Source of the DNA: Mycolicibacterium tokaiense
Lineage (GTDB): Bacteria; Actinomycetota; Actinomycetes; Mycobacteriales; Mycobacteriaceae
Assembly (NCBI RefSeq): GCF_010725885.1
Contig: NZ_AP022600.1
Coordinates: 4,650,001-4,714,000 of the forward strand
Direction: 5' to 3'
DNA length: 64,000 bases
Shown piece after piece: positions 1 through 64,000 of this stretch. The position numbers and the translations under genes are program-made. How positions within the stretch are numbered: the stretch's first letter is position 1; each line of letters starts with the position of its first letter. The notes under the pieces were generated by a model. The model ran no database searches and was not told where the DNA came from. It saw only the letters and a program-made list of their open reading frames with translations.

Positions 1-11
1 ATTTGTGTGCG

Positions 12-356
12 ATGAGCCTGGATCCCGCGATCGCCGCCCGGCTCAAGCGCAACGCCGACGGGCTGTTCACCGCTGTGGCGCAGGAGCGCGGTTCCGGTGA
101 TGTGCTGATGGTGGCGTGGATGGACGACGACGCCCTGGCCCGAACCCTGGCCACCCGCGAGGCCACGTATTTCTCCCGATCGCGTGGTGAGCAGTGGGTC
201 AAGGGTGCGACGTCGGGGCACACCCAGCATGTGCACTCGGTGCGCCTGGACTGCGACGGCGACACCGTGCTGCTGGTGGTCGACCAGACCGGCGGTGCGT
301 GCCACACCGGCGATCACACCTGCTTCGACGCCGACGTGCTGCTGCCCTCGGAATAG
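12..356 (+). CDS. hisI: Phosphoribosyl-AMP cyclohydrolase
   Basis: Third step of histidine biosynthesis: opens the adenine ring of phosphoribosyl-AMP in the cytoplasm. The 114-residue protein is a monofunctional HisI with no fused HisE domain, as is usual in mycobacteria. Metal-ligand signatures are visible: the RLDCDGD segment (Asp cluster and a Cys) and the C-terminal [11 protein letters not shown] segment holding the other zinc Cys residues. I chose the ATG at 12 over an in-frame TTG at 3 because [11 protein letters not shown] looks like the family N-terminus. The rest of the his genes must lie upstream of the window. Confidence 0.95.
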
Positions 357-402
357 CGCAACCGACCGGTGGCAGCGGCCCGGGCGCGGTAGTGTCCGCT
401 CC

Positions 403-1524
403 GTGGGAAGTTCACGGTTGTTCACCATGGTTGCCGTCGTCGCGCTCGCCCTGGCGGGGTGTGCGCCTCCCGAGAAAGAGAGCAGCAGCACCCAGTCCGA
501 GGGCGGTGTTGATGCCAGGACCGCCACCTCCGCCGAGGACTTCGGCGGCATGGATGCCCTGGTCGAGGCCGCCAAGGCCGAGGGCGAGCTCAACGTCATT
601 GCGCTGCCGCCGGATTGGGCGAACTACGGCGAGATCATCAGCACGTTCTCGGACAAGTACGGGATCAAGGTGAACTCGGCGCAGCCCGACGCCAACAGTC
701 AGGACGAGATCAACGCCGCCAACCAGCAGAAGGGCCGCAGCACCGCCCCCGATGTCTTCGATCTCGGTCAGGCCATCGCACTGGCGAACACGCAGATGTT
801 CGCGCCGTACAAGGTGGCCACCTTCGACGACATTCCCGAGCAGTTCAAGGACCCCGACGGCACCTGGGTCAACGACTACGGCGGCTACATGTCCATCGGC
901 TACGACTCGTCGAAGGTCCCCGACGTCACCGCTGTCGCGGACCTGCTCAAGCCGGAGTTCGCGGGCAAGGTCGCTCTCAACGGCGACCCCACCACCGCCA
1001 GCGCCGCGGCCAACGGTGTGCTGATGGCGTCGCTGGCCAACGGCGGGTCCGCCGACGATCTGGCCCCCGGCGTCGACTTCTTCCGCCAACTCAAGCAGGC
1101 CGGCAACTTCCTGCCGGTGGACCCGACGCCGGCGACCATCGAGTCGGGTCAGACCCCTGTCGTCATCGACTGGGACTACCTCAACGCCGCCGAGACCGCC
1201 AAGCTGCCGAGCTGGAAAGTGTTCGTTCCCAACGATGCCCTGGTCGGGGGCTACTACTTCCAGGCCATCAACAAAGACGGCCCGCACCCCGCGGCGGCCC
1301 GGCTGTGGCAGGAGTTCCTCTACAGCGACGAGGGTCAGAACCTCTATCTCGAGGGCGGGGCCCGCCCGGTGCGCGCAGACACGATGGCCGAGGCCGGGAC
1401 GATCGACAAGACCGCGTTCGACGCCCTGCCGCCGGTCGACGGCACCCCGGTGATCCCCACGGATGAGCAGACCACCAAGAACGCCGAGTTCCTCGGTGCC
1501 AACTGGGCCGCGGCGATCGGGTGA
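403..1524 (+). CDS. Orphan ABC-transporter substrate-binding lipoprotein (PotD/Fe3+ type)
   Basis: Extracellular solute-binding protein of about 373 residues, expected to be anchored outside the membrane by a lipid. The N-terminus from the GTG at 403 has an Arg, a hydrophobic core and the lipobox LAGC. Starting further upstream would run the frame through hisI, so GTG 403 (or ATG 427) is the likely start. The body resembles the spermidine/putrescine and ferric-iron binding families, with phrases such as DLLKPEFAGKVAL and GGYYFQAINKDGPHPAAARLW. No permease or ATPase gene is adjacent, so the substrate is unknown and it must work with a transporter encoded elsewhere. Confidence 0.85.
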   Translation: MGSSRLFTMVAVVALALAGCAPPEKESSSTQSEGGVDARTATSAEDFGGMDALVEAAKAEGELNVIALPPDWANYGEIISTFSDKYGIKVNSAQPDANSQDEINAANQQKGRSTAPDVFDLGQAIALANTQMFAPYKVATFDDIPEQFKDPDGTWVNDYGGYMSIGYDSSKVPDVTAVADLLKPEFAGKVALNGDPTTASAAANGVLMASLANGGSADDLAPGVDFFRQLKQAGNFLPVDPTPATIESGQTPVVIDWDYLNAAETAKLPSWKVFVPNDALVGGYYFQAINKDGPHPAAARLWQEFLYSDEGQNLYLEGGARPVRADTMAEAGTIDKTAFDALPPVDGTPVIPTDEQTTKNAEFLGANWAAAIG

Positions 1525-1537
1525 CCCGCAGCGTCGG

Positions 1538-2914
1538 TCAGTCGATCCGGACGTCCTGGCGCACCAGTTCCGCTTGGACGGCGTCGATCTCGACGTCGGC
1601 GAAGGTCCGGCCGGTCCGGATCGACAGGGCGGCGGCCACGCCGGCGCCCTGACCGGTGACCGCGCAGCACGACATGTTCCGGGTTGCCGCATGAGCTATC
1701 CGGTCACCGCCGGTGGCACGCCCGGCCACGATCAGATGGTGCACGGACTTCGGCAGCAGTGACCGGTAGGGGATCTGCAGGTAGCGCCCGGTGGTCGGCA
1801 GCACCAGGACGCCGTAGCCGTCGATGAACTCGGGGTAGATCCCGATGCTGTCGTCGAACCGGCCCTGATGGCGTACATCCGCTTCGGTCAGGTTGTAGAC
1901 GGCATCGATCTTGCGGGTGTCGCGGATACCGATCGTCATACCGAAGTTGCGCAACCGGGCGGTGCGGCAGCCCGGGGTGTAGCGGCGCAGGGCCTCGATG
2001 GCCAGCATGGTCTGCCGTCGGCCCTCGATCTCGAACCGGGTCAGACTGTCCGGATCGGTGCCGTCGCACCCGGCCAGGTGCACCAGGTTCATGTACGTCA
2101 GTTCACCGGTGTCGTGCATCGCGCCCCAGGTGCCGCCGATGGTGTTCAGATCGGCAGGCAGCACCCCGTCGGCGATGGCCTTGGCGAACGGCTTTCCGAG
2201 GTAGGGCGAATAGAGGTCGGCGTCCTTGTCCGCGGTCTCGTCGGCGCTGAACTCGCCGGCCGACCAGTCGCGGTAGGTCTGCGGATCCTCGGCGACCCCG
2301 GCCAGGAACGCGGCCTTGTCGACGCCGGCGAGGTGGAACATCACCGACGCCGCCATCATCTCCTCGACCGGGGTCCGGTGTGTCGGCGCACCGGCGCGTG
2401 TCGCCACGTCGGCGTCACCGGTCGCGTCGACCACCCGCCGGGCCAGGATCGCCTCGCGCCCGGCCTTCGACTCGGTGACGATGCCGATGATCGTGTCGCC
2501 GTCCATGAGCGGCGCGACGAACTGGCGGTGCAGCATGGCGCGCACGCCCGCTTCCTCCACCAGCCGGTCGGCGACCACCTTGAAGCCCTCGGAGTCCAAT
2601 TCGTAGGACAGCGACTGGCTTTCGGGCACCGCCGCGCCCATCGCCTTGGCGCGCTCTTCGAACTCCCAGCCCAGGCCGCCGGCCTCCACGGTCTGCTCGT
2701 GGCGATACCAGGCGAAGCCCTCGACGCCGACGGCGGTGATGTTGCCACCGAAACAGCCGAAGCGTTCCACCAACGTCACCTGCACGCCGGCCCTCGCGGC
2801 GGAAAGGGCGGCGGCCAGGCCACCCGGACCGGAACCCACCACCAGGACGTCGGTTTCGTGGATGACGTCGAGCTCACGTGCTGGCTCGGTGATGGTCCGT
2901 GGCGGCGCAGGCAT
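1538..2914 (-). CDS. FAD-dependent oxidoreductase (FAD_oxidored family)
   Basis: A 458-residue flavoprotein. The FAD-binding Rossmann motif GSGPGGLAAALSAARAG lies at about residues 27-43, followed by the ERFGCFGGN segment typical of the FAD_oxidored (PF12831) group. A second nucleotide-contact region reads RRVVDATGDADVA, and a C-terminal FAD-closing segment reads GRATGGDRIAHAATRNMSC. The substrate cannot be told from sequence. It is convergent with the solute-binding lipoprotein gene, with only 13 bases between the stops; whether they act together is unknown. Confidence 0.85.
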   Translation of the reverse strand: MPAPPRTITEPARELDVIHETDVLVVGSGPGGLAAALSAARAGVQVTLVERFGCFGGNITAVGVEGFAWYRHEQTVEAGGLGWEFEERAKAMGAAVPESQSLSYELDSEGFKVVADRLVEEAGVRAMLHRQFVAPLMDGDTIIGIVTESKAGREAILARRVVDATGDADVATRAGAPTHRTPVEEMMAASVMFHLAGVDKAAFLAGVAEDPQTYRDWSAGEFSADETADKDADLYSPYLGKPFAKAIADGVLPADLNTIGGTWGAMHDTGELTYMNLVHLAGCDGTDPDSLTRFEIEGRRQTMLAIEALRRYTPGCRTARLRNFGMTIGIRDTRKIDAVYNLTEADVRHQGRFDDSIGIYPEFIDGYGVLVLPTTGRYLQIPYRSLLPKSVHHLIVAGRATGGDRIAHAATRNMSCCAVTGQGAGVAAALSIRTGRTFADVEIDAVQAELVRQDVRID

Positions 2915-2943
2915 GGTCGGCGATGATAGACCCCGCCGGTGAA

Positions 2944-3405
2944 CTACCGGACGCGCTGACGCAGCACCTCGAGGGCCTTGTCGGCGTGGGTGTCCATGCT
3001 GATCTCGCTGGCGATGACGTCGAGCACCTTACGGTCGGTGTCGATCACGAACGTCGTCCGCTTCACCGGCATGAATTTGCCGAGCAGCCCGCGCTTCACC
3101 CCGAAAGCCGTGGCCACCGCGGCGTCGACGTCCGACAGCAGCGGATAGTCGAAGTTCTCCTTGGCGGCGAACTGTGCCTGCTTGTCCGGGGCATCGGTGC
3201 TGATCCCGACGCGCTGCGCACCGAGGGCAGCGAACTCGCCGGCCAGATCTCGGAAGTGGCAGGCCTCCTTGGTGCACCCCGGCGTCATGGCTGCCGGGTA
3301 GAAGAACAGCACCACCGGACCCTGCGCCAGGAAGTCGCTGAAGCGCCGCTGCGCACCCGTCTGATCAGGTAGAACGAAGTCGTCGATGAAGTCCCCGCGT
3401 TTCAT
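2944..3405 (-). CDS. bcp: Peroxiredoxin, BCP/AhpC-TSA family
   Basis: Thiol peroxidase of 153 residues that reduces hydrogen and organic peroxides in the cytoplasm. The peroxidatic Cys44 sits in [11 protein letters not shown], with a candidate resolving Cys49 five residues later, the standard atypical 2-Cys BCP arrangement. The ATG at 3405 gives a normal BCP N-terminus ([17 protein letters not shown]); an in-frame GTG at 3414 is a less likely alternative. It lies antisense just upstream of trpE, the same arrangement as the bcpB-trpE region of other mycobacteria. The open frame beyond residue 1 is only the antisense shadow of trpE. Confidence 0.93.
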
Positions 3406-3456
3406 GGAGGTCACGCTACGCCGCAGCCGCTGCGGGCCGTCTGGGAGGATGTGCCG

Positions 3457-4985
<1,529 letters not shown>

Positions 4986-4986
<1 letters not shown>

Positions 4987-5600
4987 TGATGATCCGGGTG
5001 GCGCAACTGCTCCTGGTGCTGGCGGCGCTGGCGCTGTGGGGGGCATCGCGGCTGCCCTGGGTGCAGGTCACCTCGTTCGACGGGCTGGGCCAGCCCAAGA
5101 CCGTCATCCTCGACGGCGCCACCTGGGTCAGTGCACTGACGCCCCTGGCGCTGCTGTTGGTGGCGGCCGCGGTCGCGGTGCTGGCGGTGCGGGGCTGGCC
5201 GCTGCGGGCGTTGGCGGTGCTGGTTGCCCTCGCCAGCGGCCTGACGGCCTACCTGGCGATCACCCAGTGGGTGATGCGGGACGTGTCCATCCGGGGCGCC
5301 GGCCTGGCGGAGGTCACGGTGGCCTCGCTGGTGGACAGCCAGCGGTTCTACTGGGGTGCGGTGCTGGCGCTGGCCGCCGCGGTGGTCGCGCTGGCGGGAG
5401 CGGTGCTGCTGATCAGGTCCGCAGGCACGGCCAGGGCCGCCACCACCAAGTACCGGGCCCCGGCTGCCCGCCGCGCCGCCGCGCAGGACGACGCGGTGCG
5501 CGACACTGATGACGGGATGTCCGAGCGGATGATCTGGGACGCCCTGGACCAGGGCCGGGATCCCACGGCGGGGCCGGGTCCGGAGAAGGAGGGCCGGTGA
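4986..5600 (+). CDS. Trp-operon-associated membrane protein (TIGR02234 type)
   Basis: A 204-residue integral membrane protein with about four hydrophobic segments (near residues 5-20, 45-65, 70-95 and 118-140) and a hydrophilic, charged C-terminal tail of about 60 residues. It overlaps the trpE stop by one base (TGATG) and precedes trpC. This position is conserved in actinobacteria, and the family is described as a Trp-region conserved membrane protein. Its function is unknown. Co-translation with trpE suggests a link to aromatic amino-acid metabolism, but that is inference. Confidence 0.88.
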
Positions 5601-5667
5601 ACCGTTCGGGCCGCTCAGCCGTTACCCTTACGAGACAGCTTTTGAGGTACAGAAGGGACCGGCAGGG

Positions 5668-6486
5668 ATGAGTGCGGCGACTGTCCTCGACTCCATCATC
5701 GAGGGAGTCCGCGCTGACGTCGCCGCCCGCGAAGCGATCATCAGCCTGGCTGAGGTCAAGGAAGCGGCCCACGCCGCTCCGCCGCCTCGCGACGTGATGG
5801 CTGCGCTGCGGGAACCCGGAATCGGCGTCATCGCCGAGGTGAAGCGGGCCAGCCCGTCCCGGGGGCAGCTGGCCAACATCGCCGATCCCGCGGACCTGGC
5901 CCGCGCATACCAGAGCGGCGGCGCTCGGATCATCAGTGTCCTCACCGAGGAACGCCGCTTCCACGGATCACTGGCCGACCTCGACGCTGTTCGCGCCGCG
6001 GTGACCATCCCGGTGTTGCGCAAGGACTTTGTGGTACGTCCGTACCAGATCCATGAGGCCCGCGCCCACGGTGCCGACATGCTGCTGCTCATCGTCGCCG
6101 CCCTCGAACAGCCGGCCCTGGAGTCACTGCTCGAGCGCACGGAGTCTCTCGGGATGACCGCTCTGGTGGAGGTCCACACCGAGGAAGAAGCCAGCCGTGC
6201 ACTGCAAGCCGGGGCCAAGGTGATCGGGGTCAATGCCCGTGACCTGAAGACCCTGGAGGTGGACCGCGACTGCTTCGCCCGCATCGCACCCGGTCTGCCC
6301 AGCGACATCATCCGGGTCGCCGAATCCGGGGTCCGAGGTACCGCAGACCTCCTGGCCTACGCCGGCGCCGGTGCTGACGCCGTGTTGGTGGGCGAAGGCC
6401 TGGTCACCAGCGGCGACCCGCGTTCTGCGGTCGCCGACCTGGTGACTGCCGGAACCCATCCGTCCTGCCCGAAACCCTCCCGCTAG
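5668..6486 (+). CDS. trpC: Indole-3-glycerol phosphate synthase
   Basis: A 272-residue TIM-barrel enzyme that closes the indole ring of CdRP in tryptophan synthesis. Catalytic-site motifs are present: [12 protein letters not shown] (catalytic Lys region), [28 protein letters not shown] and VAESGVRG. The start is ATG 5668, preceded by AGAAGGGA. The 67-base gap from the membrane gene is the largest in the trp cluster and could hold an internal promoter, but I see no convincing one. I see no leader peptide or attenuator. Confidence 0.97.
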
Positions 6487-6522
6487 CGCGCTCATGGCCC
6501 GCTCGCGCGAAACCCGATTCTG

Positions 6523-7791
6523 ATGGTGGATTTGTCCAACAACACCGTGCCGCGCATGAGCGCGGCCATCGCCGAGCCCACATCCCACGACCCCGACGCC
6601 CGCGGGCACTTCGGCCGCTACGGCGGCCGTCTGGTGCCCGAGGCGCTGATGGCCGTCATCGAAGAGGTCACCGCCGCCTACGAGAAGGCGCGCAGCGACC
6701 AGACCTTCCTCGACGAGCTGGACCGGCTGCAGACCCACTACAGCGGTCGGCCGTCTCCGCTGTACGAGGCCAAGCGGCTTTCCGAACATGCCGGCGGCGC
6801 CCGGCTGTTGCTCAAGCGGGAAGACCTGAATCACACCGGTTCTCACAAGATCAACAACGTGCTCGGACAGGCGTTGCTGGCCAAGCAGATGGGCAAGACG
6901 CGGGTCATCGCCGAAACCGGTGCCGGCCAGCACGGCGTGGCCACCGCCACCGCCTGCGCGCTGCTGGATCTGGAGTGCGTCATCTACATGGGGGCCGTCG
7001 ACACCGCGCGCCAAGCCCTGAACGTGGCGCGCATGCGTCTGCTCGGGGCTGAGGTGGTGGCCGTCGAGTCGGGCTCCAAGACGCTCAAGGACGCCATCAA
7101 CGAGACCTTCCGCGACTGGGTGGCCCACGCCGACGACACCTTCTACGCCTTCGGTACCGCCGCCGGACCGCACCCGTTCCCCATGATGGTGCGTGACTTC
7201 CAGCGGATCATCGGTCTGGAGGCCCGTGCCCAGATCCAGAACCAGCTGGGCCGGCTTCCCGACGCGGTCACCGCCTGCATCGGTGGGGGATCCAACGCCA
7301 TCGGCATTTTCCACGCCTTCATCGATGACCCCGGGGTGCGGCTCGTCGGCTTCGAAGCAGCCGGCGACGGTGTCGAAACCGGAAGGCACGCAGCGACGTT
7401 CACCGGCGGCACACCCGGTGCGTTCCAGGGCTCGTTCTCCTACCTGCTTCAGGACGAGGACGGCCAGACCATCGAATCCCATTCCATTTCAGCGGGTTTG
7501 GACTATCCCGGCGTGGGCCCGGAACACGCACTGCTCAAGGACATCGGCCGGGCCGAGTACCGGCCCATCACCGACTCCGAAGCCATGGACGCGTTCCGGC
7601 TGCTGTGCCGCACCGAGGGCATCATCCCCGCCATCGAATCTGCCCACGCCGTCGCGGGCGCGGTGAAGCTCGGCATCGAGATGGGCCCGGGTGCGGTCAT
7701 CATGATCAACCTCTCGGGCCGAGGCGACAAGGACGTCGCCACCGCGGCCAAGTGGTTCGGCCTGCTCGACGACGAAGCCGTGCAGTCATGA
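6523..7791 (+). CDS. trpB: Tryptophan synthase beta chain
   Basis: PLP enzyme that joins indole and serine in the last step of tryptophan synthesis. The PLP lysine lies in [10 protein letters not shown], the phosphate-binding loop is [10 protein letters not shown], and the substrate loop is ETGAGQHG. As drawn it has 422 residues from ATG 6523. An in-frame ATG at 6556 gives [12 protein letters not shown], which matches the usual mycobacterial N-terminus, so that start is a serious alternative. The stop overlaps trpA by four bases (ATGA), so the two subunits are translationally coupled. Confidence 0.97.
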
Positions 7792-8585
7792 GCCGGCTCG
7801 GTCCGCTGTTCGAACGCTGCCGTGCCGAAGGCCGCGCCGCGTTGATCGGATACCTGCCCACCGGCTACCCGGACGTGCAGACCTCCATCGAGGCGATGAC
7901 CACGCTGGTGGACTCGGGTTGCGACCTGATCGAGGTCGGCATCGCCTACTCCGATCCGGGCATGGACGGCCCCACCATCGCGGCGGCCACCGACGTCGCA
8001 CTCAAGCGCGGGGTGCGGGTACGCGACGCACTGGCGGCCGTCGAGGCCATCAGCGCCCGCGGCGGCCAGGCCGTCGTGATGTCCTACTGGAACCCGGTGC
8101 TGCGCTACGGCGTCGACGCGTTCGCGCGCGATCTGGCCGCGGCGGGCGGCGCCGGCATGATCACTCCCGATCTGATCCCGGACGAGGCCGACGACTGGTA
8201 CGCCGCCTCCGACGAGCACAACCTGGACCGGATCTTCTTGGTCGCACCCTCCTCCACCCCGGAGCGCCTGGCGGCCACGGTGGCGGCCTCGCGCGGGTTC
8301 GTCTACGCGGCCTCCACCATGGGGGTCACCGGTGCGCGGGACGTGGTGTCCAATGCGGCCCCGGAATTGGTGGCCCGGGTCAAAGAGGTCTCCGACATCC
8401 CGGTCGGCGTGGGTCTGGGTGTGCGCTCCCGCGCACAGGCCGCTGACATCGGTGCCTATGCCGACGGTGTGATCGTGGGCTCGGCGCTGGTCTCCGCGCT
8501 GGAGAGCGGGCTGCCCGCGGTGGCTGCTCTGACCGAAGAACTCGCAGCCGGTGTCCGGCAGAAAGTGACCGAGGTCCCTGGGTGA
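7788..8585 (+). CDS. trpA: Tryptophan synthase alpha chain
   Basis: Cleaves indole-3-glycerol phosphate and passes indole to TrpB. The 265-residue TIM barrel keeps the catalytic pair at Glu49 (LIEVG) and Asp60 (GMDGP), by the same numbering as the enterobacterial enzyme. Loop 2 reads GIAYSDP instead of the usual GIPYSDP, so the conserved Pro53 is Ala here. The ATG at 7788 overlaps the trpB stop, and the TGA overlaps the lgt GTG by four bases, placing lgt in the same transcript. Confidence 0.96.
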
Positions 8586-10618
8586 CCACAACCCTTCTGG
8601 CCGCCTTCCCCAGCCCGCCGCAGGGCGTCTGGCATCTCGGCCCGTTCCCGCTCCGTGCCTATGCGCTGTGCATCATCGCCGGCATCATCGCCGCGCTGAT
8701 CATCGGTGACCGCCGCTGGGAAGCCCGCGGCGGTGAGCGCGGCGTCATCTACGACGTCGCCCTGTGGGCGGTGCCGTTCGGCCTGATCGGTGGCCGTATT
8801 TATCACGTCCTGACCGACTGGGAGAAGTACTTCGGTCAGGGCGGCGCGGGATTCGGTGCGGCGCTGAAAATCTGGGAGGGCGGTCTCGGCATCTGGGGTG
8901 CGGTGGCCCTCGGCGGTGTCGGCGCGTGGATCGCGTGCCGGCGTCGTGGAATTCCGCTGCCGGCATTCGGTGACGCCATCGCTCCCGGCATCGTGCTGGC
9001 TCAGGCCATCGGCCGGCTCGGCAACTACTTCAACCAGGAGCTCTACGGCAGGCCCACGGATCTGCCCTGGGGCATGGAGATCTTCTACCGGGTGGATCCG
9101 TCGGGCATCGTCGACGTGAACTCGCTCAACGGTGTGTCCAACGGCGAGGTCGCCGCCGTGGTGCATCCGACGTTCCTCTACGAACTGCTGTGGAACCTCG
9201 CCGTTTTCGCCCTTCTGATCTACGTGGACCGCCGGTTCAGGATCGGCCACGGACGGCTGTTCGCGCTCTACGTCGCCGGGTACTGCATCGGCCGCTTCGG
9301 CGTCGAGCTCATGCGCGACGACTACGCCACCCTGATCGCCGGCATCCGGGTCAACTCGTTCACCTCGACGTTCGTCTTCCTCGGCGCCGCCGTGTACTTC
9401 ATCTTGGCGCCCAAGGGCCGCGAGGCCCCGGAGACGCTGCGCGGCAATGCGCCCGAGTCCGAGGGTGTGGTCGAGAAAGCCGAGAAGGAGATGGCGGCCG
9501 CGGCGGCCACCACCGGTGTGGTGGCGGCGGCGACGGCTGCGGCCGCGGACGAAAAGGCCCACGAAAAGGCCGACGATGATACGGCCGATGCCGGCGAGGC
9601 CGACGACAGCGACACGAAGGCGCTGATCGAGCAGCTCGACACCGAAGAGGTGCCGGAGCCCGAGCCGGTCGACGAGGACGATCTCGTGACCGTCGAAGAT
9701 CCGGACGACGAAGCCGACCGAGAAGCCGAGATCACGGCGGACGGTGAGGTGGCTGTGGAGACGGTCGCCGAGGCCGAGGAAGCCCAGCTGATCGACGAGG
9801 ATCACGATCCGGTTGATGAGGAGGATCTCGAGAGCCTGGAGGCACCGGTCGCGGTGGCGCCGGTGTCCGAGCAGCAGGAGGAGCTCAGCGAGCCGGACGC
9901 CAAGGCCGAGGTGGACGAGCAGGCGGCCGACGAGGAAGAGGCCGCCGAGGGCGAGGCGCTGATCGTCGATGATCCTGAGGTTGATGGTCCCGAGGTTGAC
10001 GAGGCCGACCGTGAGGCTGAGGTCACCGCGGATGCGGGTGTGGTGGTCGAAACCGCCGCTGAGGCCGAGCAAGCTCAGCTGATCGACGAGGACCACGATC
10101 CGGTTGATGAGGAGGATCTCGAGAGCCTGGAGGAGTCGATCGCCGTGGCGGGGCCGGTGTCCGAGCAGCAGGAGGAGCTCAGCGAGCCGGACGCCAAGGC
10201 CGAGGTGGACGAGCAGGCGGCCGACGAGGAAGAGGCCGCCGAAGGGGAGGCGTTGATCGTCGATGATCCTGAGGTCGGGGAGCCCGAGGTCGACGAGGCC
10301 GACCGCGAGGTCGAGGTCACCGCGGATGCGGGTGTGGTGGTCGAAACCGCCGCTGAGGCCGAGCAAGCTCAGCTGATCGACGAGGACCACGATCCGGTCG
10401 ACGAGGAGGATCTCGAGAGCCTCGACGAACAGGTCGCCGTGGCGGATGCCACGGTCGAGGTGGATGAGCAGGCCGCCGACGACAACCCGTTCGACGAGCC
10501 CGAGGAGCAGCCCGCCGAATCCGCCACATCGGCCGGTGACTACACCGTGGTCACTGAGCCGGAACCGGACCGTCAGCAGGGCTCACGGCTGAGCCGGCTG
10601 CTGCGCCGCCGGCGCTAG
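8582..10618 (+). CDS. lgt: Prolipoprotein diacylglyceryl transferase with long acidic repeat tail
   Basis: Transfers diacylglycerol to the lipobox Cys of prolipoproteins in the inner membrane. The catalytic membrane core occupies about residues 1-280, with the Lgt signature AIGRLGNYFNQELYG, the KIWEGGLGIWG loop and HPTFLYELLWN. After the last helix (FVFLGAAVYFILAP) comes about 400 residues with no membrane segment, extremely rich in Glu, Asp and Ala, including near-identical repeats, and ending in the basic SRLLRRRR. The total of 678 residues is over twice a typical Lgt. Mycobacterial Lgt proteins often have a C-terminal extension, but this one is unusually long. GTG 8582 overlaps the trpA stop. 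Confidence 0.95.
   Translation: MTTTLLAAFPSPPQGVWHLGPFPLRAYALCIIAGIIAALIIGDRRWEARGGERGVIYDVALWAVPFGLIGGRIYHVLTDWEKYFGQGGAGFGAALKIWEGGLGIWGAVALGGVGAWIACRRRGIPLPAFGDAIAPGIVLAQAIGRLGNYFNQELYGRPTDLPWGMEIFYRVDPSGIVDVNSLNGVSNGEVAAVVHPTFLYELLWNLAVFALLIYVDRRFRIGHGRLFALYVAGYCIGRFGVELMRDDYATLIAGIRVNSFTSTFVFLGAAVYFILAPKGREAPETLRGNAPESEGVVEKAEKEMAAAAATTGVVAAATAAAADEKAHEKADDDTADAGEADDSDTKALIEQLDTEEVPEPEPVDEDDLVTVEDPDDEADREAEITADGEVAVETVAEAEEAQLIDEDHDPVDEEDLESLEAPVAVAPVSEQQEELSEPDAKAEVDEQAADEEEAAEGEALIVDDPEVDGPEVDEADREAEVTADAGVVVETAAEAEQAQLIDEDHDPVDEEDLESLEESIAVAGPVSEQQEELSEPDAKAEVDEQAADEEEAAEGEALIVDDPEVGEPEVDEADREVEVTADAGVVVETAAEAEQAQLIDEDHDPVDEEDLESLDEQVAVADATVEVDEQAADDNPFDEPEEQPAESATSAGDYTVVTEPEPDRQQGSRLSRLLRRRR
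9785..10490 (+). repeat. Tandem in-frame repeats in the lgt acidic tail
   Basis: A block starting with codons for QLIDEDHDPVDEEDLESL begins at 9785, 10076 and 10370, giving periods of 291 and 294 bases (97 and 98 residues). The first two units are nearly full length and share SEQQEELSEPDAKAEVDEQAAD. The third is truncated: it loses the SEQQEELSEPDAK segment but keeps VEVDEQAAD. Similarity also extends upstream, to about 9710. The high DNA identity suggests recent tandem duplication, and copy number probably varies between strains. Confidence 0.9.
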
Positions 10619-10624
10619 GCCGCG

Positions 10625-11119
10625 CTACCAGCCCATCGACCCGGGCACACCCTTGAACGGGCCGGCCACGGTGCTGGTGATCCAACCGCCGTAGAACCCG
10701 CCTGGCTGGGGACGAACGGTCTCGCCGTTGACGGTGCACCGGTCCACCGCGGCCGCCATCACGGCCACCGCGTTCGCGATCACCTCGAACCCCGCCGTCG
10801 GCCGCGGATAGGTCCAGGCTGCCCGTTCGGCGGTGATCAGCGGACTCTCCAGGTCGAAATAACTGGCCTGCCCTTTCCACTCACACCAGGACGACCCCGA
10901 AGTGGGCACCAGCACGCCCTCGCCGAACGACTCACGCGGCAGGTAGTAGGTGGGTGGATGGCTGGTCTCGAGAACCCGCCACGCCCGCTGGGTGGAGGCG
11001 ATCACCTGACCACCCAGTTCGACGGTGATGGTCACCGCCACTTCTTCGACCCGGGGTGGTCGGGGATAGTCCCAGACCGACTCCTGACCAGGACCGGGCA
11101 CATCGGGGACGGGGCGCAT
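10625..11119 (-). CDS. DUF427 domain protein
   Basis: A 164-residue cytoplasmic protein of the DUF427 family (PF04248), common in mycobacteria. Family features seen: VWDYPRPPRVE near the start, ASTQRAWRVLETSHPPTYYLP, SWCEWKGQASYF, AAWTYPRP and the C-terminal GFYGGWI. The ATG at 11119 is the only start giving the normal N-terminus; the frame upstream is unrelated to the family. It is convergent with lgt (6 bases between stops) and divergent from the TM2 gene. Biochemical function is not known. Confidence 0.85.
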   Translation of the reverse strand: MRPVPDVPGPGQESVWDYPRPPRVEEVAVTITVELGGQVIASTQRAWRVLETSHPPTYYLPRESFGEGVLVPTSGSSWCEWKGQASYFDLESPLITAERAAWTYPRPTAGFEVIANAVAVMAAAVDRCTVNGETVRPQPGGFYGGWITSTVAGPFKGVPGSMGW

Positions 11120-11217
11120 GGGTCCAGCGTAGGGAAAACCGGAAACCTCGCTGTGGAAAGCCGGAAACCTCCGGCGGATCCTGATTCGGGATCCGCTGAT
11201 CTGGCATCCTTGGCGGT

Positions 11218-11646
11218 ATGACGGACCCTCAGTTCGGAGCGAACCCCAGCGACAGCCCCACGCCGCCGCAGGGCAGCTACCCGCCGCCGCCAGGAGCCGC
11301 CTATCCGCCGCCGCCCCAGTACGGGCAGTACGGCGGGCAGTACCCACCACCCCCGGGGATGTACTACGACCCCTCCGCGCCCTACGGCCGGCACGCGGTC
11401 ACCGGTGAGCCCTTCTCGGAGAAGTCGAAACTGGTGGGCGGTCTGCTGCAGCTGCTGGGGCTCTTCGGTCTCGTCGGCATCGGACGCATGTACCTCGGCT
11501 ACGTCACCCTGGGCGTCGTCCAGCTCATCGTCGGCCTGCTGACCTGCGGTATCGGCGCCGTCATCTGGGGCATCATCGATGCCGTCCTGATCCTCACCGA
11601 CAGGGTGCGCGACCCGCAGGGCCGTCCGCTACGTGATGGAACCTGA
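11218..11646 (+). CDS. TM2-domain membrane protein with Pro-rich N-terminus
   Basis: A 142-residue protein. Residues 1-60 are a Pro/Gly/Tyr-rich disordered stretch with repeated PPPP and QYG runs. Residues 65-125 form a TM2 domain: two hydrophobic hairpin helices around GIGRMYLGYVTLG and IWGIIDAVLIL. TM2 proteins sit in the membrane, and function is generally unknown. The next gene overlaps its 3' end by 11 bases, so the two are co-expressed. Confidence 0.88.
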   Translation: MTDPQFGANPSDSPTPPQGSYPPPPGAAYPPPPQYGQYGGQYPPPPGMYYDPSAPYGRHAVTGEPFSEKSKLVGGLLQLLGLFGLVGIGRMYLGYVTLGVVQLIVGLLTCGIGAVIWGIIDAVLILTDRVRDPQGRPLRDGT

Positions 11647-12055
11647 TCGGGCGTCGACGTCGCTTCACCGGGCCGGCCGGTACGCCGCCGTCGGCACCGG
11701 TCTCCTGCTGGCCGGCGGGCTCGCCTACGTCGCACTGGTGGATCCGCACCGGCCGGGATCACTGTTCCCGCCGTGCCCGTTCCATGCCCTGACGGGCTGG
11801 TACTGCCCCGGCTGCGGCGGCCTGCGGATGACCCACGACCTGCTGCACGGTGACCTCGCCGCCGCCGTCGTCGACAATGCCTTCGCTCTGGTCGTGATCC
11901 CGGCGCTGCTGGCCTGGGTGCTGCTGCGCCGCCACCGAGGCCGGCCCGTCTGGCCGCCGGCGGCCGTGATCACGGTCGTGGTGGCCACCGCTGCCTGGAC
12001 GGTGGTGCGCAACCTCCCGGGCTTTCCGCTGGTCCCAACACTTCTCAGCGGGTAG
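11636..12055 (+). CDS. DUF2752 membrane protein
   Basis: A 139-residue membrane protein with about three helices. The family motif CPFHALTGWYCPGCGGLR at about residues 45-62 carries three Cys residues and is diagnostic of DUF2752. I took ATG 11636; a GTG three bases earlier is in frame. It overlaps the TM2-protein gene, an arrangement seen elsewhere in actinobacteria, so the pair probably acts together. No enzymatic role is known. Confidence 0.87.
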   Translation: MEPDRASTSLHRAGRYAAVGTGLLLAGGLAYVALVDPHRPGSLFPPCPFHALTGWYCPGCGGLRMTHDLLHGDLAAAVVDNAFALVVIPALLAWVLLRRHRGRPVWPPAAVITVVVATAAWTVVRNLPGFPLVPTLLSG

Positions 12056-12202
12056 GTCGGCAACAGCGCTGTTACACTCGGCAGACTTGTCGGGCCGGTG
12101 CAGTCCCGGGTGTCACACGTCAGACTGCGGCCCAGCCTGAGATCCCGATGCCGTTGGCGCGCATGATCTCTCACCCCGCGGTTCCGACTGCGGAGGTATT
12201 GC

Positions 12203-15200
12203 ATGCTGTTCTCGGCCACCCCGCCCGCGCAGGGACTCTATGACCCCGAGCAGGAGCGGGATTCCTGCGGTGTCGCCATGATCGCCGACATCCTCGGCCG
12301 CCGGTCGCACTCCATCGTCGCCGACGGGCTGATCGCGCTGGAACATCTCGAACACCGGGGTGCTGCCGGCGCGGAACCCAACAGCGGTGACGGGGCCGGC
12401 ATCCTGGTGCAGCTGCCGGTGGACCTGCTGCGCGCGGTGGTCGACTTCGAATTGCCGCCGGCCGCGGCCGACGGCGCCAACACCTTCGCCGCCGGAATCT
12501 GTTTTCTGCCCCAGGAACTCGACGCGCGCGCGGCGGCCCGGGCGCGGATCGAGCAGATCGCCGTCGACGAGGGCATCGAGGTCCTGGGCTGGCGCACCGT
12601 GCCCGTTGACCCCGAGGGCGCCGAGGTCGGCAGGACCGCGCTGGGGTGCATGCCACACATGGCGCAACTGTTCGTCGCGGCGCCGCCCGCCGCCGACGGC
12701 ACCCGGCTGTCCGGTCTGGACCTCGACCGCCGGGTCTATCCACTGCGCAAACGCGCCGGTCACATGACCTCGGAGATCAAGTCCACCGGCAGCGGCGTGT
12801 ACATCGTCTCGCTGTCCAGCCGCACCATCACCTACAAGGGCATGCTCACCACGATGCAGCTGCCCCGGTACTTCGAGGACCTGCGTGATCCGCGCTGCAC
12901 CAGCGCCATCGCCATCGTGCACAGCCGGTTCTCCACCAACACCTTCCCGTCCTGGCCGCTGGCGCACCCGTTCCGGTTCGTCGCCCACAACGGGGAGATC
13001 AACACCGTGCGCGGCAACCGCAACCGCATGCACGCGCGCGAGGCCATGCTGGCCAGCGAGCTCATCGGCGGCGACCTGTCCCGGTTGTCCCCGATCTGCA
13101 CCCCGGAATCGTCGGACTCGGCGTCGTTCGACCAGACGCTGGAGTTGCTGCATCTGGGCGGGCGCAGCCTGCCGCACGCGGTGATGATGATGATTCCGGA
13201 AGCCTGGGAGAACAACGCCGACCTGAGCCCGCAGCGCCGCGCCTTCTGCCAGTTCCACGCCTCGATCATGGAGCCGTGGGACGGCCCGGCGTGCGTCACG
13301 TTCACCGACGGCACCGTCGTGGGCGCGGTGTTGGACCGCAACGGCCTGCGCCCCGGCCGCTGGTGGCGCACCCGGGATGACCGGATCATCCTGGCCAGCG
13401 AGAGCGGTGTGCTGGATGTGCCGTCGTCGGACGTGGTGGCCAAGGGGCGGCTGGAGCCGGGCAAGATGTTCCTGGTCGACACGGCGGCGGGTCGCATCGT
13501 CTCCGACGAAGAGATCAAGGACGAGCTGGCCGCCGCACACCCGTACGGCGAGTGGCTGCACGCCGGACTGCTGGATCTCAAGACGCTGCCCGAGCGCACG
13601 CGGGTGCAACCCAACCACGAGTCGGTGGTCCGCCGCCAGATCTCGTTCGGCTACACCGAAGAGGATCTGCGCCTGCTCCTGACGCCCATGGCAGCGTCCG
13701 GCGCAGAACCGTTGGGCTCCATGGGGACCGACACCCCCGCGGCGGTGTTGTCCCAGCGCTCCAGACTCTTCTACGACTATTTTGTCGAACTCTTCGCCCA
13801 GGTCACCAACCCGCCGCTGGACGCCATCCGCGAGGAGATCGTCACCTCGATGGCGCGGGTGATGGGACCGGAGCAGAACTTGCTGGAACCGTCGGCGGCG
13901 TCCTGCCGGCAGATCCTGCTGCCGTGGCCGGTGCTCGACAACGACGAGCTGAACAAAATCGTCCACATCAACGACGACCACGAGCATCCCGGTTTGCAGA
14001 CCCGGGTGCTGCGGGGACTCTACGACGTCGAACGTGGCGGCACCGGCCTGGCCGAGGCCATCGAGGACCTGCGGTCGCGGGCCTGCGATGCCATCGCCAC
14101 CGGTGCCCGCATCCTGGTGATCTCCGACCGCGACTCCGATCACACCCGCGCGCCCATTCCGTCGCTGTTGGCGGTTTCGGCCGTGCACCACCACCTGGTG
14201 CGGACCAAGGAACGCACCACGGTGGCGCTGGTGGTCGAGACCGGCGATGCCCGCGAGGTGCACCACATCGCCCTGCTGATCGGATTCGGCGCCGCCGCGG
14301 TCAACCCGTACCTGGCGTTCGAGTCGATCGAGGACCTGATCCGTGAGGGTGAACTCACCGGCATCGAGACCGCCACGGCAGTCCGGAACTATCTCAAGGC
14401 GCTCACCAAGGGCGTGATGAAGGTGATGAGCAAGATGGGCATCTCCACGGTCGGGTCCTACACCGGCGCACAGGCCTTCGAGGCCCTCGGGCTGGATCGC
14501 GACGTGGTGGCGGAGTACCTCAGCGGGACGGTCAGCCAGCTCGGCGGCGTCGGCCTCGACGTGCTGGCCGAGGAGGTCAAACAGCGGCACCGCCGCGCAT
14601 ACCCGGAGAACCCGACCGAGCGGGTGCACCGCCGCCTCGAGGTGGGCGGGGAATACCAGTTCCGCCGCGAGGGCGAGCTGCACCTGTTCACCCCGGAAAC
14701 GGTGTTCCTGCTGCAGCATTCGACCCGCACCGGGCGCTATGACGTCTTCGCCAAGTACTCCGAAGAAGTGGACCGGCTGGCCCGCGAAGGCGGTGCGCTG
14801 CGCGGGTTGTTCACCTTCAAGGAGGGGCTGCGCCCGCCGGTCCCGCTGGAGGAGGTGGAGTCGGTGGACGCCATCTGCACCCGGTTCAACACCGGCGCCA
14901 TGAGCTACGGGTCCATCTCGGCCGAGGCCCACGAGACCATGGCCATCGCGATGAACAACCTGGGTGGACGCTCCAACAGCGGCGAGGGCGGTGAGGACAC
15001 CGAGCGGCTGTACGACCCGAGGCGCCGCAGCGCTGTCAAACAGGTGGCGTCCGGGCGCTTCGGCGTCACCAGCGACTACCTGGTGAACGCCAGCGACATC
15101 CAGATCAAGATGGCCCAGGGCGCCAAACCCGGTGAGGGCGGCCAGCTCCCGGGCTACAAGGTGTACCCCGCCATCGCCAAGACCCGGCATTCCACGCCGG

Positions 15201-16777
15201 GCGTCGGCCTGATCTCACCGCCGCCGCACCACGACATCTACTCCATCGAGGATCTGGCGCAGCTGATCCACGACCTGAAGAACGCCAACTCCCACGCCCG
15301 CATCCACGTCAAGCTGGTCAGTTCCGTCGGCGTGGGCACCGTCGCCACCGGGGTGTCGAAGGCGCACGCCGACGTGGTGCTGATCTCCGGGTATGACGGC
15401 GGCACCGGGGCGGCGCCGTTGACCAGCCTCAAACACGCCGGTACCCCATGGGAGATCGGGTTGGCCGACACCCAGCAGACGCTCGTGCTCAACGGATTGC
15501 GTGACCGCATCACCGTGCAGTGCGACGGGGGGATGCGCACCGCGCGAGACGTGATGGTGGCGATGCTGTTGGGTGCCGAGGAGTTCGGCTTCGCCACCGC
15601 CCCGCTGATCGTGTCCGGGTGCATCATGATGCGGGTGTGCCATCTGGACACCTGCCCGGTGGGGGTGGCGACGCAGAATCCCGAGCTGCGCTCCCGTTTC
15701 AACGGCAAGCCGGAGTTCGTGGAGAACTACTTCCGCTTCGTCGCCGAGGACATCCGGAAGTATCTCGCGCAATTGGGTTTCCGCAGTATCGACGAGGCGG
15801 TGGGGCACGCCGAGGTGCTCGACACCGATGCCGGGGTGGCGCACTGGAAGAGCAGGGGGCTGGATCTGAGCCCCATCTTCACGGTGCCCGCCGACGGGTC
15901 GGGCCAGCGTCACCGGACCCGCCACCAGGAGCACGGTCTCGAGTACGCCCTGGATCAGACCCTGGTCGCCCTGGCCGAAGGAGCGCTCGAGGACGCCCAT
16001 CCGGTGGTGCTGGAACTACCGGTGCGCAACGTCAACCGGACGGTGGGCACCCTGTTGGGCTCGGAGGTCACCCGGCGCTACGGCGCCACCGGTCTGCCCG
16101 ACGACACCATCACCGTGAAGCTGACCGGTTCGGCCGGCCAGTCGCTGGGTGCGTTCCTGCCGCCCGGCATCACCATCGACCTGGTGGGTGACGCCAACGA
16201 CTATGTGGGCAAGGGCCTCTCGGGTGGACGGATCGTCGTCCGGCCACCCGATGACGTGCTGTTCCTGCCGGAGGACAACGTGATCGCCGGCAACACGCTG
16301 CTGTACGGGGCCACGTCCGGGCAGGTGTATCTGCGGGGCCGGGTGGGGGAGCGGTTCGCTGCCAGGAACTCCGGTGCGCTGGCCGTCACCGAGGGGGTCG
16401 GTGATCATGCGTGCGAGTACATGACCGGCGGGCGGGTGGTGGTGCTCGGGCCCACCGGTCGCAACCTGGCGGCCGGCATGTCGGGCGGCATCGCCTATGT
16501 ACTGGGCTGCATCGCGGGCAAGGTCAACACCGCCATGGTGGAGTTGCAGCGGCCCGACTCCGAGGACCTGGTGTGGCTGCGTGAGGTCATCGCCTGCCAC
16601 GCCACCTACACCGGCAGCACCGTGGCCACCTCGATACTGGCCGACTGGCCCAGGCGCAGTGCGCAGTTCACCAAGATCATGCCCACCGACTACCAGCGGG
16701 TGCGCAACGCCACCCGAATGGCCAAGGCGGAAGGGCGTGACGTCGACACCGCGATCATGGAGGCGACACGTGGCTGA
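12203..16777 (+). CDS. gltB: Glutamate synthase (NADPH) large subunit
   Basis: Class II amidotransferase and FMN synthase subunit of GOGAT: makes two glutamates from glutamine and 2-oxoglutarate. The 1524 residues follow the family order. The N-terminal Ntn Cys of ERDSCGV is exposed after removal of a short propeptide. A central domain is followed by an FMN-binding TIM barrel ([36 protein letters not shown]). Next come the 3Fe-4S cysteines of [15 protein letters not shown] and a C-terminal beta-helix rich in Gly. ATG 12203 is preceded by a GGAGG box. gltD overlaps by 8 bases. Confidence 0.97.
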
Positions 16778-18272
16778 TCCACAGGGATTCCTGCAGGTTC
16801 CGAAAATCGAGGCGGCCAAGCGGCCGGTTGATGAGCGGGTCGGTGACTGGCGTGAGGTCTACGAGTCCCAGGATCCGCACGAACGCGCGGCGGAGGTCAG
16901 CCAGCAGGCCCGCCGCTGCATGGACTGTGGGATCCCGTTCTGCCACTCCGGAACTGCGGGCTGCCCACTGGGCAACCTGATCCCGGAATGGAATGACCTG
17001 GTTCGCCGCGGGCGCTGGGATGCGGCATCGGACCGGTTGCATGCCACCAACAACTTCCCCGAATTCACCGGCCGGCTGTGTCCCGCGCCGTGTGAGGCCG
17101 CCTGCGTGCTCTCGATCAGCGAGCCGCAGACCGGGGGCAGCGTCACCATCAAGCGTATCGAGCAGTCCATCGCCGACCAGGCCTGGATGGACGGCACCGT
17201 CGAACCCCAGCCTCCCGCCATCACCACCGGCAAGAACGTCGCGGTGGTGGGCAGTGGACCCGCGGGACTGGCTGCGGCCCAACAGCTCACGCGGGCCGGG
17301 CACCACGTCACCGTGTACGAGCGCGACGACCGCCTCGGTGGTCTGCTGCGCTACGGCATCCCGGAGTACAAGCTGGAGAAGGCCACGCTCAATCAGCGGC
17401 TGGCGCAGATGCGGGCCGAGGGCACCCGCTTCGTCACCGACTGTGAGGTGGGGGTGGATCTGTCGGTGGAGGAACTGCGCGACCGGTTCGACGCGGTGGT
17501 CCTGGCCGTCGGCGCGTTGCGCGGCCGCGACACCGACGTCGAGGGACGCCACCTCGGCGGGGTGCACCTGGCCATGGAACACCTGGTGCCCGCCAACCGG
17601 GAGTGTGAAGGCGACGGGCCCTCACCCATCTCGGCGGCGGGTAGGCACGTGGTCATCATCGGCGGCGGCGACACCGGGGCGGACTGCCTCGGCACCGCGC
17701 ACCGGCAGGGCGCGGCCTCGGTGACCCAACTCGACTACAACCCCGAGCCGCCCGAGGCACGCGACGACAGCCGGTCCCCGTGGCCCACCTGGCCGATGGT
17801 GCTGCGCACCTCGCCGGCCCACGCCGAAGGCGGGTCGCGGCGCTACGAGGTGGCCGTGCAGCGCTTCGTCGGTGACGACAACGGCAACCTGCGGGCCATC
17901 GAGATCGCCGAGGTGAAGGTGACCCGGGACGCCGACGGCCGCCGCGAGATCACCCCGGTCGGTGAGGTCCTGTCGCTGCCGTGCGACCTGGCGCTGTTGG
18001 CCATCGGCTTCGAGGGCGTCGAGGAGATGGCCCTGGTGGACGGTCTGGGTCTACAGCGCAACCGTCGTGGCGCGCTGCCGTGCGGCTCGGATTGGCAGAC
18101 CACTGCGCCGGGGGTCTTCGTCTGTGGTGACGCTCACCGCGGGGCGTCTCTGGTGGTGTGGGCCATCGCCGAGGGGCGCGCCGCCGCGCACGCGGTTGAT
18201 GTCTTTTTGATGGGCGAGTCCGACCTGCCGGAACCGGTGCGTCCGTCAGCGTTGCCGCTGGCAGTCGTCTGA
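16770..18272 (+). CDS. gltD: Glutamate synthase small subunit
   Basis: A 500-residue NADPH-oxidising partner of GltB that feeds electrons to the large subunit. N-terminal 4Fe-4S cysteine clusters are clear ([20 protein letters not shown] and CPAPCEAAC). They are followed by the FAD motif [13 protein letters not shown], the NADPH motif [10 protein letters not shown] and a C-terminal FAD segment [17 protein letters not shown]. The GTG at 16770 overlaps the end of gltB and has GGAGG upstream, so the two subunits are translationally coupled. Confidence 0.97.
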
Positions 18273-18346
18273 TGGCCGGAAGGTGTGCATGAGGTGACGG
18301 CTACGTCAACACATCTGTATCGGTCGAGATGCCTCCGGACTGCGAC

Positions 18347-18352
18347 TATGCT
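18347..18352 (+). promoter_or_regulatory. Candidate -10 element of a leaderless pyk promoter
   Basis: TATGCT lies 8 bases before the GTG start of pyk. With normal spacing the transcript would begin at or within two bases of the start codon. No clear -35 hexamer is visible, which is common for mycobacterial SigA promoters. Prediction only. Confidence 0.45.
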
Positions 18353-18360
18353 GACTCGTC

Positions 18361-19779
18361 GTGACTAGACGCGGCAAAATCGTATGTACTCTCGGACCGG
18401 CTGTTGGCAGTGATGAACAGGTCAAGGCTCTCGTCGAAGCGGGCATGGATGTCGCGCGGCTGAACTTCAGCCATGGTGAGCACAGCGACCACGAAGCCAA
18501 CTACAAGCGCGTGCGGTCGGCCTCGGACGCCACCGGTCGCGCCGTCGGCATCCTCGCCGATCTGCAGGGCCCCAAGATCCGCCTCGGTCGCTTCAACACC
18601 GGCGCGACGCTGTGGGCCACCGGTGAGACCGTCCGCATCACCGTCGAGGACGTCCTGGGTGTGCACGACCGGGTGTCCACCACCTACAAGCAACTCGCCC
18701 ACGACGCGACCCCCGGTGACCGCCTGCTCGTCGACGACGGCAACGTCGGCCTGGTGGTCGAGGCCGTCGAGGGCGACGACGTGGTCTGCAGGGTCACCGA
18801 GGGTGGCCGGGTCAGCAACAACAAGGGCCTGTCGCTGCCGGGCATGAACGTCTCGGTGCCCGCGATGTCGGAGAAGGACATCGCCGACCTGGAGTTCGCG
18901 CTGCAACTGGGCGTCGACTTCATCGCCCTGTCGTTCGTGCGGTCCCCGGCCGACATCGAACTGGTGCACGAGGTCATGGACCGGGTGGGCCGCCGGGTCC
19001 CCGTCATCGCCAAGCTCGAGAAGCCCGAGGCCATCGACAACCTCGAGGCCATCGTGCTGGCGTTCGACGCCATCATGGTCGCCCGTGGCGACCTGGGCGT
19101 GGAGCTGCCGCTGGAAGAGGTGCCGCTGGTCCAGAAACGCGCCATCCAGATCGCCCGCGAGAACGCCAAGCCGGTCATCGTCGCCACCCAGATGCTGGAG
19201 TCGATGATCGAACACTCCCGCCCCACCCGCGCCGAGGCCTCCGACGTGGCCAACGCGGTGCTCGACGGCGCCGACGCGGTGATGCTCTCGGGGGAGACCT
19301 CGGTGGGCAAGTACCCGCTGGAAGCGGTGCGCACCATGGCCCGGATCGTCTCGGCGGTCGAGGACAACTCCACTGCCGCCCCGCCCCTGGCCCACGTCCC
19401 GCGCACCAAGCGCGGCGTGATCTCCTACGCGGCCCGCGACATCGGCGAACGCCTCGACGCCAAGGCGCTGGTGGCGTTCACGCAGTCCGGTGACACGGTG
19501 CGCCGGCTTGCGCGGTTGCACACCCCGCTGCCGCTGCTGGCGTTCACCGCGCTGCCAGAGATCCGCAGCCAGCTCGCACTGACCTGGGGCACCGAGACGT
19601 TCATCGTGCCGAACATGGACACCACCGACACCATGATCCGTCAGGTCGACAAGTCGCTGCTCGAGTTGGGCCGCTACAAGCGCGGTGATCTGGTGGTCAT
19701 CGTGGCGGGTGCGCCTCCCGGCACCGTGGGCTCGACCAACCTGATCCACGTGCACCGGATCGGCGAGGACGACCACTGA
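18361..19779 (+). CDS. pyk: Pyruvate kinase
   Basis: Last step of glycolysis: phosphoenolpyruvate plus ADP to pyruvate plus ATP. The 472 residues have the A domain with the active-site signature AKLEKPEAIDNL and MVARGDLGVELP, a B domain at about residues 70-165, and the C-terminal allosteric domain. The GTG at 18361 gives MTRRGKIVCTLGPA, the normal start. There is no Shine-Dalgarno sequence, and a -10-like TATGCT ends 8 bases upstream, so the mRNA is probably leaderless. tesB follows immediately, as in other mycobacteria. Confidence 0.97.
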   Translation: MTRRGKIVCTLGPAVGSDEQVKALVEAGMDVARLNFSHGEHSDHEANYKRVRSASDATGRAVGILADLQGPKIRLGRFNTGATLWATGETVRITVEDVLGVHDRVSTTYKQLAHDATPGDRLLVDDGNVGLVVEAVEGDDVVCRVTEGGRVSNNKGLSLPGMNVSVPAMSEKDIADLEFALQLGVDFIALSFVRSPADIELVHEVMDRVGRRVPVIAKLEKPEAIDNLEAIVLAFDAIMVARGDLGVELPLEEVPLVQKRAIQIARENAKPVIVATQMLESMIEHSRPTRAEASDVANAVLDGADAVMLSGETSVGKYPLEAVRTMARIVSAVEDNSTAAPPLAHVPRTKRGVISYAARDIGERLDAKALVAFTQSGDTVRRLARLHTPLPLLAFTALPEIRSQLALTWGTETFIVPNMDTTDTMIRQVDKSLLELGRYKRGDLVVIVAGAPPGTVGSTNLIHVHRIGEDDH

Positions 19780-19796
19780 GGTCCGACTTCGAGGAG

Positions 19797-20639
19797 TTGC
19801 TGGCGGTCCTCGATCTGCGGGCCGCCGGCGAGGACGCGTTCCTCGGTACCCACCCCAGCAAGAACCCCGTCCGCACGTTCGGCGGGCAGATGATGGCGCA
19901 GGCCTTCGTGGCGGCCAGTCGCACGGTCTCGCCCACCCTCCCGCCGAACGCACTGTCGGTGCACTTCATCGCCGGCGGTGACCCTGCGAAAGATCTCGAG
20001 TTCACCGTCGTGCGGTTGCGCGACGAGCGCCGCTTCGCCAACCGCCGGGTGGACGTCACCCAGGACGGCACACTGCTGACCACCGCGTTCGTGTCGTTCC
20101 TGGCTGGGGGCAGCAGCCTGGAGCACAGCATCGCCATGCCGGATGTGGCTGCGCCACACGGTCTTCCGAAGATCAGCGAACTGCTGGTGGGGTTCGAGGA
20201 AACAGTGCCCCTGTTCGTCGAGGCGCTCAAGCCCATCGAGTGGCGCTACACCAACGACCCGGCGTGGGTGATGCGCACCAAAGGGGAGCGGCTGCCGCAC
20301 AACCGCGTGTGGATGAAGACCGAGGAACCGATGCCCGATGACCCGGTGCTGCACCGTGCGGCGCTGGTCTACTCCTCGGACACCACCGTGCTGGATTCGA
20401 TCATCACCACCCACGGACTGTCGTGGGGCTTCGACCGGATCTTCGCGGTCACCATCAACCACTCGGTGTGGTTCCACCGCCCGGTGGTGTTCGACGACTG
20501 GGTGCTGTACTCCACGTCCTCTCCGGTGGCGGCCGATTCGCGCGGTCTGGGCACCGGCCACTTCTTCGACCCGGTGGGCAACGTCGTGGCCACCGTGGTC
20601 CAGGAAGGAATCGTCAAGCACTTTCCCGCGAAGGACTGA
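19797..20639 (+). CDS. tesB: Acyl-CoA thioesterase II (start codon uncertain)
   Basis: Double hot-dog acyl-CoA thioesterase of about 280 residues. Family motifs: HPSKNPVRTFGGQMMAQAF, LSVHFIAGGD, ERRFANRRVDV, DDPVLHRAALVYSSDTTVLD, and NHSVWFHRPVVFDDWVLY with the catalytic Asp. The family N-terminus (SDFEELLAVLDL) is encoded from 19782, but the codon where ATG or GTG is expected reads AGG (19779-19781), overlapping the pyk stop. The first permitted start inside the frame is TTG 19797, without proper ribosome-binding spacing, whereas a GAGGA box at 19765-19769 fits a start at 19776-19779. True initiation may use the in-frame CTG at 19776 or the base may be an error. Confidence 0.88.
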   Translation: MLAVLDLRAAGEDAFLGTHPSKNPVRTFGGQMMAQAFVAASRTVSPTLPPNALSVHFIAGGDPAKDLEFTVVRLRDERRFANRRVDVTQDGTLLTTAFVSFLAGGSSLEHSIAMPDVAAPHGLPKISELLVGFEETVPLFVEALKPIEWRYTNDPAWVMRTKGERLPHNRVWMKTEEPMPDDPVLHRAALVYSSDTTVLDSIITTHGLSWGFDRIFAVTINHSVWFHRPVVFDDWVLYSTSSPVAADSRGLGTGHFFDPVGNVVATVVQEGIVKHFPAKD

Positions 20640-20644
20640 ACCGC

Positions 20645-21058
20645 GGCCCCGCGGTGCCGAGCGACGTGACCGTCACCGAAAGTGGCTGCCACCGAGGCGG
20701 TCTGAACGTCGAGGTGATCGAGCTGGCTGTTCAGCCGGAGCCGGGCCGGTCCGAGGGGGCCACGCAGTGCGTCATACAGCGTGTCCCAGGCCGTCATCCA
20801 CTGCGGCGCCGCGTACCGGGTGGGCGCGCCGCCGCGGTGCAGTTGTTGCCGCTCGGTCAGCTTCACGCAGATAGAGGGCACGGATCTGCCGAGTCTGGCC
20901 AGCAGGGATTCGACCTCCGGCTGCATGACGATGCCGGCGCCACGAGGCTGGGTGCGGTCCACCGATCGCTCGTAGACGGTGACGTCGGCACCGATCGCCG
21001 TGAGTTCGTGCGCGGCGGCCAGCCCGCCCAGCGAGCCGCCGATGATCAGAGCGCGCAT
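20645..21058 (-). pseudogene. Truncated FAD-dependent monooxygenase (N-terminal third)
   Basis: The first 137 or so residues are a clear group A flavin monooxygenase N-terminus: GGSLGGLAAAHELTAIGADVTVYER (FAD site), RGAGIVMQPE, and the arginine-containing segment WMTAWDTLYDALR. After TFGDGHVAR the expected DG motif (GADGxxS) and the remaining 240 or so residues are missing. The frame then runs antisense through the 3' end of tesB to 20369 with no family similarity. It lies 16 bases downstream of the bicupin gene on the same strand, so both probably came as one unit before the loss. Confidence 0.75.
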
Positions 21059-21074
21059 GTCAGCGGACCTCGAA

Positions 21075-22133
21075 TCAGTGTTCGCCCATACCGTGGGCGT
21101 CGACGGGGTTGGTGCGCCCGACGATCAGCGGGTCGGCGGGGGTGAACGGGAAGTTCGGCAGATCGTCGATGTGGGTGTCGAACGCGGCGGCCAGCACCTC
21201 GCGGGAGTAGGCGCTCGCCGACGCCCGGTAGCCGATGTCGGCGGGGAACGGCTGGTCGAAGAAGATCAGGAAGTGCCAGTCGGGGCTGTCGACGACCTCG
21301 ATGTGGTGGGGATACGCGCGGGGGATGAAGTACACGTCGCCGGCGTGCAGGTGCCAGGTGTTGATGCTGCCGTCCGGGTCCATCACCGTCATCCGCGCCG
21401 AACCGTGTTGCACGTAGCCCATTTCGGCGGTGACCGGATGCCAGTGCGGCTCGCGCATGCCGTCTTCGCGGATCCGCAGTGAGTACATCGAAAGATCCTT
21501 GAGTGCCGGCCAGAACTGGTCGCGGGCGAAGCGGGCGTTACCCATCGCATAGGTCAGACCCGGCGACTGGGCCTCGACGTCGAACTTGTGCGGATCGTTG
21601 AAGCGCGCTTGCGCGGGGATGACGGGATCGCCGATCCGGCGGGCCAGTTTGTGGTCGACGGTGCTGCGCCGGATTGCGGAGAAGTCTGCGGCCGGCAGGT
21701 CATAGGTGTTGCCGAGCACGGCGTCGGTGAACGCGCCGAAGGTGGCGCCCAGCCCGAAGTCCTCCGGGCGTTCGCTGCGGAAGCAGATGATGAACTCGGC
21801 CACGTCGTCGCCGATGTTCTCGATGTGGTGCAGCGACCCTGAGTCGGCGTGGAACATCTGGCCGGCGGTGACGGTGAAGGTGGAGAATCTGCTGCCGTTG
21901 TCGAGGATGGAGACCAGGGCGGTGCCGGAGACGCAGTAGGTCAGTTCGTTGGCGTTGGCATGCCAGTGCGGGGTGCGCATCGCGCCGGGATTGAGCAGCA
22001 CCCGCTTGATGGACAGGCCCTTGAGGATGGGGAAGTTGTCGGCGGTCACGCGCCGCATCGATCCCAGGTCGGATTCTTCGACGATCTCCCCGTCCCACAG
22101 GGAGATCGAATGGCTGGTGGTGGAGGTGCTCAT
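21075..22133 (-). CDS. Bicupin, oxalate decarboxylase-like
   Basis: A 352-residue protein with two cupin domains. Domain 1 has metal-ligand motif TPHWHANANELTYCVSG and a second-motif His in GSLHHIENIG. Domain 2 repeats this as EPHWHPVTAEMGYVQHGSARM and AYPHHIEV. This two-cupin arrangement is that of oxalate decarboxylase/oxidase proteins (Mn enzymes), but the substrate here is unproven and no signal peptide is present. ATG 22133 is preceded by AGGAG. A 7-bp inverted repeat lies just upstream. It probably formed an operon with the now truncated flavin monooxygenase. Confidence 0.85.
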   Translation of the reverse strand: MSTSTTSHSISLWDGEIVEESDLGSMRRVTADNFPILKGLSIKRVLLNPGAMRTPHWHANANELTYCVSGTALVSILDNGSRFSTFTVTAGQMFHADSGSLHHIENIGDDVAEFIICFRSERPEDFGLGATFGAFTDAVLGNTYDLPAADFSAIRRSTVDHKLARRIGDPVIPAQARFNDPHKFDVEAQSPGLTYAMGNARFARDQFWPALKDLSMYSLRIREDGMREPHWHPVTAEMGYVQHGSARMTVMDPDGSINTWHLHAGDVYFIPRAYPHHIEVVDSPDWHFLIFFDQPFPADIGYRASASAYSREVLAAAFDTHIDDLPNFPFTPADPLIVGRTNPVDAHGMGEH

Positions 22134-22150
22134 ACCGGGCTCCTGTCGTC

Positions 22151-22172
22151 GAGTTCCGTTCGTATGGAACTC
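22151..22172. promoter_or_regulatory. Palindrome upstream of the bicupin gene (candidate operator)
   Basis: GAGTTCC at 22151-22157 and GGAACTC at 22166-22172 are perfect inverted arms separated by 8 bases, 18 bases upstream of the bicupin ATG. The GTTCC...GGAAC half-sites resemble those bound by IclR-type regulators, but no such regulator is in the window. Confidence 0.45.
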
Positions 22173-22241
22173 TGCCCGTTGGTGCGGGGTTGCGTCATCA
22201 CCGTTGCTACCCACCCGCGGGTTCCGGTTAGCCGGTAGGCG

Positions 22242-23159
22242 TCAGGTCGGCGGTGTCGACCGCGGCCAGCCCGGCAGTGGCGGCGCCGGCGAGTTGCGGG
22301 CCAGCTGGGTGAGGATCAGCCGGAGCGGTGCCCACACCGCCCGCCCGCGCCGCGTCACGGCGTAAGCGGTCATCATCAGCTGCGGCTCGGGCAGCGGCAG
22401 CACCCGGATCCCGTGTTGCGGCGCGCGGCCCAGCGGCAGCAGCGCGATGCCGTAGCCGGCGGCGATGAGGTCCTCCACCAGATCGAGGGTGTCGATCTGA
22501 TGGCCGATGCGCGGGGTGAAGCCGGCCAGCGCCGCCAGTGTGCGGATCGCGATCTCGTCGGCGGTGTTGCGGGAGTTCACGATCCAGGGCCGCTCGGCAT
22601 ACGCCCTGAGGTCGCCGGAGTGGTCCGGCTCGCCGGCCGGGATCGCCAGACCCCAGGGCGTGGTCCACAGCGGTTGGGTCTCGAGTACCGGGTTCGGGTT
22701 GGCCGGCGCCAGGTTGTAGTCGTAGGTGATGGCCAGGTCCAGCTCGTCGTCGATCAGCAGGCGGAAGGCCTCGCCGGGCTCGAACTCGTTGATCACCGCG
22801 TGTACGTCGGGATGGCCGGTTCTCAGCGCTGCCAGCACCGGCATCAGGGAGACCCGGATCCCGGTGGCGAATCCGCCCACGCGCACCGTGCCCGCGGGTT
22901 CGGCGTCGGGATCGAGATCCAGGCGTGCCGATTCCAGGGCAGCGAGAATGCCGACGGCGTGATCGGCCAGGCGGGCCCCGGCCGGGGTCAGCCGGACCCG
23001 CCGGCCCTCCGGTTCCACGAGCGCCGTGCCCACCTCCCTGGCCAGCGCCGCGATCTGCTGGGAAACCGTGGACGTCGTCAGTTGGTGGGTGTCGGCGACG
23101 GCGCGCATCGAGCCCAACTGGGCCAGTGCCACCAGCAGTTCCAGGCGGCGAGGTTCCAT
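22242..23159 (-). CDS. LysR-family transcriptional regulator
   Basis: A 305-residue regulator. The N-terminal winged helix-turn-helix (about residues 1-60) reads LELLVALAQLGSMRAVADTHQLTTSTVSQQIAALARE, and the rest is a LysR substrate-binding domain (PRIGHQIDTLDLVEDLIAAGYGIALLPLG). It is transcribed away from a DMT-family exporter gene across about 60 bases. That region contains a perfect 8-bp-armed palindrome next to the regulator's start. LysR proteins usually control their divergent neighbour, so the exporter is the likely target. Confidence 0.9.
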   Translation of the reverse strand: MEPRRLELLVALAQLGSMRAVADTHQLTTSTVSQQIAALAREVGTALVEPEGRRVRLTPAGARLADHAVGILAALESARLDLDPDAEPAGTVRVGGFATGIRVSLMPVLAALRTGHPDVHAVINEFEPGEAFRLLIDDELDLAITYDYNLAPANPNPVLETQPLWTTPWGLAIPAGEPDHSGDLRAYAERPWIVNSRNTADEIAIRTLAALAGFTPRIGHQIDTLDLVEDLIAAGYGIALLPLGRAPQHGIRVLPLPEPQLMMTAYAVTRRGRAVWAPLRLILTQLARNSPAPPLPGWPRSTPPT

Positions 23160-23162
23160 CCG

Positions 23163-23183
23163 CGCGATTGTTCATCAATCGCG
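23163..23183. promoter_or_regulatory. LysR operator palindrome
   Basis: Arms CGCGATTG (23163-23170) and CAATCGCG (23176-23183) are perfect inverted repeats around a 5-base centre, and contain a T-N11-A LysR box. The site lies 4 bases upstream of the LysR start, in the divergent region shared with the exporter. Confidence 0.6.
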
Positions 23184-23219
23184 AACAGTATGTCCAGAAA
23201 TATCGCGTGGACATGAACG

Positions 23220-24116
23220 TTGTCGATCTCGTTCAATGACCCGGTGACCATCAACCAGGCCCGCAGCGGCACCTTCATGGCGCTGGGCTCGATGGCCTTC
23301 GTGCAGCTCGGCCTCGCTGTTTCGGTGCTGCTGATCGATCGGGTGGGCACCGAGGGCGCCGCCTGGCTTCGGCTGGCCTGGGCGGGCATCCTGATGGTGG
23401 CGATCGTGCGGCCCCGGCGCAGTGCGTTCACTCGCCGATCCTTCGGCTACTGCGTGCTGCTGGGCATCGTCACCGCCCTGATCACGATGCTCTTCATGGC
23501 CGCTGTGGCGCGGATCCCGCTGGGCACGGCCAGCGCGCTGGAGTTCCTCGGCCCGCTCGGGGTGGCGGTGGCCACCGCCGGACGCGGCCGCCGGCTGCTG
23601 TGGCCGGCCCTGGCCGCCGTCGGCGTGCTGTTGCTCACGCAGCCGTGGACCGGCCTGGTGGATCCGGTCGGCGTGCTGTTCGCGCTGGGCTCCGCGGTCT
23701 GCTGGGGCTGTTACATCCTGCTCACCCAGCGCGTCGGCGATGACGTGGCCGGCATCAACGGGCTGGCGGTGTCGATGCCGACCGCAGGCATTGTCGCGAC
23801 CCTCATCGCAGGCCCGGTGGCCTACGACCGGATCACCCCCGACCTGGTGCTGATCGGGCTGGGCCTGGCGGTGCTGCTGCCCGTCATCCCGTTCACCCTC
23901 GAGTTCTTCGCGCTGCGCCGGCTCACCACCTCCGCGTTCGGCACCCTGATGAGCCTCGAGCCGGCTTGTGCCATGCTCATCGGGTTCGTGATCCTGGATC
24001 AGGTACCCGGCCCGGCCGCGCTGGTGGGCATCGCGTTTGTGGTGATCGCCGGGATCGGAGCAGCGCGTGCGGGAGCCCGGCTCACGGTGGCCGCGGAACC
24101 GCTGCACACTCCCTGA
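23220..24116 (+). CDS. DMT-superfamily exporter (EamA, RhtA-like)
   Basis: Inner-membrane exporter with ten predicted helices in two EamA halves, most like RhtA, the threonine/homoserine exporter. RhtA-like phrases: [20 protein letters not shown] and [26 protein letters not shown]. The start is uncertain: TTG 23220 is drawn, GTG 23244 is also in frame, and neither has a Shine-Dalgarno. An ATG at 23213 in another frame encodes only eight residues before stopping at the very beginning of this frame. Control by the divergent LysR gene is likely. The substrate is inferred from family only. Confidence 0.87.
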
Positions 24117-24120
24117 ACCG

Positions 24121-25080
24121 TCAGTCCCGGCCTGCGGGGTGGTCTTCGAACGTCACCTCGACCCGCTGGAAACCCTTGGCCTGCTGCGCTTTTGCCTGAC
24201 CCTCGTACATCTTGCGGTCGGCTTCGGTGAGCTCGACGTCATCGGTGAACGGGGTCAGCAGGGCCCGGGGATGCAGGCGGTCGACCCGCACCACGTTCAC
24301 CTCGGCGCAGATCAGCAACACCGTGGAGATCAGATACAGGAACGCGATGAGCCCCAGCACCACGGCGAACACGCTGTTGGTCACACTGGCCGACGCCACG
24401 ACATGCTGGACGTAGCTGGCGCCGAACCACTGCAGCAGCTGCCAGACCACGGCGGCGGCCAGGGCGCCGGGCAGCACGTCCCGCACGCTCAGCGTGCGGG
24501 TGGTGGTCACCCGGAATGCCACCACGAGCACGCCGGTGTTCAGCGCCAGCGCAGCCACCACGACGCCGACCGCGCCCACCGGGCCGAGGAACCGGCCGAA
24601 TGCGACCAGCGCGGTAGTGGCCACCAGCGCGGTGCCGAGCACCAACAGCAGCACCAGGCTGCGCAGCCGTGACCGGATCGGATCCGGGCGCAGGTTCTTC
24701 GGGACCGCCCAGATGTTCTCCATCGCGTTCTGCAGCGCCTGGCCCACGTTGAGACCGCCGTAGAGCGCCACGACGATGCCGATGACCACGCCGGCGGTGC
24801 CGCCGCTGAGCCGACTCGGTTCAGTGAGCTGGTCGCCGATCAGCGGGAACTGTGCCAACGCCGAGTCGTAGATGTCCTCGCGCCATTCGGGCCGGCCCGC
24901 CAGCACCACGCCCAGCACCGTGGTCAGCAGCAACAGCAACGGAAACAGCGAGATGAAGGCGTAGTAGGTCAGCAGCGCGGCCAGGTATCCGGCCTGGTCA
25001 TCGACGTACTTGTAGATCACGGCGATCACGAACCCGGCCGTCGGGCTACGCTGCTGCAGCCTGTCCAGCCAGTGCACCAT
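24121..25080 (-). CDS. YihY/BrkB-family inner-membrane protein
   Basis: A 319-residue integral membrane protein with six hydrophobic segments. Family signs: DDQAGYLAALLTYYAFISLFPLLLLL at the first helix, GLNVGQALQNAMENIWAVP, and the C-terminal VLGLIAFLYLISTVLLICAEVN. Once wrongly called ribonuclease BN; its real role is unknown. The C-terminal tail of about 50 residues is hydrophilic. It converges with the exporter gene (4-base gap). Confidence 0.88.
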   Translation of the reverse strand: MVHWLDRLQQRSPTAGFVIAVIYKYVDDQAGYLAALLTYYAFISLFPLLLLLTTVLGVVLAGRPEWREDIYDSALAQFPLIGDQLTEPSRLSGGTAGVVIGIVVALYGGLNVGQALQNAMENIWAVPKNLRPDPIRSRLRSLVLLLVLGTALVATTALVAFGRFLGPVGAVGVVVAALALNTGVLVVAFRVTTTRTLSVRDVLPGALAAAVVWQLLQWFGASYVQHVVASASVTNSVFAVVLGLIAFLYLISTVLLICAEVNVVRVDRLHPRALLTPFTDDVELTEADRKMYEGQAKAQQAKGFQRVEVTFEDHPAGRD

Positions 25081-25126
25081 GCGGGCTACTTACCCGTAAC
25101 GCCACAACCGCAACCGTCGGCGCTGC

Positions 25127-26596
25127 TCAGCCCCACTCGTGATTCATCGCGCGCGAATCCACCGTGCCGTAGCCGGATCGGCGGCTGGCCCGCGTGCTGC
25201 GGGACAGGGCAATCAGGACGGTGGTCAGCGCCGCCGTCACCGCGCCGGCGGCGAAGATGATGATGTAGGCGCTCTCCGGCGGTTCACCGGTGCGCGCGGA
25301 GACGTGGCCCAACAGCACCGCGACCACCGCGGCCGCCACGGCACTGCCCACGGTGCGGGCGATGGCGTTGAGCCCGGTGGCGATGCCGGTCTCGCCGCGG
25401 TCGGCCTCGCTGACCACCAGTGCCGGCAGCGCCCCGTACGCCAGGCTGACGTAGGCGTTGGCGAAGATGCCCGCCACGATGACCTGCCACGGCTGGTCGT
25501 GCGCGACCGCCAGGGCCACAAAGCCCACCACACCGATCAGGGCGCCGACCATCAGCACCGGGCGGGCGCCGAAACGGTCGATGAAGCGCCCGCTCAGCAC
25601 GGCGATCACCAGGCCGGCGACCGCACCGGGCAGCAGGTAGACGATGCTGGCGTACAGCACGCTCGCCGAGAACCCGTAGCCGGTGACGTCTCGCGGCGCC
25701 TGCACGAAGGCGGTCAGGCCCAGGAAACTGAAGTACAGCCCCATCCCGACGAACACGGTGGCGAGGTTGGTCAGCAGCATCGCCCGCCGGGTCAGCAGGG
25801 CGATCGACACCAGCGGGTAGCGCCGCCCGCGTTCCCACCAGCACCACAGCGCCAGCACGGCCAGCCCGCCGCCCGCCGTTCCGAGGGTCCGCAGGGACGC
25901 CCAGCCCCAGGCGTTGCCTTGGGTGATGGCGAGCAGGACCGCGCTCAGTCCGGCGGCCAGGCCGAGCGCACCCAGCCAGTCGATGGACCCCTCGCCGCGT
26001 TGGCGCCGCGAGGGCACCACCAGCACCACCACCAGGATCACCAGCAGGGTGAAGCCGGTGGTCAACCAGAACACGCGGTGGTAGTCGGCGTCTCCGGTCA
26101 CGAGTAGGCCGGTGGTCACCAGACCCATTCCGCCGCCGAACCCGAGGATGGCCGACAGCACGGCCAGCGCCCGGACCACCTGAGCTTCGGCCAGTTCTTC
26201 CCGGAGCACGGCCACACAGATCGGATACAGCGAGTAGGACACCCCCTGCAGGGCACGGGCGGCGATCAGGACAGGCAGCGAGGTGGTGGTCGCGGCCAGC
26301 ACCGACCCGATGAGCACCACGGCCAGCACACCCAGCAGCACGTACTTCTTGTTGAACAGGTCGGCAAGCCGGCTCAGCAGCGGGGTGGCGGCCGCCGCTG
26401 CCAGCAGGTTGGCCGTCACCGTCCAGCTGACGGCCACTGTCGAGGCGTTCAGCTGTTCGGAGATCAGGCCCAGGACGGGCACCACCGCGGTCTGCAGCAC
26501 GGCCACGGTCAGCGCCACGATGCTCAGCGCGGCGATCAGGAGCCGGGGCGACGGGGCCAGCGAAGCGACGGGAGATTCTTCTCCGGCCTTGAGCAC
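25127..26596 (-). CDS. MFS transporter, drug:H+ antiporter type
   Basis: About 490 residues with around 14 membrane segments, like the DHA2 multidrug exporter group. Motif A appears as LLSRLADLFNKKYVLL, and a C-terminal equivalent as GRFIDRFGARPVLM. Three starts are possible: GTG 26596 and GTG 26599, near an AAGGAGG box, and TTG 26632 without one. I drew 26596. The gene follows the P1-peptidase gene so closely (0-37 bases depending on start) that they share a transcript. The substrate is unknown. Confidence 0.87.
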   Translation of the reverse strand: MLKAGEESPVASLAPSPRLLIAALSIVALTVAVLQTAVVPVLGLISEQLNASTVAVSWTVTANLLAAAAATPLLSRLADLFNKKYVLLGVLAVVLIGSVLAATTTSLPVLIAARALQGVSYSLYPICVAVLREELAEAQVVRALAVLSAILGFGGGMGLVTTGLLVTGDADYHRVFWLTTGFTLLVILVVVLVVPSRRQRGEGSIDWLGALGLAAGLSAVLLAITQGNAWGWASLRTLGTAGGGLAVLALWCWWERGRRYPLVSIALLTRRAMLLTNLATVFVGMGLYFSFLGLTAFVQAPRDVTGYGFSASVLYASIVYLLPGAVAGLVIAVLSGRFIDRFGARPVLMVGALIGVVGFVALAVAHDQPWQVIVAGIFANAYVSLAYGALPALVVSEADRGETGIATGLNAIARTVGSAVAAAVVAVLLGHVSARTGEPPESAYIIIFAAGAVTAALTTVLIALSRSTRASRRSGYGTVDSRAMNHEWG

Positions 26597-26633
26597 CACG
26601 CCTCCTTGCCGACGAAATAGATTGACTACCAAA

Positions 26634-27770
26634 CTATCGCAGCAGGGCCTGTAGCCGATCGTGGGGTAACGCCGGCGTGCGGTGCCCGTCGCGGCCGGTC
26701 ATCTCGGCGTTGACCACCATGGCGTTGAGCACTGCTTCCTCCACCGCGTGCACGGTCGCGGTGTACAGGTCGTCCATCCGGCCCCACGGCAGAAAGCGCA
26801 TGCTGCCGAATTCGTCCTCGCGTGGCGGGCCCACCGGGAAGGCGCTGCCCAGCCCGGGCGCCTCCGCGGTGGACAACGCCAGGAAGATGTCGCCCGAGAA
26901 GTGCGACCCGGTGGTGCCGGTGCGGGCCAGTCCGAGCGGGACCCGGCGCGCCAGGGCTTTGCACTGCCCGGGCAGCAGCGGGGCATCGGTGGCGATCACC
27001 ACGATCACCGACCCCGCACCCGGTGGCGGCGGCGCCTGCCCCATTTCGGTGACGAACCAGTCGCCGCCCAGCGGGTTGTCGTCGGCCAGCGCACCACCGA
27101 CGGGGCGGCCGGCGACCGTCAGCTCGGTGCGCGACCCGAAGTTGGCCTGCACGAATGCGGCGACGGTGAAGGTGTGCGCGCCGTAGCCCACCAGGCGGGA
27201 GGAGGTGCCGTTGCCGCCCTTGAACTCGTAGCAGTTCATGCCGGTGCCGCCGCCCACCGATCCCTCGGTCACGGGACCGCCGGTGGCCGAGTCCAGCGCG
27301 GCCTCGACGTGCTCAGGCCGGACGTACCCGCCGTTGATGTCGTTGAGGTAGCCGTCCCAGGTCTCGGCGCACACCGGCAGTAACCACTGCCGGGCCAACC
27401 CTGGGTGCACCCGGTTCACCCACGCGACCACGCCGGTGTGGCAGGCCCCGACGGCGTGGGTGTTGGACAGCACGATCGGCAGATTCAGGGCGCCCACCTC
27501 CTCGATCCAGGTGGTGCCGGTCATCTCCCCGTTGCCGTTCAGCGAGTACCACCCGGCCGCGCACGGGTCGCCGACGCCGGCCCGGCCGCGGGGCAGCAGG
27601 GCGGTGACACCGGTGCGCATCCGGTCGCCCTCGACCAGGGTGGTGACGCCCACCTCGAAGCCGGGCACATCGGTGATGGCGTTGAGGAGCCCGGGAGTGC
27701 CGGGCAGGTCGATGCCCAGGCCGCGGGCGCGGGGTCGGCCGTCGGGAGTGTGGGTGCTCAGCGTGGTCAC
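26634..27770 (-). CDS. P1 family (S58) aminopeptidase, DmpA-like
   Basis: A 378-residue self-processing N-terminal-nucleophile peptidase. In DmpA the chain cuts itself between Gly and Ser, and the Ser becomes the nucleophile. The matching site here is GAG-SVIVVIATDAPL, Gly253/Ser254. Other family motifs: ITDVPGFEVGVTTL near the start, VLSNTHAVGACHTGVV, GSVGGGTGMNCYEFKGGNGTSSR and FVQANFGSR. The substrate is probably small peptides or beta-peptides. It is divergent from the FGGY kinase gene and followed by the MFS exporter. Confidence 0.9.
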   Translation of the reverse strand: MTTLSTHTPDGRPRARGLGIDLPGTPGLLNAITDVPGFEVGVTTLVEGDRMRTGVTALLPRGRAGVGDPCAAGWYSLNGNGEMTGTTWIEEVGALNLPIVLSNTHAVGACHTGVVAWVNRVHPGLARQWLLPVCAETWDGYLNDINGGYVRPEHVEAALDSATGGPVTEGSVGGGTGMNCYEFKGGNGTSSRLVGYGAHTFTVAAFVQANFGSRTELTVAGRPVGGALADDNPLGGDWFVTEMGQAPPPPGAGSVIVVIATDAPLLPGQCKALARRVPLGLARTGTTGSHFSGDIFLALSTAEAPGLGSAFPVGPPREDEFGSMRFLPWGRMDDLYTATVHAVEEAVLNAMVVNAEMTGRDGHRTPALPHDRLQALLR

Positions 27771-27823
27771 CGCTCCACAATGCAGGATGCCGGGCTCCGA
27801 CGGTGGGCCGTAGGGTGATCACC

Positions 27824-29320
27824 GTGGACCTGCTGCTGGGCATCGACATGGGCACCGGAAGCTCCAAAGGTGTTCTCGTCGACCCCCACGGTGTTGTCCT
27901 CGCGACCGAGACTATCGCGCATTCCATGGACCTGCCGCGCCCCGGCTGGGCCGAGGTGGACGCCGACGGTATGTGGTGGCGCGAGGTGTGCCTGATCAGC
28001 CGGGCCCTGATCGACCGGGCGCCGGCCGGTGCCCGAATCGCGGCGATGTGTGTCAGCGGTGTCGGCCCCTGCCTGGTGTTGTGCGACGAGAACCTGCGTC
28101 CGCTGCGGCCCGCCATCCTCTACGGCATCGACTCCCGTGCCGAGGCCGAGATCGAGCTGTTGACAGCAGAATTGGGCGCTGCGGAGATCTTGGAACGGGC
28201 GGGCACCCAGCTCTCCAGCCAGGCGGTGGGACCCAAGATCGAGTGGGTCCGCCGTCACGAACCGGAGATCTTCGCCGCTGCTGCCCGGTGGTACGGCTCC
28301 AATTCCTACATCGCGGCCAAGCTCACCGGTGAGTACGTGATGGACCATCACACCGCCAGCCAGTGCGACCCGCTGTACGCCACCCGTTCGCTGCGCTGGA
28401 ATGACGAATGGGCGCAACGGATCTGCGGGCACCTGCCCCTGCCGCGGCTGGTTTGGCCCAGCGAGGTGGTCGGTACCGTGCACGCCGAGGCGGCGGCGGC
28501 CACCGGGGTCCCGGCCGGCACACCGGTGGTGGCGGGCACGGTGGACGCCGTCGCCGAAGCCTTTTCGGTCGGGGTGCGTCAGCCCGGTGACCAGATGCTG
28601 ATGTACGGCTCGACGATGTTCCTGGTGCACATCATCGACGCCTATCACGCCGATCCAGCGCTGTGGACCACCGCGGGCGTCGAGCAGGGCACCCATGCGC
28701 TGGCAGCGGGCACGGCAACAGCCGGCAGCCTGATCAACTGGCTGCAGGCCGTCACCGGCGGTGCGCCGTTCGAACATCTGATGGCCGAGGCGCAGGCCGT
28801 GCCGCCGGGCAGCGAAGGGCTGCTGGTGCTGCCGTATCTGGCGGGGGAGCGCACCCCGGTGTTCGATCCGCGGGCTCGTGGGGTGTTCGCCGGGCTGACA
28901 CTGCGGCACGGCCGGGGACATCTGTTGCGCGCGGCCTATGAAGGCATTTCGTTCGGGATCCGGCAGATTCTGGAGAAGTTCGACGACGCGCACGCCGCGC
29001 GCCGGGTGGTCGCCGTCGGCGGCGGCCTGCGCAGCCCCATCTGGGCGCAGACCCTCACCAACGTCACCGGCCATGCGCAGCTGGTGCCCGAGCAGGCAAT
29101 CGGCGCGAGTTACGGTGACGCTCTGCTGGCTGCCATCGGAGCGGGTGTGGTTGCGCCGGAGACCGATTGGGCCAAGATTTCCTACGAGATCACGCCGGAC
29201 CCGGAGGCCGTCGCCCTGTACGACGATCTCTACACCACCTGGTCGAAGCTCTACCCCGACACCCGCGACGTCGTGCACCAACTCGCCCAGACCGACACAC
29301 GGGCCCAAAAGTTCGAGTGA
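27824..29320 (+). CDS. FGGY-family carbohydrate kinase, xylulokinase-like
   Basis: A 498-residue sugar kinase. The N-terminal phosphate-1 motif is LLGIDMGTGSSKGVLVD, the FGGY domain follows, and the C-terminal adenosine motif is VVAVGGGLRSPIWAQTLTNVTG. It looks most like xylulokinases, but the substrate is not certain. GTG codons at 27803, 27815 and 27824 are in frame; AGGG at 27812-27815 best supports 27824. No sugar isomerase or transporter is adjacent, so its pathway partners lie elsewhere. Confidence 0.87.
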   Translation: MDLLLGIDMGTGSSKGVLVDPHGVVLATETIAHSMDLPRPGWAEVDADGMWWREVCLISRALIDRAPAGARIAAMCVSGVGPCLVLCDENLRPLRPAILYGIDSRAEAEIELLTAELGAAEILERAGTQLSSQAVGPKIEWVRRHEPEIFAAAARWYGSNSYIAAKLTGEYVMDHHTASQCDPLYATRSLRWNDEWAQRICGHLPLPRLVWPSEVVGTVHAEAAAATGVPAGTPVVAGTVDAVAEAFSVGVRQPGDQMLMYGSTMFLVHIIDAYHADPALWTTAGVEQGTHALAAGTATAGSLINWLQAVTGGAPFEHLMAEAQAVPPGSEGLLVLPYLAGERTPVFDPRARGVFAGLTLRHGRGHLLRAAYEGISFGIRQILEKFDDAHAARRVVAVGGGLRSPIWAQTLTNVTGHAQLVPEQAIGASYGDALLAAIGAGVVAPETDWAKISYEITPDPEAVALYDDLYTTWSKLYPDTRDVVHQLAQTDTRAQKFE

Positions 29321-29362
29321 AGTCCGGCATTTCGTCGACTTCGGCGGAGTCCGGCACCTGGT

Positions 29363-29376
29363 CGGGCGTTGGCCCG
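29363..29376. terminator. GC hairpin between convergent genes
   Basis: CGGGC (29363-29367), a GTTG loop, and GCCCG (29372-29376) form a short perfect hairpin. An outer GGCA/TGCC pair is separated by a bulge. It lies between the FGGY kinase and the convergent sulfatase and has no U-tract, as usual in mycobacteria. Confidence 0.35.
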
Positions 29377-29383
29377 TGCCGAA

Positions 29384-31147
29384 TCAGAGGTCGAGTCGGT
29401 CGATCGTCCACTCGATGTTGTCGAAGTCCGGCATCTCGCGGCCGTCGTCGACACCGATCTCGCGCTGGATGGCCGCTTCCAGCTTGGCGCTCGAAGCCAG
29501 GACGAGATCGGCGTTGTCGCCCTTGACGGCGGCCAGGTTCGTCATCTCTGCTGGGTCGTTCTGCAGGTCGAACAGCTCGACGTCGTTGAATCGATAGAGC
29601 TCGTCGAGGTCGCGAGGGAGATTGCGCTGCGTGGGCGCGAAGTAGCGGGTGAACTTGTACCGCCCGTCGAACATGGTGCGCAGGCTGCCCCTCTTGCTCA
29701 GATCCGGTCGGTAACCCATCTCCGCCATCGCCTGCTTCGGATCCCGTTGAGCGGCTTTGGCGTCGGCGACGATGCGGATGACCTCGCTGTCATTGGTCGC
29801 CAGTCCGCTGTAGGTGAACAACACCGCCTCCCGTACCGAGTGTTCGTGGGCCTGCGCGGGATTGCCCAGCACTGTACTGAGGTCAGAACCGGGCAGCTCG
29901 CGTCCCGCAATCTCGCCCACGGCACCGGACTGGACGCCGGCCAGGGAGAGCAAGCTCGGCGCCAGGTCGATGTGACCGGTCAACGATGTAACCTGCTGTC
30001 CGCCCGCAACATCGGGGTGCACGATGTGCAGGGGCAGGTGGATGGCTTCCTGGTAGGCAAAGGGGCCTTTGCCGCGGAGCCCATGCGCGCCGCCCATTTC
30101 CCCGTGATCACTGGTGAAAACGACGATGGTGTTGTCGGTCAAGCCCAACGCGTCGAGTTCGTCGAGCAGAAGAGCAACCTGCTGGTCCACACTGCGGATG
30201 CTGTTGAGATAGAAGTCCGAGAAGCGGTTCCAACGCTCGGTCTCGGGCGGAATGGTGCCCAGCGTGTAGCCCCATGCCTTGAGGTACTCGCCGTGAGCAG
30301 CCGGCCGCCCCGGTGCAGTCATCGACTGGGTGAGGCTATCGGGAAGAGTTGCCTCCCATTGCCTCTCATACAGCTCGTTCTTGGGTGCGCGGGCTGCTTG
30401 CATGAGAAGCCGACCGTTGTCCTGAACATGTTCGCCGGGTGCGTCGGTGTTGAAGTACATGATGTCGTGGGGGTTCACCAGGCTCACGAACAGCGCCCAT
30501 GGCTTGTTGTCATCCGCAAGGGTGCGGCCCTGGTCGCGCAACCACGACACGACGCTGCCGCCGATCATGTTGTCATAGGTGTAACCGCCCAGCGTGTGTG
30601 TCAGCACGTCACCGGGCCACACATAGTCGGAAAAGCCGTACGCCTCCATCTCCTCGGTGAACAGGTGATCCGGCTTCGCGGTTTCGAACGCACTGTTCAG
30701 ATGCCATTTGCCTTTGTAGGCCGTGTAATAGCCTGCTGCTCGCAGCATGTCACCCACCGTCGGGATGTCCGTACTCATGGATCTGACGTAGGGGAGGTCT
30801 ACGTTCTCGAACATGCCGTTGTCCGGTGTCTGGAGTCCGGTCAGGATCACCGACCGCGAGCTGGTGCACATGACGGCCGGACAGTAGTGGTTGGTGAAGC
30901 TCACCCCATCGTTGTGCAGACGCTCGCGGCCGGGCAACGACATGCCGGCCGGCCACTGCGCAAAGTGCCGTTCCTGGTCGGTGAACACGAACAGGATGTT
31001 GTGTTGGGATGCCGACGGTAGACCGGTCTTGGTTGCGGAGGGTGTGGTGGATGGTTCGACCCCGCACGAGGCGGTGGTGGCGGCAGCGACAGACAGGCCC
31101 GCCATGGCCAGAAACGCCCGACGGCTCGGTGCGGAGAAGTGGGTCAT
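29384..31147 (-). CDS. Exported sulfatase-like hydrolase
   Basis: A 587-residue alkaline-phosphatase-superfamily enzyme. The N-terminus has a Tat-type SRRAFLAMAG signal ending near Cys28 (TASC), a possible weak lipobox. The sulfatase core starts at NILFVFTDQER (metal Asp). The nucleophile motif is C94-T-S-S-R98 followed by SVILTG, so the usual Pro/Ala of CxPxR is Ser. Further metal residues lie in TSDHGEMGGAHG and KGKWHLN. If Cys94 becomes formylglycine it is an active sulfatase; the variant makes this uncertain. Divergent from a TetR regulator. Confidence 0.87.
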   Translation of the reverse strand: MTHFSAPSRRAFLAMAGLSVAAATTASCGVEPSTTPSATKTGLPSASQHNILFVFTDQERHFAQWPAGMSLPGRERLHNDGVSFTNHYCPAVMCTSSRSVILTGLQTPDNGMFENVDLPYVRSMSTDIPTVGDMLRAAGYYTAYKGKWHLNSAFETAKPDHLFTEEMEAYGFSDYVWPGDVLTHTLGGYTYDNMIGGSVVSWLRDQGRTLADDNKPWALFVSLVNPHDIMYFNTDAPGEHVQDNGRLLMQAARAPKNELYERQWEATLPDSLTQSMTAPGRPAAHGEYLKAWGYTLGTIPPETERWNRFSDFYLNSIRSVDQQVALLLDELDALGLTDNTIVVFTSDHGEMGGAHGLRGKGPFAYQEAIHLPLHIVHPDVAGGQQVTSLTGHIDLAPSLLSLAGVQSGAVGEIAGRELPGSDLSTVLGNPAQAHEHSVREAVLFTYSGLATNDSEVIRIVADAKAAQRDPKQAMAEMGYRPDLSKRGSLRTMFDGRYKFTRYFAPTQRNLPRDLDELYRFNDVELFDLQNDPAEMTNLAAVKGDNADLVLASSAKLEAAIQREIGVDDGREMPDFDNIEWTIDRLDL

Positions 31148-31187
31148 CGTTGTCGCTCTCCTTGATGTAGTGATACCTACAGTAAGA

Positions 31188-31202
31188 GATTAGTGCATAA
31201 TC
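31188..31202. promoter_or_regulatory. Palindrome between sulfatase and TetR genes
   Basis: GATTA (31188-31192) and TAATC (31198-31202) are perfect inverted arms around GTGCA in the 80-base divergent region. TetR regulators usually bind such sites next to their own gene, so it is a candidate operator controlling both genes. Confidence 0.5.
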
Positions 31203-31227
31203 GGTCGTCAGGGAGGCGGGATCGGTC

Positions 31228-31854
31228 ATGACGAAAAGAAAGACGGGTTCGACGCCCACGCGCCGTACCCGCGCCAACGGTGACCGTTCCCGCGAGCGCA
31301 TTCTGGACGCGGCCACGACGGTCGCCACCGAGCGTGGGTACGACGCCGCCAGTATCTCGGCGGTCAGCGAGCTCAGTGGGCTACCGCCGACGTCTATCTA
31401 CTGGCATTTTGCCGACAAGGACGATCTGATGGCGGAGGTCATCGATCGCAGCTTCGAGCGATGGTCACACGCGTTGAGCCTGCCGGAAATCGGCAGCGCC
31501 GAGGAGCGCGGGCGTGAGATCGGTGCTCAGGTCGCGAAGGCGCTACAGCAGAGCCCCGACTTCTTGAGGTTGGGGTTGAAGCTGGCGCTGGACCGCCGAC
31601 CGGTCGAGTTGCACGCCAAGACGCGGTTCCTGCACAACCGGCAGGCCACTTTTCAGCGGTTCGCCGATGTGATCCGCGCCGTGGCGCCGGGACTTGCCGA
31701 GGCAAAGGTCGAGGTCCTGACCACCTATCTCATCGCGGGCGCCGACGGCATCTTCGTCGCCAACGAGATCGAGGACAATCCGCAGCGCTTCAGCGATCTG
31801 TTCGAGTTGCATGCACAGCTGGTGTTCGAGGCGGCCGTGGCAATGGCGCCGTGA
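31228..31854 (+). CDS. TetR/AcrR-family regulator
   Basis: A 208-residue regulator. The N-terminal helix-turn-helix reads RERILDAATTVATERGYDAASISAVSELSGLPPTSIYWHFADKDDLMAEVI, preceded by a basic arm of about 20 residues. The C-terminal ligand domain is all-helical and its ligand is unknown. ATG 31228 has GGGAGG upstream. Divergent orientation and the palindrome in the shared region suggest it controls the sulfatase gene. Its stop lies 34 bases from one copy of the 76-bp direct repeat. Confidence 0.9.
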   Translation: MTKRKTGSTPTRRTRANGDRSRERILDAATTVATERGYDAASISAVSELSGLPPTSIYWHFADKDDLMAEVIDRSFERWSHALSLPEIGSAEERGREIGAQVAKALQQSPDFLRLGLKLALDRRPVELHAKTRFLHNRQATFQRFADVIRAVAPGLAEAKVEVLTTYLIAGADGIFVANEIEDNPQRFSDLFELHAQLVFEAAVAMAP

Positions 31855-31888
31855 TCGCGCCACCGTCGGGGCGCGGACGCCTGATCAG

Positions 31889-31964
31889 CCGCCCTCCTCG
31901 TCCAGCCGCGCCAGGATGGCCTCGGCCGTCGCGGGATCGGTGACCAGCTGATTGAAGTAGCCGC
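31889..31964. repeat. 76-bp direct repeat, left copy (SorC gene 3' end)
   Basis: Identical over 76 bases to 34766-34841. On the minus strand it encodes the last 25 or so residues of the SorC regulator (YFNQLVTDPATAEAILARLDEEGG), ending here with GGC and TGA. No regulator sequence lies on the other side of the repeat; similarity stops abruptly at 31965. This copy is probably the original chromosomal 3' end, left beside the TetR gene when the element inserted. Confidence 0.9.
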
Positions 31965-32208
31965 ATGCATCGGACACCGTTACCGACATCGACATCTGCT
32001 TCCGCGACTCGCAGCACCATGGCGTATTGCCGGACCTCACCGCCGCGTTGGCGTAGCGGGCGCGGTTGAGATAGACACCAGACGAGGATCTCGCGCGTTT
32101 CTGTTGTCTGGTGTCATTCTCAATCTGTTCCGAAAATCCCTGTGCCACATGAGTATCTGCTGTCACATTGCGCCGGTTCTTGTCGGTGGCCAGGTCTAGT
32201 TTCGAGGC
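31965..32208. other. Noncoding left part of the DUF222 element
   Basis: Together with the left repeat, this makes up the gene-free stretch between the TetR gene and the DUF222 gene. It holds a perfect 10-bp inverted repeat, GACACCAGAC at 32074-32083 and GTCTGGTGTC at 32106-32115, with a 22-base loop. A TCTAGT -10-like element at 32195-32200 sits 8 bases before the DUF222 start. A 93-codon minus-strand frame (31885-32166) ends in the repeat, but its upstream part matches nothing I recognise. Confidence 0.6.
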
Positions 32209-33612
32209 ATGGGAACGTCAGCCGTCGCCGATCGAGAGGCGATGCTGGCTGCCCTGACCCAGATGGAAACCCTGCAAGCGCAGATGAACTCACTGTCCAT
32301 CGACGCCTTCACCCCGCTGGAGTTGTTGGACCTGCAGCAGCGCCGCGAAACCCTGGCCTGGTTACAGCCCGTCCTCGACCACACGATCTACCAACGCCTG
32401 CGCGCCGAATGCACCCCGAAAGAACTCGGCGCCAGCAGCTACACCAAAGTCCTGGCCGCCCGGCTGCGGATCAGCGAAGCCGAAGCCTTCCGGCGCCTCA
32501 AAAACGCCGAACTCCTCGGCCCGCGCACCGCCCTGACCGGTGAGCCGCTGCCCCCCGCGTTGCCGAACGTCGCCGCCGCCCAGGCGAAAGGCCAACTCGG
32601 GTCCGAGCATGTCAGCGAGATCAAGTCGTTCTTCCGCACCCTGCCCCACTCGGTGGACTTCCAAGCCCGCGAAGCCGCCGAAACCGACCTCGCCCACCAC
32701 GCCAGCACCCTCGGCGCCGACGGCTTCACCGCCGTCGCCGACCGGCTGAAGTACCTGCTCGACCAAGACGGCACCTTCACCGACACCGACCGCCAAGCCC
32801 GCCGCGGGCTGCGCCTGGGCAAACAACGCCCCGACGGCACGGTCCCCATCTCCGGATACCTCACCCCCGAAGCCGCAGCCACCTGGGAAGCGGTCAAAGC
32901 CAAACTCGCCGCCCCCGGGATGTGCAACCCCGCCGACGACACCCCACAAGTCGACGGCGAGCCGGATCCCGATACGGCGGCGAAAGATACGCGCACGCAG
33001 AGTCAACGCGACCATGATGCGTTCTTGGCCGCCGGGCGCGCGGTCCTGGCCTCCGGTGATCTCGGCCAACACAAGGGATTGCCGGCGACGATCATCATCC
33101 GCACCGAACTCAAGGACCTGGAGAAGGCGGTCGGGCACGGGCTCACCGCTGGCGGGACGTTGATTCCGATGCGTGACGTCATCCGGATGGCGTCTCACGC
33201 GTACCTCTGGCTGGCGCTGTTCGACGGCAAGGGTGTGCCGCTGCATCTGGGGCGTACCCGCCGCACCGCCTCACCGGGGCAGCGCATCGTGCTGCTGGCT
33301 CAGCACCGGGGCTGCACCGCCCCGGGCTGCACCGCCGACGGCTATCACTCCGAGGTGCACCACGCGAACAAAGACTGGAAAGACGGCGGCAACACCGACG
33401 TCGAGGACATGACTCTGGCGTGCGGGCCGGACAACAGGATGGTCGAGACCACCGGCTGGACCACGAGGAACCGCCCCGAAGACGGCGTCACCGAATGGGT
33501 GCCGCCACCAGCGTTGGACTGCGGGCAATCCCGCACCAACCCGTATCACCACCCCGACCGCATCCTCGCCCCCGACGAACCCGACGAAGACCCACCCGGC
33601 GACGACCCCTGA
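32209..33612 (+). CDS. DUF222/HNH endonuclease-like protein (13E12 repeat family)
   Basis: A 467-residue protein. About residues 1-330 form the DUF222 domain (LDLQQRRETLAWLQPVLDHTIYQRL, TKVLAARLRISEAEAFRRL, GYLTPEAAATWEAV). A C-terminal HNH domain at about residues 355-410 has zinc-type cysteines in HRGCTAPGCTADG and the catalytic EVHHANKDWKDGGNTDVEDMTLACGPDNRMVE. The family is multicopy and repeat-associated in mycobacteria, as in REP13E12, but its biochemical role is not established. No Shine-Dalgarno is visible and the -10-like TCTAGT suggests a leaderless start at ATG 32209. It appears intact. Confidence 0.9.
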   Translation: MGTSAVADREAMLAALTQMETLQAQMNSLSIDAFTPLELLDLQQRRETLAWLQPVLDHTIYQRLRAECTPKELGASSYTKVLAARLRISEAEAFRRLKNAELLGPRTALTGEPLPPALPNVAAAQAKGQLGSEHVSEIKSFFRTLPHSVDFQAREAAETDLAHHASTLGADGFTAVADRLKYLLDQDGTFTDTDRQARRGLRLGKQRPDGTVPISGYLTPEAAATWEAVKAKLAAPGMCNPADDTPQVDGEPDPDTAAKDTRTQSQRDHDAFLAAGRAVLASGDLGQHKGLPATIIIRTELKDLEKAVGHGLTAGGTLIPMRDVIRMASHAYLWLALFDGKGVPLHLGRTRRTASPGQRIVLLAQHRGCTAPGCTADGYHSEVHHANKDWKDGGNTDVEDMTLACGPDNRMVETTGWTTRNRPEDGVTEWVPPPALDCGQSRTNPYHHPDRILAPDEPDEDPPGDDP

Positions 33613-33681
33613 GCGTGGCGAAACCACCGACCAGCCGACGGACCACCAGGGCCGCCGGCCACCGGTGCGTGGCGCCCTAGA

Positions 33682-34757
33682 TGTACTCGGCCATCAGGTT
33701 GGTCGCAGTCGGCTGATCGGTGGTAGCCCGTCGAGTGCGCTGTGGCGGCGTTGAGTGTTGTAGAACTCGACCCAGGGTGCAAGGGCTTGGGCTCGGTGTG
33801 CGTTTGATGCGAACACCCGGTGATAAGACCATTCTGTTTGCAGGGTGCGGTTATAACGCTCCACTTTGCCGTTTTGCCAGGGGCAGTGCGGCTTGATGAA
33901 TAGATGCCGGGCGTTGAGTGCGTCGATGGCCGCAGCGACCGCTGCTGAGCGGCGATAGCTCAGATGGTTGTCTGTGATGACCCGTTCAATGTGCGGAATG
34001 CCCTGGGATTGAAAGTATTGCGCGGCCCGAGAGATGAACCCCGCGCAGGTCGCGCCTTTCTCGTCAGCGTGGATCTCTGAGTACGCAAGCCGGCTGTGGT
34101 CATCGATCATGGAGTGCACGTAGTCATAGCCGATTCCGCGGCCACGGACGTCTTCGCTGCGCCCGTGGGCACGCCATCCGCCACCGTCGGGGATACGGCC
34201 AAGCTTCTTGACGTCGACGTGCACCAGTTCGCCGGGGTGTTCGCGTTCATAGCGTCGTGTGCTGGCCCGGGAGGCTTTGATCACCGCACCGGTCATCGGA
34301 TCGCAATCACGCAGGTACGGCACGCCGCGGCGCCGCAGAATCCGTGCCACTGTCCGGGCAGGGATTCCCAGCTCAGGCCTAGCCAGTCCTGGCCCCGGCG
34401 ATGCTTGCGCCGCGCGGCGACTACTTGGCGTTCTACCCGTGCCGAGGTGCGCGTAGGGCTGTGGTGCGGCCGCGAGGACCGGTCGTAGAGTCCGGCTTCG
34501 CCTTCGGCGGCGAACCGGCTAATCCAGGTGTGGACACACTTGCGGGAGATCCCCATCGCGTCGGCGATATGGGCCTGTTTCCAGCCCTGCTGGTAGCGCT
34601 CGACGATGAGCCTTCGCCCATGCAGCGTGGTGCGGGCATTACGGTGAGACACGAGAACCTCCGGGTTGGTGATGGGCCTTCGACAAGCCACACCTCACCC
34701 GGAGGTTCTCCTCACATCAAGCCAACACGCCCGCTACCAACGTCACGGCTGAGTACA
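33682..34757 (-). mobile_element. IS481-family insertion sequence
   Basis: A 1076-bp element. The ends begin TGTACTC in inverted orientation and match at 23 of the first 30 bases. It is flanked by perfect 6-bp target duplications CCTAGA at 33676-33681 and 34758-34763, the NCTAGN target type known for IS481. It holds one transposase gene on the minus strand, now frameshifted. It inserted at the junction of the DUF222 element and the SorC gene; the duplicated CTAG contains the SorC stop codon, so the regulator survived. Confidence 0.9.
33694..34652 (-). pseudogene. IS481-family transposase, frameshifted
   Basis: The first part (from GTG 34652, with GGAGG upstream) encodes SHRNARTTLHGRRLIVERYQ and a helix-turn-helix (HIADAMGISRKCVHTWISRF). 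It then reads RRGQDWLGLSWES and loses the frame near 34376-34379. The second part continues as PELGIPARTVARILRRRGVPYLRDCDP and carries the DDE core (VHVDVKKLGRI, SMIDDHSRLAYSEIH, WQNGKVERYNRTLQTEW). One missing C in a GGCCT stretch explains the shift. A programmed frameshift is unlikely because IS481 transposases are normally a single frame. The stop lies inside the left terminal repeat. Confidence 0.88.
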
Positions 34758-34758
34758 C

Positions 34759-35793
34759 CTAGACCCCGCCCTCCTCGTCCAGCCGCGCCAGGATGGCCTC
34801 GGCCGTCGCGGGATCGGTGACCAGCTGATTGAAGTAGCCGCCACGGGCACCGGCGATGATGGACTCCACCTTGTCGCTGCCGATGGCCACGCCGATGGTC
34901 ACCGGAATGTGGCGCAGCGCTTCGAGTTCCAGTGCGATCAGCCGGTCGGCGCCCTCGAAGGGGATCTCGGTGCCGTCGCGGTCGTAGAACCGTGAGCACA
35001 CGTCCCCCACGGCGTCGCGCAGCGAGGTGGAGCGGGTGGGCACGAACTGCGGGATGTCCTTGCGCAGCAGGGGCGGCGCACCGACGCCCATGAGGGCGCA
35101 CCGGGCGTGCGGCCACAGATGCAGCACCCGTTGGATGCTGGGGTCGTTCAACAGCGACGGATAGAGGTCGGGACCCGGAAGTGCCGGTGCGAAAAGGTAA
35201 TTCGCGCGCCCACCCACGCGGTTGGCCACCAGTCGGGTGATCTCGTTGGTCTGGTACCACTCCTCGGGTTGGTCATTGCCGCCCACGGTGGGCGCCACCA
35301 GAACACCCGGCAGCGGCACCAGATCCACCTGCGCCACCTCGTAGACCGTCCGGCCGGACGAGACCAGCAGCACGTCGCCGGGTAACAGACCGGCCTGGGT
35401 CAGGGCCCGTCCCACCGCGGGCGCCAGCGCACCTCCCATGACGTCCAGCACGGTCCGGCCGGGTCCGGCGACGGGCATGGGCATGCTGAGGAAGACCTTC
35501 GCCAGCGACAGCGCCCGGGTCAGCCGGTCGGCGAGGTCGCCGGAGGAGATTTCGGCGGGCGGTACCACCTCGATGCGGACGATGCCGCGGCGTTTGGCCT
35601 CGGCCAGCAGGCGGCTCACCGTTGCGCGGCTGCACCCCAGCTGGGCGGCGACGTCGGCCTGGGTGGCGTCCTCGGTGTAGTACAGCCGGGCCGCCGAGTA
35701 CAGCAGGGACGCGGAGAAGTGGCCGGCCTCGCCGTCGGACATCGCGGCGACGTGACCGGCGGCCGGACTGGGCGACTGCGCAGGTCGAGGCAC
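34759..35793 (-). CDS. SorC-family sugar-binding transcriptional regulator
   Basis: About 344 residues. An N-terminal helix-turn-helix (SLLYSAARLYYTEDATQADVAAQLGCSRATVSRLLAEAKRRGIVRIEV) is followed by a SorC sugar-phosphate-sensing domain (VGRALTQAGLLPGDVLLVSSGRTVYEVA, VAPTVGGNDQPEEWYQTNEITRLVA, IGVAIGSDKVESI). GTG 35793 is the preferred start; ATG 35742 (MSDGEAG) is a possible shorter one. It is divergent from the sugar-alcohol operon and, by analogy with EryD of the Brucella erythritol locus, likely represses it until an intermediate accumulates. Its last codons and stop were rebuilt by the inserted element. Confidence 0.9.
   Translation of the reverse strand: MPRPAQSPSPAAGHVAAMSDGEAGHFSASLLYSAARLYYTEDATQADVAAQLGCSRATVSRLLAEAKRRGIVRIEVVPPAEISSGDLADRLTRALSLAKVFLSMPMPVAGPGRTVLDVMGGALAPAVGRALTQAGLLPGDVLLVSSGRTVYEVAQVDLVPLPGVLVAPTVGGNDQPEEWYQTNEITRLVANRVGGRANYLFAPALPGPDLYPSLLNDPSIQRVLHLWPHARCALMGVGAPPLLRKDIPQFVPTRSTSLRDAVGDVCSRFYDRDGTEIPFEGADRLIALELEALRHIPVTIGVAIGSDKVESIIAGARGGYFNQLVTDPATAEAILARLDEEGGV
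34766..34841. repeat. 76-bp direct repeat, right copy (within the intact SorC gene)
   Basis: Perfect copy of 31889-31964. Here it forms the real 3' coding end of the SorC regulator. The reading continues GGC GGG GTC and stops at TAG (34759-34761), adding one Val relative to the left copy. Confidence 0.9.
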
Positions 35794-35809
35794 CTCACGA
35801 GTATGGCAT

Positions 35810-35848
35810 TGAACACTTGTGCACGCCTGGAGTTCGGTGAACATTCGT
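35810..35848. promoter_or_regulatory. Candidate SorC operator: two direct repeats
   Basis: TGAACACTTGT (35810-35820) and TGAACATTCGT (35838-35848) match at 9 of 11 bases, 28 bases apart, between the SorC start and the operon promoter. SorC/CggR-type regulators bind paired direct half-sites, so this fits an operator serving both directions. Confidence 0.5.
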
Positions 35849-35850
35849 TC

Positions 35851-35878
35851 TGGACAAATATGCAGCAGGTCGCATAGT
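35851..35878 (+). promoter_or_regulatory. Candidate promoter of the sugar-alcohol operon
   Basis: TGGACA (35851-35856), 16 bases, then CATAGT (35873-35878): close to a SigA promoter. The start point would be near 35885, giving a leader of about 50 bases before ATG 35936. It directly abuts the paired TGAACA repeats. Confidence 0.5.
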
Positions 35879-35935
35879 GTGACCCCACCCACACTGGTGC
35901 TGGGGTGTGCGCCGACGAAAACCAGGAGCTAGCTG

Positions 35936-37024
35936 ATGAGCGAATCGATCCCGGAGAAGATGCAGGCAGTGATCTGTCACGGGCCCAACGACTACCGGCT
36001 CGAGGAGGTGGCGGTGCCGCAGCGCGGCCCGGGGGAGGCGCTGATCCGCGTCGAAGCCGTCGGCATCTGCGCCAGTGACCTCAAGTGCTACCACGGCGCC
36101 GCCAAGTTCTGGGGTGACGACAAGCGTCCGGCCTGGGCCGAGACCATGGTCATCCCCGGTCACGAATTCGTGGGCCGTGTTGTCGAACTCGACGACGAGG
36201 CCGCGCAGCGCTGGGGAATCGCCGTCGGTGACCGGGTGACCTCCGAGCAGATCGTGCCGTGCTGGAAGTGCCGCTTCTGTCTGCGCGGCCAGTACCACAT
36301 GTGCCAGCCGCACGACCTCTACGGCTTCAAGCGCCGGACACCGGGGGCCATGGCCGGCTACATGACCTACCCGGTGGAAGCGTTGGTGCACAAGATCTCC
36401 GGTGACCTCCCGCCCGCGCACGCCGCGTTCGTCGAACCGCTGTCCTGCGCCCTGCACGCCGTCGAGCGTGCGCAGCTCACCTTCGAGGACACCGTGGTGG
36501 TCGCCGGCTGCGGACCCATCGGTCTCGGCATGATCGCCGGCGCCAAGTCCAAGAATGCGGCCCGGGTGATCGCCCTCGACATGGCGCCCGAGAAGCTCGC
36601 GCTGGCCAAGAAGTGTGGCGCCGACCTGGCGCTCAACATCGCCGAAGACGACGTCGAGAAGATCGTCAAGGACCTCACCGACGGCTACGGCGCCGACGTC
36701 TACCTCGAGGGCACCGGTCACCCATCGGCAGTCGCGCAAGGGCTCAACCTGCTGCGCAAGTGCGGCCGCTACGTCGAGTACAGCGTCTTCGGCAGCGACG
36801 TCACCGTCGACTGGAGCATCATCAGCGACGACAAGGAGCTCGACGTGCTCGGCGCGCACCTGGGCGCCTACTGCTGGCCGGCCGCCATCAAGATGCTGGA
36901 ATCCGGCGTCCTGCCCATGGATGAGATCTGCACCCACCAACTCCCGCTCTCGGAGTTCCAGAAGGGGCTGGATCTGGTGGGCAGTGGCAAGGAATCGGTC
37001 AAAGTCTCCCTGATCCCGGCCTGA
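35936..37024 (+). CDS. eltD: Zinc alcohol dehydrogenase, erythritol/L-threitol dehydrogenase-like
   Basis: A 362-residue medium-chain dehydrogenase. Catalytic zinc ligands lie in GICASDLKCYHG and PGHEFVG. The structural zinc loop is CWKCRFCLRGQYHMC, and the NAD site is VVAGCGPIGLG. The sequence closely resembles, from memory, the erythritol/L-threitol dehydrogenase EltD described in M. smegmatis, which makes L-erythrulose. The neighbours (tetritol-type ABC importer, DhaK-DhaL kinase, RpiB-type isomerase, SorC regulator) support a C4 sugar-alcohol substrate. The symbol rests on this resemblance. Confidence 0.82.
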   Translation: MSESIPEKMQAVICHGPNDYRLEEVAVPQRGPGEALIRVEAVGICASDLKCYHGAAKFWGDDKRPAWAETMVIPGHEFVGRVVELDDEAAQRWGIAVGDRVTSEQIVPCWKCRFCLRGQYHMCQPHDLYGFKRRTPGAMAGYMTYPVEALVHKISGDLPPAHAAFVEPLSCALHAVERAQLTFEDTVVVAGCGPIGLGMIAGAKSKNAARVIALDMAPEKLALAKKCGADLALNIAEDDVEKIVKDLTDGYGADVYLEGTGHPSAVAQGLNLLRKCGRYVEYSVFGSDVTVDWSIISDDKELDVLGAHLGAYCWPAAIKMLESGVLPMDEICTHQLPLSEFQKGLDLVGSGKESVKVSLIPA

Positions 37025-37034
37025 AGGACAGACG

Positions 37035-38444
37035 ATGCGCAACTACCAGGGGCCACAGATGTCCCGCCGAAACATGTTGGCCGCCATGGGTCTTGCGGCA
37101 GCGAGCGTACCGCTGCTGTCGGCCTGCGGCGTGGGCGGCAATCCGCCCGCACCCAACGGCGCCTCAGAGGTCACCGGGGGCTTCGACTGGCGCAAGGCTG
37201 AAGGCCAGACGATCAACATCCTGCAGACCCCGCACCCCTACCAGCTCTCCTACCAACCGCTGCTCAAAGAGTTCACCGAACTCACCGGCATCACGGTCAA
37301 CGTCGACCTGGTCCCCGAGGCCGACTACTTCACCAAGCTCAACACCGAACTGGCAGGCGGCTCCGGCAAGCACGACGCCTTCATGCTGGGTGCCTACTTC
37401 ATCTGGCAGTACGGCCCGCCGGGATGGGTCGAGGACCTGAACCCCTGGCTGCAGAACACCTCGGCCACCAGCGCCGAGTACGACTTCGAGGACATCTTCG
37501 AAGGGCTGCGCACTTCCACGCGGTGGGACTTCACCCTGGGCAACCCGCTGGGGACCGGCGGGCAGTGGGCGATTCCGTGGGGCTTCGAGAACAACGTGGT
37601 GGCCTACAACAAGCGCATCTTCGACGAGTTGGGCATCACCCGGCTGCCCGACAACTTCGACGACTTCATCCAGCTGGCCGTCGACCTGACCGACCGTTCG
37701 GAGAACCGGTACGGCCTGTCCACCCGAGGGTCGAAGTCCTGGGCCACCATCCACCCCGGCTTCATGACGCAGTACGTGCGCCAGGGTGCGGTGGACTACA
37801 CCTGGAACGGCCGGGAGCTGGTGGCCGAGATGGACAGCGACGCCGCCGTCGAGTTCACCGAGAAGTGGATCGACCTGCAGCACCGCGCCGGCCCGACGTC
37901 GTGGACCACCTACGACTATCCCAACGCCACCGGCGATCTCGGCGACGGCAAGGCCATGATGGTGTTCGACGCCGACAGTGCCACCTACCCGAAGAACAAA
38001 CCGGGTGCCAGCGCCGAGGCGGGCAACATCGCCTGGTACGCCGGGCCGGCCGGACCCGACGGCAACTACAAGACCAACCTCTGGACCTGGAGTTGGGCCA
38101 TGAGTGCCAACTCCCGCAACAAGCTGCCGGCGTGGCTGTTCATCCAGTGGGCCACCGGCAAGGACTCGATGAACAAGGCGGTCGAGGGCGGCACGTACGC
38201 CGACCCGGTGCGCCAATCGGTGTTCGACACCACCTTCAAGCGGGTGGCCGCCGACCAGTACGGCTACCTCGAGGCGTTCGAGACCGTCATCGGTGAATCG
38301 AAGATCCAGTTCACCCCGCAGAAGAAGTTCTTCGACACCACGCAGAACTGGGCGGTGGCGCTGCAGGACATCTACGGCGGGGACGACGCCCGGTCACGGC
38401 TGACCAGCCTTGCCAAGACCAACACCTCCAAGGTCAACCTCTAG
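37035..38444 (+). CDS. ABC importer, sugar/polyol-binding lipoprotein
   Basis: A 469-residue extracellular binding protein of the carbohydrate (family 1) type, first component of the importer. The signal region SRRNMLAAMGLAAASVPLLSAC has a twin-Arg and the lipobox LSAC, so it is exported and lipid-anchored. The body has typical family segments (LKEFTELTGITVNVDLVPEADYFTKL, FMLGAYFIWQYGPPGWVEDL, NNVVAYNKRIFDELGI). Ten bases separate it from the dehydrogenase gene. The likely ligand is a tetritol such as erythritol or threitol, by context. Confidence 0.9.
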   Translation: MRNYQGPQMSRRNMLAAMGLAAASVPLLSACGVGGNPPAPNGASEVTGGFDWRKAEGQTINILQTPHPYQLSYQPLLKEFTELTGITVNVDLVPEADYFTKLNTELAGGSGKHDAFMLGAYFIWQYGPPGWVEDLNPWLQNTSATSAEYDFEDIFEGLRTSTRWDFTLGNPLGTGGQWAIPWGFENNVVAYNKRIFDELGITRLPDNFDDFIQLAVDLTDRSENRYGLSTRGSKSWATIHPGFMTQYVRQGAVDYTWNGRELVAEMDSDAAVEFTEKWIDLQHRAGPTSWTTYDYPNATGDLGDGKAMMVFDADSATYPKNKPGASAEAGNIAWYAGPAGPDGNYKTNLWTWSWAMSANSRNKLPAWLFIQWATGKDSMNKAVEGGTYADPVRQSVFDTTFKRVAADQYGYLEAFETVIGESKIQFTPQKKFFDTTQNWAVALQDIYGGDDARSRLTSLAKTNTSKVNL

Positions 38445-38452
38445 GAGCCCGC

Positions 38453-39406
38453 ATGACCACTCAAACGTCCAAGGCTCCCAACACATCTGCGGAACAGCGC
38501 GGCACCCCGCCGCGCAATCTGCCGCAGGTGCCCACCTGGCGGCGCAAGCTGCGGCCCTACCTGCTGTCGATCCCCGCCGTGGTGATCGTGATCGGCATCC
38601 TGTACCCGTTCGCGGTCGGCGCCTACTACGCGTTCCTGAACTACGCCGCGGTCAACCCCGATCCGCACTTCATCTGGTTCCAGAACTTCGGCTCCGTGCT
38701 GGGTGACCAGGTGTTCTGGAAGAGCGTGCAGGTCACCGCCACGTTCGCGGTGGCAGCCACCTTCATCGAGACGGTGCTCGGCGTCGGGTTGGCGCTGCTG
38801 CTCAACCGGTCCTCGATCATCGGCAAGATCTTCGAGAAGGTGCTGATCCTGCCGCTGATGATCGCCCCGGTGATCGCGGGCGTGATCTGGAAGCTGATGT
38901 TCAACCCGCAGTTCGGCATCCTCAATCACGTTCTGGGACTGGGCAACACCTTCGACTGGCTGTCGGCGGGCAACGCACTGTTCTCGGTGATCCTGGTCGA
39001 CATCTGGATCTTCACGCCCTTCGTCGCGATCCTGGTGCTGGCCGGCATCCGCTCGCTGCCGCGGGAGCCGTTCGAGGCCTCAGAAGTCGACGGCGCAGGC
39101 TGGTTCTACATGTTCCGCAAGCTGATGCTGCCGATGCTGTGGCCTTACATCCTGGTGGCCGTCATCTTCCGGTTCATGGACAACCTCAAGGTTTTCGACC
39201 ACATCTACGTGCTGACTGCAGGCGGCCCGGGTGTGGCAACCCGCACCCTGCAGATCGGCGCCTTCGAGGACTCGATCATCAACCTCGACTACTCCCGTGG
39301 CAGCACCTACATGTTGCTGCTGTGGATCATCGTGTTCATCACGGCGCGCTACCTGGTGAGCGTGCTCGGCAAGGCGCAGCGTCGTGCTGCCGGAGCGGAG
39401 TCGTAA
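38453..39406 (+). CDS. ABC importer permease, MalF type
   Basis: A 317-residue inner-membrane permease with six predicted helices after a hydrophilic N-terminus of about 40 residues. The cytoplasmic EAA loop (EPFEASEVDGAGWFYMFRKLMLPMLWP) contacts an ATPase subunit. It follows the binding-protein gene by 8 bases and precedes the second permease by 3, so all are on one message. Confidence 0.92.
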   Translation: MTTQTSKAPNTSAEQRGTPPRNLPQVPTWRRKLRPYLLSIPAVVIVIGILYPFAVGAYYAFLNYAAVNPDPHFIWFQNFGSVLGDQVFWKSVQVTATFAVAATFIETVLGVGLALLLNRSSIIGKIFEKVLILPLMIAPVIAGVIWKLMFNPQFGILNHVLGLGNTFDWLSAGNALFSVILVDIWIFTPFVAILVLAGIRSLPREPFEASEVDGAGWFYMFRKLMLPMLWPYILVAVIFRFMDNLKVFDHIYVLTAGGPGVATRTLQIGAFEDSIINLDYSRGSTYMLLLWIIVFITARYLVSVLGKAQRRAAGAES

Positions 39407-39409
39407 GTC

Positions 39410-40276
39410 ATGGCACAAGAACTTCTTCCGGGCCAGAAGCGCTGGTCCATCGGCTCGGTGGCCGCCGACATCGGACTGGTGTTCTGGTTCCTGTTTTCGC
39501 TGTTCCCCATCTTCTGGATGCTGATGCTGGCCCTGAAGAACGCCGAACAGCAGACCACGACATACTTTTCCTTCAGTCCCACCTGGTCCAACTTCGCCAC
39601 CGTGCTCTCCGACCGTGGTACCCAGATGACCAGCGTGGACTTCAAGTCCGCGATGCTGACCAGCCTGCTGAACTGCGGCGGCGCGGTCATCGTCTCCCTG
39701 GTGATCGGCATCCCGGCCGCGTACGCGGCGGGACGCTGGCAGTACAAGGGCTCCAACGACCTGATGTTCCAGATGCTGAGCTTCCGCTTCGCCCCGGAAC
39801 TCATGGTCATCGTGCCGTTGTTCGTCATCTACAACCAGATCGGGCTGTTCGACACCAAGGTCGGCATGATCTGGGTGCTGCAGCTGGTCACCATGCCGCT
39901 GGTGGTGTGGATCCTGCGGTCCTACTTCCAGGACCTGCCCGCTGATCTCGAACAGGCCGCCCTGCTCGACGGCTACACGCGGACCCGGGCGTTCGTGATG
40001 GTGGCGCTGCCGATCGTGCGGCCCGGCATCGCCGCTGCCGCGCTGCTGGCGTTCATCTTCGCCTGGAACAACTACGTCTTCCCGCTCATCCTGGCCGACA
40101 GCAATGCCGGCACCGTCACAGTCGCCATCACCAAGTTCCTCGGTGGCGGCGGCCAGGCGTACTACAACCTCACGGCAGCCGCGGCACTCATCGCAGCCCT
40201 GCCGCCACTCATCCTCGCCCTGACCATCCAGCGCTACCTGGTGCGGGGCCTGTCGTTCGGGGCGGTGAAAGCCTGA
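39410..40276 (+). CDS. ABC importer permease, MalG type
   Basis: A 288-residue inner-membrane permease, second half of the channel. The EAA loop reads DLEQAALLDGYTRTRAFVMVALPIVRPGI, and six helices are predicted. ATG 39410 is used. Its stop (40274-40276) overlaps the ATPase start by one base. Confidence 0.92.
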   Translation: MAQELLPGQKRWSIGSVAADIGLVFWFLFSLFPIFWMLMLALKNAEQQTTTYFSFSPTWSNFATVLSDRGTQMTSVDFKSAMLTSLLNCGGAVIVSLVIGIPAAYAAGRWQYKGSNDLMFQMLSFRFAPELMVIVPLFVIYNQIGLFDTKVGMIWVLQLVTMPLVVWILRSYFQDLPADLEQAALLDGYTRTRAFVMVALPIVRPGIAAAALLAFIFAWNNYVFPLILADSNAGTVTVAITKFLGGGGQAYYNLTAAAALIAALPPLILALTIQRYLVRGLSFGAVKA

Positions 40277-41378
40277 TGGCCACCATCGAGGTCGCAGACC
40301 TGCACAAGTCGTACGGCAAGACCAAGGCAGTCGACGGCATCAGCGTCGACATCGCCGACGGCGAGTTCTTCGTCATCCTGGGCCCCAGCGGCGCCGGCAA
40401 GACCAGCACGCTGAAATCCATTGCGGGACTGGTGACGTGGACGCCGGGTCGGTGCGCATCGGAGGGGTCGACATGACGATGGTGGAGCCCTACCACCGCA
40501 ACGTCGCCATGGCTTTCGAGAGTTATGCGCTGTATCCGCAGAAGACGGTCAGCCAGAACCTGGCCTCGCCGTTGAAGTCCGGGCGCACCGGCAAGTACAC
40601 CGAGGCGCAGCAGACCGAGCGTATCGATCAGGTCACCAAGACCCTCGGCATCAACCATCTGCTGCAACGGTTCCCGCGTGAGCTGTCCAACGGCCAGCGC
40701 CAGCGGGTGGCGCTGGGCCGGGTATTGGTACGCCCGGCCGATGTGTACCTGCTCGACGAGCCGTTGAGCCACCTCGACGCCAAACTGCGGGCGCAGATGC
40801 GGGCCGAACTCAAACAACTCGGTGCCATGAGCAACACCACCACCATCTACGTCACCCACGACTACCAGGAGGCGCTGGCCCTCGGAGACCGCATCGGCGT
40901 CATGCGCGCGGGGCAGCTGGTCCAGATCGGCACCCCGGACGAGATCTGGCGCCGCCCGGCCGACACCTTCGTGGCCAAGGCGCTGGGACAGCCGGAGATC
41001 AACATCCTCGACGGCGTGGTGGACGACGGCCGGATCAGACTGGGCGCCGACCTCGACGTAGCGATCCCGGCCGACGCCCGGGTGGACCGGGGTGACCGCG
41101 TACGGGTCGGGTTGCGGCCCTCCGACATTCACGTCACCAGTGGTGAGGGTTCGCTGCGGGGGCGGGTGCAACTGGCCGAACGGCTGGGCCGCAACATCGA
41201 GCTCACCGTCGACGTCGGCGGCGCCCCGCTGATCGTGCTGACCTCGGGACGCCACGGCGTGGGGGAGGGCGATCAGGTGACCATGAGAATCGCCGACGAG
41301 AACGTGCACGTGTTCGCATCCGGTGACGGCGACACCCGTCGGCTCAGCGCAGACACCCCCTTGGAGGCCGTGAAGTGA
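40276..41378 (+). pseudogene. ABC importer ATPase 1, interrupted by a frameshift
   Basis: The first frame (40276-40476) encodes MATIEVADLHKSYGKTKAVDG and Walker A GPSGAGKTS, then shifts. The second frame (open from GTG 40437) continues VDAGSVRIGGVD, then the Q-loop region FESYALYP, signature LSNGQRQR, Walker B VYLLDEPLSHLD, the switch His in YVTHDYQEAL, and a C-terminal OB domain. One base is missing near 40433-40437; adding it would read GLVTVDAGSVRIGG. The second part alone lacks Walker A and cannot hydrolyse ATP. Either the gene is inactive or the base is an assembly error. The neighbours are intact. Confidence 0.85.
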
Positions 41379-42508
41379 CCGTCACACAGGAGAGCACCAC
41401 CACCACGGCGCAGAGCCTCACGCTGGCCGACCTGGTGAAGACGTACTCGTCGCGTGGCCGTGACAACGTGACCGCCGTCAAGGGCATCAACCTGGCCATC
41501 GAACCCGGCGAACTCGTTGCGCTGCTGGGGCCCTCGGGGTGCGGCAAGACCACCACGCTGCGGATGATCGCCGGCCTGGAGACCGTCACCAGCGGGTCCA
41601 TCAAAATCGGCGACCGCGAGATCTCCCAGTTGCCCGCGGCCAAGCGTGGGATCGGGGTGGGCTTTGAGAGTTACGCGCTGTACCCGCCGATGTCGGTGCG
41701 GGACAACCTGCTCTACGGACTCAAGGCGCGCAAGGTCAACGGGGCCGAGCAGATGGTGGCCTCCATCTGCGACCGCCTGGAGATGAACGATCTGCTGGAC
41801 TTGCGGCCCGCCGGGCTGTCCAGTGGGCAGAAGCAGCGGGTGGCGCTGGCGCGTGCACTGGTGCGCAACCCACCGGTGCTGCTGCTCGACGAGCCGCTGA
41901 GCCACCTCGACGCCTCGGCGCGCCAGCGCGTCCGTCGCGAATTGAAGGTGCTGCAGCGGGAATTCGGCTACACCACCATCGTGGTCACCCACGATCAGGT
42001 GGAAGCGCTGTCACTGGCCGACCGGCTGGCGGTGATGGACGCCGGCATCGTGCAGCAGTTCGGCACCCCGGACGAAGTGTTCGACGACCCGGCCAACCTG
42101 TTCGTCGCCACCTTCGTCGGCGAACCCCAGATCAACGTCGTCCGCGGTATCACCCGGGTAAAGGACGGGCGGGTGCACGTCGAGATCGGCGAGCGCGCAG
42201 GATCGCTGGAGACCACCGTCACCGGCATCCCCGACGGGACCGCTGTGACGGTTGGCGTCCGGCCCCAGGACTGTGCGCTGGCCGCGGAGGAAAGTGGCGC
42301 CGAGGGCGGCATCACAGCCACCGTCGCGTTTTTCGAGCACCTGCTGGAGTTCGGATTGGCTACCAGTACGGTTGCCGGTATGGAAGAGGGAATCGTCGTA
42401 CAGACTCCCGCGCAGGAGAGCTACCAGTCCGAGCAGCGGGTGAGCATCACCGCCCCCGCCGAGCGGGTGTACCTCTTCGACGCCGAGAGTGGAGACAGGT
42501 TGCGATGA
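41375..42508 (+). CDS. ABC importer ATPase 2
   Basis: A 377-residue ATPase of the MalK/UgpC type. Walker A is GPSGCGKTT, the signature LSSGQKQR, Walker B VLLLDEPLSHLD, the switch His in VVTHDQVEAL, and a C-terminal OB (TOBE) domain is present. The Q-loop reads FESYALYP, with Glu where most have Gln. GTG 41375 overlaps the ATPase 1 stop by four bases. Paired, non-identical ATPases occur in polyol importers, so this subunit normally works with ATPase 1. Confidence 0.92.
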   Translation: MTVTQESTTTTAQSLTLADLVKTYSSRGRDNVTAVKGINLAIEPGELVALLGPSGCGKTTTLRMIAGLETVTSGSIKIGDREISQLPAAKRGIGVGFESYALYPPMSVRDNLLYGLKARKVNGAEQMVASICDRLEMNDLLDLRPAGLSSGQKQRVALARALVRNPPVLLLDEPLSHLDASARQRVRRELKVLQREFGYTTIVVTHDQVEALSLADRLAVMDAGIVQQFGTPDEVFDDPANLFVATFVGEPQINVVRGITRVKDGRVHVEIGERAGSLETTVTGIPDGTAVTVGVRPQDCALAAEESGAEGGITATVAFFEHLLEFGLATSTVAGMEEGIVVQTPAQESYQSEQRVSITAPAERVYLFDAESGDRLR

Positions 42509-44241
42509 CCAAGTTGTTCAACGACCCGGCGCGGTTCACCGAGGACATGCTCGCCGGTTTCCTCGACGCAAACTCCCGCTACGTTGCGGGGGTACCGGGC
42601 GGTGTGGTCCGTGCCAACAAGACCGCCCCGGGCAAGGTCGCCGTGGTGATCGGCGGCGGTTCAGGGCATTACCCGGCGTTCTGCGGCACTGTCGGTCCGG
42701 GTTTCGCCGACGGGGCCGTGGTCGGCAACATCTTCACCTCGCCGTCGGCCGAGGAGGCCGCCTCGGTGGCCCGCGCCGCGCACGGCGACGCCGGAGTGTT
42801 GCTGACCACGGGCAACTATGCCGGTGACGTGATGAACTTCGGCCTGGCCGTCACGCAACTGAAGAGCGAAGGCATCGACGCGGTGTACTTCGCCGTCACC
42901 GACGACGTGGCGTCGGCACCCAAGGGCGAAGAAGCCAAGCGCCGCGGGATCGCCGGGGACTTCACCGTGTTCAAGTGCGCCAGCGCCGCAGCCGAGGACG
43001 GCCTGGACCTGGAGAACGTGGTGCGGGTGGCCACGGCCGCCAACGACGCCACCCGCACTCTCGGCGTGGCCTTCGACGGCTGCACCCTGCCCGGCGCCGA
43101 CCATCCGTTGTTCACCGTGCCCGAGGGGCACATGGGTCTGGGCCTGGGTATCCACGGCGAACCCGGGGTGGCCGATCACCCGATGCCGTCCGCGGCCGAG
43201 TTGGCCGCCACCCTGGTCGACGGTGTGCTCGAGGATTTCCCGGAGAACGCATCGCGGCGCATCGCGGTGATCCTCAACGGCCTCGGCCGCACCAAGTACG
43301 AAGAGCTGTTCGTGGTGTGGGGCACCGCAGCGCAGCTGTTGCGGGACAAAGGTTTCGAGATCGTCGAGCCCGAGGTCGGTGAGTTGGTCACCAGCCTGGA
43401 CATGGCCGGGTGCTCACTGACGGTGATGTGGCTCGACGACGAACTCGAGAAGTACTGGACCGCGCCGGCCGATACCCCGGCCTACCGCAAGGGCGCCGCG
43501 GTGTCCGCGTCGGCAGGGGAGAAGCGTACCGACGCCGCCGCTGACGCCGCGGTGGAGGCGCCGGTGCTCGCCGAACTCTCCGATGACGACGGCCGGCGCT
43601 GCGGACAGTTCGTGGCCCGGGCCGTCACCGCCATCGCCGACATGCTGGCCGACGCCGAGGACGAACTTGGCCGCATCGATGCCGTCGCCGGTGACGGTGA
43701 CCACGGGCGCGGCATGGTGAAGGGCTCGTCGGCGGCACGCACGGCCGCCGACGCGGCCGTTGCGCAGGACGGTGGCACCGCGTCGGTGCTGGGAGCGGCC
43801 GGCAAGGAGTGGGCCGCCAAGGCGGGCGGTACCTCCGGGGTGCTGTGGGGGGCAATGCTTTCCGCGGTCGGAGCCCGCCTGGGCGACACCGGTACACCGC
43901 AGTCGGCCGCGGTGGCCGCCGGCCTGCGCGACGGCTATGACGCCCTGATCAGCCTCGGCGGCGCCGCACCGGGTGACAAGACGATGCTCGACGCGCTGCT
44001 GCCGTTCGTCGAGGACCTGGAGCGCCGCGTCAAGGACGGCCAGTCGTGGCAGGACGCGTGGCCGGCTGCCGCGCAGGTCGCCACCGACGCCGCCAAGGAC
44101 ACCGCGCAGCTGCGGCCGAAGGTGGGTCGCGCCCGCCCGCTGGCCGAACGCAGTATCGGTACCCCGGACGCCGGGGCCACGTCGCTGGCGATGTGTGCCA
44201 ACACCATTGCCGCAGTTCTGACTTCAGAAGGAGACAAGTGA
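42505..44241 (+). CDS. derK: DhaK-DhaL fusion kinase, D-erythrulose kinase-like
   Basis: A 578-residue ATP-dependent dihydroxyacetone-type kinase. The DhaK domain (about 1-330) has the substrate-binding His217 in GLGIHGEPG and the Gly-rich [12 protein letters not shown] near the start. After a linker, the DhaL domain (about 360-578) has the Mg-ATP aspartates in [10 protein letters not shown] (Asp397, Asp399) and [15 protein letters not shown] kinases of this form act on triose or tetrulose. In a tetritol locus the likely reaction is erythrulose to erythrulose 4-phosphate, as for M. smegmatis DerK. ATG 42505 overlaps the ATPase 2 stop. Confidence 0.85.
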
Positions 44242-44699
44242 TGCCGTCCAATCTGCGGATCGTGGTGGGCTCCGACGATGCCGGGTACGAGTACAAGGAA
44301 GCCCTCAAGGGCGATCTGAACGCCGACTCCCGCGTGGCCGAGGTCACCGACGTCGGTGTGGGCACCGATGAGGACACCGCCTACCCGCACATCGCGGTGG
44401 CCGCGGCCCGTCTGGTCGCCGAGGGCAAAGCCGATCGTGCACTACTGATCTGCGGCACCGGCCTCGGTGTCGCGATCGCCGCCAACAAGGTGCCCGGTGT
44501 CCGCGCCGTCACCGCCCACGACGGGTTCTCCGTCGAGCGGTCGGTGCTGTCGAACAACGCGCAGGTGCTGTGCATGGGCCAGCGGGTCATCGGCCTCGAG
44601 TTGGCGCGCCGGCTGGCCAAGGAATGGCTGGACTACGAATTCGACCCCAACAGCAAGTCTGCCGACAAGGTCGACGCCATCTGCAGCTACGAGCAGTAG
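44241..44699 (+). CDS. derI: RpiB/LacAB-family isomerase, D-erythrulose 4-phosphate isomerase-like
   Basis: A 152-residue sugar-phosphate isomerase. The N-terminal phosphate site is [15 protein letters not shown], the catalytic Cys lies in [22 protein letters not shown], and a proton-transfer His in [29 protein letters not shown]. RpiB is normally ribose-5-phosphate isomerase B. In this operon the expected reaction is erythrulose 4-phosphate to erythrose 4-phosphate, which enters the pentose phosphate pathway. ATG 44241 overlaps the kinase stop by one base, after AGAAGGAGA. Confidence 0.83.
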
Positions 44700-44715
44700 C
44701 GGCCCGGCCCGGGTG

Positions 44716-45783
44716 TCACGTCGCCAACGGTGACGGGTGCCCGGGCTTGCCGCCTGCGGCGTCGCGCCGTCGCGCGGCCATTCCCGAGAGCGCCTCGAAC
44801 ACCACCCGGTGCGCGGCGTTGACGGTCAGTTCGGCGTGGTCGTAGGCCGGTGCCACCTCCACCACGTCCACTCCGGCGACGTCGTGTTCGTAGCAGAGTT
44901 GGCGCACCATGCGCAGCAGGTCGGCGCTGGTGATGCCACCGGGTTCCGGGGTGCCGGTGCCCGGGGCGTGCGCGGGGTCGAGGACGTCGATGTCCACCGA
45001 CAGGTACAGCTTGTCGGCCTTGGCCAGTGCTTCGCTGACCGCGGTGTTCATCACCTCCTTGAAACCGCGGTCCCAGATCTCCTGCATGGTGTGCCAGGTC
45101 ATGCCCTGCTCGAGCATCCACTCGAAGGTGTCCTGCGGGGGCCAGTAGCCGCGCAGACCCACCTGGACGAAGTGGGTGCCGGGCACCGCACCGGACTCGA
45201 TGAGCCGCCGCATCGGGGTGCCGTGGCTGGCCAGATTGCCTTCGATGATGTCGGCGGTGTCGGCGTGGGCATCGAAGTGCACGATGCCGACGTTGCCATA
45301 GCCGTGCACATCCGCCACGGCGGTGGCCGAGGGCCAGGTTATGGAGTGGTCACCGCCGAGCACCACCGGCACGATGCCGCGGGAAGCCACCGCGTGCACG
45401 CGCTCACGAATGTTGTTGTGCGACACCTCGGTCTGCCCGTGCGGGCAGTAGGCATCACCGAAGTCGACCACCTCGAGCCAGTCGAAGATCTCCAGCCCGA
45501 GGTCCATGTGATAGGTGCCCGGCTCGTAGGCGGTGGCACGGATGGCGCGGGGCCCGAACCTCGCACCCGGGCGGTTGGTGGTGGCGATGTCGAAGGGCGC
45601 GCCCACGATCGCGACGTCGGGCTGCCACTCGTCGAGTTGTTCGACCTCGGTGAGGAACGGCCGGTGCCCGAACGACGCCAGACCGGCATACGCCAGTTCG
45701 AGTTGCTCCAACATGCCTGGCGGCAGGTCGCGCTGCGGTCCGTGCTGGTGACTTCCGCCGTGGTGGTCGTGGCCCATTCCCAA
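44716..45783 (-). CDS. Ureohydrolase, agmatinase family
   Basis: A 355-residue binuclear Mn enzyme that releases urea from a guanidino compound. Metal-binding motifs in order: GGDHSITW, GIVHFDAHADTAD and SVDIDVLDPAHAPGTGTPEPGG. Agmatine is the most likely substrate, but guanidinobutyrate or similar cannot be excluded. The first 14 residues (MGMGHDHHGGSHQH) are unusually His-rich and could hold metal. It converges with the isomerase gene of the sugar-alcohol operon (16-base gap). Confidence 0.87.
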   Translation of the reverse strand: MGMGHDHHGGSHQHGPQRDLPPGMLEQLELAYAGLASFGHRPFLTEVEQLDEWQPDVAIVGAPFDIATTNRPGARFGPRAIRATAYEPGTYHMDLGLEIFDWLEVVDFGDAYCPHGQTEVSHNNIRERVHAVASRGIVPVVLGGDHSITWPSATAVADVHGYGNVGIVHFDAHADTADIIEGNLASHGTPMRRLIESGAVPGTHFVQVGLRGYWPPQDTFEWMLEQGMTWHTMQEIWDRGFKEVMNTAVSEALAKADKLYLSVDIDVLDPAHAPGTGTPEPGGITSADLLRMVRQLCYEHDVAGVDVVEVAPAYDHAELTVNAAHRVVFEALSGMAARRRDAAGGKPGHPSPLAT

Positions 45784-45851
45784 ACCCTAGGGCCAGAACG
45801 GCTACCTGGCAGGTAATTGCCCGGCGACCCGCATCGGCGCAGGGTGACAGC

Positions 45852-46130
45852 ATGGCTGACGATCCCTTGCCCCGCTGGTTGCGGTTCGTGCTGAAGTCGG
45901 ATCAGGCCGGTTCATCCTGGTATGTGGGCCTCGGATTCTTCTTCGCCCCGGTGCTCGCGCTGGTGGCTCCCTGGCCGGAGGTTCGCACGGTGCTGTGGGT
46001 TCTGATCGCGGTGGCCGGGCTGTGGCTGGGCCTGCTGGGGGTGGCGATGGCGACCGGACTGGCGATGATGATGCGCGCCGGGCGGGAGATCTCCGAGGAA
46101 CACTGGCGCGCCCTGTTCGACTACCGATGA
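45852..46130 (+). CDS. Small membrane protein, function unknown
   Basis: A 92-residue protein with two strong hydrophobic segments (about residues 25-42 and 45-72), an N-terminal amphipathic part (PRWLRFVLKSDQ) and a charged C-terminus (EISEEHWRALFDYR). No recognised domain. It is divergent from the ureohydrolase gene and 51 bases upstream of the monooxygenase-fold gene. Confidence 0.72.
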   Translation: MADDPLPRWLRFVLKSDQAGSSWYVGLGFFFAPVLALVAPWPEVRTVLWVLIAVAGLWLGLLGVAMATGLAMMMRAGREISEEHWRALFDYR

Positions 46131-46181
46131 GTTCGGCGCCGTCGCCGGGTCGATACAGCACAGCAGACAGGAGGTTCGGCC

Positions 46182-46469
46182 ATGGTGATCGTCGCCGGGT
46201 ATCTGCACGTCGCCGCAGGCGAGCGGGACGGCTATCTCACGGGTTGTGTGGCGGTGGTGCAGCAGGCCCGCGCTGCCGCGGGTTGCCTGGGCTTCTCGAT
46301 CAGCGCCGACCTGGTGGACCCGGGTCGGATCAATGTCTTCGAGCGGTGGGAGACCCAGCAGGCCGTCGACGCGTTCCGCGGCAGCGGGCCCGATGATCAG
46401 CAGAGTGCTGCGCTGCTGTCCGCCGCGGTCGCCGAATACGACGTCAGTGCGACGCGGCCGCTGAGCTGA
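46182..46469 (+). CDS. Antibiotic biosynthesis monooxygenase (ABM) domain protein
   Basis: A 95-residue single ABM domain, a dimeric ferredoxin-like fold seen in cofactor-free monooxygenases and heme-degrading proteins. Family pattern: VAGYLHVAAGERDGYL, ARAAAGCLGFSISAD, INVFERWETQQAVDAFR. The natural reaction is unknown. It has a strong ribosome site (ACAGGAGG) and overlaps the convergent thioesterase gene by 26 bases. Confidence 0.83.
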   Translation: MVIVAGYLHVAAGERDGYLTGCVAVVQQARAAAGCLGFSISADLVDPGRINVFERWETQQAVDAFRGSGPDDQQSAALLSAAVAEYDVSATRPLS

Positions 46470-46857
46470 TCCGGTCGCGGACCCACTGGGGCCAGGGCTG
46501 CTTGCCGTAGGTCTTCGTCTCGACGCACACGTGGGTCATCAGGCAGTCTGCCAGCAGCTCGCCGTCGCGCAGGATGCTGAATTCCGTTTGCAGTGAGGTG
46601 TTTCCGGGTGGGCGGAAGGTCGCCTCGACGGTCAGCCGGTCGTCGTAGTGCGCCGGTCGCCGGAACTGCAGCTGCGCGGCGGCCACCACCACGTCGATGC
46701 CGCCGGCCACCAGCGCCTGGTAGTCACCGACCACCGCGCTCAGGGCGTCGGTGTGCGCCATGTCGACCCAGGTCAGATAGTGCGAGTTGAACACCCGGCC
46801 CTGCATGTCGCACTCGCTGAACCGCACCCGCAGCGCCATCGTGTGGTGCGCCGTCAT
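46444..46857 (-). CDS. Hot-dog acyl-CoA thioesterase (4HBT-like)
   Basis: A 137-residue single hot-dog thioesterase. The active-site helix motif is FSECDMQGRVFNSHYLTWVDMA, with the catalytic Asp of the 4-hydroxybenzoyl-CoA thioesterase type. ATG 46857 overlaps the upstream regulator's stop by four bases (ATGA), so the regulator and thioesterase form an operon. The acyl substrate is unknown. Confidence 0.87.
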   Translation of the reverse strand: MTAHHTMALRVRFSECDMQGRVFNSHYLTWVDMAHTDALSAVVGDYQALVAGGIDVVVAAAQLQFRRPAHYDDRLTVEATFRPPGNTSLQTEFSILRDGELLADCLMTHVCVETKTYGKQPWPQWVRDRISSAAASH

Positions 46858-47630
46858 CGCAGGGCCCGCGCGGTGGCGTCGTCGGCGGGCAGGAACGCCT
46901 CCAGGCTCAGCTCGGCGGCGGTGAGGTCCAGTGCGGTCCCGAACGTCGTCACGGTGCTGAGCAGCGTCAGCACATCCCCGGAGCTGGTCTGCAGCTCCAA
47001 GGGCACCACCACGCCGGCGTCCTCGTCGTCGGCCGGGCCGTCCCCGGGATAGCCCTCCAACTCGCTGAGCAGCGCCCCCAGCTCGGGGTCGCCACTGACT
47101 GCGGTCTCGCGGCGTAACCGCTGCAGCAGGTGGTGGCGCCACTGCGCCAGATTCCGGATCCGCGGGGCCAGCCCGTCGGGGTGGAGCGCGATGCGCAGCG
47201 CGTTCGGGGTGGCCAGCAGGGCGGGGGAGACGCCGTCCAGCAGCGCCGTCGCCGCGGTGTTGGTGGCCACGATGGTCCAGCGACGGTCCACCGCCAGGCA
47301 CGGATAGGGCTGGTAGGCGGTCAACACCCGTTGCACGGCGCCGGCGATGGCGGTCATCTCGGGATCTTCGAGGGACCGTTCGGTGTACACCGGCGCCAGA
47401 CCCGCCGCCACCAGGAGTTGATTCTGCTCACGGCGGGGTATGTCGAGGACGGCGGCCAACCGCAGCACCATGGCCCGGCTCGGCACCGACCTGCCGGTCT
47501 CGAGAAAACTCAGGTGACGTGCGGAGATGTCGGCGTCGATGGCCAGGTCCAGCTGGCTCAGCCGCCGGCGGGTGCGCCACTGCCTCATCAGGGTGCCGAA
47601 GGGGGGAGCGGGGGACTCGCGAATGCTCAC
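46854..47630 (-). CDS. XRE/MmyB-like transcriptional regulator
   Basis: A 258-residue regulator. The N-terminal XRE helix-turn-helix reads RRLSQLDLAIDADISARHLSFLETGRSVPSRAMVLRLAAVLDIP. The rest is a MmyB-like ligand-binding domain (RWTIVATNTAATALLDGVSP, ALRIALHPDGLAPRIRNLAQWR). MmyB domains in actinobacteria sense fatty-acid-like molecules, which would fit its coupled thioesterase. The start is taken as GTG 47630. It is divergent from the next gene, with 42 bases between. Confidence 0.87.
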   Translation of the reverse strand: MSIRESPAPPFGTLMRQWRTRRRLSQLDLAIDADISARHLSFLETGRSVPSRAMVLRLAAVLDIPRREQNQLLVAAGLAPVYTERSLEDPEMTAIAGAVQRVLTAYQPYPCLAVDRRWTIVATNTAATALLDGVSPALLATPNALRIALHPDGLAPRIRNLAQWRHHLLQRLRRETAVSGDPELGALLSELEGYPGDGPADDEDAGVVVPLELQTSSGDVLTLLSTVTTFGTALDLTAAELSLEAFLPADDATARALR

Positions 47631-47672
47631 CTGGACAGTCTGGCCGACCCACTGTGAGAACGTAGGAGCACT

Positions 47673-48251
47673 ATGGACTCCCATGACTATGTCACCTACG
47701 AGCAGTGGGGGCGCAACTTCTTCGCTCTCGCGGTGACCGAGGACCGGGTGGCCGCGGCGTTCGGTGAGATCGCCGGCGACGAGCTGACGATGGGCCCGAT
47801 GGCCCAGGGGCCGGGCCGGCTGGCGCGGGTGACCGCGAAAGTCCGCATCCAGGAACCGCGCGCAATCCGCCAGCTCGGCGACACCATCACGTTCACCATC
47901 CGGATCCCACTGGTCATCGATCTGCTGGTGGACCTGCGCCTGGACAAGCAACGATTCACGGTGGACGGCGAGATCGCGCTGCGCGCGACCGCCCGCGCCG
48001 CCGAGCCCCTGGTGCTCATCCTGGATGTGGCCAAACCGCGGGCCACCGACATCAGCGTGCACGTGGAATCGCAGTCCATCCGCGGGGAGATCGTCCGGTT
48101 GATCGGTGGTGTGGACGCCGAGATCCGGCGTTTCATCGCCGCGCACGTGTCCGAGCAGATCGACGCGCCCGAGTCCATCCAGGCGAAGGTGATCGACGTG
48201 GCGAGCATGATCGACGCCACCTGGACGGGGGCTGGGCCCCAGACGGTGTGA
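47673..48251 (+). CDS. Conserved actinobacterial protein, function unknown
   Basis: A 192-residue soluble protein without signal or membrane segment. It begins SHDYVTYEQWGRNFFALAVTEDRVAAAFGEIAG and has a central beta-rich part (TITFTIRIPLVIDLLVDLRLDKQRFTVDGEIALRATA). I recognise it as a type common in mycobacteria but not a named family. It is 19 bases upstream of the VOC gene and likely co-transcribed with it. Confidence 0.75.
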   Translation: MDSHDYVTYEQWGRNFFALAVTEDRVAAAFGEIAGDELTMGPMAQGPGRLARVTAKVRIQEPRAIRQLGDTITFTIRIPLVIDLLVDLRLDKQRFTVDGEIALRATARAAEPLVLILDVAKPRATDISVHVESQSIRGEIVRLIGGVDAEIRRFIAAHVSEQIDAPESIQAKVIDVASMIDATWTGAGPQTV

Positions 48252-48270
48252 CGCATGGCACGATGACCCC

Positions 48271-48684
48271 GTGTCCGCGAAACTGGATCTGCTGAGCCCC
48301 AGCCTCGAGGTGGGCGTGGTGACCACCAACCTCGAGGCGATGAGCGAGTTCTACGGAGACTTCCTCGGTCTCGAGTTGCAGGCCGACCTCGACTTCCCCG
48401 GCGGGTCACAGCGCCGCTACGCGCTGGGTGCCAATGTGGTCAAGCTGGTCACCTACACCACGGCGCCGCCGCAGCCCACCGCGCCCGGCGGCGGCAAGGC
48501 TCAGGCCGGTATCCGGTATTTCTCGTTCGCGGTGAAGAACCTGACCGCGCTGGCCGAGCGCGCGGAGCAGTCGCCGTACCAGGTGGTCGAACCCCTCACC
48601 GAGTTCGAACCGGTGCCAGGTATGGGCTTCCTGTTCCTGGCCGACCCCGACGGCAACTGGATCGAATTCTTCGGCACACTGTGA
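48271..48684 (+). CDS. VOC (glyoxalase/dioxygenase-fold) protein
   Basis: A 137-residue single VOC module: VGVVTTNLEAMSEFYGDFLGLEL at the start and GMGFLFLADPDGNWIEFFGTL at the end, with the metal-type Glu in WIEF. The reaction is unknown. GTG 48271 is used. The next gene overlaps its stop by four bases (GTGA). Confidence 0.83.
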   Translation: MSAKLDLLSPSLEVGVVTTNLEAMSEFYGDFLGLELQADLDFPGGSQRRYALGANVVKLVTYTTAPPQPTAPGGGKAQAGIRYFSFAVKNLTALAERAEQSPYQVVEPLTEFEPVPGMGFLFLADPDGNWIEFFGTL

Positions 48685-49565
48685 CGACGCCTCGGGTGGG
48701 CTGCGTCTTCCGGCCGCAGTTCGCGCCGGAGACCCTGGCGTCCGCGGCCCGCGCCGCCGACGTCGCCGGACTCGACGAATTGTGGCTGTGGGAGGACTGT
48801 TTCCTCTCCGGCGGGATTTCGGCCGCGGCCGTCGCGCTGGCCACCACCGAGCACCTGACCGTGGGAGTCGGGGTGCTGCCGGTGCCGATGCGCAATGTCG
48901 CGCTGACCGCCATGGAGATCGCCACGTTGTGCCGCTCGTTTCCCGGCCGGGTGCGGATCGGGGTGGGCCATGGTGTGCAGGAGTGGATGGCCCAGATCGG
49001 CGCGAAAGTCGCCTCGCCCATGACGCTGTTGCGGGAGTACGTGACCGCCCTGCGTCAGCTGCTCGACGGTGATGAGGTGACGGTCGACGGAACCTACGTC
49101 AGGCTCAACGGTGTGCAGCTGGACTGGCCGCCGCCGGCGGGCACCGAACTGCTGTGTGCCGCCGGGGGTCCCAGGACCTTGGCGTTGTCCGGCGAGCTGG
49201 CCTCGGGCACCATCATCACCGGTGGCACCTCGCCGGACGTGCTGCGGGCCGCCGTGGCGCATATCGACACCGGACGGGCTCTGCGCACGCAACCCGCCCC
49301 GCACTCGGTGGTCACCTATCTGCAGTGCGCGCTCGGCGAGAACGCCGAAAGTCGTGCCCGGCAGGAACTCCGGAGCTGGGACTTCGACGTCGACGCCGAC
49401 CTCGCGGTGTACGGGACGCCTGCCCAGGTCGCGGCCGGTGCCCGGCGGTGGGTGGACGCCGGCGCGGACACGATCGTGTTCCAGCCCGGCGCCGACGTCG
49501 ACTTCGCGGAGTTCGTGACGGCGGTCGGCACGCAGGTGCAGCCCCAACTAGCCCAGCCGTACTGA
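48681..49565 (+). CDS. LLM-class (luciferase-like) F420/flavin oxidoreductase
   Basis: A 294-residue TIM-barrel enzyme of the luciferase-like group, which in mycobacteria usually uses F420. Family features: DELWLWEDCFLSGGISAAAVALATT, VGVGVLPVPMRNVALTAMEIATL, GRVRIGVGHGVQEWMAQIG, PSMTLLREYVTALRQLLDG-like segment, and GGPRTLALSGELASGTIITGGTSPD. The substrate is unknown. GTG 48681 is coupled to the VOC gene. Confidence 0.87.
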   Translation: MTTPRVGCVFRPQFAPETLASAARAADVAGLDELWLWEDCFLSGGISAAAVALATTEHLTVGVGVLPVPMRNVALTAMEIATLCRSFPGRVRIGVGHGVQEWMAQIGAKVASPMTLLREYVTALRQLLDGDEVTVDGTYVRLNGVQLDWPPPAGTELLCAAGGPRTLALSGELASGTIITGGTSPDVLRAAVAHIDTGRALRTQPAPHSVVTYLQCALGENAESRARQELRSWDFDVDADLAVYGTPAQVAAGARRWVDAGADTIVFQPGADVDFAEFVTAVGTQVQPQLAQPY

Positions 49566-49567
49566 CG

Positions 49568-49753
49568 TCAGCGGCGTCGGCGGCCCAGGTATATCAGCGC
49601 CAGCCCGCCGACGGCGATCAGCGGCCCCAGCACCGACCACGTGGTGGTGTTGCTCATCGGGCTGCCCTGGACGAACCCGAGCCCCTGCAGGGTGAACAGC
49701 AGCCCGAACAAGGCGATGATGACGCCGAACAGGACAAACAGCGCACTGCGCAT
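49568..49753 (-). CDS. Small two-helix membrane protein
   Basis: A 61-residue protein with two hydrophobic segments (about residues 3-26 and 39-56) and a basic GRRRR C-terminus. No family recognised. It lies 13 bases downstream of upp on the same strand and may be co-transcribed with the pyrimidine genes. Confidence 0.68.
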   Translation of the reverse strand: MRSALFVLFGVIIALFGLLFTLQGLGFVQGSPMSNTTTWSVLGPLIAVGGLALIYLGRRRR

Positions 49754-49766
49754 GGCGGTGACTCCT

Positions 49767-50396
49767 CTACTTCGTTCCGAACATCCGGTCCCCGGCGTCG
49801 CCGAGCCCGGGCACGATGTAGCCCGCGGCGTCGAGTTCGCGGTCGACGGCGGCTGTGTAGATGGGGACGTCGGGATGAGCCGTGGTCATCACGTCGATTC
49901 CTTCGGGACAGGTCAGCAGGCAGACGAACTTGATGGACTTGGGCTGGTACTCCTTGAGCCGGTCCACCGCGGCCACCGCCGAATGTCCGGTCGCGAGCAG
50001 GGGATCGACCACCACGATGTCGCGTTCGGCGAGATCGTGCGGCATCTTGAAGTAGTACTCGACGGCGATCCGGGTCTTGGGATCACGGTAGAGGCCGATG
50101 TGGCCGACGCGCGCGCCCGGAACCACCGACAGCATGCCGTCCAGGATGCCGGTCCCGGCGCGCAGGATCGAGACGAACACCAGCTTCTTGCCGTCGATCA
50201 CCTGACCGGTCATGGTCTCCAGCGGTGTCTCGATCTCGATGTCGTGCAACGGGATGTCGCGCAGCACCTCATAGGTGAGCAACGCCGAGACCTCGTTGAC
50301 CAGTCGTCGGAAGTTGTTGGTGGACACCTGTTTCTGACGCAACAGGGTCAGCTTGTGCTGCACCAGGGGGTGATCGACCAGGTGTACGTCAGACAT
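49767..50396 (-). CDS. upp: Uracil phosphoribosyltransferase
   Basis: A 209-residue enzyme making UMP from uracil and PRPP. The PRPP motif is [16 protein letters not shown], and the uracil-contact region is [15 protein letters not shown] at the C-terminus. It is the last enzyme gene of an operon with URC4- and URC1-like genes, separated from the former by one base. So here it may supply the first step of uracil degradation as well as salvage. Confidence 0.95.
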
Positions 50397-50397
50397 G

Positions 50398-51563
50398 TCA
50401 GAAGACCGTTCCGTCGCTGAGGATGGACAGTGGTGGCAGGCCGTCGCGCAGCTGTGCGGCCAATCGACGTCCGGCCGCCCAGGTGCCGCCTTCGAGAATG
50501 CAGGCCAGCGGCAGGGCGGCGGCGTCCACGCCCAGGCGCTCGCGCACCAGCGGCGCCAGCTCGTCGATCAGCGCGACCGTCACCGCGCGCCAGTCGACCA
50601 CGAGTTCGTCTGAGACCGACCATGTTTCGCTACTCCAGCCGGGGTTGCGCAGTGTCAGCACGCCGGTATCCAGGAACAGCCCGCCGTTGCGGTACTCGGG
50701 TAACCCGGTCAGCTCGTCGAGACCCGATACCTCGGCGCCTGCCCACTGCAGCGGTTCGAGCAACGAGTAGGTCAGCCACTGCGACAGCTTGTGAAACGGC
50801 ATCCAGCCCCCCGGCACCGCGGAGTGGTGCCAACAGTCGCCCAGGGGAACACCGTCGATGGCGCTGTCGGTCAACCAGATTCCCGACAGCTGTTCCAGCA
50901 GCGCGGTGAGCACGGCATGGGCCGTCACGGCCGGGCCGTCGGCAGTGAGCGCGTCGAACAGGGTGCCCGGACGCCGGTCGACGGCCGCGCCGAGCCTTCG
51001 CAACAGGTGGGTTCGGCTGTGCACCCCGACCAGGGGATTGTCCGGCGTGACCTGGAACGCCTGCGCCAGCTGATCGGTATCCAGCGCGGCGAGTCCTTCG
51101 GCGTCGGCCTGCAGTGGACGGCCGGGATCTGAGGAGAACACGCCGGCAGTGAAGGCGTGGAAGCTGGCGACCCCGAGTCCCTCGGAACGGGTGAAGACCT
51201 GCCCGGTGTCCGCTTCGCGGTAACTCCAGTCTGGTCCGGAGCCGGCATCCAGCAGCACGCTGACCACCGTCAGATCGACGTAGGCACGCGCTCTTTCGGC
51301 GTCGCTGCTGCCGTCCAGCAGGCGATCGAGTTCGCCCTTGCGGTCCACGCCGCCGGCCTCGAAGTGCCGCCACCGGCTGTGGAACGGGATCTGCAGATCC
51401 GGGAAGCGTTGCGCCGTCAGATCGGCCACCGCGGCGGCGGCAGCGGGCAGGGCATCATCGTCGACGGTGAACCAGGGAGACTCGCCGCGGCGCGTCCGCT
51501 GCAGCAGGAGTCGAGCCCGGGAGCGGATTCCCGCCGTGGTGCGCAGTTCGGCGACCGTCGCCG

Positions 51564-51567
<4 letters not shown>
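50398..51567 (-). CDS. URC4-like pyrimidine-degradation protein (DUF1688)
   Basis: A 389-residue protein of the URC4/urg3 (DUF1688) family, known from the fungal and bacterial URC uracil-catabolism pathway; its exact reaction is unclear. Recognised segments: [106 protein letters not shown] 51567 overlaps the URC1-like stop by four bases, so the two are translationally coupled. Confidence 0.87.
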
Positions 51568-52820
<1,253 letters not shown>

Positions 52821-52895
52821 GACCATCCTCGACATCTCGGCCCGGTAGTCCGGTGCGACTGGCCGGAATGGGCAAGCATAGCGAGGCAGGTGCGA

Positions 52896-53153
52896 TCAGG
52901 CCGGTTTCGAGCCGAGGCTGCTGCGGATGGGTTGGCTGCCGCGCTGGCGGCGTCCTTCGGCGGAGAGCAGGGCCCAGCCTGCGGCGCTGGTGATCAACGC
53001 GACGATGCCTGCCCAGGTGCCGAGGTCGACCCACGCCACCGCGTAGGCCGCGACGCAGACGAGGAATGCGGACACCCCGATGCAGACGAGGACGACACCG
53101 GGTCTTCCCACCTTCTGTCGGGAATTTGCCGCCGGCGACATCGGTTCGGTCAT
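52896..53153 (-). CDS. Small stress-induced two-helix membrane protein
   Basis: An 85-residue protein with two hydrophobic segments (about residues 19-40 and 45-63) and a basic, polar C-terminus. The family is not recognised. ATG 53153 has GAGGAGG upstream. A perfect SigF-type promoter (GGTTT-N16-GGGTA) reads into it from 53225-53200, giving a leader of about 40 bases. It ends 75 bases before the URC1-like start on the same strand, so stress transcription could read on into that operon. Confidence 0.8.
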   Translation of the reverse strand: MTEPMSPAANSRQKVGRPGVVLVCIGVSAFLVCVAAYAVAWVDLGTWAGIVALITSAAGWALLSAEGRRQRGSQPIRSSLGSKPA

Positions 53154-53199
53154 GTAAACCTCCTCTGACGTGCACCGACGACCAGTTCCGCGTAGGTGT

Positions 53200-53225
53200 T
53201 ACCCGAGGTCCACCTGGGGAAAACC
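53200..53225 (-). promoter_or_regulatory. SigF-type promoter, minus strand
   Basis: On the minus strand GGTTT (53225-53221), 16 bases, then GGGTA (53204-53200): an exact match to the mycobacterial SigF consensus. Drives the small membrane protein gene ending at 52896. Confidence 0.8.
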
Positions 53226-53247
53226 CTTCGCCGGGAATAGCTGGCCG

Positions 53248-53273
53248 GGTTTATGCATTTGAGGGGGAGGGTA
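53248..53273 (+). promoter_or_regulatory. SigF-type promoter, plus strand
   Basis: GGTTT (53248-53252), 16 bases, then GGGTA (53269-53273): an exact SigF consensus with the same spacing as its minus-strand partner. The two -35 elements are 22 bases apart, back to back. Drives the gene starting at 53328, about 48 bases from the predicted start point. Confidence 0.8.
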
Positions 53274-53327
53274 AAGATCCGGCAGCGATCGAACCGTCGA
53301 CGAGCCATCCGAGGAGGCGATTTCCCG

Positions 53328-53807
53328 ATGTCAGGCAAACACCGCCATGCCCGCCAGGAGCGCCCTGGCTCCCCGGCCGCGACCGTCGCGCGTACGTCAG
53401 CCGGCGCATTGTGGTTTCCGGCCTCACTGGGTCTCGCCTTCGCAGGCTTCGGCGCTGCGGTGCTGGTCGCCCAGTCGGAGTCTGAGACGCCGCCCGCTGA
53501 TCCGGCGCCCAGCGCCTACACCGTCACCGCGCCGCAGTCGGTGAACCAGCAGGGCACGGTCGTGGCCGTGACCTCTGATTCCATCACCACCCGCAGCGAC
53601 GATGGTGTAGTTCAGACCTTCCGCGTGACGCCGAACACCACTGCGGTCACCGGATCCGGCGGCGCCCCCTTCGTCTCGGCGGTACCGTTTGACGTCAACG
53701 ACGTGGTGACCATCCAGGGGACCTTGTCCGGTGGACAGGCGACCGCAACCGCGGTGGCCGATAACGCTGTCATCGGGCAGTACGGCGTTCCCATGGACAC
53801 GAATTAG
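53328..53807 (+). CDS. Membrane-anchored protein with DUF5666-like extracellular domain
   Basis: A 159-residue protein. A basic N-terminus (SGKHRHARQER) is followed by one membrane helix (about residues 27-48). An outer part contains a small beta domain (GTVVAVTSDSITTRSDDGVVQTFRVTPNT, DVNDVVTIQGTLSGGQATATAV) resembling DUF5666. ATG 53328 has GAGGAGG at 53311-53317. It is under an exact SigF-type promoter, so expression in stress or stationary phase is expected. It overlaps the convergent AraC gene by four bases. Confidence 0.82.
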   Translation: MSGKHRHARQERPGSPAATVARTSAGALWFPASLGLAFAGFGAAVLVAQSESETPPADPAPSAYTVTAPQSVNQQGTVVAVTSDSITTRSDDGVVQTFRVTPNTTAVTGSGGAPFVSAVPFDVNDVVTIQGTLSGGQATATAVADNAVIGQYGVPMDTN

Positions 53808-54703
53808 TGTGTGGCCGTTTTGAGGCGCAGGCGGTCCCGTCCCGGCGGATGACCGAACATCCGGCGGTACTCCCGGGTGAACTGCGACGAGCTGTCGTAC
53901 CCCACCGCGTGTCCGACTGACGCCACGTCGCCGGTCTCAGCGAGCAGCAGCCGTCGTGCATGTTGCAATCTGATCTGCTTCTGGAACTGCACGGGACTCA
54001 GGGCGGTCACCGCCCGGAACCGACGGTGCAGGGTGGACGGACTCATTCCAGCCAATCTGGCTACGTGGTCGACGGTGATCGGCTCGGCGTAATGGTCGCG
54101 AATCCAGGCCACTGCCCGACTGACGTGCGCGAGATCTCCGTCGGCCAGCCCGATTTGGCGCACGGTGTCCCCGAGAGGGCCGGTGAATGCACGCCACAGG
54201 ATCTCCTGCTTGATCAACGGGGCCAGGACGGCGGTGTCGCCGGGACGGTCGAGCAGCTGGACCAGCCGGCGGACCGCATCCAGCAGGTCGACGTCGGCCG
54301 CGGCAGTGGCGATGGCGGAGGCCGGCGTACCGGCCCGGGCAGACCAGTTCGGCGGCACCCGCAGAATCAGGTCTGCCACCGCGGCGGGGGAGAGCGTCAG
54401 TCCCAGCGACAGGGCGGGCCTCCCGGCTTCCACGTCGAGATAGTGACCGGTGACCGGCAGGTCGGCGGTGACCACCAGACAATCACCGGCGCGGTATTCG
54501 TAGGTGCGGTCGCCGATCGTCAGTCGCTTGCCACCCTGGGCCATGACGACCAGGATCGGCTCGGTCAGCGAGAACTCGGGTGCCGCATCGGGTTCGAGTA
54601 CGGCGGACAGGTACAGGCCGTCGATCGGGGTCCGCAGATCCGGCCGCGCGTGCGCCGCGATGCGACCGCAAACAGCGGTCAAGGGGTCATCGAATCCCGA
54701 CAT
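53804..54703 (-). CDS. AraC-family transcriptional regulator
   Basis: A 299-residue regulator. The N-terminal AraC_N-type cupin-like domain has LSAVLEPDAAPEFSLTEPILVVMAQG and GDRTYEYRAGDCLVVTADLPV. The C-terminal DNA-binding domain has VDHVARLAGMSPSTLHRRFRAVTALSPVQFQKQIRLQHARRLLL and a second helix-turn-helix. ATG 54703 is used. It is divergent from an aldo-keto reductase gene, its probable target; such AraC/reductase pairs are common. Confidence 0.9.
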   Translation of the reverse strand: MSGFDDPLTAVCGRIAAHARPDLRTPIDGLYLSAVLEPDAAPEFSLTEPILVVMAQGGKRLTIGDRTYEYRAGDCLVVTADLPVTGHYLDVEAGRPALSLGLTLSPAAVADLILRVPPNWSARAGTPASAIATAAADVDLLDAVRRLVQLLDRPGDTAVLAPLIKQEILWRAFTGPLGDTVRQIGLADGDLAHVSRAVAWIRDHYAEPITVDHVARLAGMSPSTLHRRFRAVTALSPVQFQKQIRLQHARRLLLAETGDVASVGHAVGYDSSSQFTREYRRMFGHPPGRDRLRLKTATH

Positions 54704-54855
54704 GGAGACAGCCAACCACCGGGTCGTCGGCCCCGCTACCCCATCCGCTCAGATTGAGCAGGATTGTGCAACCACGTGATGGTAATGAGCTACCGGGGAA
54801 GGCAAAACCGGGATGTCATGGACAGGCACACCTACCGCGAACCCAGGAGTATCCA

Positions 54856-55938
54856 ATGTCTCTCGATCACTACGTCACCCTTGGCAGATCAGGTCTGCGC
54901 GTCAGCCCTTTCGCCCTGGGCGCCATGACTTTCGGTGCAGATCCCGGCGGAGCGGGGGTGGACGTCGCGGAGGCCGAGGAGATCCTCACGGGGTACCTCG
55001 AGCGTGGCGGTAACTTCATCGACACGGCCAACTTCTACACCAACGGTCACTCCGAGGCCATCCTCGGCGACTACTTCCGGGCACGTCCAGGGCAACGCGA
55101 TCGTGTTGTTCTGGCGTCGAAGTTCTTCACCAACATGTACCCGGGGGACCCCAACGGCGGCGGGGCGGGGCGGCGGTCCATCGTTGCGCAGTTGGAACAG
55201 ACCCTGCGCCGGCTGCAGACCGACCATCTGGACCTGTACTGGTTGCACAACTGGGACCGCAACACACCCATCGAGGAAACTCTGCGGGCGCTCGACGACC
55301 TGGTGCGCGCGGGCAAGGTGCGCTACATCGGTTTCTCCAACACTCCGGCCTGGGTCACGGCACAGGCGCAGACCACCGCGGTGCTGCGCGGGTGGACCCC
55401 CCTGATCGCTGTGCAGATCGAGTACTCGCTGTTGGCGCGCACCGTGGAACACGAGATGGCTCCGCTGGCGCGGGACCAGGGAATGGCGCTGGTGCCCTGG
55501 AGTCCGCTGAAGAACGGCTTCCTCTCCGGCAAGTACCGGCGCGCCGGGGCTGTCGACGACTCCGCCCGCGCAGATTTTGTGGGGCGGCCCACTGATGAGC
55601 AGTTCACCGTCATCGACACGGTGGCTGCGGTCGCTGCCGAAGTCGGTGCCACCCCCGCGGCGGTCGCGCTGGCCTGGCTGCGCGGTCGACCGGGCACCGT
55701 GGTGCCCATCGTCGGAGCACGGCGGCTGCGCCACCTCACCGACAACCTCGCGGGTCTGGAGATCGTGCTGACCGATGCCCAGCGAGCCGCCCTGGACGCA
55801 GCGTCGGCGCCGCCTCCCATCGACCCCGGACCGCAGAACGGTGCGGTGCGTGCGATGTTGCAGTTCGCGGGAACCACCGTCGACGGGGAATCGTCTACGG
55901 TGTATCCGCCTCTGCTGCAGAGCGATGCGCGGTACTGA
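54856..55938 (+). CDS. Aldo/keto reductase
   Basis: A 360-residue NADPH-dependent reductase. The catalytic tetrad is visible: Asp and Tyr in FIDTANFYTNGHSE, Lys in VVLASKFF and His in LDLYWLHNWD. The cofactor end reads IVGARRLRHLTDNLAGLEI. The physiological substrate is unknown. ATG 54856 follows CAGGAG. The long frame upstream of it is shadow. Probable control by the divergent AraC regulator. Confidence 0.92.
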   Translation: MSLDHYVTLGRSGLRVSPFALGAMTFGADPGGAGVDVAEAEEILTGYLERGGNFIDTANFYTNGHSEAILGDYFRARPGQRDRVVLASKFFTNMYPGDPNGGGAGRRSIVAQLEQTLRRLQTDHLDLYWLHNWDRNTPIEETLRALDDLVRAGKVRYIGFSNTPAWVTAQAQTTAVLRGWTPLIAVQIEYSLLARTVEHEMAPLARDQGMALVPWSPLKNGFLSGKYRRAGAVDDSARADFVGRPTDEQFTVIDTVAAVAAEVGATPAAVALAWLRGRPGTVVPIVGARRLRHLTDNLAGLEIVLTDAQRAALDAASAPPPIDPGPQNGAVRAMLQFAGTTVDGESSTVYPPLLQSDARY

Positions 55939-55944
55939 GGGGAC

Positions 55945-56460
55945 TCAGCCGGGCGGCAGGTGTTGACCGTTGGGGTCCTCGAGGTTCATCACCGGAACAG
56001 TGGGATCCGTTGTCGGCAAGGCGGATTCGATACCGAGGACCGACTGCGGCGACTGACCGCCGGCATTCTCCAGTTGCACGCTGGTCTGCGGCCCGGCGCT
56101 GATGTTGATTCCCGCGTTCGGAGGCATCGGGTGCGAGTTACCCACCGAGATCCCGTACGAGGCGCTGGAACTGGTCAGGCTGCCCGGCGCCTGTCCGGCG
56201 TTGCCGAGCTGACTGCCGGGCAGGCCGCTGAGCTGTTGTCCCGCCCCGGCATTGGTGGTGATGCGCACTCCGCGCGAATCGGTGGTGGCGGGCGGGCCGG
56301 TGACGATGATGTTGTAGGGGTAGGAGAAGCTGCCGGGTTCCGGGGTCGGCGCGCCGGGCACGTAATCGGGGGCGCCCGGCAGGTCGGGCGGCTCGGCGGC
56401 CGCCCCGGGCGCCGTCAGCATCAGCAGTGCGGCCGCAGCTATCGCGTACTTCGCCGGCAT
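55945..56460 (-). CDS. Secreted Pro/Gly/Ser-rich protein, function unknown
   Basis: A 171-residue exported protein. The signal peptide is clear (MPAKYAIAAAALLMLTAPGAAA, cut likely after AAA). The mature part is low-complexity, Pro-, Gly- and Ser-rich, without Cys. It lies 8 bases downstream of the MspA-type porin gene on the same strand, so it probably acts with the porin in the cell envelope; that link is inference. Confidence 0.78.
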   Translation of the reverse strand: MPAKYAIAAAALLMLTAPGAAAEPPDLPGAPDYVPGAPTPEPGSFSYPYNIIVTGPPATTDSRGVRITTNAGAGQQLSGLPGSQLGNAGQAPGSLTSSSASYGISVGNSHPMPPNAGINISAGPQTSVQLENAGGQSPQSVLGIESALPTTDPTVPVMNLEDPNGQHLPPG

Positions 56461-56468
56461 CCGTTCCC

Positions 56469-57128
56469 TCAGATCTTGATCGGGTCGCCGTAGACGGCGA
56501 ACTGGGTGTGGGCCGCCGAGGTGGACACGCGCAGGTAACCGTAGGAACGGATGGTCACATCGCCGCCGCAGGCGTCGGCTTTGACGTGGATGTTGTCGAT
56601 GTCGATCATCGCCTGCCCGCCCTCACTGAGGGCCATGTTCGACAGCGGCAGGTCGACGATCACCCCGGGCTGGACGACGGTCTGGACGAAGCCCGCCCCG
56701 CCGCCGGCGATGCCCAGGTTGGCGCCGTCACGCAGCGGCAATCCCACCGACGCCTCGGGAGCGATGCCTGCGGTGCCGCCGTATTGCAGGCCGGTCGAGA
56801 CATCGCGTTGGCAGCCCAGTTGGTAGCCCAGGATGAACAGGCTGTCGGTGATCTGGCCGGGACCTCCGGTGGCGGTCGCGGTTCCGGAGAGGGTGACGAA
56901 CCCTTCGCGGGAGTCAGCCGCGTTGGCCAGGTTGGGCACCGAGTTCACCACTTCCCGGTCCAACTGGATGTTGAGTAGCCAGCCGTCCCTGGTCGTCTTC
57001 GCGTAGGTCTTGGGGGCCATGTCAACCGGTTCAGCTGACGACACCGCAGTGCCCCCGACCCCACTGAACAGCATCACAACCGACGCGGCGGCGGCGGAAA
57101 CCTTCATCGAGCGTGGACCCCAACCCAT
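56469..57128 (-). CDS. MspA-family porin
   Basis: A 219-residue exported protein of the mycobacterial MspA porin family, which forms octameric channels in the mycolic-acid outer membrane. The signal is KVSAAAASVVMLFSGVGGTAVSSAEP. The mature part has the family pattern TTRDGWLLNIQLDREVVNSVPNLANAADSREGFVTLSG, then FILGYQLGCQ and a C-terminal GDVTIRSYGYLRVSTSAAHTQFAVYGDP. It has extra Cys residues compared with classical MspA. ATG 57128 is drawn; ATG 57107 is an alternative that gives a tighter signal peptide. Confidence 0.87.
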   Translation of the reverse strand: MGWGPRSMKVSAAAASVVMLFSGVGGTAVSSAEPVDMAPKTYAKTTRDGWLLNIQLDREVVNSVPNLANAADSREGFVTLSGTATATGGPGQITDSLFILGYQLGCQRDVSTGLQYGGTAGIAPEASVGLPLRDGANLGIAGGGAGFVQTVVQPGVIVDLPLSNMALSEGGQAMIDIDNIHVKADACGGDVTIRSYGYLRVSTSAAHTQFAVYGDPIKI

Positions 57129-57317
57129 TCGTCTGTGTATCGACTCCTGACGGCGCTGTCGGTCGATCGGCGTGCGCAGTGTAAAGCACTGATGCCAACA
57201 TCCCGCGGCAGTTGAATCTATCGCGGATCACCCTTGGCGGCGCGGGATCGCCGGGGGGCCGCGCGCACCGGCGCGCCGCCGTTCGGACCACCGCCCGGTG
57301 CGCCATACTCGTTTGCC

Positions 57318-57809
57318 ATGGGTGCGCAATCCTCGCCCGATTCGGGGACCGCGCCCGGGGATTATGAACAGCGGGTCGATCCGGGTGCGCTCGCGCTCGC
57401 CACGGTGGCCGGCGCCATTGCCTTCATCTTCGGCGGCGGCGACTGGGACGTGCTCGCGTGTGTGGTGGGAACCCTGCTGCTGATCATCCTGCTGGCGCAC
57501 CATCGCGCGGCGCCGCGGGTGCGCTCACCGCGTGCGTACCTGTTGCGCGGTGCGTTCGGGGCGACGACAGGGTTGGCCCTGTGCATTGCCGTGGCACCGG
57601 CGATCCAGTTCGGCATCATCGAGCCCTTCTTCCCCCAGTACGACGCCGAGGGGTATCTCGACAGCGGGGCGTGGGAGACCACTGTGGTGATCTCGGTGGT
57701 GTGGCCCGTGGTGGTACTGGTGTTGGCCGCGCTGGAGCCACGCATCGCGCGGTGGTTGGACCGGGCCCCCCGCCGTCCGGATCCCGCACCCGGCCCGGCA
57801 GAGCTGTAA
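57318..57809 (+). CDS. Membrane protein, function unknown
   Basis: A 163-residue protein with about four hydrophobic segments (near residues 24-40, 44-60, 77-97 and 120-142), a charged N-terminus and a Pro-rich C-terminus (RRPDPAPGPAEL). No family recognised. ATG 57318 is chosen because the upstream frame is low-complexity. It converges with the phosphatase gene (3-base gap). Confidence 0.72.
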   Translation: MGAQSSPDSGTAPGDYEQRVDPGALALATVAGAIAFIFGGGDWDVLACVVGTLLLIILLAHHRAAPRVRSPRAYLLRGAFGATTGLALCIAVAPAIQFGIIEPFFPQYDAEGYLDSGAWETTVVISVVWPVVVLVLAALEPRIARWLDRAPRRPDPAPGPAEL

Positions 57810-57812
57810 CCG

Positions 57813-59444
57813 TCAGTCCGTCAGCGGGATCCTGGCTGCGGTGTTCAGCTCGCCGTTGTCGCGGGGCTGTTCGAACACGACCTCGGCATCACGTCCGGAG
57901 GTTTCCAGCGTGGCAATGGTATTGCCGAACAGCGGTCCGCTGAGGTTGCGCCACGACATCGGCAGCTCGGGCACCCCCAGGCGTTGCGCCCAGCGCCGGA
58001 TCAGCGACGCCATGGTGGGCGACCACCCGAGCTTGAAGACGGGTTTCATGAAGGTCGGCACGTAGTTGTGCACCGGGGAACAGACCAGCTGGTAGACCTG
58101 CGTGCCTGCTCCGCCCCGGAACTGCGCCCTGGCGGCGTAACTGTGGTGGACGTCGCCGGAGAGCACCGACACCGTTGCGGGCCCGCTACCGTCCGGGCGA
58201 CGGGCCACCTCGAGGATGAGGTCGCTGAGGCGCTGGAACGACGCGAAAAATGCCGGCCAATGCTCCAGATCGGCAGTCTGGCGCACCTTTTCGGCCAGCT
58301 TGCCCCGCAGGCCGGATCGGGCGGCGGCCCGTTCGTTGAGTGACTGGACGTCGCCGATCGCCGGTGGCAGCAGCCACGGCAGTGAGGACGCCAGAATCAG
58401 GTGGTCCAGCTCGTCGATGTCTTCGTCCACCTGGTGTTCCAGCCAGGCGAATTCACGGTCACCGAGCATCTTGCGTTCACCGCCGTCGAGGATGCGGGAG
58501 TTGCGCGAGTCGATCATGATGAGCCGGCTACGGCCCAGGTCCCAGCGGAAACTGAACCGCAGCCCTTTTTCGCCGTCGACCTCGCGGTCGGCGCGGTCGG
58601 CCAGCTCCTCCAGCAGCGGCCAGCAGTCGCCCTCGGCAGCCAGGACCTTCTGGTAGTCCTCGTCGACTTCCAGCTGCTGCGGGCTGAGGTTGCCGATGTG
58701 CTGATACACCCAGTAGGAAGCCAGGCCCGCGCGGATGCGATCGCGCCACCACGGCTCGGTGTTGATCTCGGCGCGCCAGGCGGCGGAGGTGTTCCAGTCG
58801 TCGCGGATGTCGTGGTCGTCGAAGATCATGGCGGTGGGGATGGTGGACATCACCCAGCGGATCTCGGGATCGCCCCAGGTGTGCCGGTAGAGACTCTCGT
58901 ACTCGTTGAAGCTGACCACCTCGTCGGGCGGGCGTTTCTTCGACGTGCGGCTGCGCCGGCCGGCCAGCTTGCGGCGTGCCTCGGGGGTGAGTTCGTCGGC
59001 GTACACCTGATCCCCCAGCAGGATCAGCACGTCGGGCCAGTCTTCCATCGGCACGTCGGTGAGTCGGCTGGCGTAGCAGTCGAGCGCGTCCTGGCCGAGT
59101 TTGTCGTCGATCTTCGGTTCACCGGTCTTCGGGTAGCGGCACGACCCGAAGATCATCCGCAGATGGGCCGCTCGGGACGGGCCCCAGGTACGGATCTGGC
59201 TCGGCGGAAACTCGGAGTCGGCCTCCGGCCAGACCTTGACCCCGTCTATGACCACGTCGTACTCGGTGGTCGAATCGGGCTCCAGGCCTTGTATCGGTAC
59301 CAGCGCGTAGTGGCGGTCCTGCACCTGGAAGGTACGCGCCCTGCAGCCGAGAATTTCCACCTCTGCGGGGTTCTCGGTTTGTACCCAGATCATGGCCGTC
59401 GTCTCCGCGACATGGCGCAGCACCGGGCCCAACAGAAGAGTCAC
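57813..59444 (-). CDS. PhoD-like alkaline phosphatase/phosphodiesterase
   Basis: A 543-residue metallophosphoesterase of the PhoD group. Metal-site motifs in order: IFGSCRYPKTGEP, ILLGDQVYADE, IFDDHDIRDDWN, ASSLPWLLPP and LSGDVHHSYAARAQF. An N-terminal fibronectin-like beta domain precedes it (TAMIWVQTENPAEVEI). Unlike secreted PhoD it has no signal peptide, so it is either cytoplasmic or exported by another route. The phosphoester substrate is unknown. Confidence 0.88.
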   Translation of the reverse strand: MTLLLGPVLRHVAETTAMIWVQTENPAEVEILGCRARTFQVQDRHYALVPIQGLEPDSTTEYDVVIDGVKVWPEADSEFPPSQIRTWGPSRAAHLRMIFGSCRYPKTGEPKIDDKLGQDALDCYASRLTDVPMEDWPDVLILLGDQVYADELTPEARRKLAGRRSRTSKKRPPDEVVSFNEYESLYRHTWGDPEIRWVMSTIPTAMIFDDHDIRDDWNTSAAWRAEINTEPWWRDRIRAGLASYWVYQHIGNLSPQQLEVDEDYQKVLAAEGDCWPLLEELADRADREVDGEKGLRFSFRWDLGRSRLIMIDSRNSRILDGGERKMLGDREFAWLEHQVDEDIDELDHLILASSLPWLLPPAIGDVQSLNERAAARSGLRGKLAEKVRQTADLEHWPAFFASFQRLSDLILEVARRPDGSGPATVSVLSGDVHHSYAARAQFRGGAGTQVYQLVCSPVHNYVPTFMKPVFKLGWSPTMASLIRRWAQRLGVPELPMSWRNLSGPLFGNTIATLETSGRDAEVVFEQPRDNGELNTAARIPLTD

Positions 59445-59481
59445 CGATCAAGACTAGGGGTAGGCGTCCGCGCGCGTCTGC

Positions 59482-59910
59482 TCAGGTGATGCTGACGACG
59501 GCGCGGTCGCCGACGGGGGCGGACAACGGCACCGTCAACGTGCCGACGACCGCGAGCATGATGCACGCTCGATCGACCGCCTCCGGCCTGGTCCCGCCGC
59601 GCAGCTTCACCGCCACGATGTCCGGCGTTTCCTGCACCTCGGCAGTGACCCCGAAGCACTCGGGGGTACCGCTGGTGAAGTGCACCGCCAGGGCGTCGGG
59701 GTCGGAGACCCGGCTCCACGAGTCGATGGTCTGGGAGTGGGGGTCCACGATGCCCGGGTTGTCGGTGAAGGTCGTCAGGCCGGGCGGTGCCGGCACCTCC
59801 GGGACGGTGGTGATGACGGGCGCGGCGGCGGCGACCGGCAGCCCGACGCCCAACTGGACCGCAGTCAGGACGGCGGTCACGATCGGTATCACGAAGCTGT
59901 GCGCACGCAT
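59482..59910 (-). CDS. Secreted protein, function unknown
   Basis: A 142-residue exported protein with a signal peptide (HSFVIPIVTAVLTAVQLGVGLPVAAAAP). The mature domain of about 112 residues has two Cys (EC in GTPECFGVT and AC in VDRACIML) that could pair. No family recognised. It lies upstream of the phosphatase gene on the same strand, 37 bases away. Confidence 0.75.
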   Translation of the reverse strand: MRAHSFVIPIVTAVLTAVQLGVGLPVAAAAPVITTVPEVPAPPGLTTFTDNPGIVDPHSQTIDSWSRVSDPDALAVHFTSGTPECFGVTAEVQETPDIVAVKLRGGTRPEAVDRACIMLAVVGTLTVPLSAPVGDRAVVSIT

Positions 59911-60082
59911 GACTGCACAGTACCCACGCCTGGTCCGGTGCCCCTGCTGGCTGCACCGGCCGATGGCAGCCAGCGGGAATCTGCCACCGGCGTGGGAATT
60001 GCCGGTGCCCCTCAGCCAGTTCTTGCAGGCATGCCCTTCAGGCTTGACAATGCTGAATAACCCACTCTCAGAGGACGATTCA

Positions 60083-60757
60083 ATGAATACAACTCACGTG
60101 ATCGCGTTGGTCACCGGAGCCAACCGCGGTCTGGGCCGTCGGTTTGCGCTCGACCTCGTCGCCCGGGGTGCCACCGTGTACGCCGCGGCGCGGCGCCCCG
60201 AGACCATCGACATCCCCGGCGTGGTGCCCGTCGCCCTGGACATCACCGATCCCGAATCGATCCGTCGTGCGGCGGAGATCGCGACCGATGTCAACCTCCT
60301 GGTCAACAATGCGGGTGTGTCCACCAGGGCCACCCTGCTCGATGGACCGCTGGAGGACATCCGGCTCGAAATGGAAACCCACTACTTCGGCACCCTGCAG
60401 GTGATCAGGGAGTTCGCGCCGGTCATCGAACGCAACGGCGGGGGAGCCATCCTGGATGTGCTCTCGGTGCTGTCGTGGCTGCACCCGGGGACCAGTGGTG
60501 CCTACTCGGCAGCCAAGGCGGCGGCCTGGGCCATGACCGACGCGGTACGAGATGAACTGGCGCCCAAGGGAATCACCGTGACCGCGCTGCATGTCGGATA
60601 CATGGACACCGACATGGTGGACTACATCCCGGCCGAGCAGAAGATCGATCCCGCCGTGGTGGCCACGCTGGCGCTCGACGGGGTGTTCGCCGGTGAGCGC
60701 GAGGTGTTGGCCGACGAGCTGTCACGGAACGTCAAGGTGGGCCTGGCACGCGCGTAA
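60083..60757 (+). CDS. Short-chain dehydrogenase/reductase
   Basis: A 224-residue classical SDR. The cofactor motif is TGANRGLG, the stabilising motif NNAG, and the catalytic YSAAK motif has Tyr and Lys with an upstream Ser in VLSVLSWLHPGTSG. Arg residues after the second strand (AARRPETI) suggest NADPH. The substrate is unknown. ATG 60083 follows CAGAGGA. Everything upstream in the open frame is shadow. Confidence 0.9.
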   Translation: MNTTHVIALVTGANRGLGRRFALDLVARGATVYAAARRPETIDIPGVVPVALDITDPESIRRAAEIATDVNLLVNNAGVSTRATLLDGPLEDIRLEMETHYFGTLQVIREFAPVIERNGGGAILDVLSVLSWLHPGTSGAYSAAKAAAWAMTDAVRDELAPKGITVTALHVGYMDTDMVDYIPAEQKIDPAVVATLALDGVFAGEREVLADELSRNVKVGLARA

Positions 60758-60835
60758 CAGTGTGGCAAACGGGTTGCCTCGGGGCGACGACGGCCGGCCT
60801 CCGGGAACCGGAGGTCGGCCGCAGGTCGCAGTGAA

Positions 60836-61006
60836 CTACTTCAGCTTGTCCTTGATGTTCTCGCCGACCTTCTTGACGCCCGAAACGCCTTGGTCCTTCT
60901 TGCCTTCGGCTTTCAGATCGTCGTTGCCGGTGATGTCACCGACGGTCTCCTTGACCTTGCCGACGGCGTCTTCGGCGGCGTTCTTGGCCTTGTCCACGAT
61001 TCCCAT
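60836..61006 (-). CDS. CsbD-family stress protein
   Basis: A 56-residue, highly charged protein: GIVDKAKNAAEDAVGKVKET, then VGDITGNDDLKAEGKKDQ and a Lys-rich end. This is the CsbD/YjbJ pattern, an abundant general-stress protein of unknown function. Length and composition match the family. ATG 61006 is preceded by AAAGGGAA. I looked for a SigF promoter upstream and found only a poorly spaced GGTTT/GAGTA pair. Confidence 0.88.
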   Translation of the reverse strand: MGIVDKAKNAAEDAVGKVKETVGDITGNDDLKAEGKKDQGVSGVKKVGENIKDKLK

Positions 61007-61129
61007 GGTGTTCCCTTTCTTCCACTGGTCCGGAAGCCGGAGTGCCTCCGAGCTCGGTACTCATGTGGACGGGGGCGGACGGGGAAACCGAACACGCCGG
61101 TGCTGTGATGTGCACCACCGGTGCGCGGC

Positions 61130-61879
61130 TCAGACCTGGGCCATACCGCCGTCGATGCACAGTTCGGCACCTGTCATGAAACTGCTCTCATCGGAGGCCA
61201 GAAACAGTGCGCCGTTGGCGATCTCCTCCGGACGCCCCAGGCGGCCCATCGGGACCAGGGTGCTCATGGAGGCGCGTAGCGCAGCGGGGTCCTCGCCGAA
61301 GTACTCCGCCTGCCCGTCGATGATGTCGGTGTCGATCGGCCCCGGGCTCAGGACGTTGACTCGCAGACCGCGATCACCGAACTCGGCTGCCCAGGTACGC
61401 GCGAAGGATCGCACAGCCGCCTTCGCCGCGCTGTAGGTTCCCGCGCCGGCATCGCCCTTGACGGCGGTGATCGAGCCGAGCAGCACGATCGAGCTACCCG
61501 GCGTGAGAAGCGGCAGCACCGTCTGGACGGTGAACAGGGTGCCGCGGGCGTTGAGGTCGAAGGTGCGGTCGAAGTGCTCCTCGGTCACGTCGGCGAAGTC
61601 CATTCGCTCGATGCGGCCGGCGTTGGCGACCACCACGTCGAGATGCCCGCTGTCGCGGCGGATGGTCTCGACCACGCTATCGAGATCGTCTGTCATCGTC
61701 GCGTCTGCGGTGATGGCGGTGACGTCGCCGTCCATGGACGCCTTCGCCGCCTCGAGCGCATCGGCCCGCCGCCCTGTGATGTAGACACGGGCGCCCTCGC
61801 GCGCGAATCTCTGCGCGATGGCCAGTCCGAGGCCGGCGCTCCCGCCCGTGACCAGAGCTACCTTGTTGGCAAGTCGCAT
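61130..61879 (-). CDS. Short-chain dehydrogenase/reductase
   Basis: A 249-residue classical SDR: TGGSAGLG cofactor motif, ITGRR (NADPH preference), VVANAG, catalytic Ser in LLGSITAVKG, YSAAK, and the C-terminal LVPMGRLGRPEEIANGALFLASDESSFMTGAELCIDGG. The substrate is unknown. ATG 61879 has GAGGAG upstream. It is divergent from a LysR regulator that is its likely controller. Confidence 0.92.
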   Translation of the reverse strand: MRLANKVALVTGGSAGLGLAIAQRFAREGARVYITGRRADALEAAKASMDGDVTAITADATMTDDLDSVVETIRRDSGHLDVVVANAGRIERMDFADVTEEHFDRTFDLNARGTLFTVQTVLPLLTPGSSIVLLGSITAVKGDAGAGTYSAAKAAVRSFARTWAAEFGDRGLRVNVLSPGPIDTDIIDGQAEYFGEDPAALRASMSTLVPMGRLGRPEEIANGALFLASDESSFMTGAELCIDGGMAQV

Positions 61880-61937
61880 GTTTTCTCCTCGAGAGGGGAC
61901 CGGGTGTTGACCTCGGATCACGCTAGGAGCGGCCAGG

Positions 61938-61986
61938 TATAGACGCAAATAATCTCGATGTATGGTCTGCATTGAGAATGTCTATA
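61938..61986. promoter_or_regulatory. Inverted repeat in the SDR/LysR divergent region
   Basis: TATAGAC (61938-61944) and GTCTATA (61980-61986) are perfect inverted arms, centres 42 bases apart (four helix turns), between the two divergent starts. The spacing suits a LysR dimer pair contacting both sites and bending the DNA. Confidence 0.5.
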
Positions 61987-62001
61987 TCTAGCGGAGGGCC
62001 C

Positions 62002-62889
62002 ATGAACCTGCGTCAGTTCGAGTACGCCCTGGCTGTCGCCGAGGAGGGCTCGATGACTGCGGCAGCAGACCGGCTGCGGGTCACTCAACCGTCGCTGTCC
62101 CAGCAGATCGGTGCTCTGGAAAAACACCTTGGGGTGCAACTGTTCACGCGCACGCCGGCCGGGGTGGTGGTGACGGTGGCCGGACGTGCGTTCCTCGCGG
62201 AGGCGAGCATCGCCACCACGGCATCACGACGCGCCGTCACGGCGGCCCGCGCTGCAGACGGTGAACTGGCAGGCGAGCTCATCATTGCGGTCCACATGGG
62301 CCTGGGCGCGCGTCAGCTTCCGCAGGCGCTGGGGGAGTTGCGCCTCCACCACCCGGCCCTGCAGGTGACCATGCACGAAGAGCCCGATCCCGCGCACATG
62401 GAACGACTGCTGCGCCAGGGCGCTCTCGACATGGTGCTGGTTCACCGAGTTCCCCCGGCCTGCAACGGTTTCGACGTCCACCGGTTGGGAGAAGAAGCCT
62501 ACGTCGCACTGTTGCCGAAGGGGCACCCGCTGCTGAAGAGCGGCTTGGCGCTGCGCCTGCAGGACCTCGTGTCGCAGGGTTGGATCAGGTTCCGGCACTC
62601 CAGCCTGCTCGACGAGTACCTGGCCCGTCTGCTCGCCGACGCCAACCTGAGCCCCCAGACCGTGGCCCGGGCATCGCAGATTTCCACGGCGGTACAACTG
62701 GTGGCACACGGCCTGGGCGTCACGGTGGTGCCGGCCTCGGCGGTGCCGGACGGCTTCGAGGAGTTGGTCTGCCCTCTGGCGCCTGCACTCGCCGAACCCG
62801 TGCTCGTGTGCGTGCGGCGCAATGCCGGCTCGGCGGAGCACGCCCTGCTCCGTCACCTGCAACAGCAGAACTGGTGCGGCGGCGCCTGA
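62002..62889 (+). CDS. LysR-family transcriptional regulator
   Basis: A 295-residue regulator. The helix-turn-helix is NLRQFEYALAVAEEGSMTAAADRLRVTQPSLSQQIGALEKHLGVQLFTR, and the remainder is a LysR effector domain (ELIIAVHMGLGARQLPQALGELRLHHPALQVTMHEEPDP). ATG 62002 has CGGAGGG upstream and gives the standard N-terminus. It probably controls the divergent SDR gene. Confidence 0.92.
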   Translation: MNLRQFEYALAVAEEGSMTAAADRLRVTQPSLSQQIGALEKHLGVQLFTRTPAGVVVTVAGRAFLAEASIATTASRRAVTAARAADGELAGELIIAVHMGLGARQLPQALGELRLHHPALQVTMHEEPDPAHMERLLRQGALDMVLVHRVPPACNGFDVHRLGEEAYVALLPKGHPLLKSGLALRLQDLVSQGWIRFRHSSLLDEYLARLLADANLSPQTVARASQISTAVQLVAHGLGVTVVPASAVPDGFEELVCPLAPALAEPVLVCVRRNAGSAEHALLRHLQQQNWCGGA

Positions 62890-62909
62890 TACGCGCCGCC
62901 GCAACGTGT

Positions 62910-63464
62910 TCACCTGCGGGCCAACGCGCTGCCCACCCCCGCGAGCATCTGGGTGGGCCGCTGTTGTTCACCCTGCTGGGCGCTGAGGATCAGGATTGCG
63001 CCGGTGAGCAGCGGCAACACGCCCTGTAGGTAGCGCAGTTGACGTTGTGCCGCGGCGACATCGTCCGGTGTGCCCGGGGCGGGCTCGGTGGCTCCTTCAA
63101 TCGGATGTCCCTCGCCCTGAGCGGCTTTCGCGCCGAGCACCCCACTGGCCACGGTGGCACCCAGGGCTGCGCCGGTCACCGCGATCTTGGTGACGGTATT
63201 GGAGGTGACGCCGGCCTGGTTCTTGGCTCTGCCGCGGTTGGCGTAGAGAAGCCCGGCACCGCCGATGAGGTGTGCGCCGATGGCGGCAGCGCTGACGGGC
63301 GCCCACTTTCCCCAGCCCACCGCGGCCACTTTGGCGCGGTCGCGGGGGTCACGCACGGATGCGGCCGCGCCGTTGACGCCGACAGCCCCCATAAGAGATC
63401 CGCCGAACCACGCCGCCGCGCCGAGGTCGTGTAGCGAACGGACGACTGTATTGCGTGATGCCAT
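62910..63464 (-). CDS. Membrane protein, function unknown
   Basis: A 184-residue protein with about four hydrophobic segments (near residues 14-35, 55-75, 90-110 and 150-165) and a polar loop rich in Glu/Pro (EGHPIEGATEPAPGTPDD). It has the look of mycobacterial envelope proteins but matches no family I know. ATG 63464 gives MASRNTVVRSLHDLG; an upstream in-frame start is possible. A weak SigF-like CGTTT-N15-GTGTA lies at about 63530-63555 on the minus strand. Confidence 0.72.
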   Translation of the reverse strand: MASRNTVVRSLHDLGAAAWFGGSLMGAVGVNGAAASVRDPRDRAKVAAVGWGKWAPVSAAAIGAHLIGGAGLLYANRGRAKNQAGVTSNTVTKIAVTGAALGATVASGVLGAKAAQGEGHPIEGATEPAPGTPDDVAAAQRQLRYLQGVLPLLTGAILILSAQQGEQQRPTQMLAGVGSALARR

Positions 63465-63575
63465 CTGAATCCTTTGATCGAGGGCAACAGGTGTCCGAGA
63501 TGAATCACCATGTGCGCTGCCCATCGAGGGATACACCACCGCGGGGGTACTAAACGTGTCCGGCGAGAGTCCTGA

Positions 63576-64000
63576 TTACTCGAGCAGCCGAGCGAGCAGA
63601 CTCGCGGCGGTCCCGCCGTCGGCGTCACCCAATGCGGGCAGTTCCAGAAAATGCCGCGCGATGGTGATGCCGAGAATGCTGGAGACGACGAGTGCGGCGC
63701 GCACGTGCGCGTCGGGTTGCTCCGATGACCGGGCGAGCACGTCGGCACGTTCGGTCAGGTAGTCGCGCATCACTGCGGCGGCTTCCGGTGAGGTGAGCAT
63801 GGAGCGCATGAGCGCGCGCGTTGATGCCGGGAGTTCGCGCAGACGCAGGTCGAGTACTTCGGTCAGATGAGTCTGCACATCTCCGGCTCCGAGCTCATCG
63901 GCAGGGCGGACCGCGAGCTTGAAGAGGGCGTCCTTGGAGCCGTAGTGCTGCAGCACCAGTGAGGGGTCGACCCCCGCGCGCTGCGCGATTCCCCTGATCG
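63576..64000 (-). CDS. TetR-family regulator, cut by the window edge
   Basis: Only the 3' part is present, about 140 residues, still open at the edge. The visible start of the fragment, IRGIAQRAGVDPSLVLQHYGSKDALFKLAV, is the second half of a TetR helix-turn-helix. The rest is a TetR C-terminal domain (RELPASTRALMRSMLTSPEAAAVMRDYL). The ATG at 63956 is internal and not the start. Its target is unknown. Confidence 0.85.
   Translation of the reverse strand, partial: IRGIAQRAGVDPSLVLQHYGSKDALFKLAVRPADELGAGDVQTHLTEVLDLRLRELPASTRALMRSMLTSPEAAAVMRDYLTERADVLARSSEQPDAHVRAALVVSSILGITIARHFLELPALGDADGGTAASLLARLLE

Follow-up and report, generated by a model that had tools for sequence, protein, structure and literature searches.

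A DUF222 gene between two copies of a SorC gene end in Mycolicibacterium tokaiense, with a likely donor locus in the same chromosome

We analysed a 64,000-nucleotide stretch of the Mycolicibacterium tokaiense chromosome (NZ_AP022600.1, positions 4,650,001 to 4,714,000; hereafter the window), in which the 3' end of a SorC-type regulator gene occurs twice, with a DUF222 gene and an insertion sequence (IS) between the two copies. The features are given below in window coordinates; L numbers denote loci and G numbers denote other genomes.

31228-31854, plus strand: TetR-type regulator, the convergent neighbour, which indicates the original downstream side of SorC
31889-31964, minus strand: left 76-base copy of the SorC 3' end, reading ...ARLDEEGG-TGA, with the original TGA (31885-31887) just outside
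31965-32026, no strand: stretch of 56-62 bases between the repeat and the mutT-derived DNA (source search below)
32027-32056, plus strand: 3'-terminal 30 coding bases of a NUDIX (mutT-type) gene, apparently copied, LPDLTAALA-stop; 99% to the L003/L130 flank
32066-32123, no strand: hairpin whose 18-base arms are 89% complementary; present in L130 and L298 too
32133-32159, plus strand: conserved motif (AAAATCCCTGTGCCACATGAGTATCTG) at the left end of the DUF222 unit; homology with L128, L129 and L131 starts nearby
32180-32202, plus strand: perfect PafBC-type promoter, TTGTCRGTG-N8-TANNNT (consensus as excerpted from PMC5656591)
32209-33612, plus strand: DUF222 gene (Pfam), 467 aa, with a degenerate HNH region
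33613-33669, plus strand: 3' stretch common to L130 and L131 (alignment)
33670-33681, then 34764-34765 after the IS, no strand: right-junction bases, about 14, with no match in L130
33682-34757, minus strand: IS481-like IS of 1,076 bases, transposase in two overlapping frames
34766-34841, minus strand: right 76-base copy, continuous with the remaining SorC gene, reading ...ARLDEEGGV-TAG
34759-35892, minus strand: SorC-type regulator (Pfam Sugar-bind, PF04198), the target gene

The two copies of the 76-base repeat were identical, and the neighbouring base differed on either side. No third copy was found on either strand of the window, and 435,990 bases of the same genome beyond the window contained no more copies when as many as 12 mismatches were allowed. 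The repeat corresponds to 76 of the 77 final coding bases of the SorC-type gene. The stop codon of the right copy (TAG, 34759-34761) lies one codon later than the TGA and is supplied from the insert side. SorC ends differ in length and stop codon among 29 relatives, so the one added valine is probably harmless. The insert measured 2,801 bases, or 1,719 bases after subtraction of the IS and one copy of its target. These results confirmed the preliminary description in its two identical repeat copies, in the endings DEEGG-TGA (left) and DEEGGV-TAG (right), in an insert of about 1.7 kb after removal of the IS and in the lack of an integrase, and they supported its claim that a gene was entered at its 3' end and kept readable.

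The insert encodes only the DUF222 protein and the IS481-like transposase, and no integrase was found in the DUF222 unit. The inserted stretch of the genome's own type spans 1.64 kb and comprises the 30 NUDIX bases, the hairpin, the promoter, the DUF222 gene and 57 bases beyond it. The IS is flanked by the target duplication CCTAGA (33676-33681 and 34758-34763), 23 of its 30 terminal bases match, and a 99.7% identical copy lies near L146; with this 6-base duplication of its own, it is a separate, ordinary insertion of the IS481 family. A transposon or IS was rejected as the nature of the DUF222 unit itself, which holds no transposase and whose ends are joined by no inverted pair among the 25 of 31 listed. 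The 56-62 bases at the left had no convincing second place in the own genome (next best E 0.19) and matched nothing convincing in plasmids or phages. The resemblance of this stretch to the L298 DNA in front of its mutT-like end was not convincing, as shuffled sequences did equally well in 5% of cases with the shared GGCGT and in 14% without it.

The window protein matched the DUF222 family (PF02720) with 281.3 bits at a cut-off of 24.4. Its score for HNH (PF01844) was 14.6 bits, below the cut-off of 21.4, while the L144 protein of the same genome reached 31.7 bits for PF01844. The gene had been introduced as a DUF222/HNH gene; the first half of this label stands, and the second appears to apply to this copy only as a degenerate motif. 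By eye, the first His of the HNH region is retained and the later Asn and His are altered, and this degenerate form is conserved among 20 proteins of the subfamily. No family of NCBIfam, PHROGs or PADLOC was matched by the DUF222 protein. An AlphaFold2 model from 20 sequences had a mean pLDDT of 65.5, with the first 180 residues good and the HNH part poor, and a Foldseek search with this structure gave no usable match (best E 0.26). To our knowledge, neither a function nor a way of spreading has been established for DUF222 genes.

The PafBC-type promoter of the window copy (32180-32202) ends 6 bases upstream of the ATG, with no close SOS box. The genome contains 11 perfect sites of this pattern and none of the reversed pattern. 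Seven of the 11 precede DUF222 genes, one of which (L157) is broken; the remaining sites stand upstream of recA and uvrA, of a LysM gene with nrdR behind it, and of an unclassified start (L277). Perfect SOS boxes numbered four, two of them before DUF222 genes. Under a rule set after the data had been seen (PafBC with up to 2 mismatches or SOS with up to 1 mismatch within 300 bases), 31 of 36 DUF222 loci had a damage-type promoter. In control windows, SOS boxes with 1 mismatch occurred in 0 of 632 and PafBC sites with 2 mismatches in 1 of 632. All five loci that did not qualify (L152, L153, L154, L156 and L160) had a Mutator/IS256-type IS immediately upstream. A pair of neighbouring WYL genes (about 5,517.7 and 5,518.7 kb) may represent pafBC. 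According to the available parts of two papers, 13E12 genes are tied to LexA in M. tuberculosis (PMC4181829, PMC5005354); an excerpt of a third names 'five putative HNH endonucleases' in the LexA context of that species (PMC8151990), and PMC5005354, citing Davis et al. 2002, ascribes to the family, in the portion available, traits of mobile elements that become active when DNA is damaged. The accessible portions of the PafBC literature held no statement that the sites mainly precede DUF222 genes.

The best match to the window among 297 genus genomes, its own genome aside, was G056. There the matches on the TetR side and on the SorC side, which are about 85-89% identical, overlap in the 76-base region, which is present in a single copy, and the insert is absent; the SorC gene ends in GGA-TAG. 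The comparison of the TetR-SorC junction in relatives, which the preliminary description had proposed, thus yielded an empty site with one repeat copy. Recombination between the repeats could also recreate an empty site, so the absence in G056 is by itself no proof of gain. However, the repeats are identical and the donor flank described below carries 2 differences in 179 bases, although identity to G056 is no more than about 85%, and this favours a recent gain of the insert in this genome; the age of the event, like the order of IS and insert, is judged from this one relative at about 85% identity.

The own genome contains 39 DUF222 Pfam matches at 37 places. The closest relative of the window copy was L003/L130 (about 395 kb), which lies behind a NUDIX gene (PF00293, 61.8 bits). 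The window and L130 are alike over 1,653 bases at 94%, and to the left of the gene (32030-32208) 177 of 179 bases are identical. The copies at L128, L129 and L131 gave no BLAST match to the window left of about 32131. The NUDIX gene ends in LPDLQAALA in G056 and has related, variable endings in ten more relatives, so this end is host DNA. The mutT-type/DUF222 locus L003/L130 is therefore the likely donor of the insert, as judged from sequence comparison. Since the gene body of the window copy is only 94% identical to that of L130, a direct copy would require later conversion, or else a closer donor has gone unseen; such a donor in another strain is conceivable.

The two genes differ at 81 of 1,401 bases, and the differences are clumped: the observed sum of squared gaps was reached in 0 of 5,000 permutations and the longest run in 2%. 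Among the 81 positions, 63 have the window's base in another family-A copy and 62 have the L130 base there. Gene conversion would explain this clumping. The five family-A DUF222 genes of the own genome were 86.1-94.2% identical to each other. Compared with G056 at the L130, L128 and L131 places, the DUF222 genes were 64.9, 65.3 and 66.0% identical, with flanks at about 75-86%. This comparison with a related genome suggests that the own family-A copies have been homogenised and that DUF222 copies evolve together. The G056 copies at the L130 and L128 places were 83.8% identical, but its copy at the L131 place was only 68-71% like these two, so homogenisation there is not uniform. Between the NUDIX stop and the start of the unit lie about 230 bases in G056 and about 80 in the own genome; because of these different distances, separate insertions of DUF222 units into the same gap are possible. 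The explanation by gene conversion agrees with a 2026 preprint on M. tuberculosis (PMC13061034), which, as far as its available text goes, reports conversion between 13E12 copies.

We looked for exact repeats between left and right flank in three sets of loci that may overlap: 30 own loci (of the 39 Pfam matches; 1.5-kb flanks), 26 of 37 from named genomes, 11 having been dropped as short or cut, and 20 from six genomes. In the own genome only the window copy had a repeat above 14 bases; mismatched-locus controls reached up to 16 bases, save for four pairs with long common repeats. The longest flanking repeat at the 26 loci was 14 bases. In the third set, L281 and L282 had repeats of 21-23 bases, which lie about 1 kb or more from the DUF222 match on at least one side and one of which is simple sequence, and the others had 16 or fewer. 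A mismatch-tolerant search at the inferred unit ends of 36 loci gave a best score of 15.5 (L160), with mismatched left-right controls up to 17; its search windows missed the repeats of the window copy and of L137, hence the low scores there. At L137 an imperfect 19-base repeat was seen by eye. The preliminary description had taken flanking repeats as a signature of DUF222 movement and had named their lack at other DUF222 loci as evidence for a local duplication. A repeat like that of the window was found at 1 of 76 loci, which is largely the outcome named against the idea, and the 76-base repeat thus belongs to this event and not to the DUF222 family. One site-specific end for all copies was not supported either, the left end of the window insert being NUDIX (mutT-type) gene DNA.

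The DUF222 copies group into families with an abrupt-ended unit of about 1.3-1.75 kb that begins ahead of the promoter and ends near the stop codon. In G031 three copies at different places were 99.5-100% identical, and copies in G029, G016, G012 and G026 were 95-99% identical. By eye, the left ends of the G031 and G029 units resemble that of the window. Two near-identical units of G031 also have extra flanks of about 45 and about 20 bases in common, an observation that counts against the capture of a fragment considered below. The left-end motif had 12 matches in the own genome at up to 1 mismatch, 11 of them at DUF222 loci, and 15 matches at up to 2 mismatches, 13 of them at DUF222 loci, with 6 for the reversed control. 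An exact match without a DUF222 gene lies at L298, an older, decayed copy with a NUDIX-gene end and the hairpin that is 88% identical over 151 bases. In the mutT-type gene, the starts of L298 and of the window copy lie no more than 1 base apart by BLAST ends, or about 10 by a stricter reading.

We consider it somewhat probable that a fragment of the own chromosome was copied to the SorC end during break repair and that the 76-base direct repeat is a by-product of that repair, not an att site. The host flank, the unmatched junction bases, the lack of an enzyme in the unit, the absence of such a repeat at the other copies searched and the likely own-genome donor point to this reading. The chromosome would have broken at the SorC end, and the mutT-type/DUF222 fragment would have been copied in during repair. 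Two offset nicks might have left 76-base overhangs that were filled in while end joining captured the copied fragment. Alternatively, a repair polymerase might have switched template to the mutT-type locus and returned 76 bases short of its departure point. The gene bodies would further have been exchanged with other family copies by gene conversion. Expression of the DUF222 gene during such repair is likely, as predicted from the damage-type promoter. Ku is encoded in the genome. For end joining, a duplication of 76 bases is long, and no exact precedent is known to us. In Streptomyces ambofaciens, I-SceI breaks were healed with five own-genome inserts of 30 bp to 18.8 kb (PMC5869714). The likeness lies in the own-genome fragment at a break, but the available portion of that paper describes no 76-base target duplication.

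The shared start with L298 counts against such capture because random breakpoints seldom coincide, and it appears to be the best point for a defined left end. Together with the long duplication, it keeps alive the reading that the DUF222 unit is self-mobile and damage-induced, has a defined left end in the mutT-derived stretch and moves by copying, with the DUF222/HNH protein nicking gene ends at a variable offset and so giving long, variable target duplications. This reading, which we hold to be rather unlikely, would account for the nearly identical left end in the window copy and L298, for the abrupt-ended units, about 1.4-1.6 kb long and 95-100% identical, that stand at different places in G031, G029, G016, G012 and G026, and for the conserved left-end motif; the promoters at 31 of 36 copies, under the post hoc rule, and the by-eye repeat at L137 also fit it. 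It sits poorly with the recent-looking loci L278-L280, L285, L286 and L288-L295, where no exact flanking repeat exceeds 16 bases, with the absence of the longer left part from three of the four closest copies, and with the degenerate HNH residues, though their form is conserved within the subfamily. We judge unlikely also a damage-induced unit without a transposase, in which the protein nicks gene ends at an offset, a copy whose preferred left end lies in mutT-derived sequence fills the break, giving target duplications of great and variable length, and gene conversion later keeps the copies alike.

Import by recombination from a strain with a DUF222 gene beside SorC, an unequal join having doubled the 76 bases, would fit the GGV-TAG ending at the right junction, which resembles the GGA-TAG of G056, and the roughly 14 unmatched bases there. 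We regard it as improbable: none of the 76 bases differs between the two copies, in a region where G056 already does, and tblastn with 7 DUF222 proteins, which detected the positive control, found a DUF222 relative closer than about 1.5 kb to SorC in 0 of 29 relatives. That a helper integrase encoded elsewhere acted on an att site in the gene end is very improbable. It would suit an insertion at the 3' end of a gene that can still be read, but the att-like repeat is absent at the other loci tested and the left end consists of mutT-type flank and unmatched DNA. An integrase-type element proper was rejected, with no integrase gene in the insert and the core repeat at 1 of 76 loci. A homing endonuclease gene was rejected as well, since outside the unit the window has no match to the donor locus, and so was carriage by plasmids or phages, relatives occurring in 5 of 72,556 records of plasmids and in 1 of 50,697 of phages, without reaching 60% identity in any of them.

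Integrative elements that enter gene 3' ends duplicate the gene end and keep the gene readable. The duplication is alike here, but an integrase and an att core common to the other copies tested are lacking, and the event looks more like a DNA-repair accident than integrase action. The 13E12 (REP13E12) repeat family of Mycobacterium, whose DUF222 proteins often have an HNH motif, is similar in its DUF222 protein, its many dispersed copies of about 1.5 kb, its damage-type promoters and its gene conversion, and the five family-A copies with a common unit form such a dispersed repeat of about 1.5 kb. Unlike REP13E12, the present case is a single insertion with a likely donor, a NUDIX-gene flank, unmatched junction bases and a 76-base target duplication, and it has a PafBC-type promoter without a close SOS box and a degenerate HNH region. 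A prophage attachment site inside the 13E12/REP13E12 repeat is mentioned in the excerpts available of the literature. Copying of the proposed kind would be one route by which the much-repeated mycobacterial DUF222 family could gain copies; a single copy is here traceable to a likely donor, and its promoter groups it with recA and uvrA. New in this case are the likely own donor with its junction bases, the apparent bias of PafBC-type promoters to DUF222 genes and the seemingly homogenised copies.

We also compared part of the own loci with their places in G056. The left side of L298 and the loci L134, L136, L139, L140, L146 and L149 were not located in the G056 stretches compared, and L135 had a single matching flank. 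Kilobases of other DNA stood at the L129, L148 and L161 places, and about 240-380 other bases replaced the unit at L144, L147 and L157. At the L137 place the unit was cleanly absent. Remnants were present at L132 and L133 (the latter by eye), and both genomes carried DUF222 at L128, L130, L131 and L142.

The IS481-like element inside the DUF222 insert of the window (33682-34757) encodes its transposase at 33694-34691 in two overlapping frames of 218 and 132 aa, and the transposase scored 207.6 against an NCBIfam cut-off of 224. Because the gene is split between two frames and its score falls below the cut-off, this copy may be frameshifted.

A 1,493-base IS with a Mutator/IS256-type transposase was observed at seven DUF222 loci of the M. 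tokaiense genome (L150, L152-L156, and L160), with 98.8-100% identity among the copies. Its insertion point differed among these loci, lying either upstream of or within the DUF222 genes, and target duplications of about 7-8 bases were seen by eye. This IS appears to insert preferentially at DUF222 genes. Four family-B DUF222 units of the same genome (L132, L135, L140, and L161) contain an IS110-type element, tested against Pfam in L132 only, which lies at about the same point in all four, in the interval between the left-end motif and the promoter.

A second insertion was found at locus L137 (about 5332-6867 of the turned sequence, genome position about 4,512 kb), where the relative G056 has an empty site. 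By eye, this insertion adjoins a tpiA-type gene, and the sequence on its left repeats the neighbouring terminator arm imperfectly over 19 bases.

Ahead of one DUF222 gene, in L131, a perfect PafBC-type promoter overlaps a perfect SOS box (L131:6287-6313; genome 4,925,286-4,925,312). The hairpin GAGACTGCAC...GTGCAGTCTCGA lies left of the DUF222 unit in L131 and L157, with an altered form in L140. A search of the M. tokaiense genome returned eight matches to this pattern in six places; DUF222 loci account for three (L131, L134, and L157).

L298 carries a decayed DUF222 copy (about 2142-2330; genome about 6,095.2 kb) that has lost the gene body, and reads in order NUDIX-gene end, hairpin, left end, and a short segment from the start of the gene in inverted orientation.
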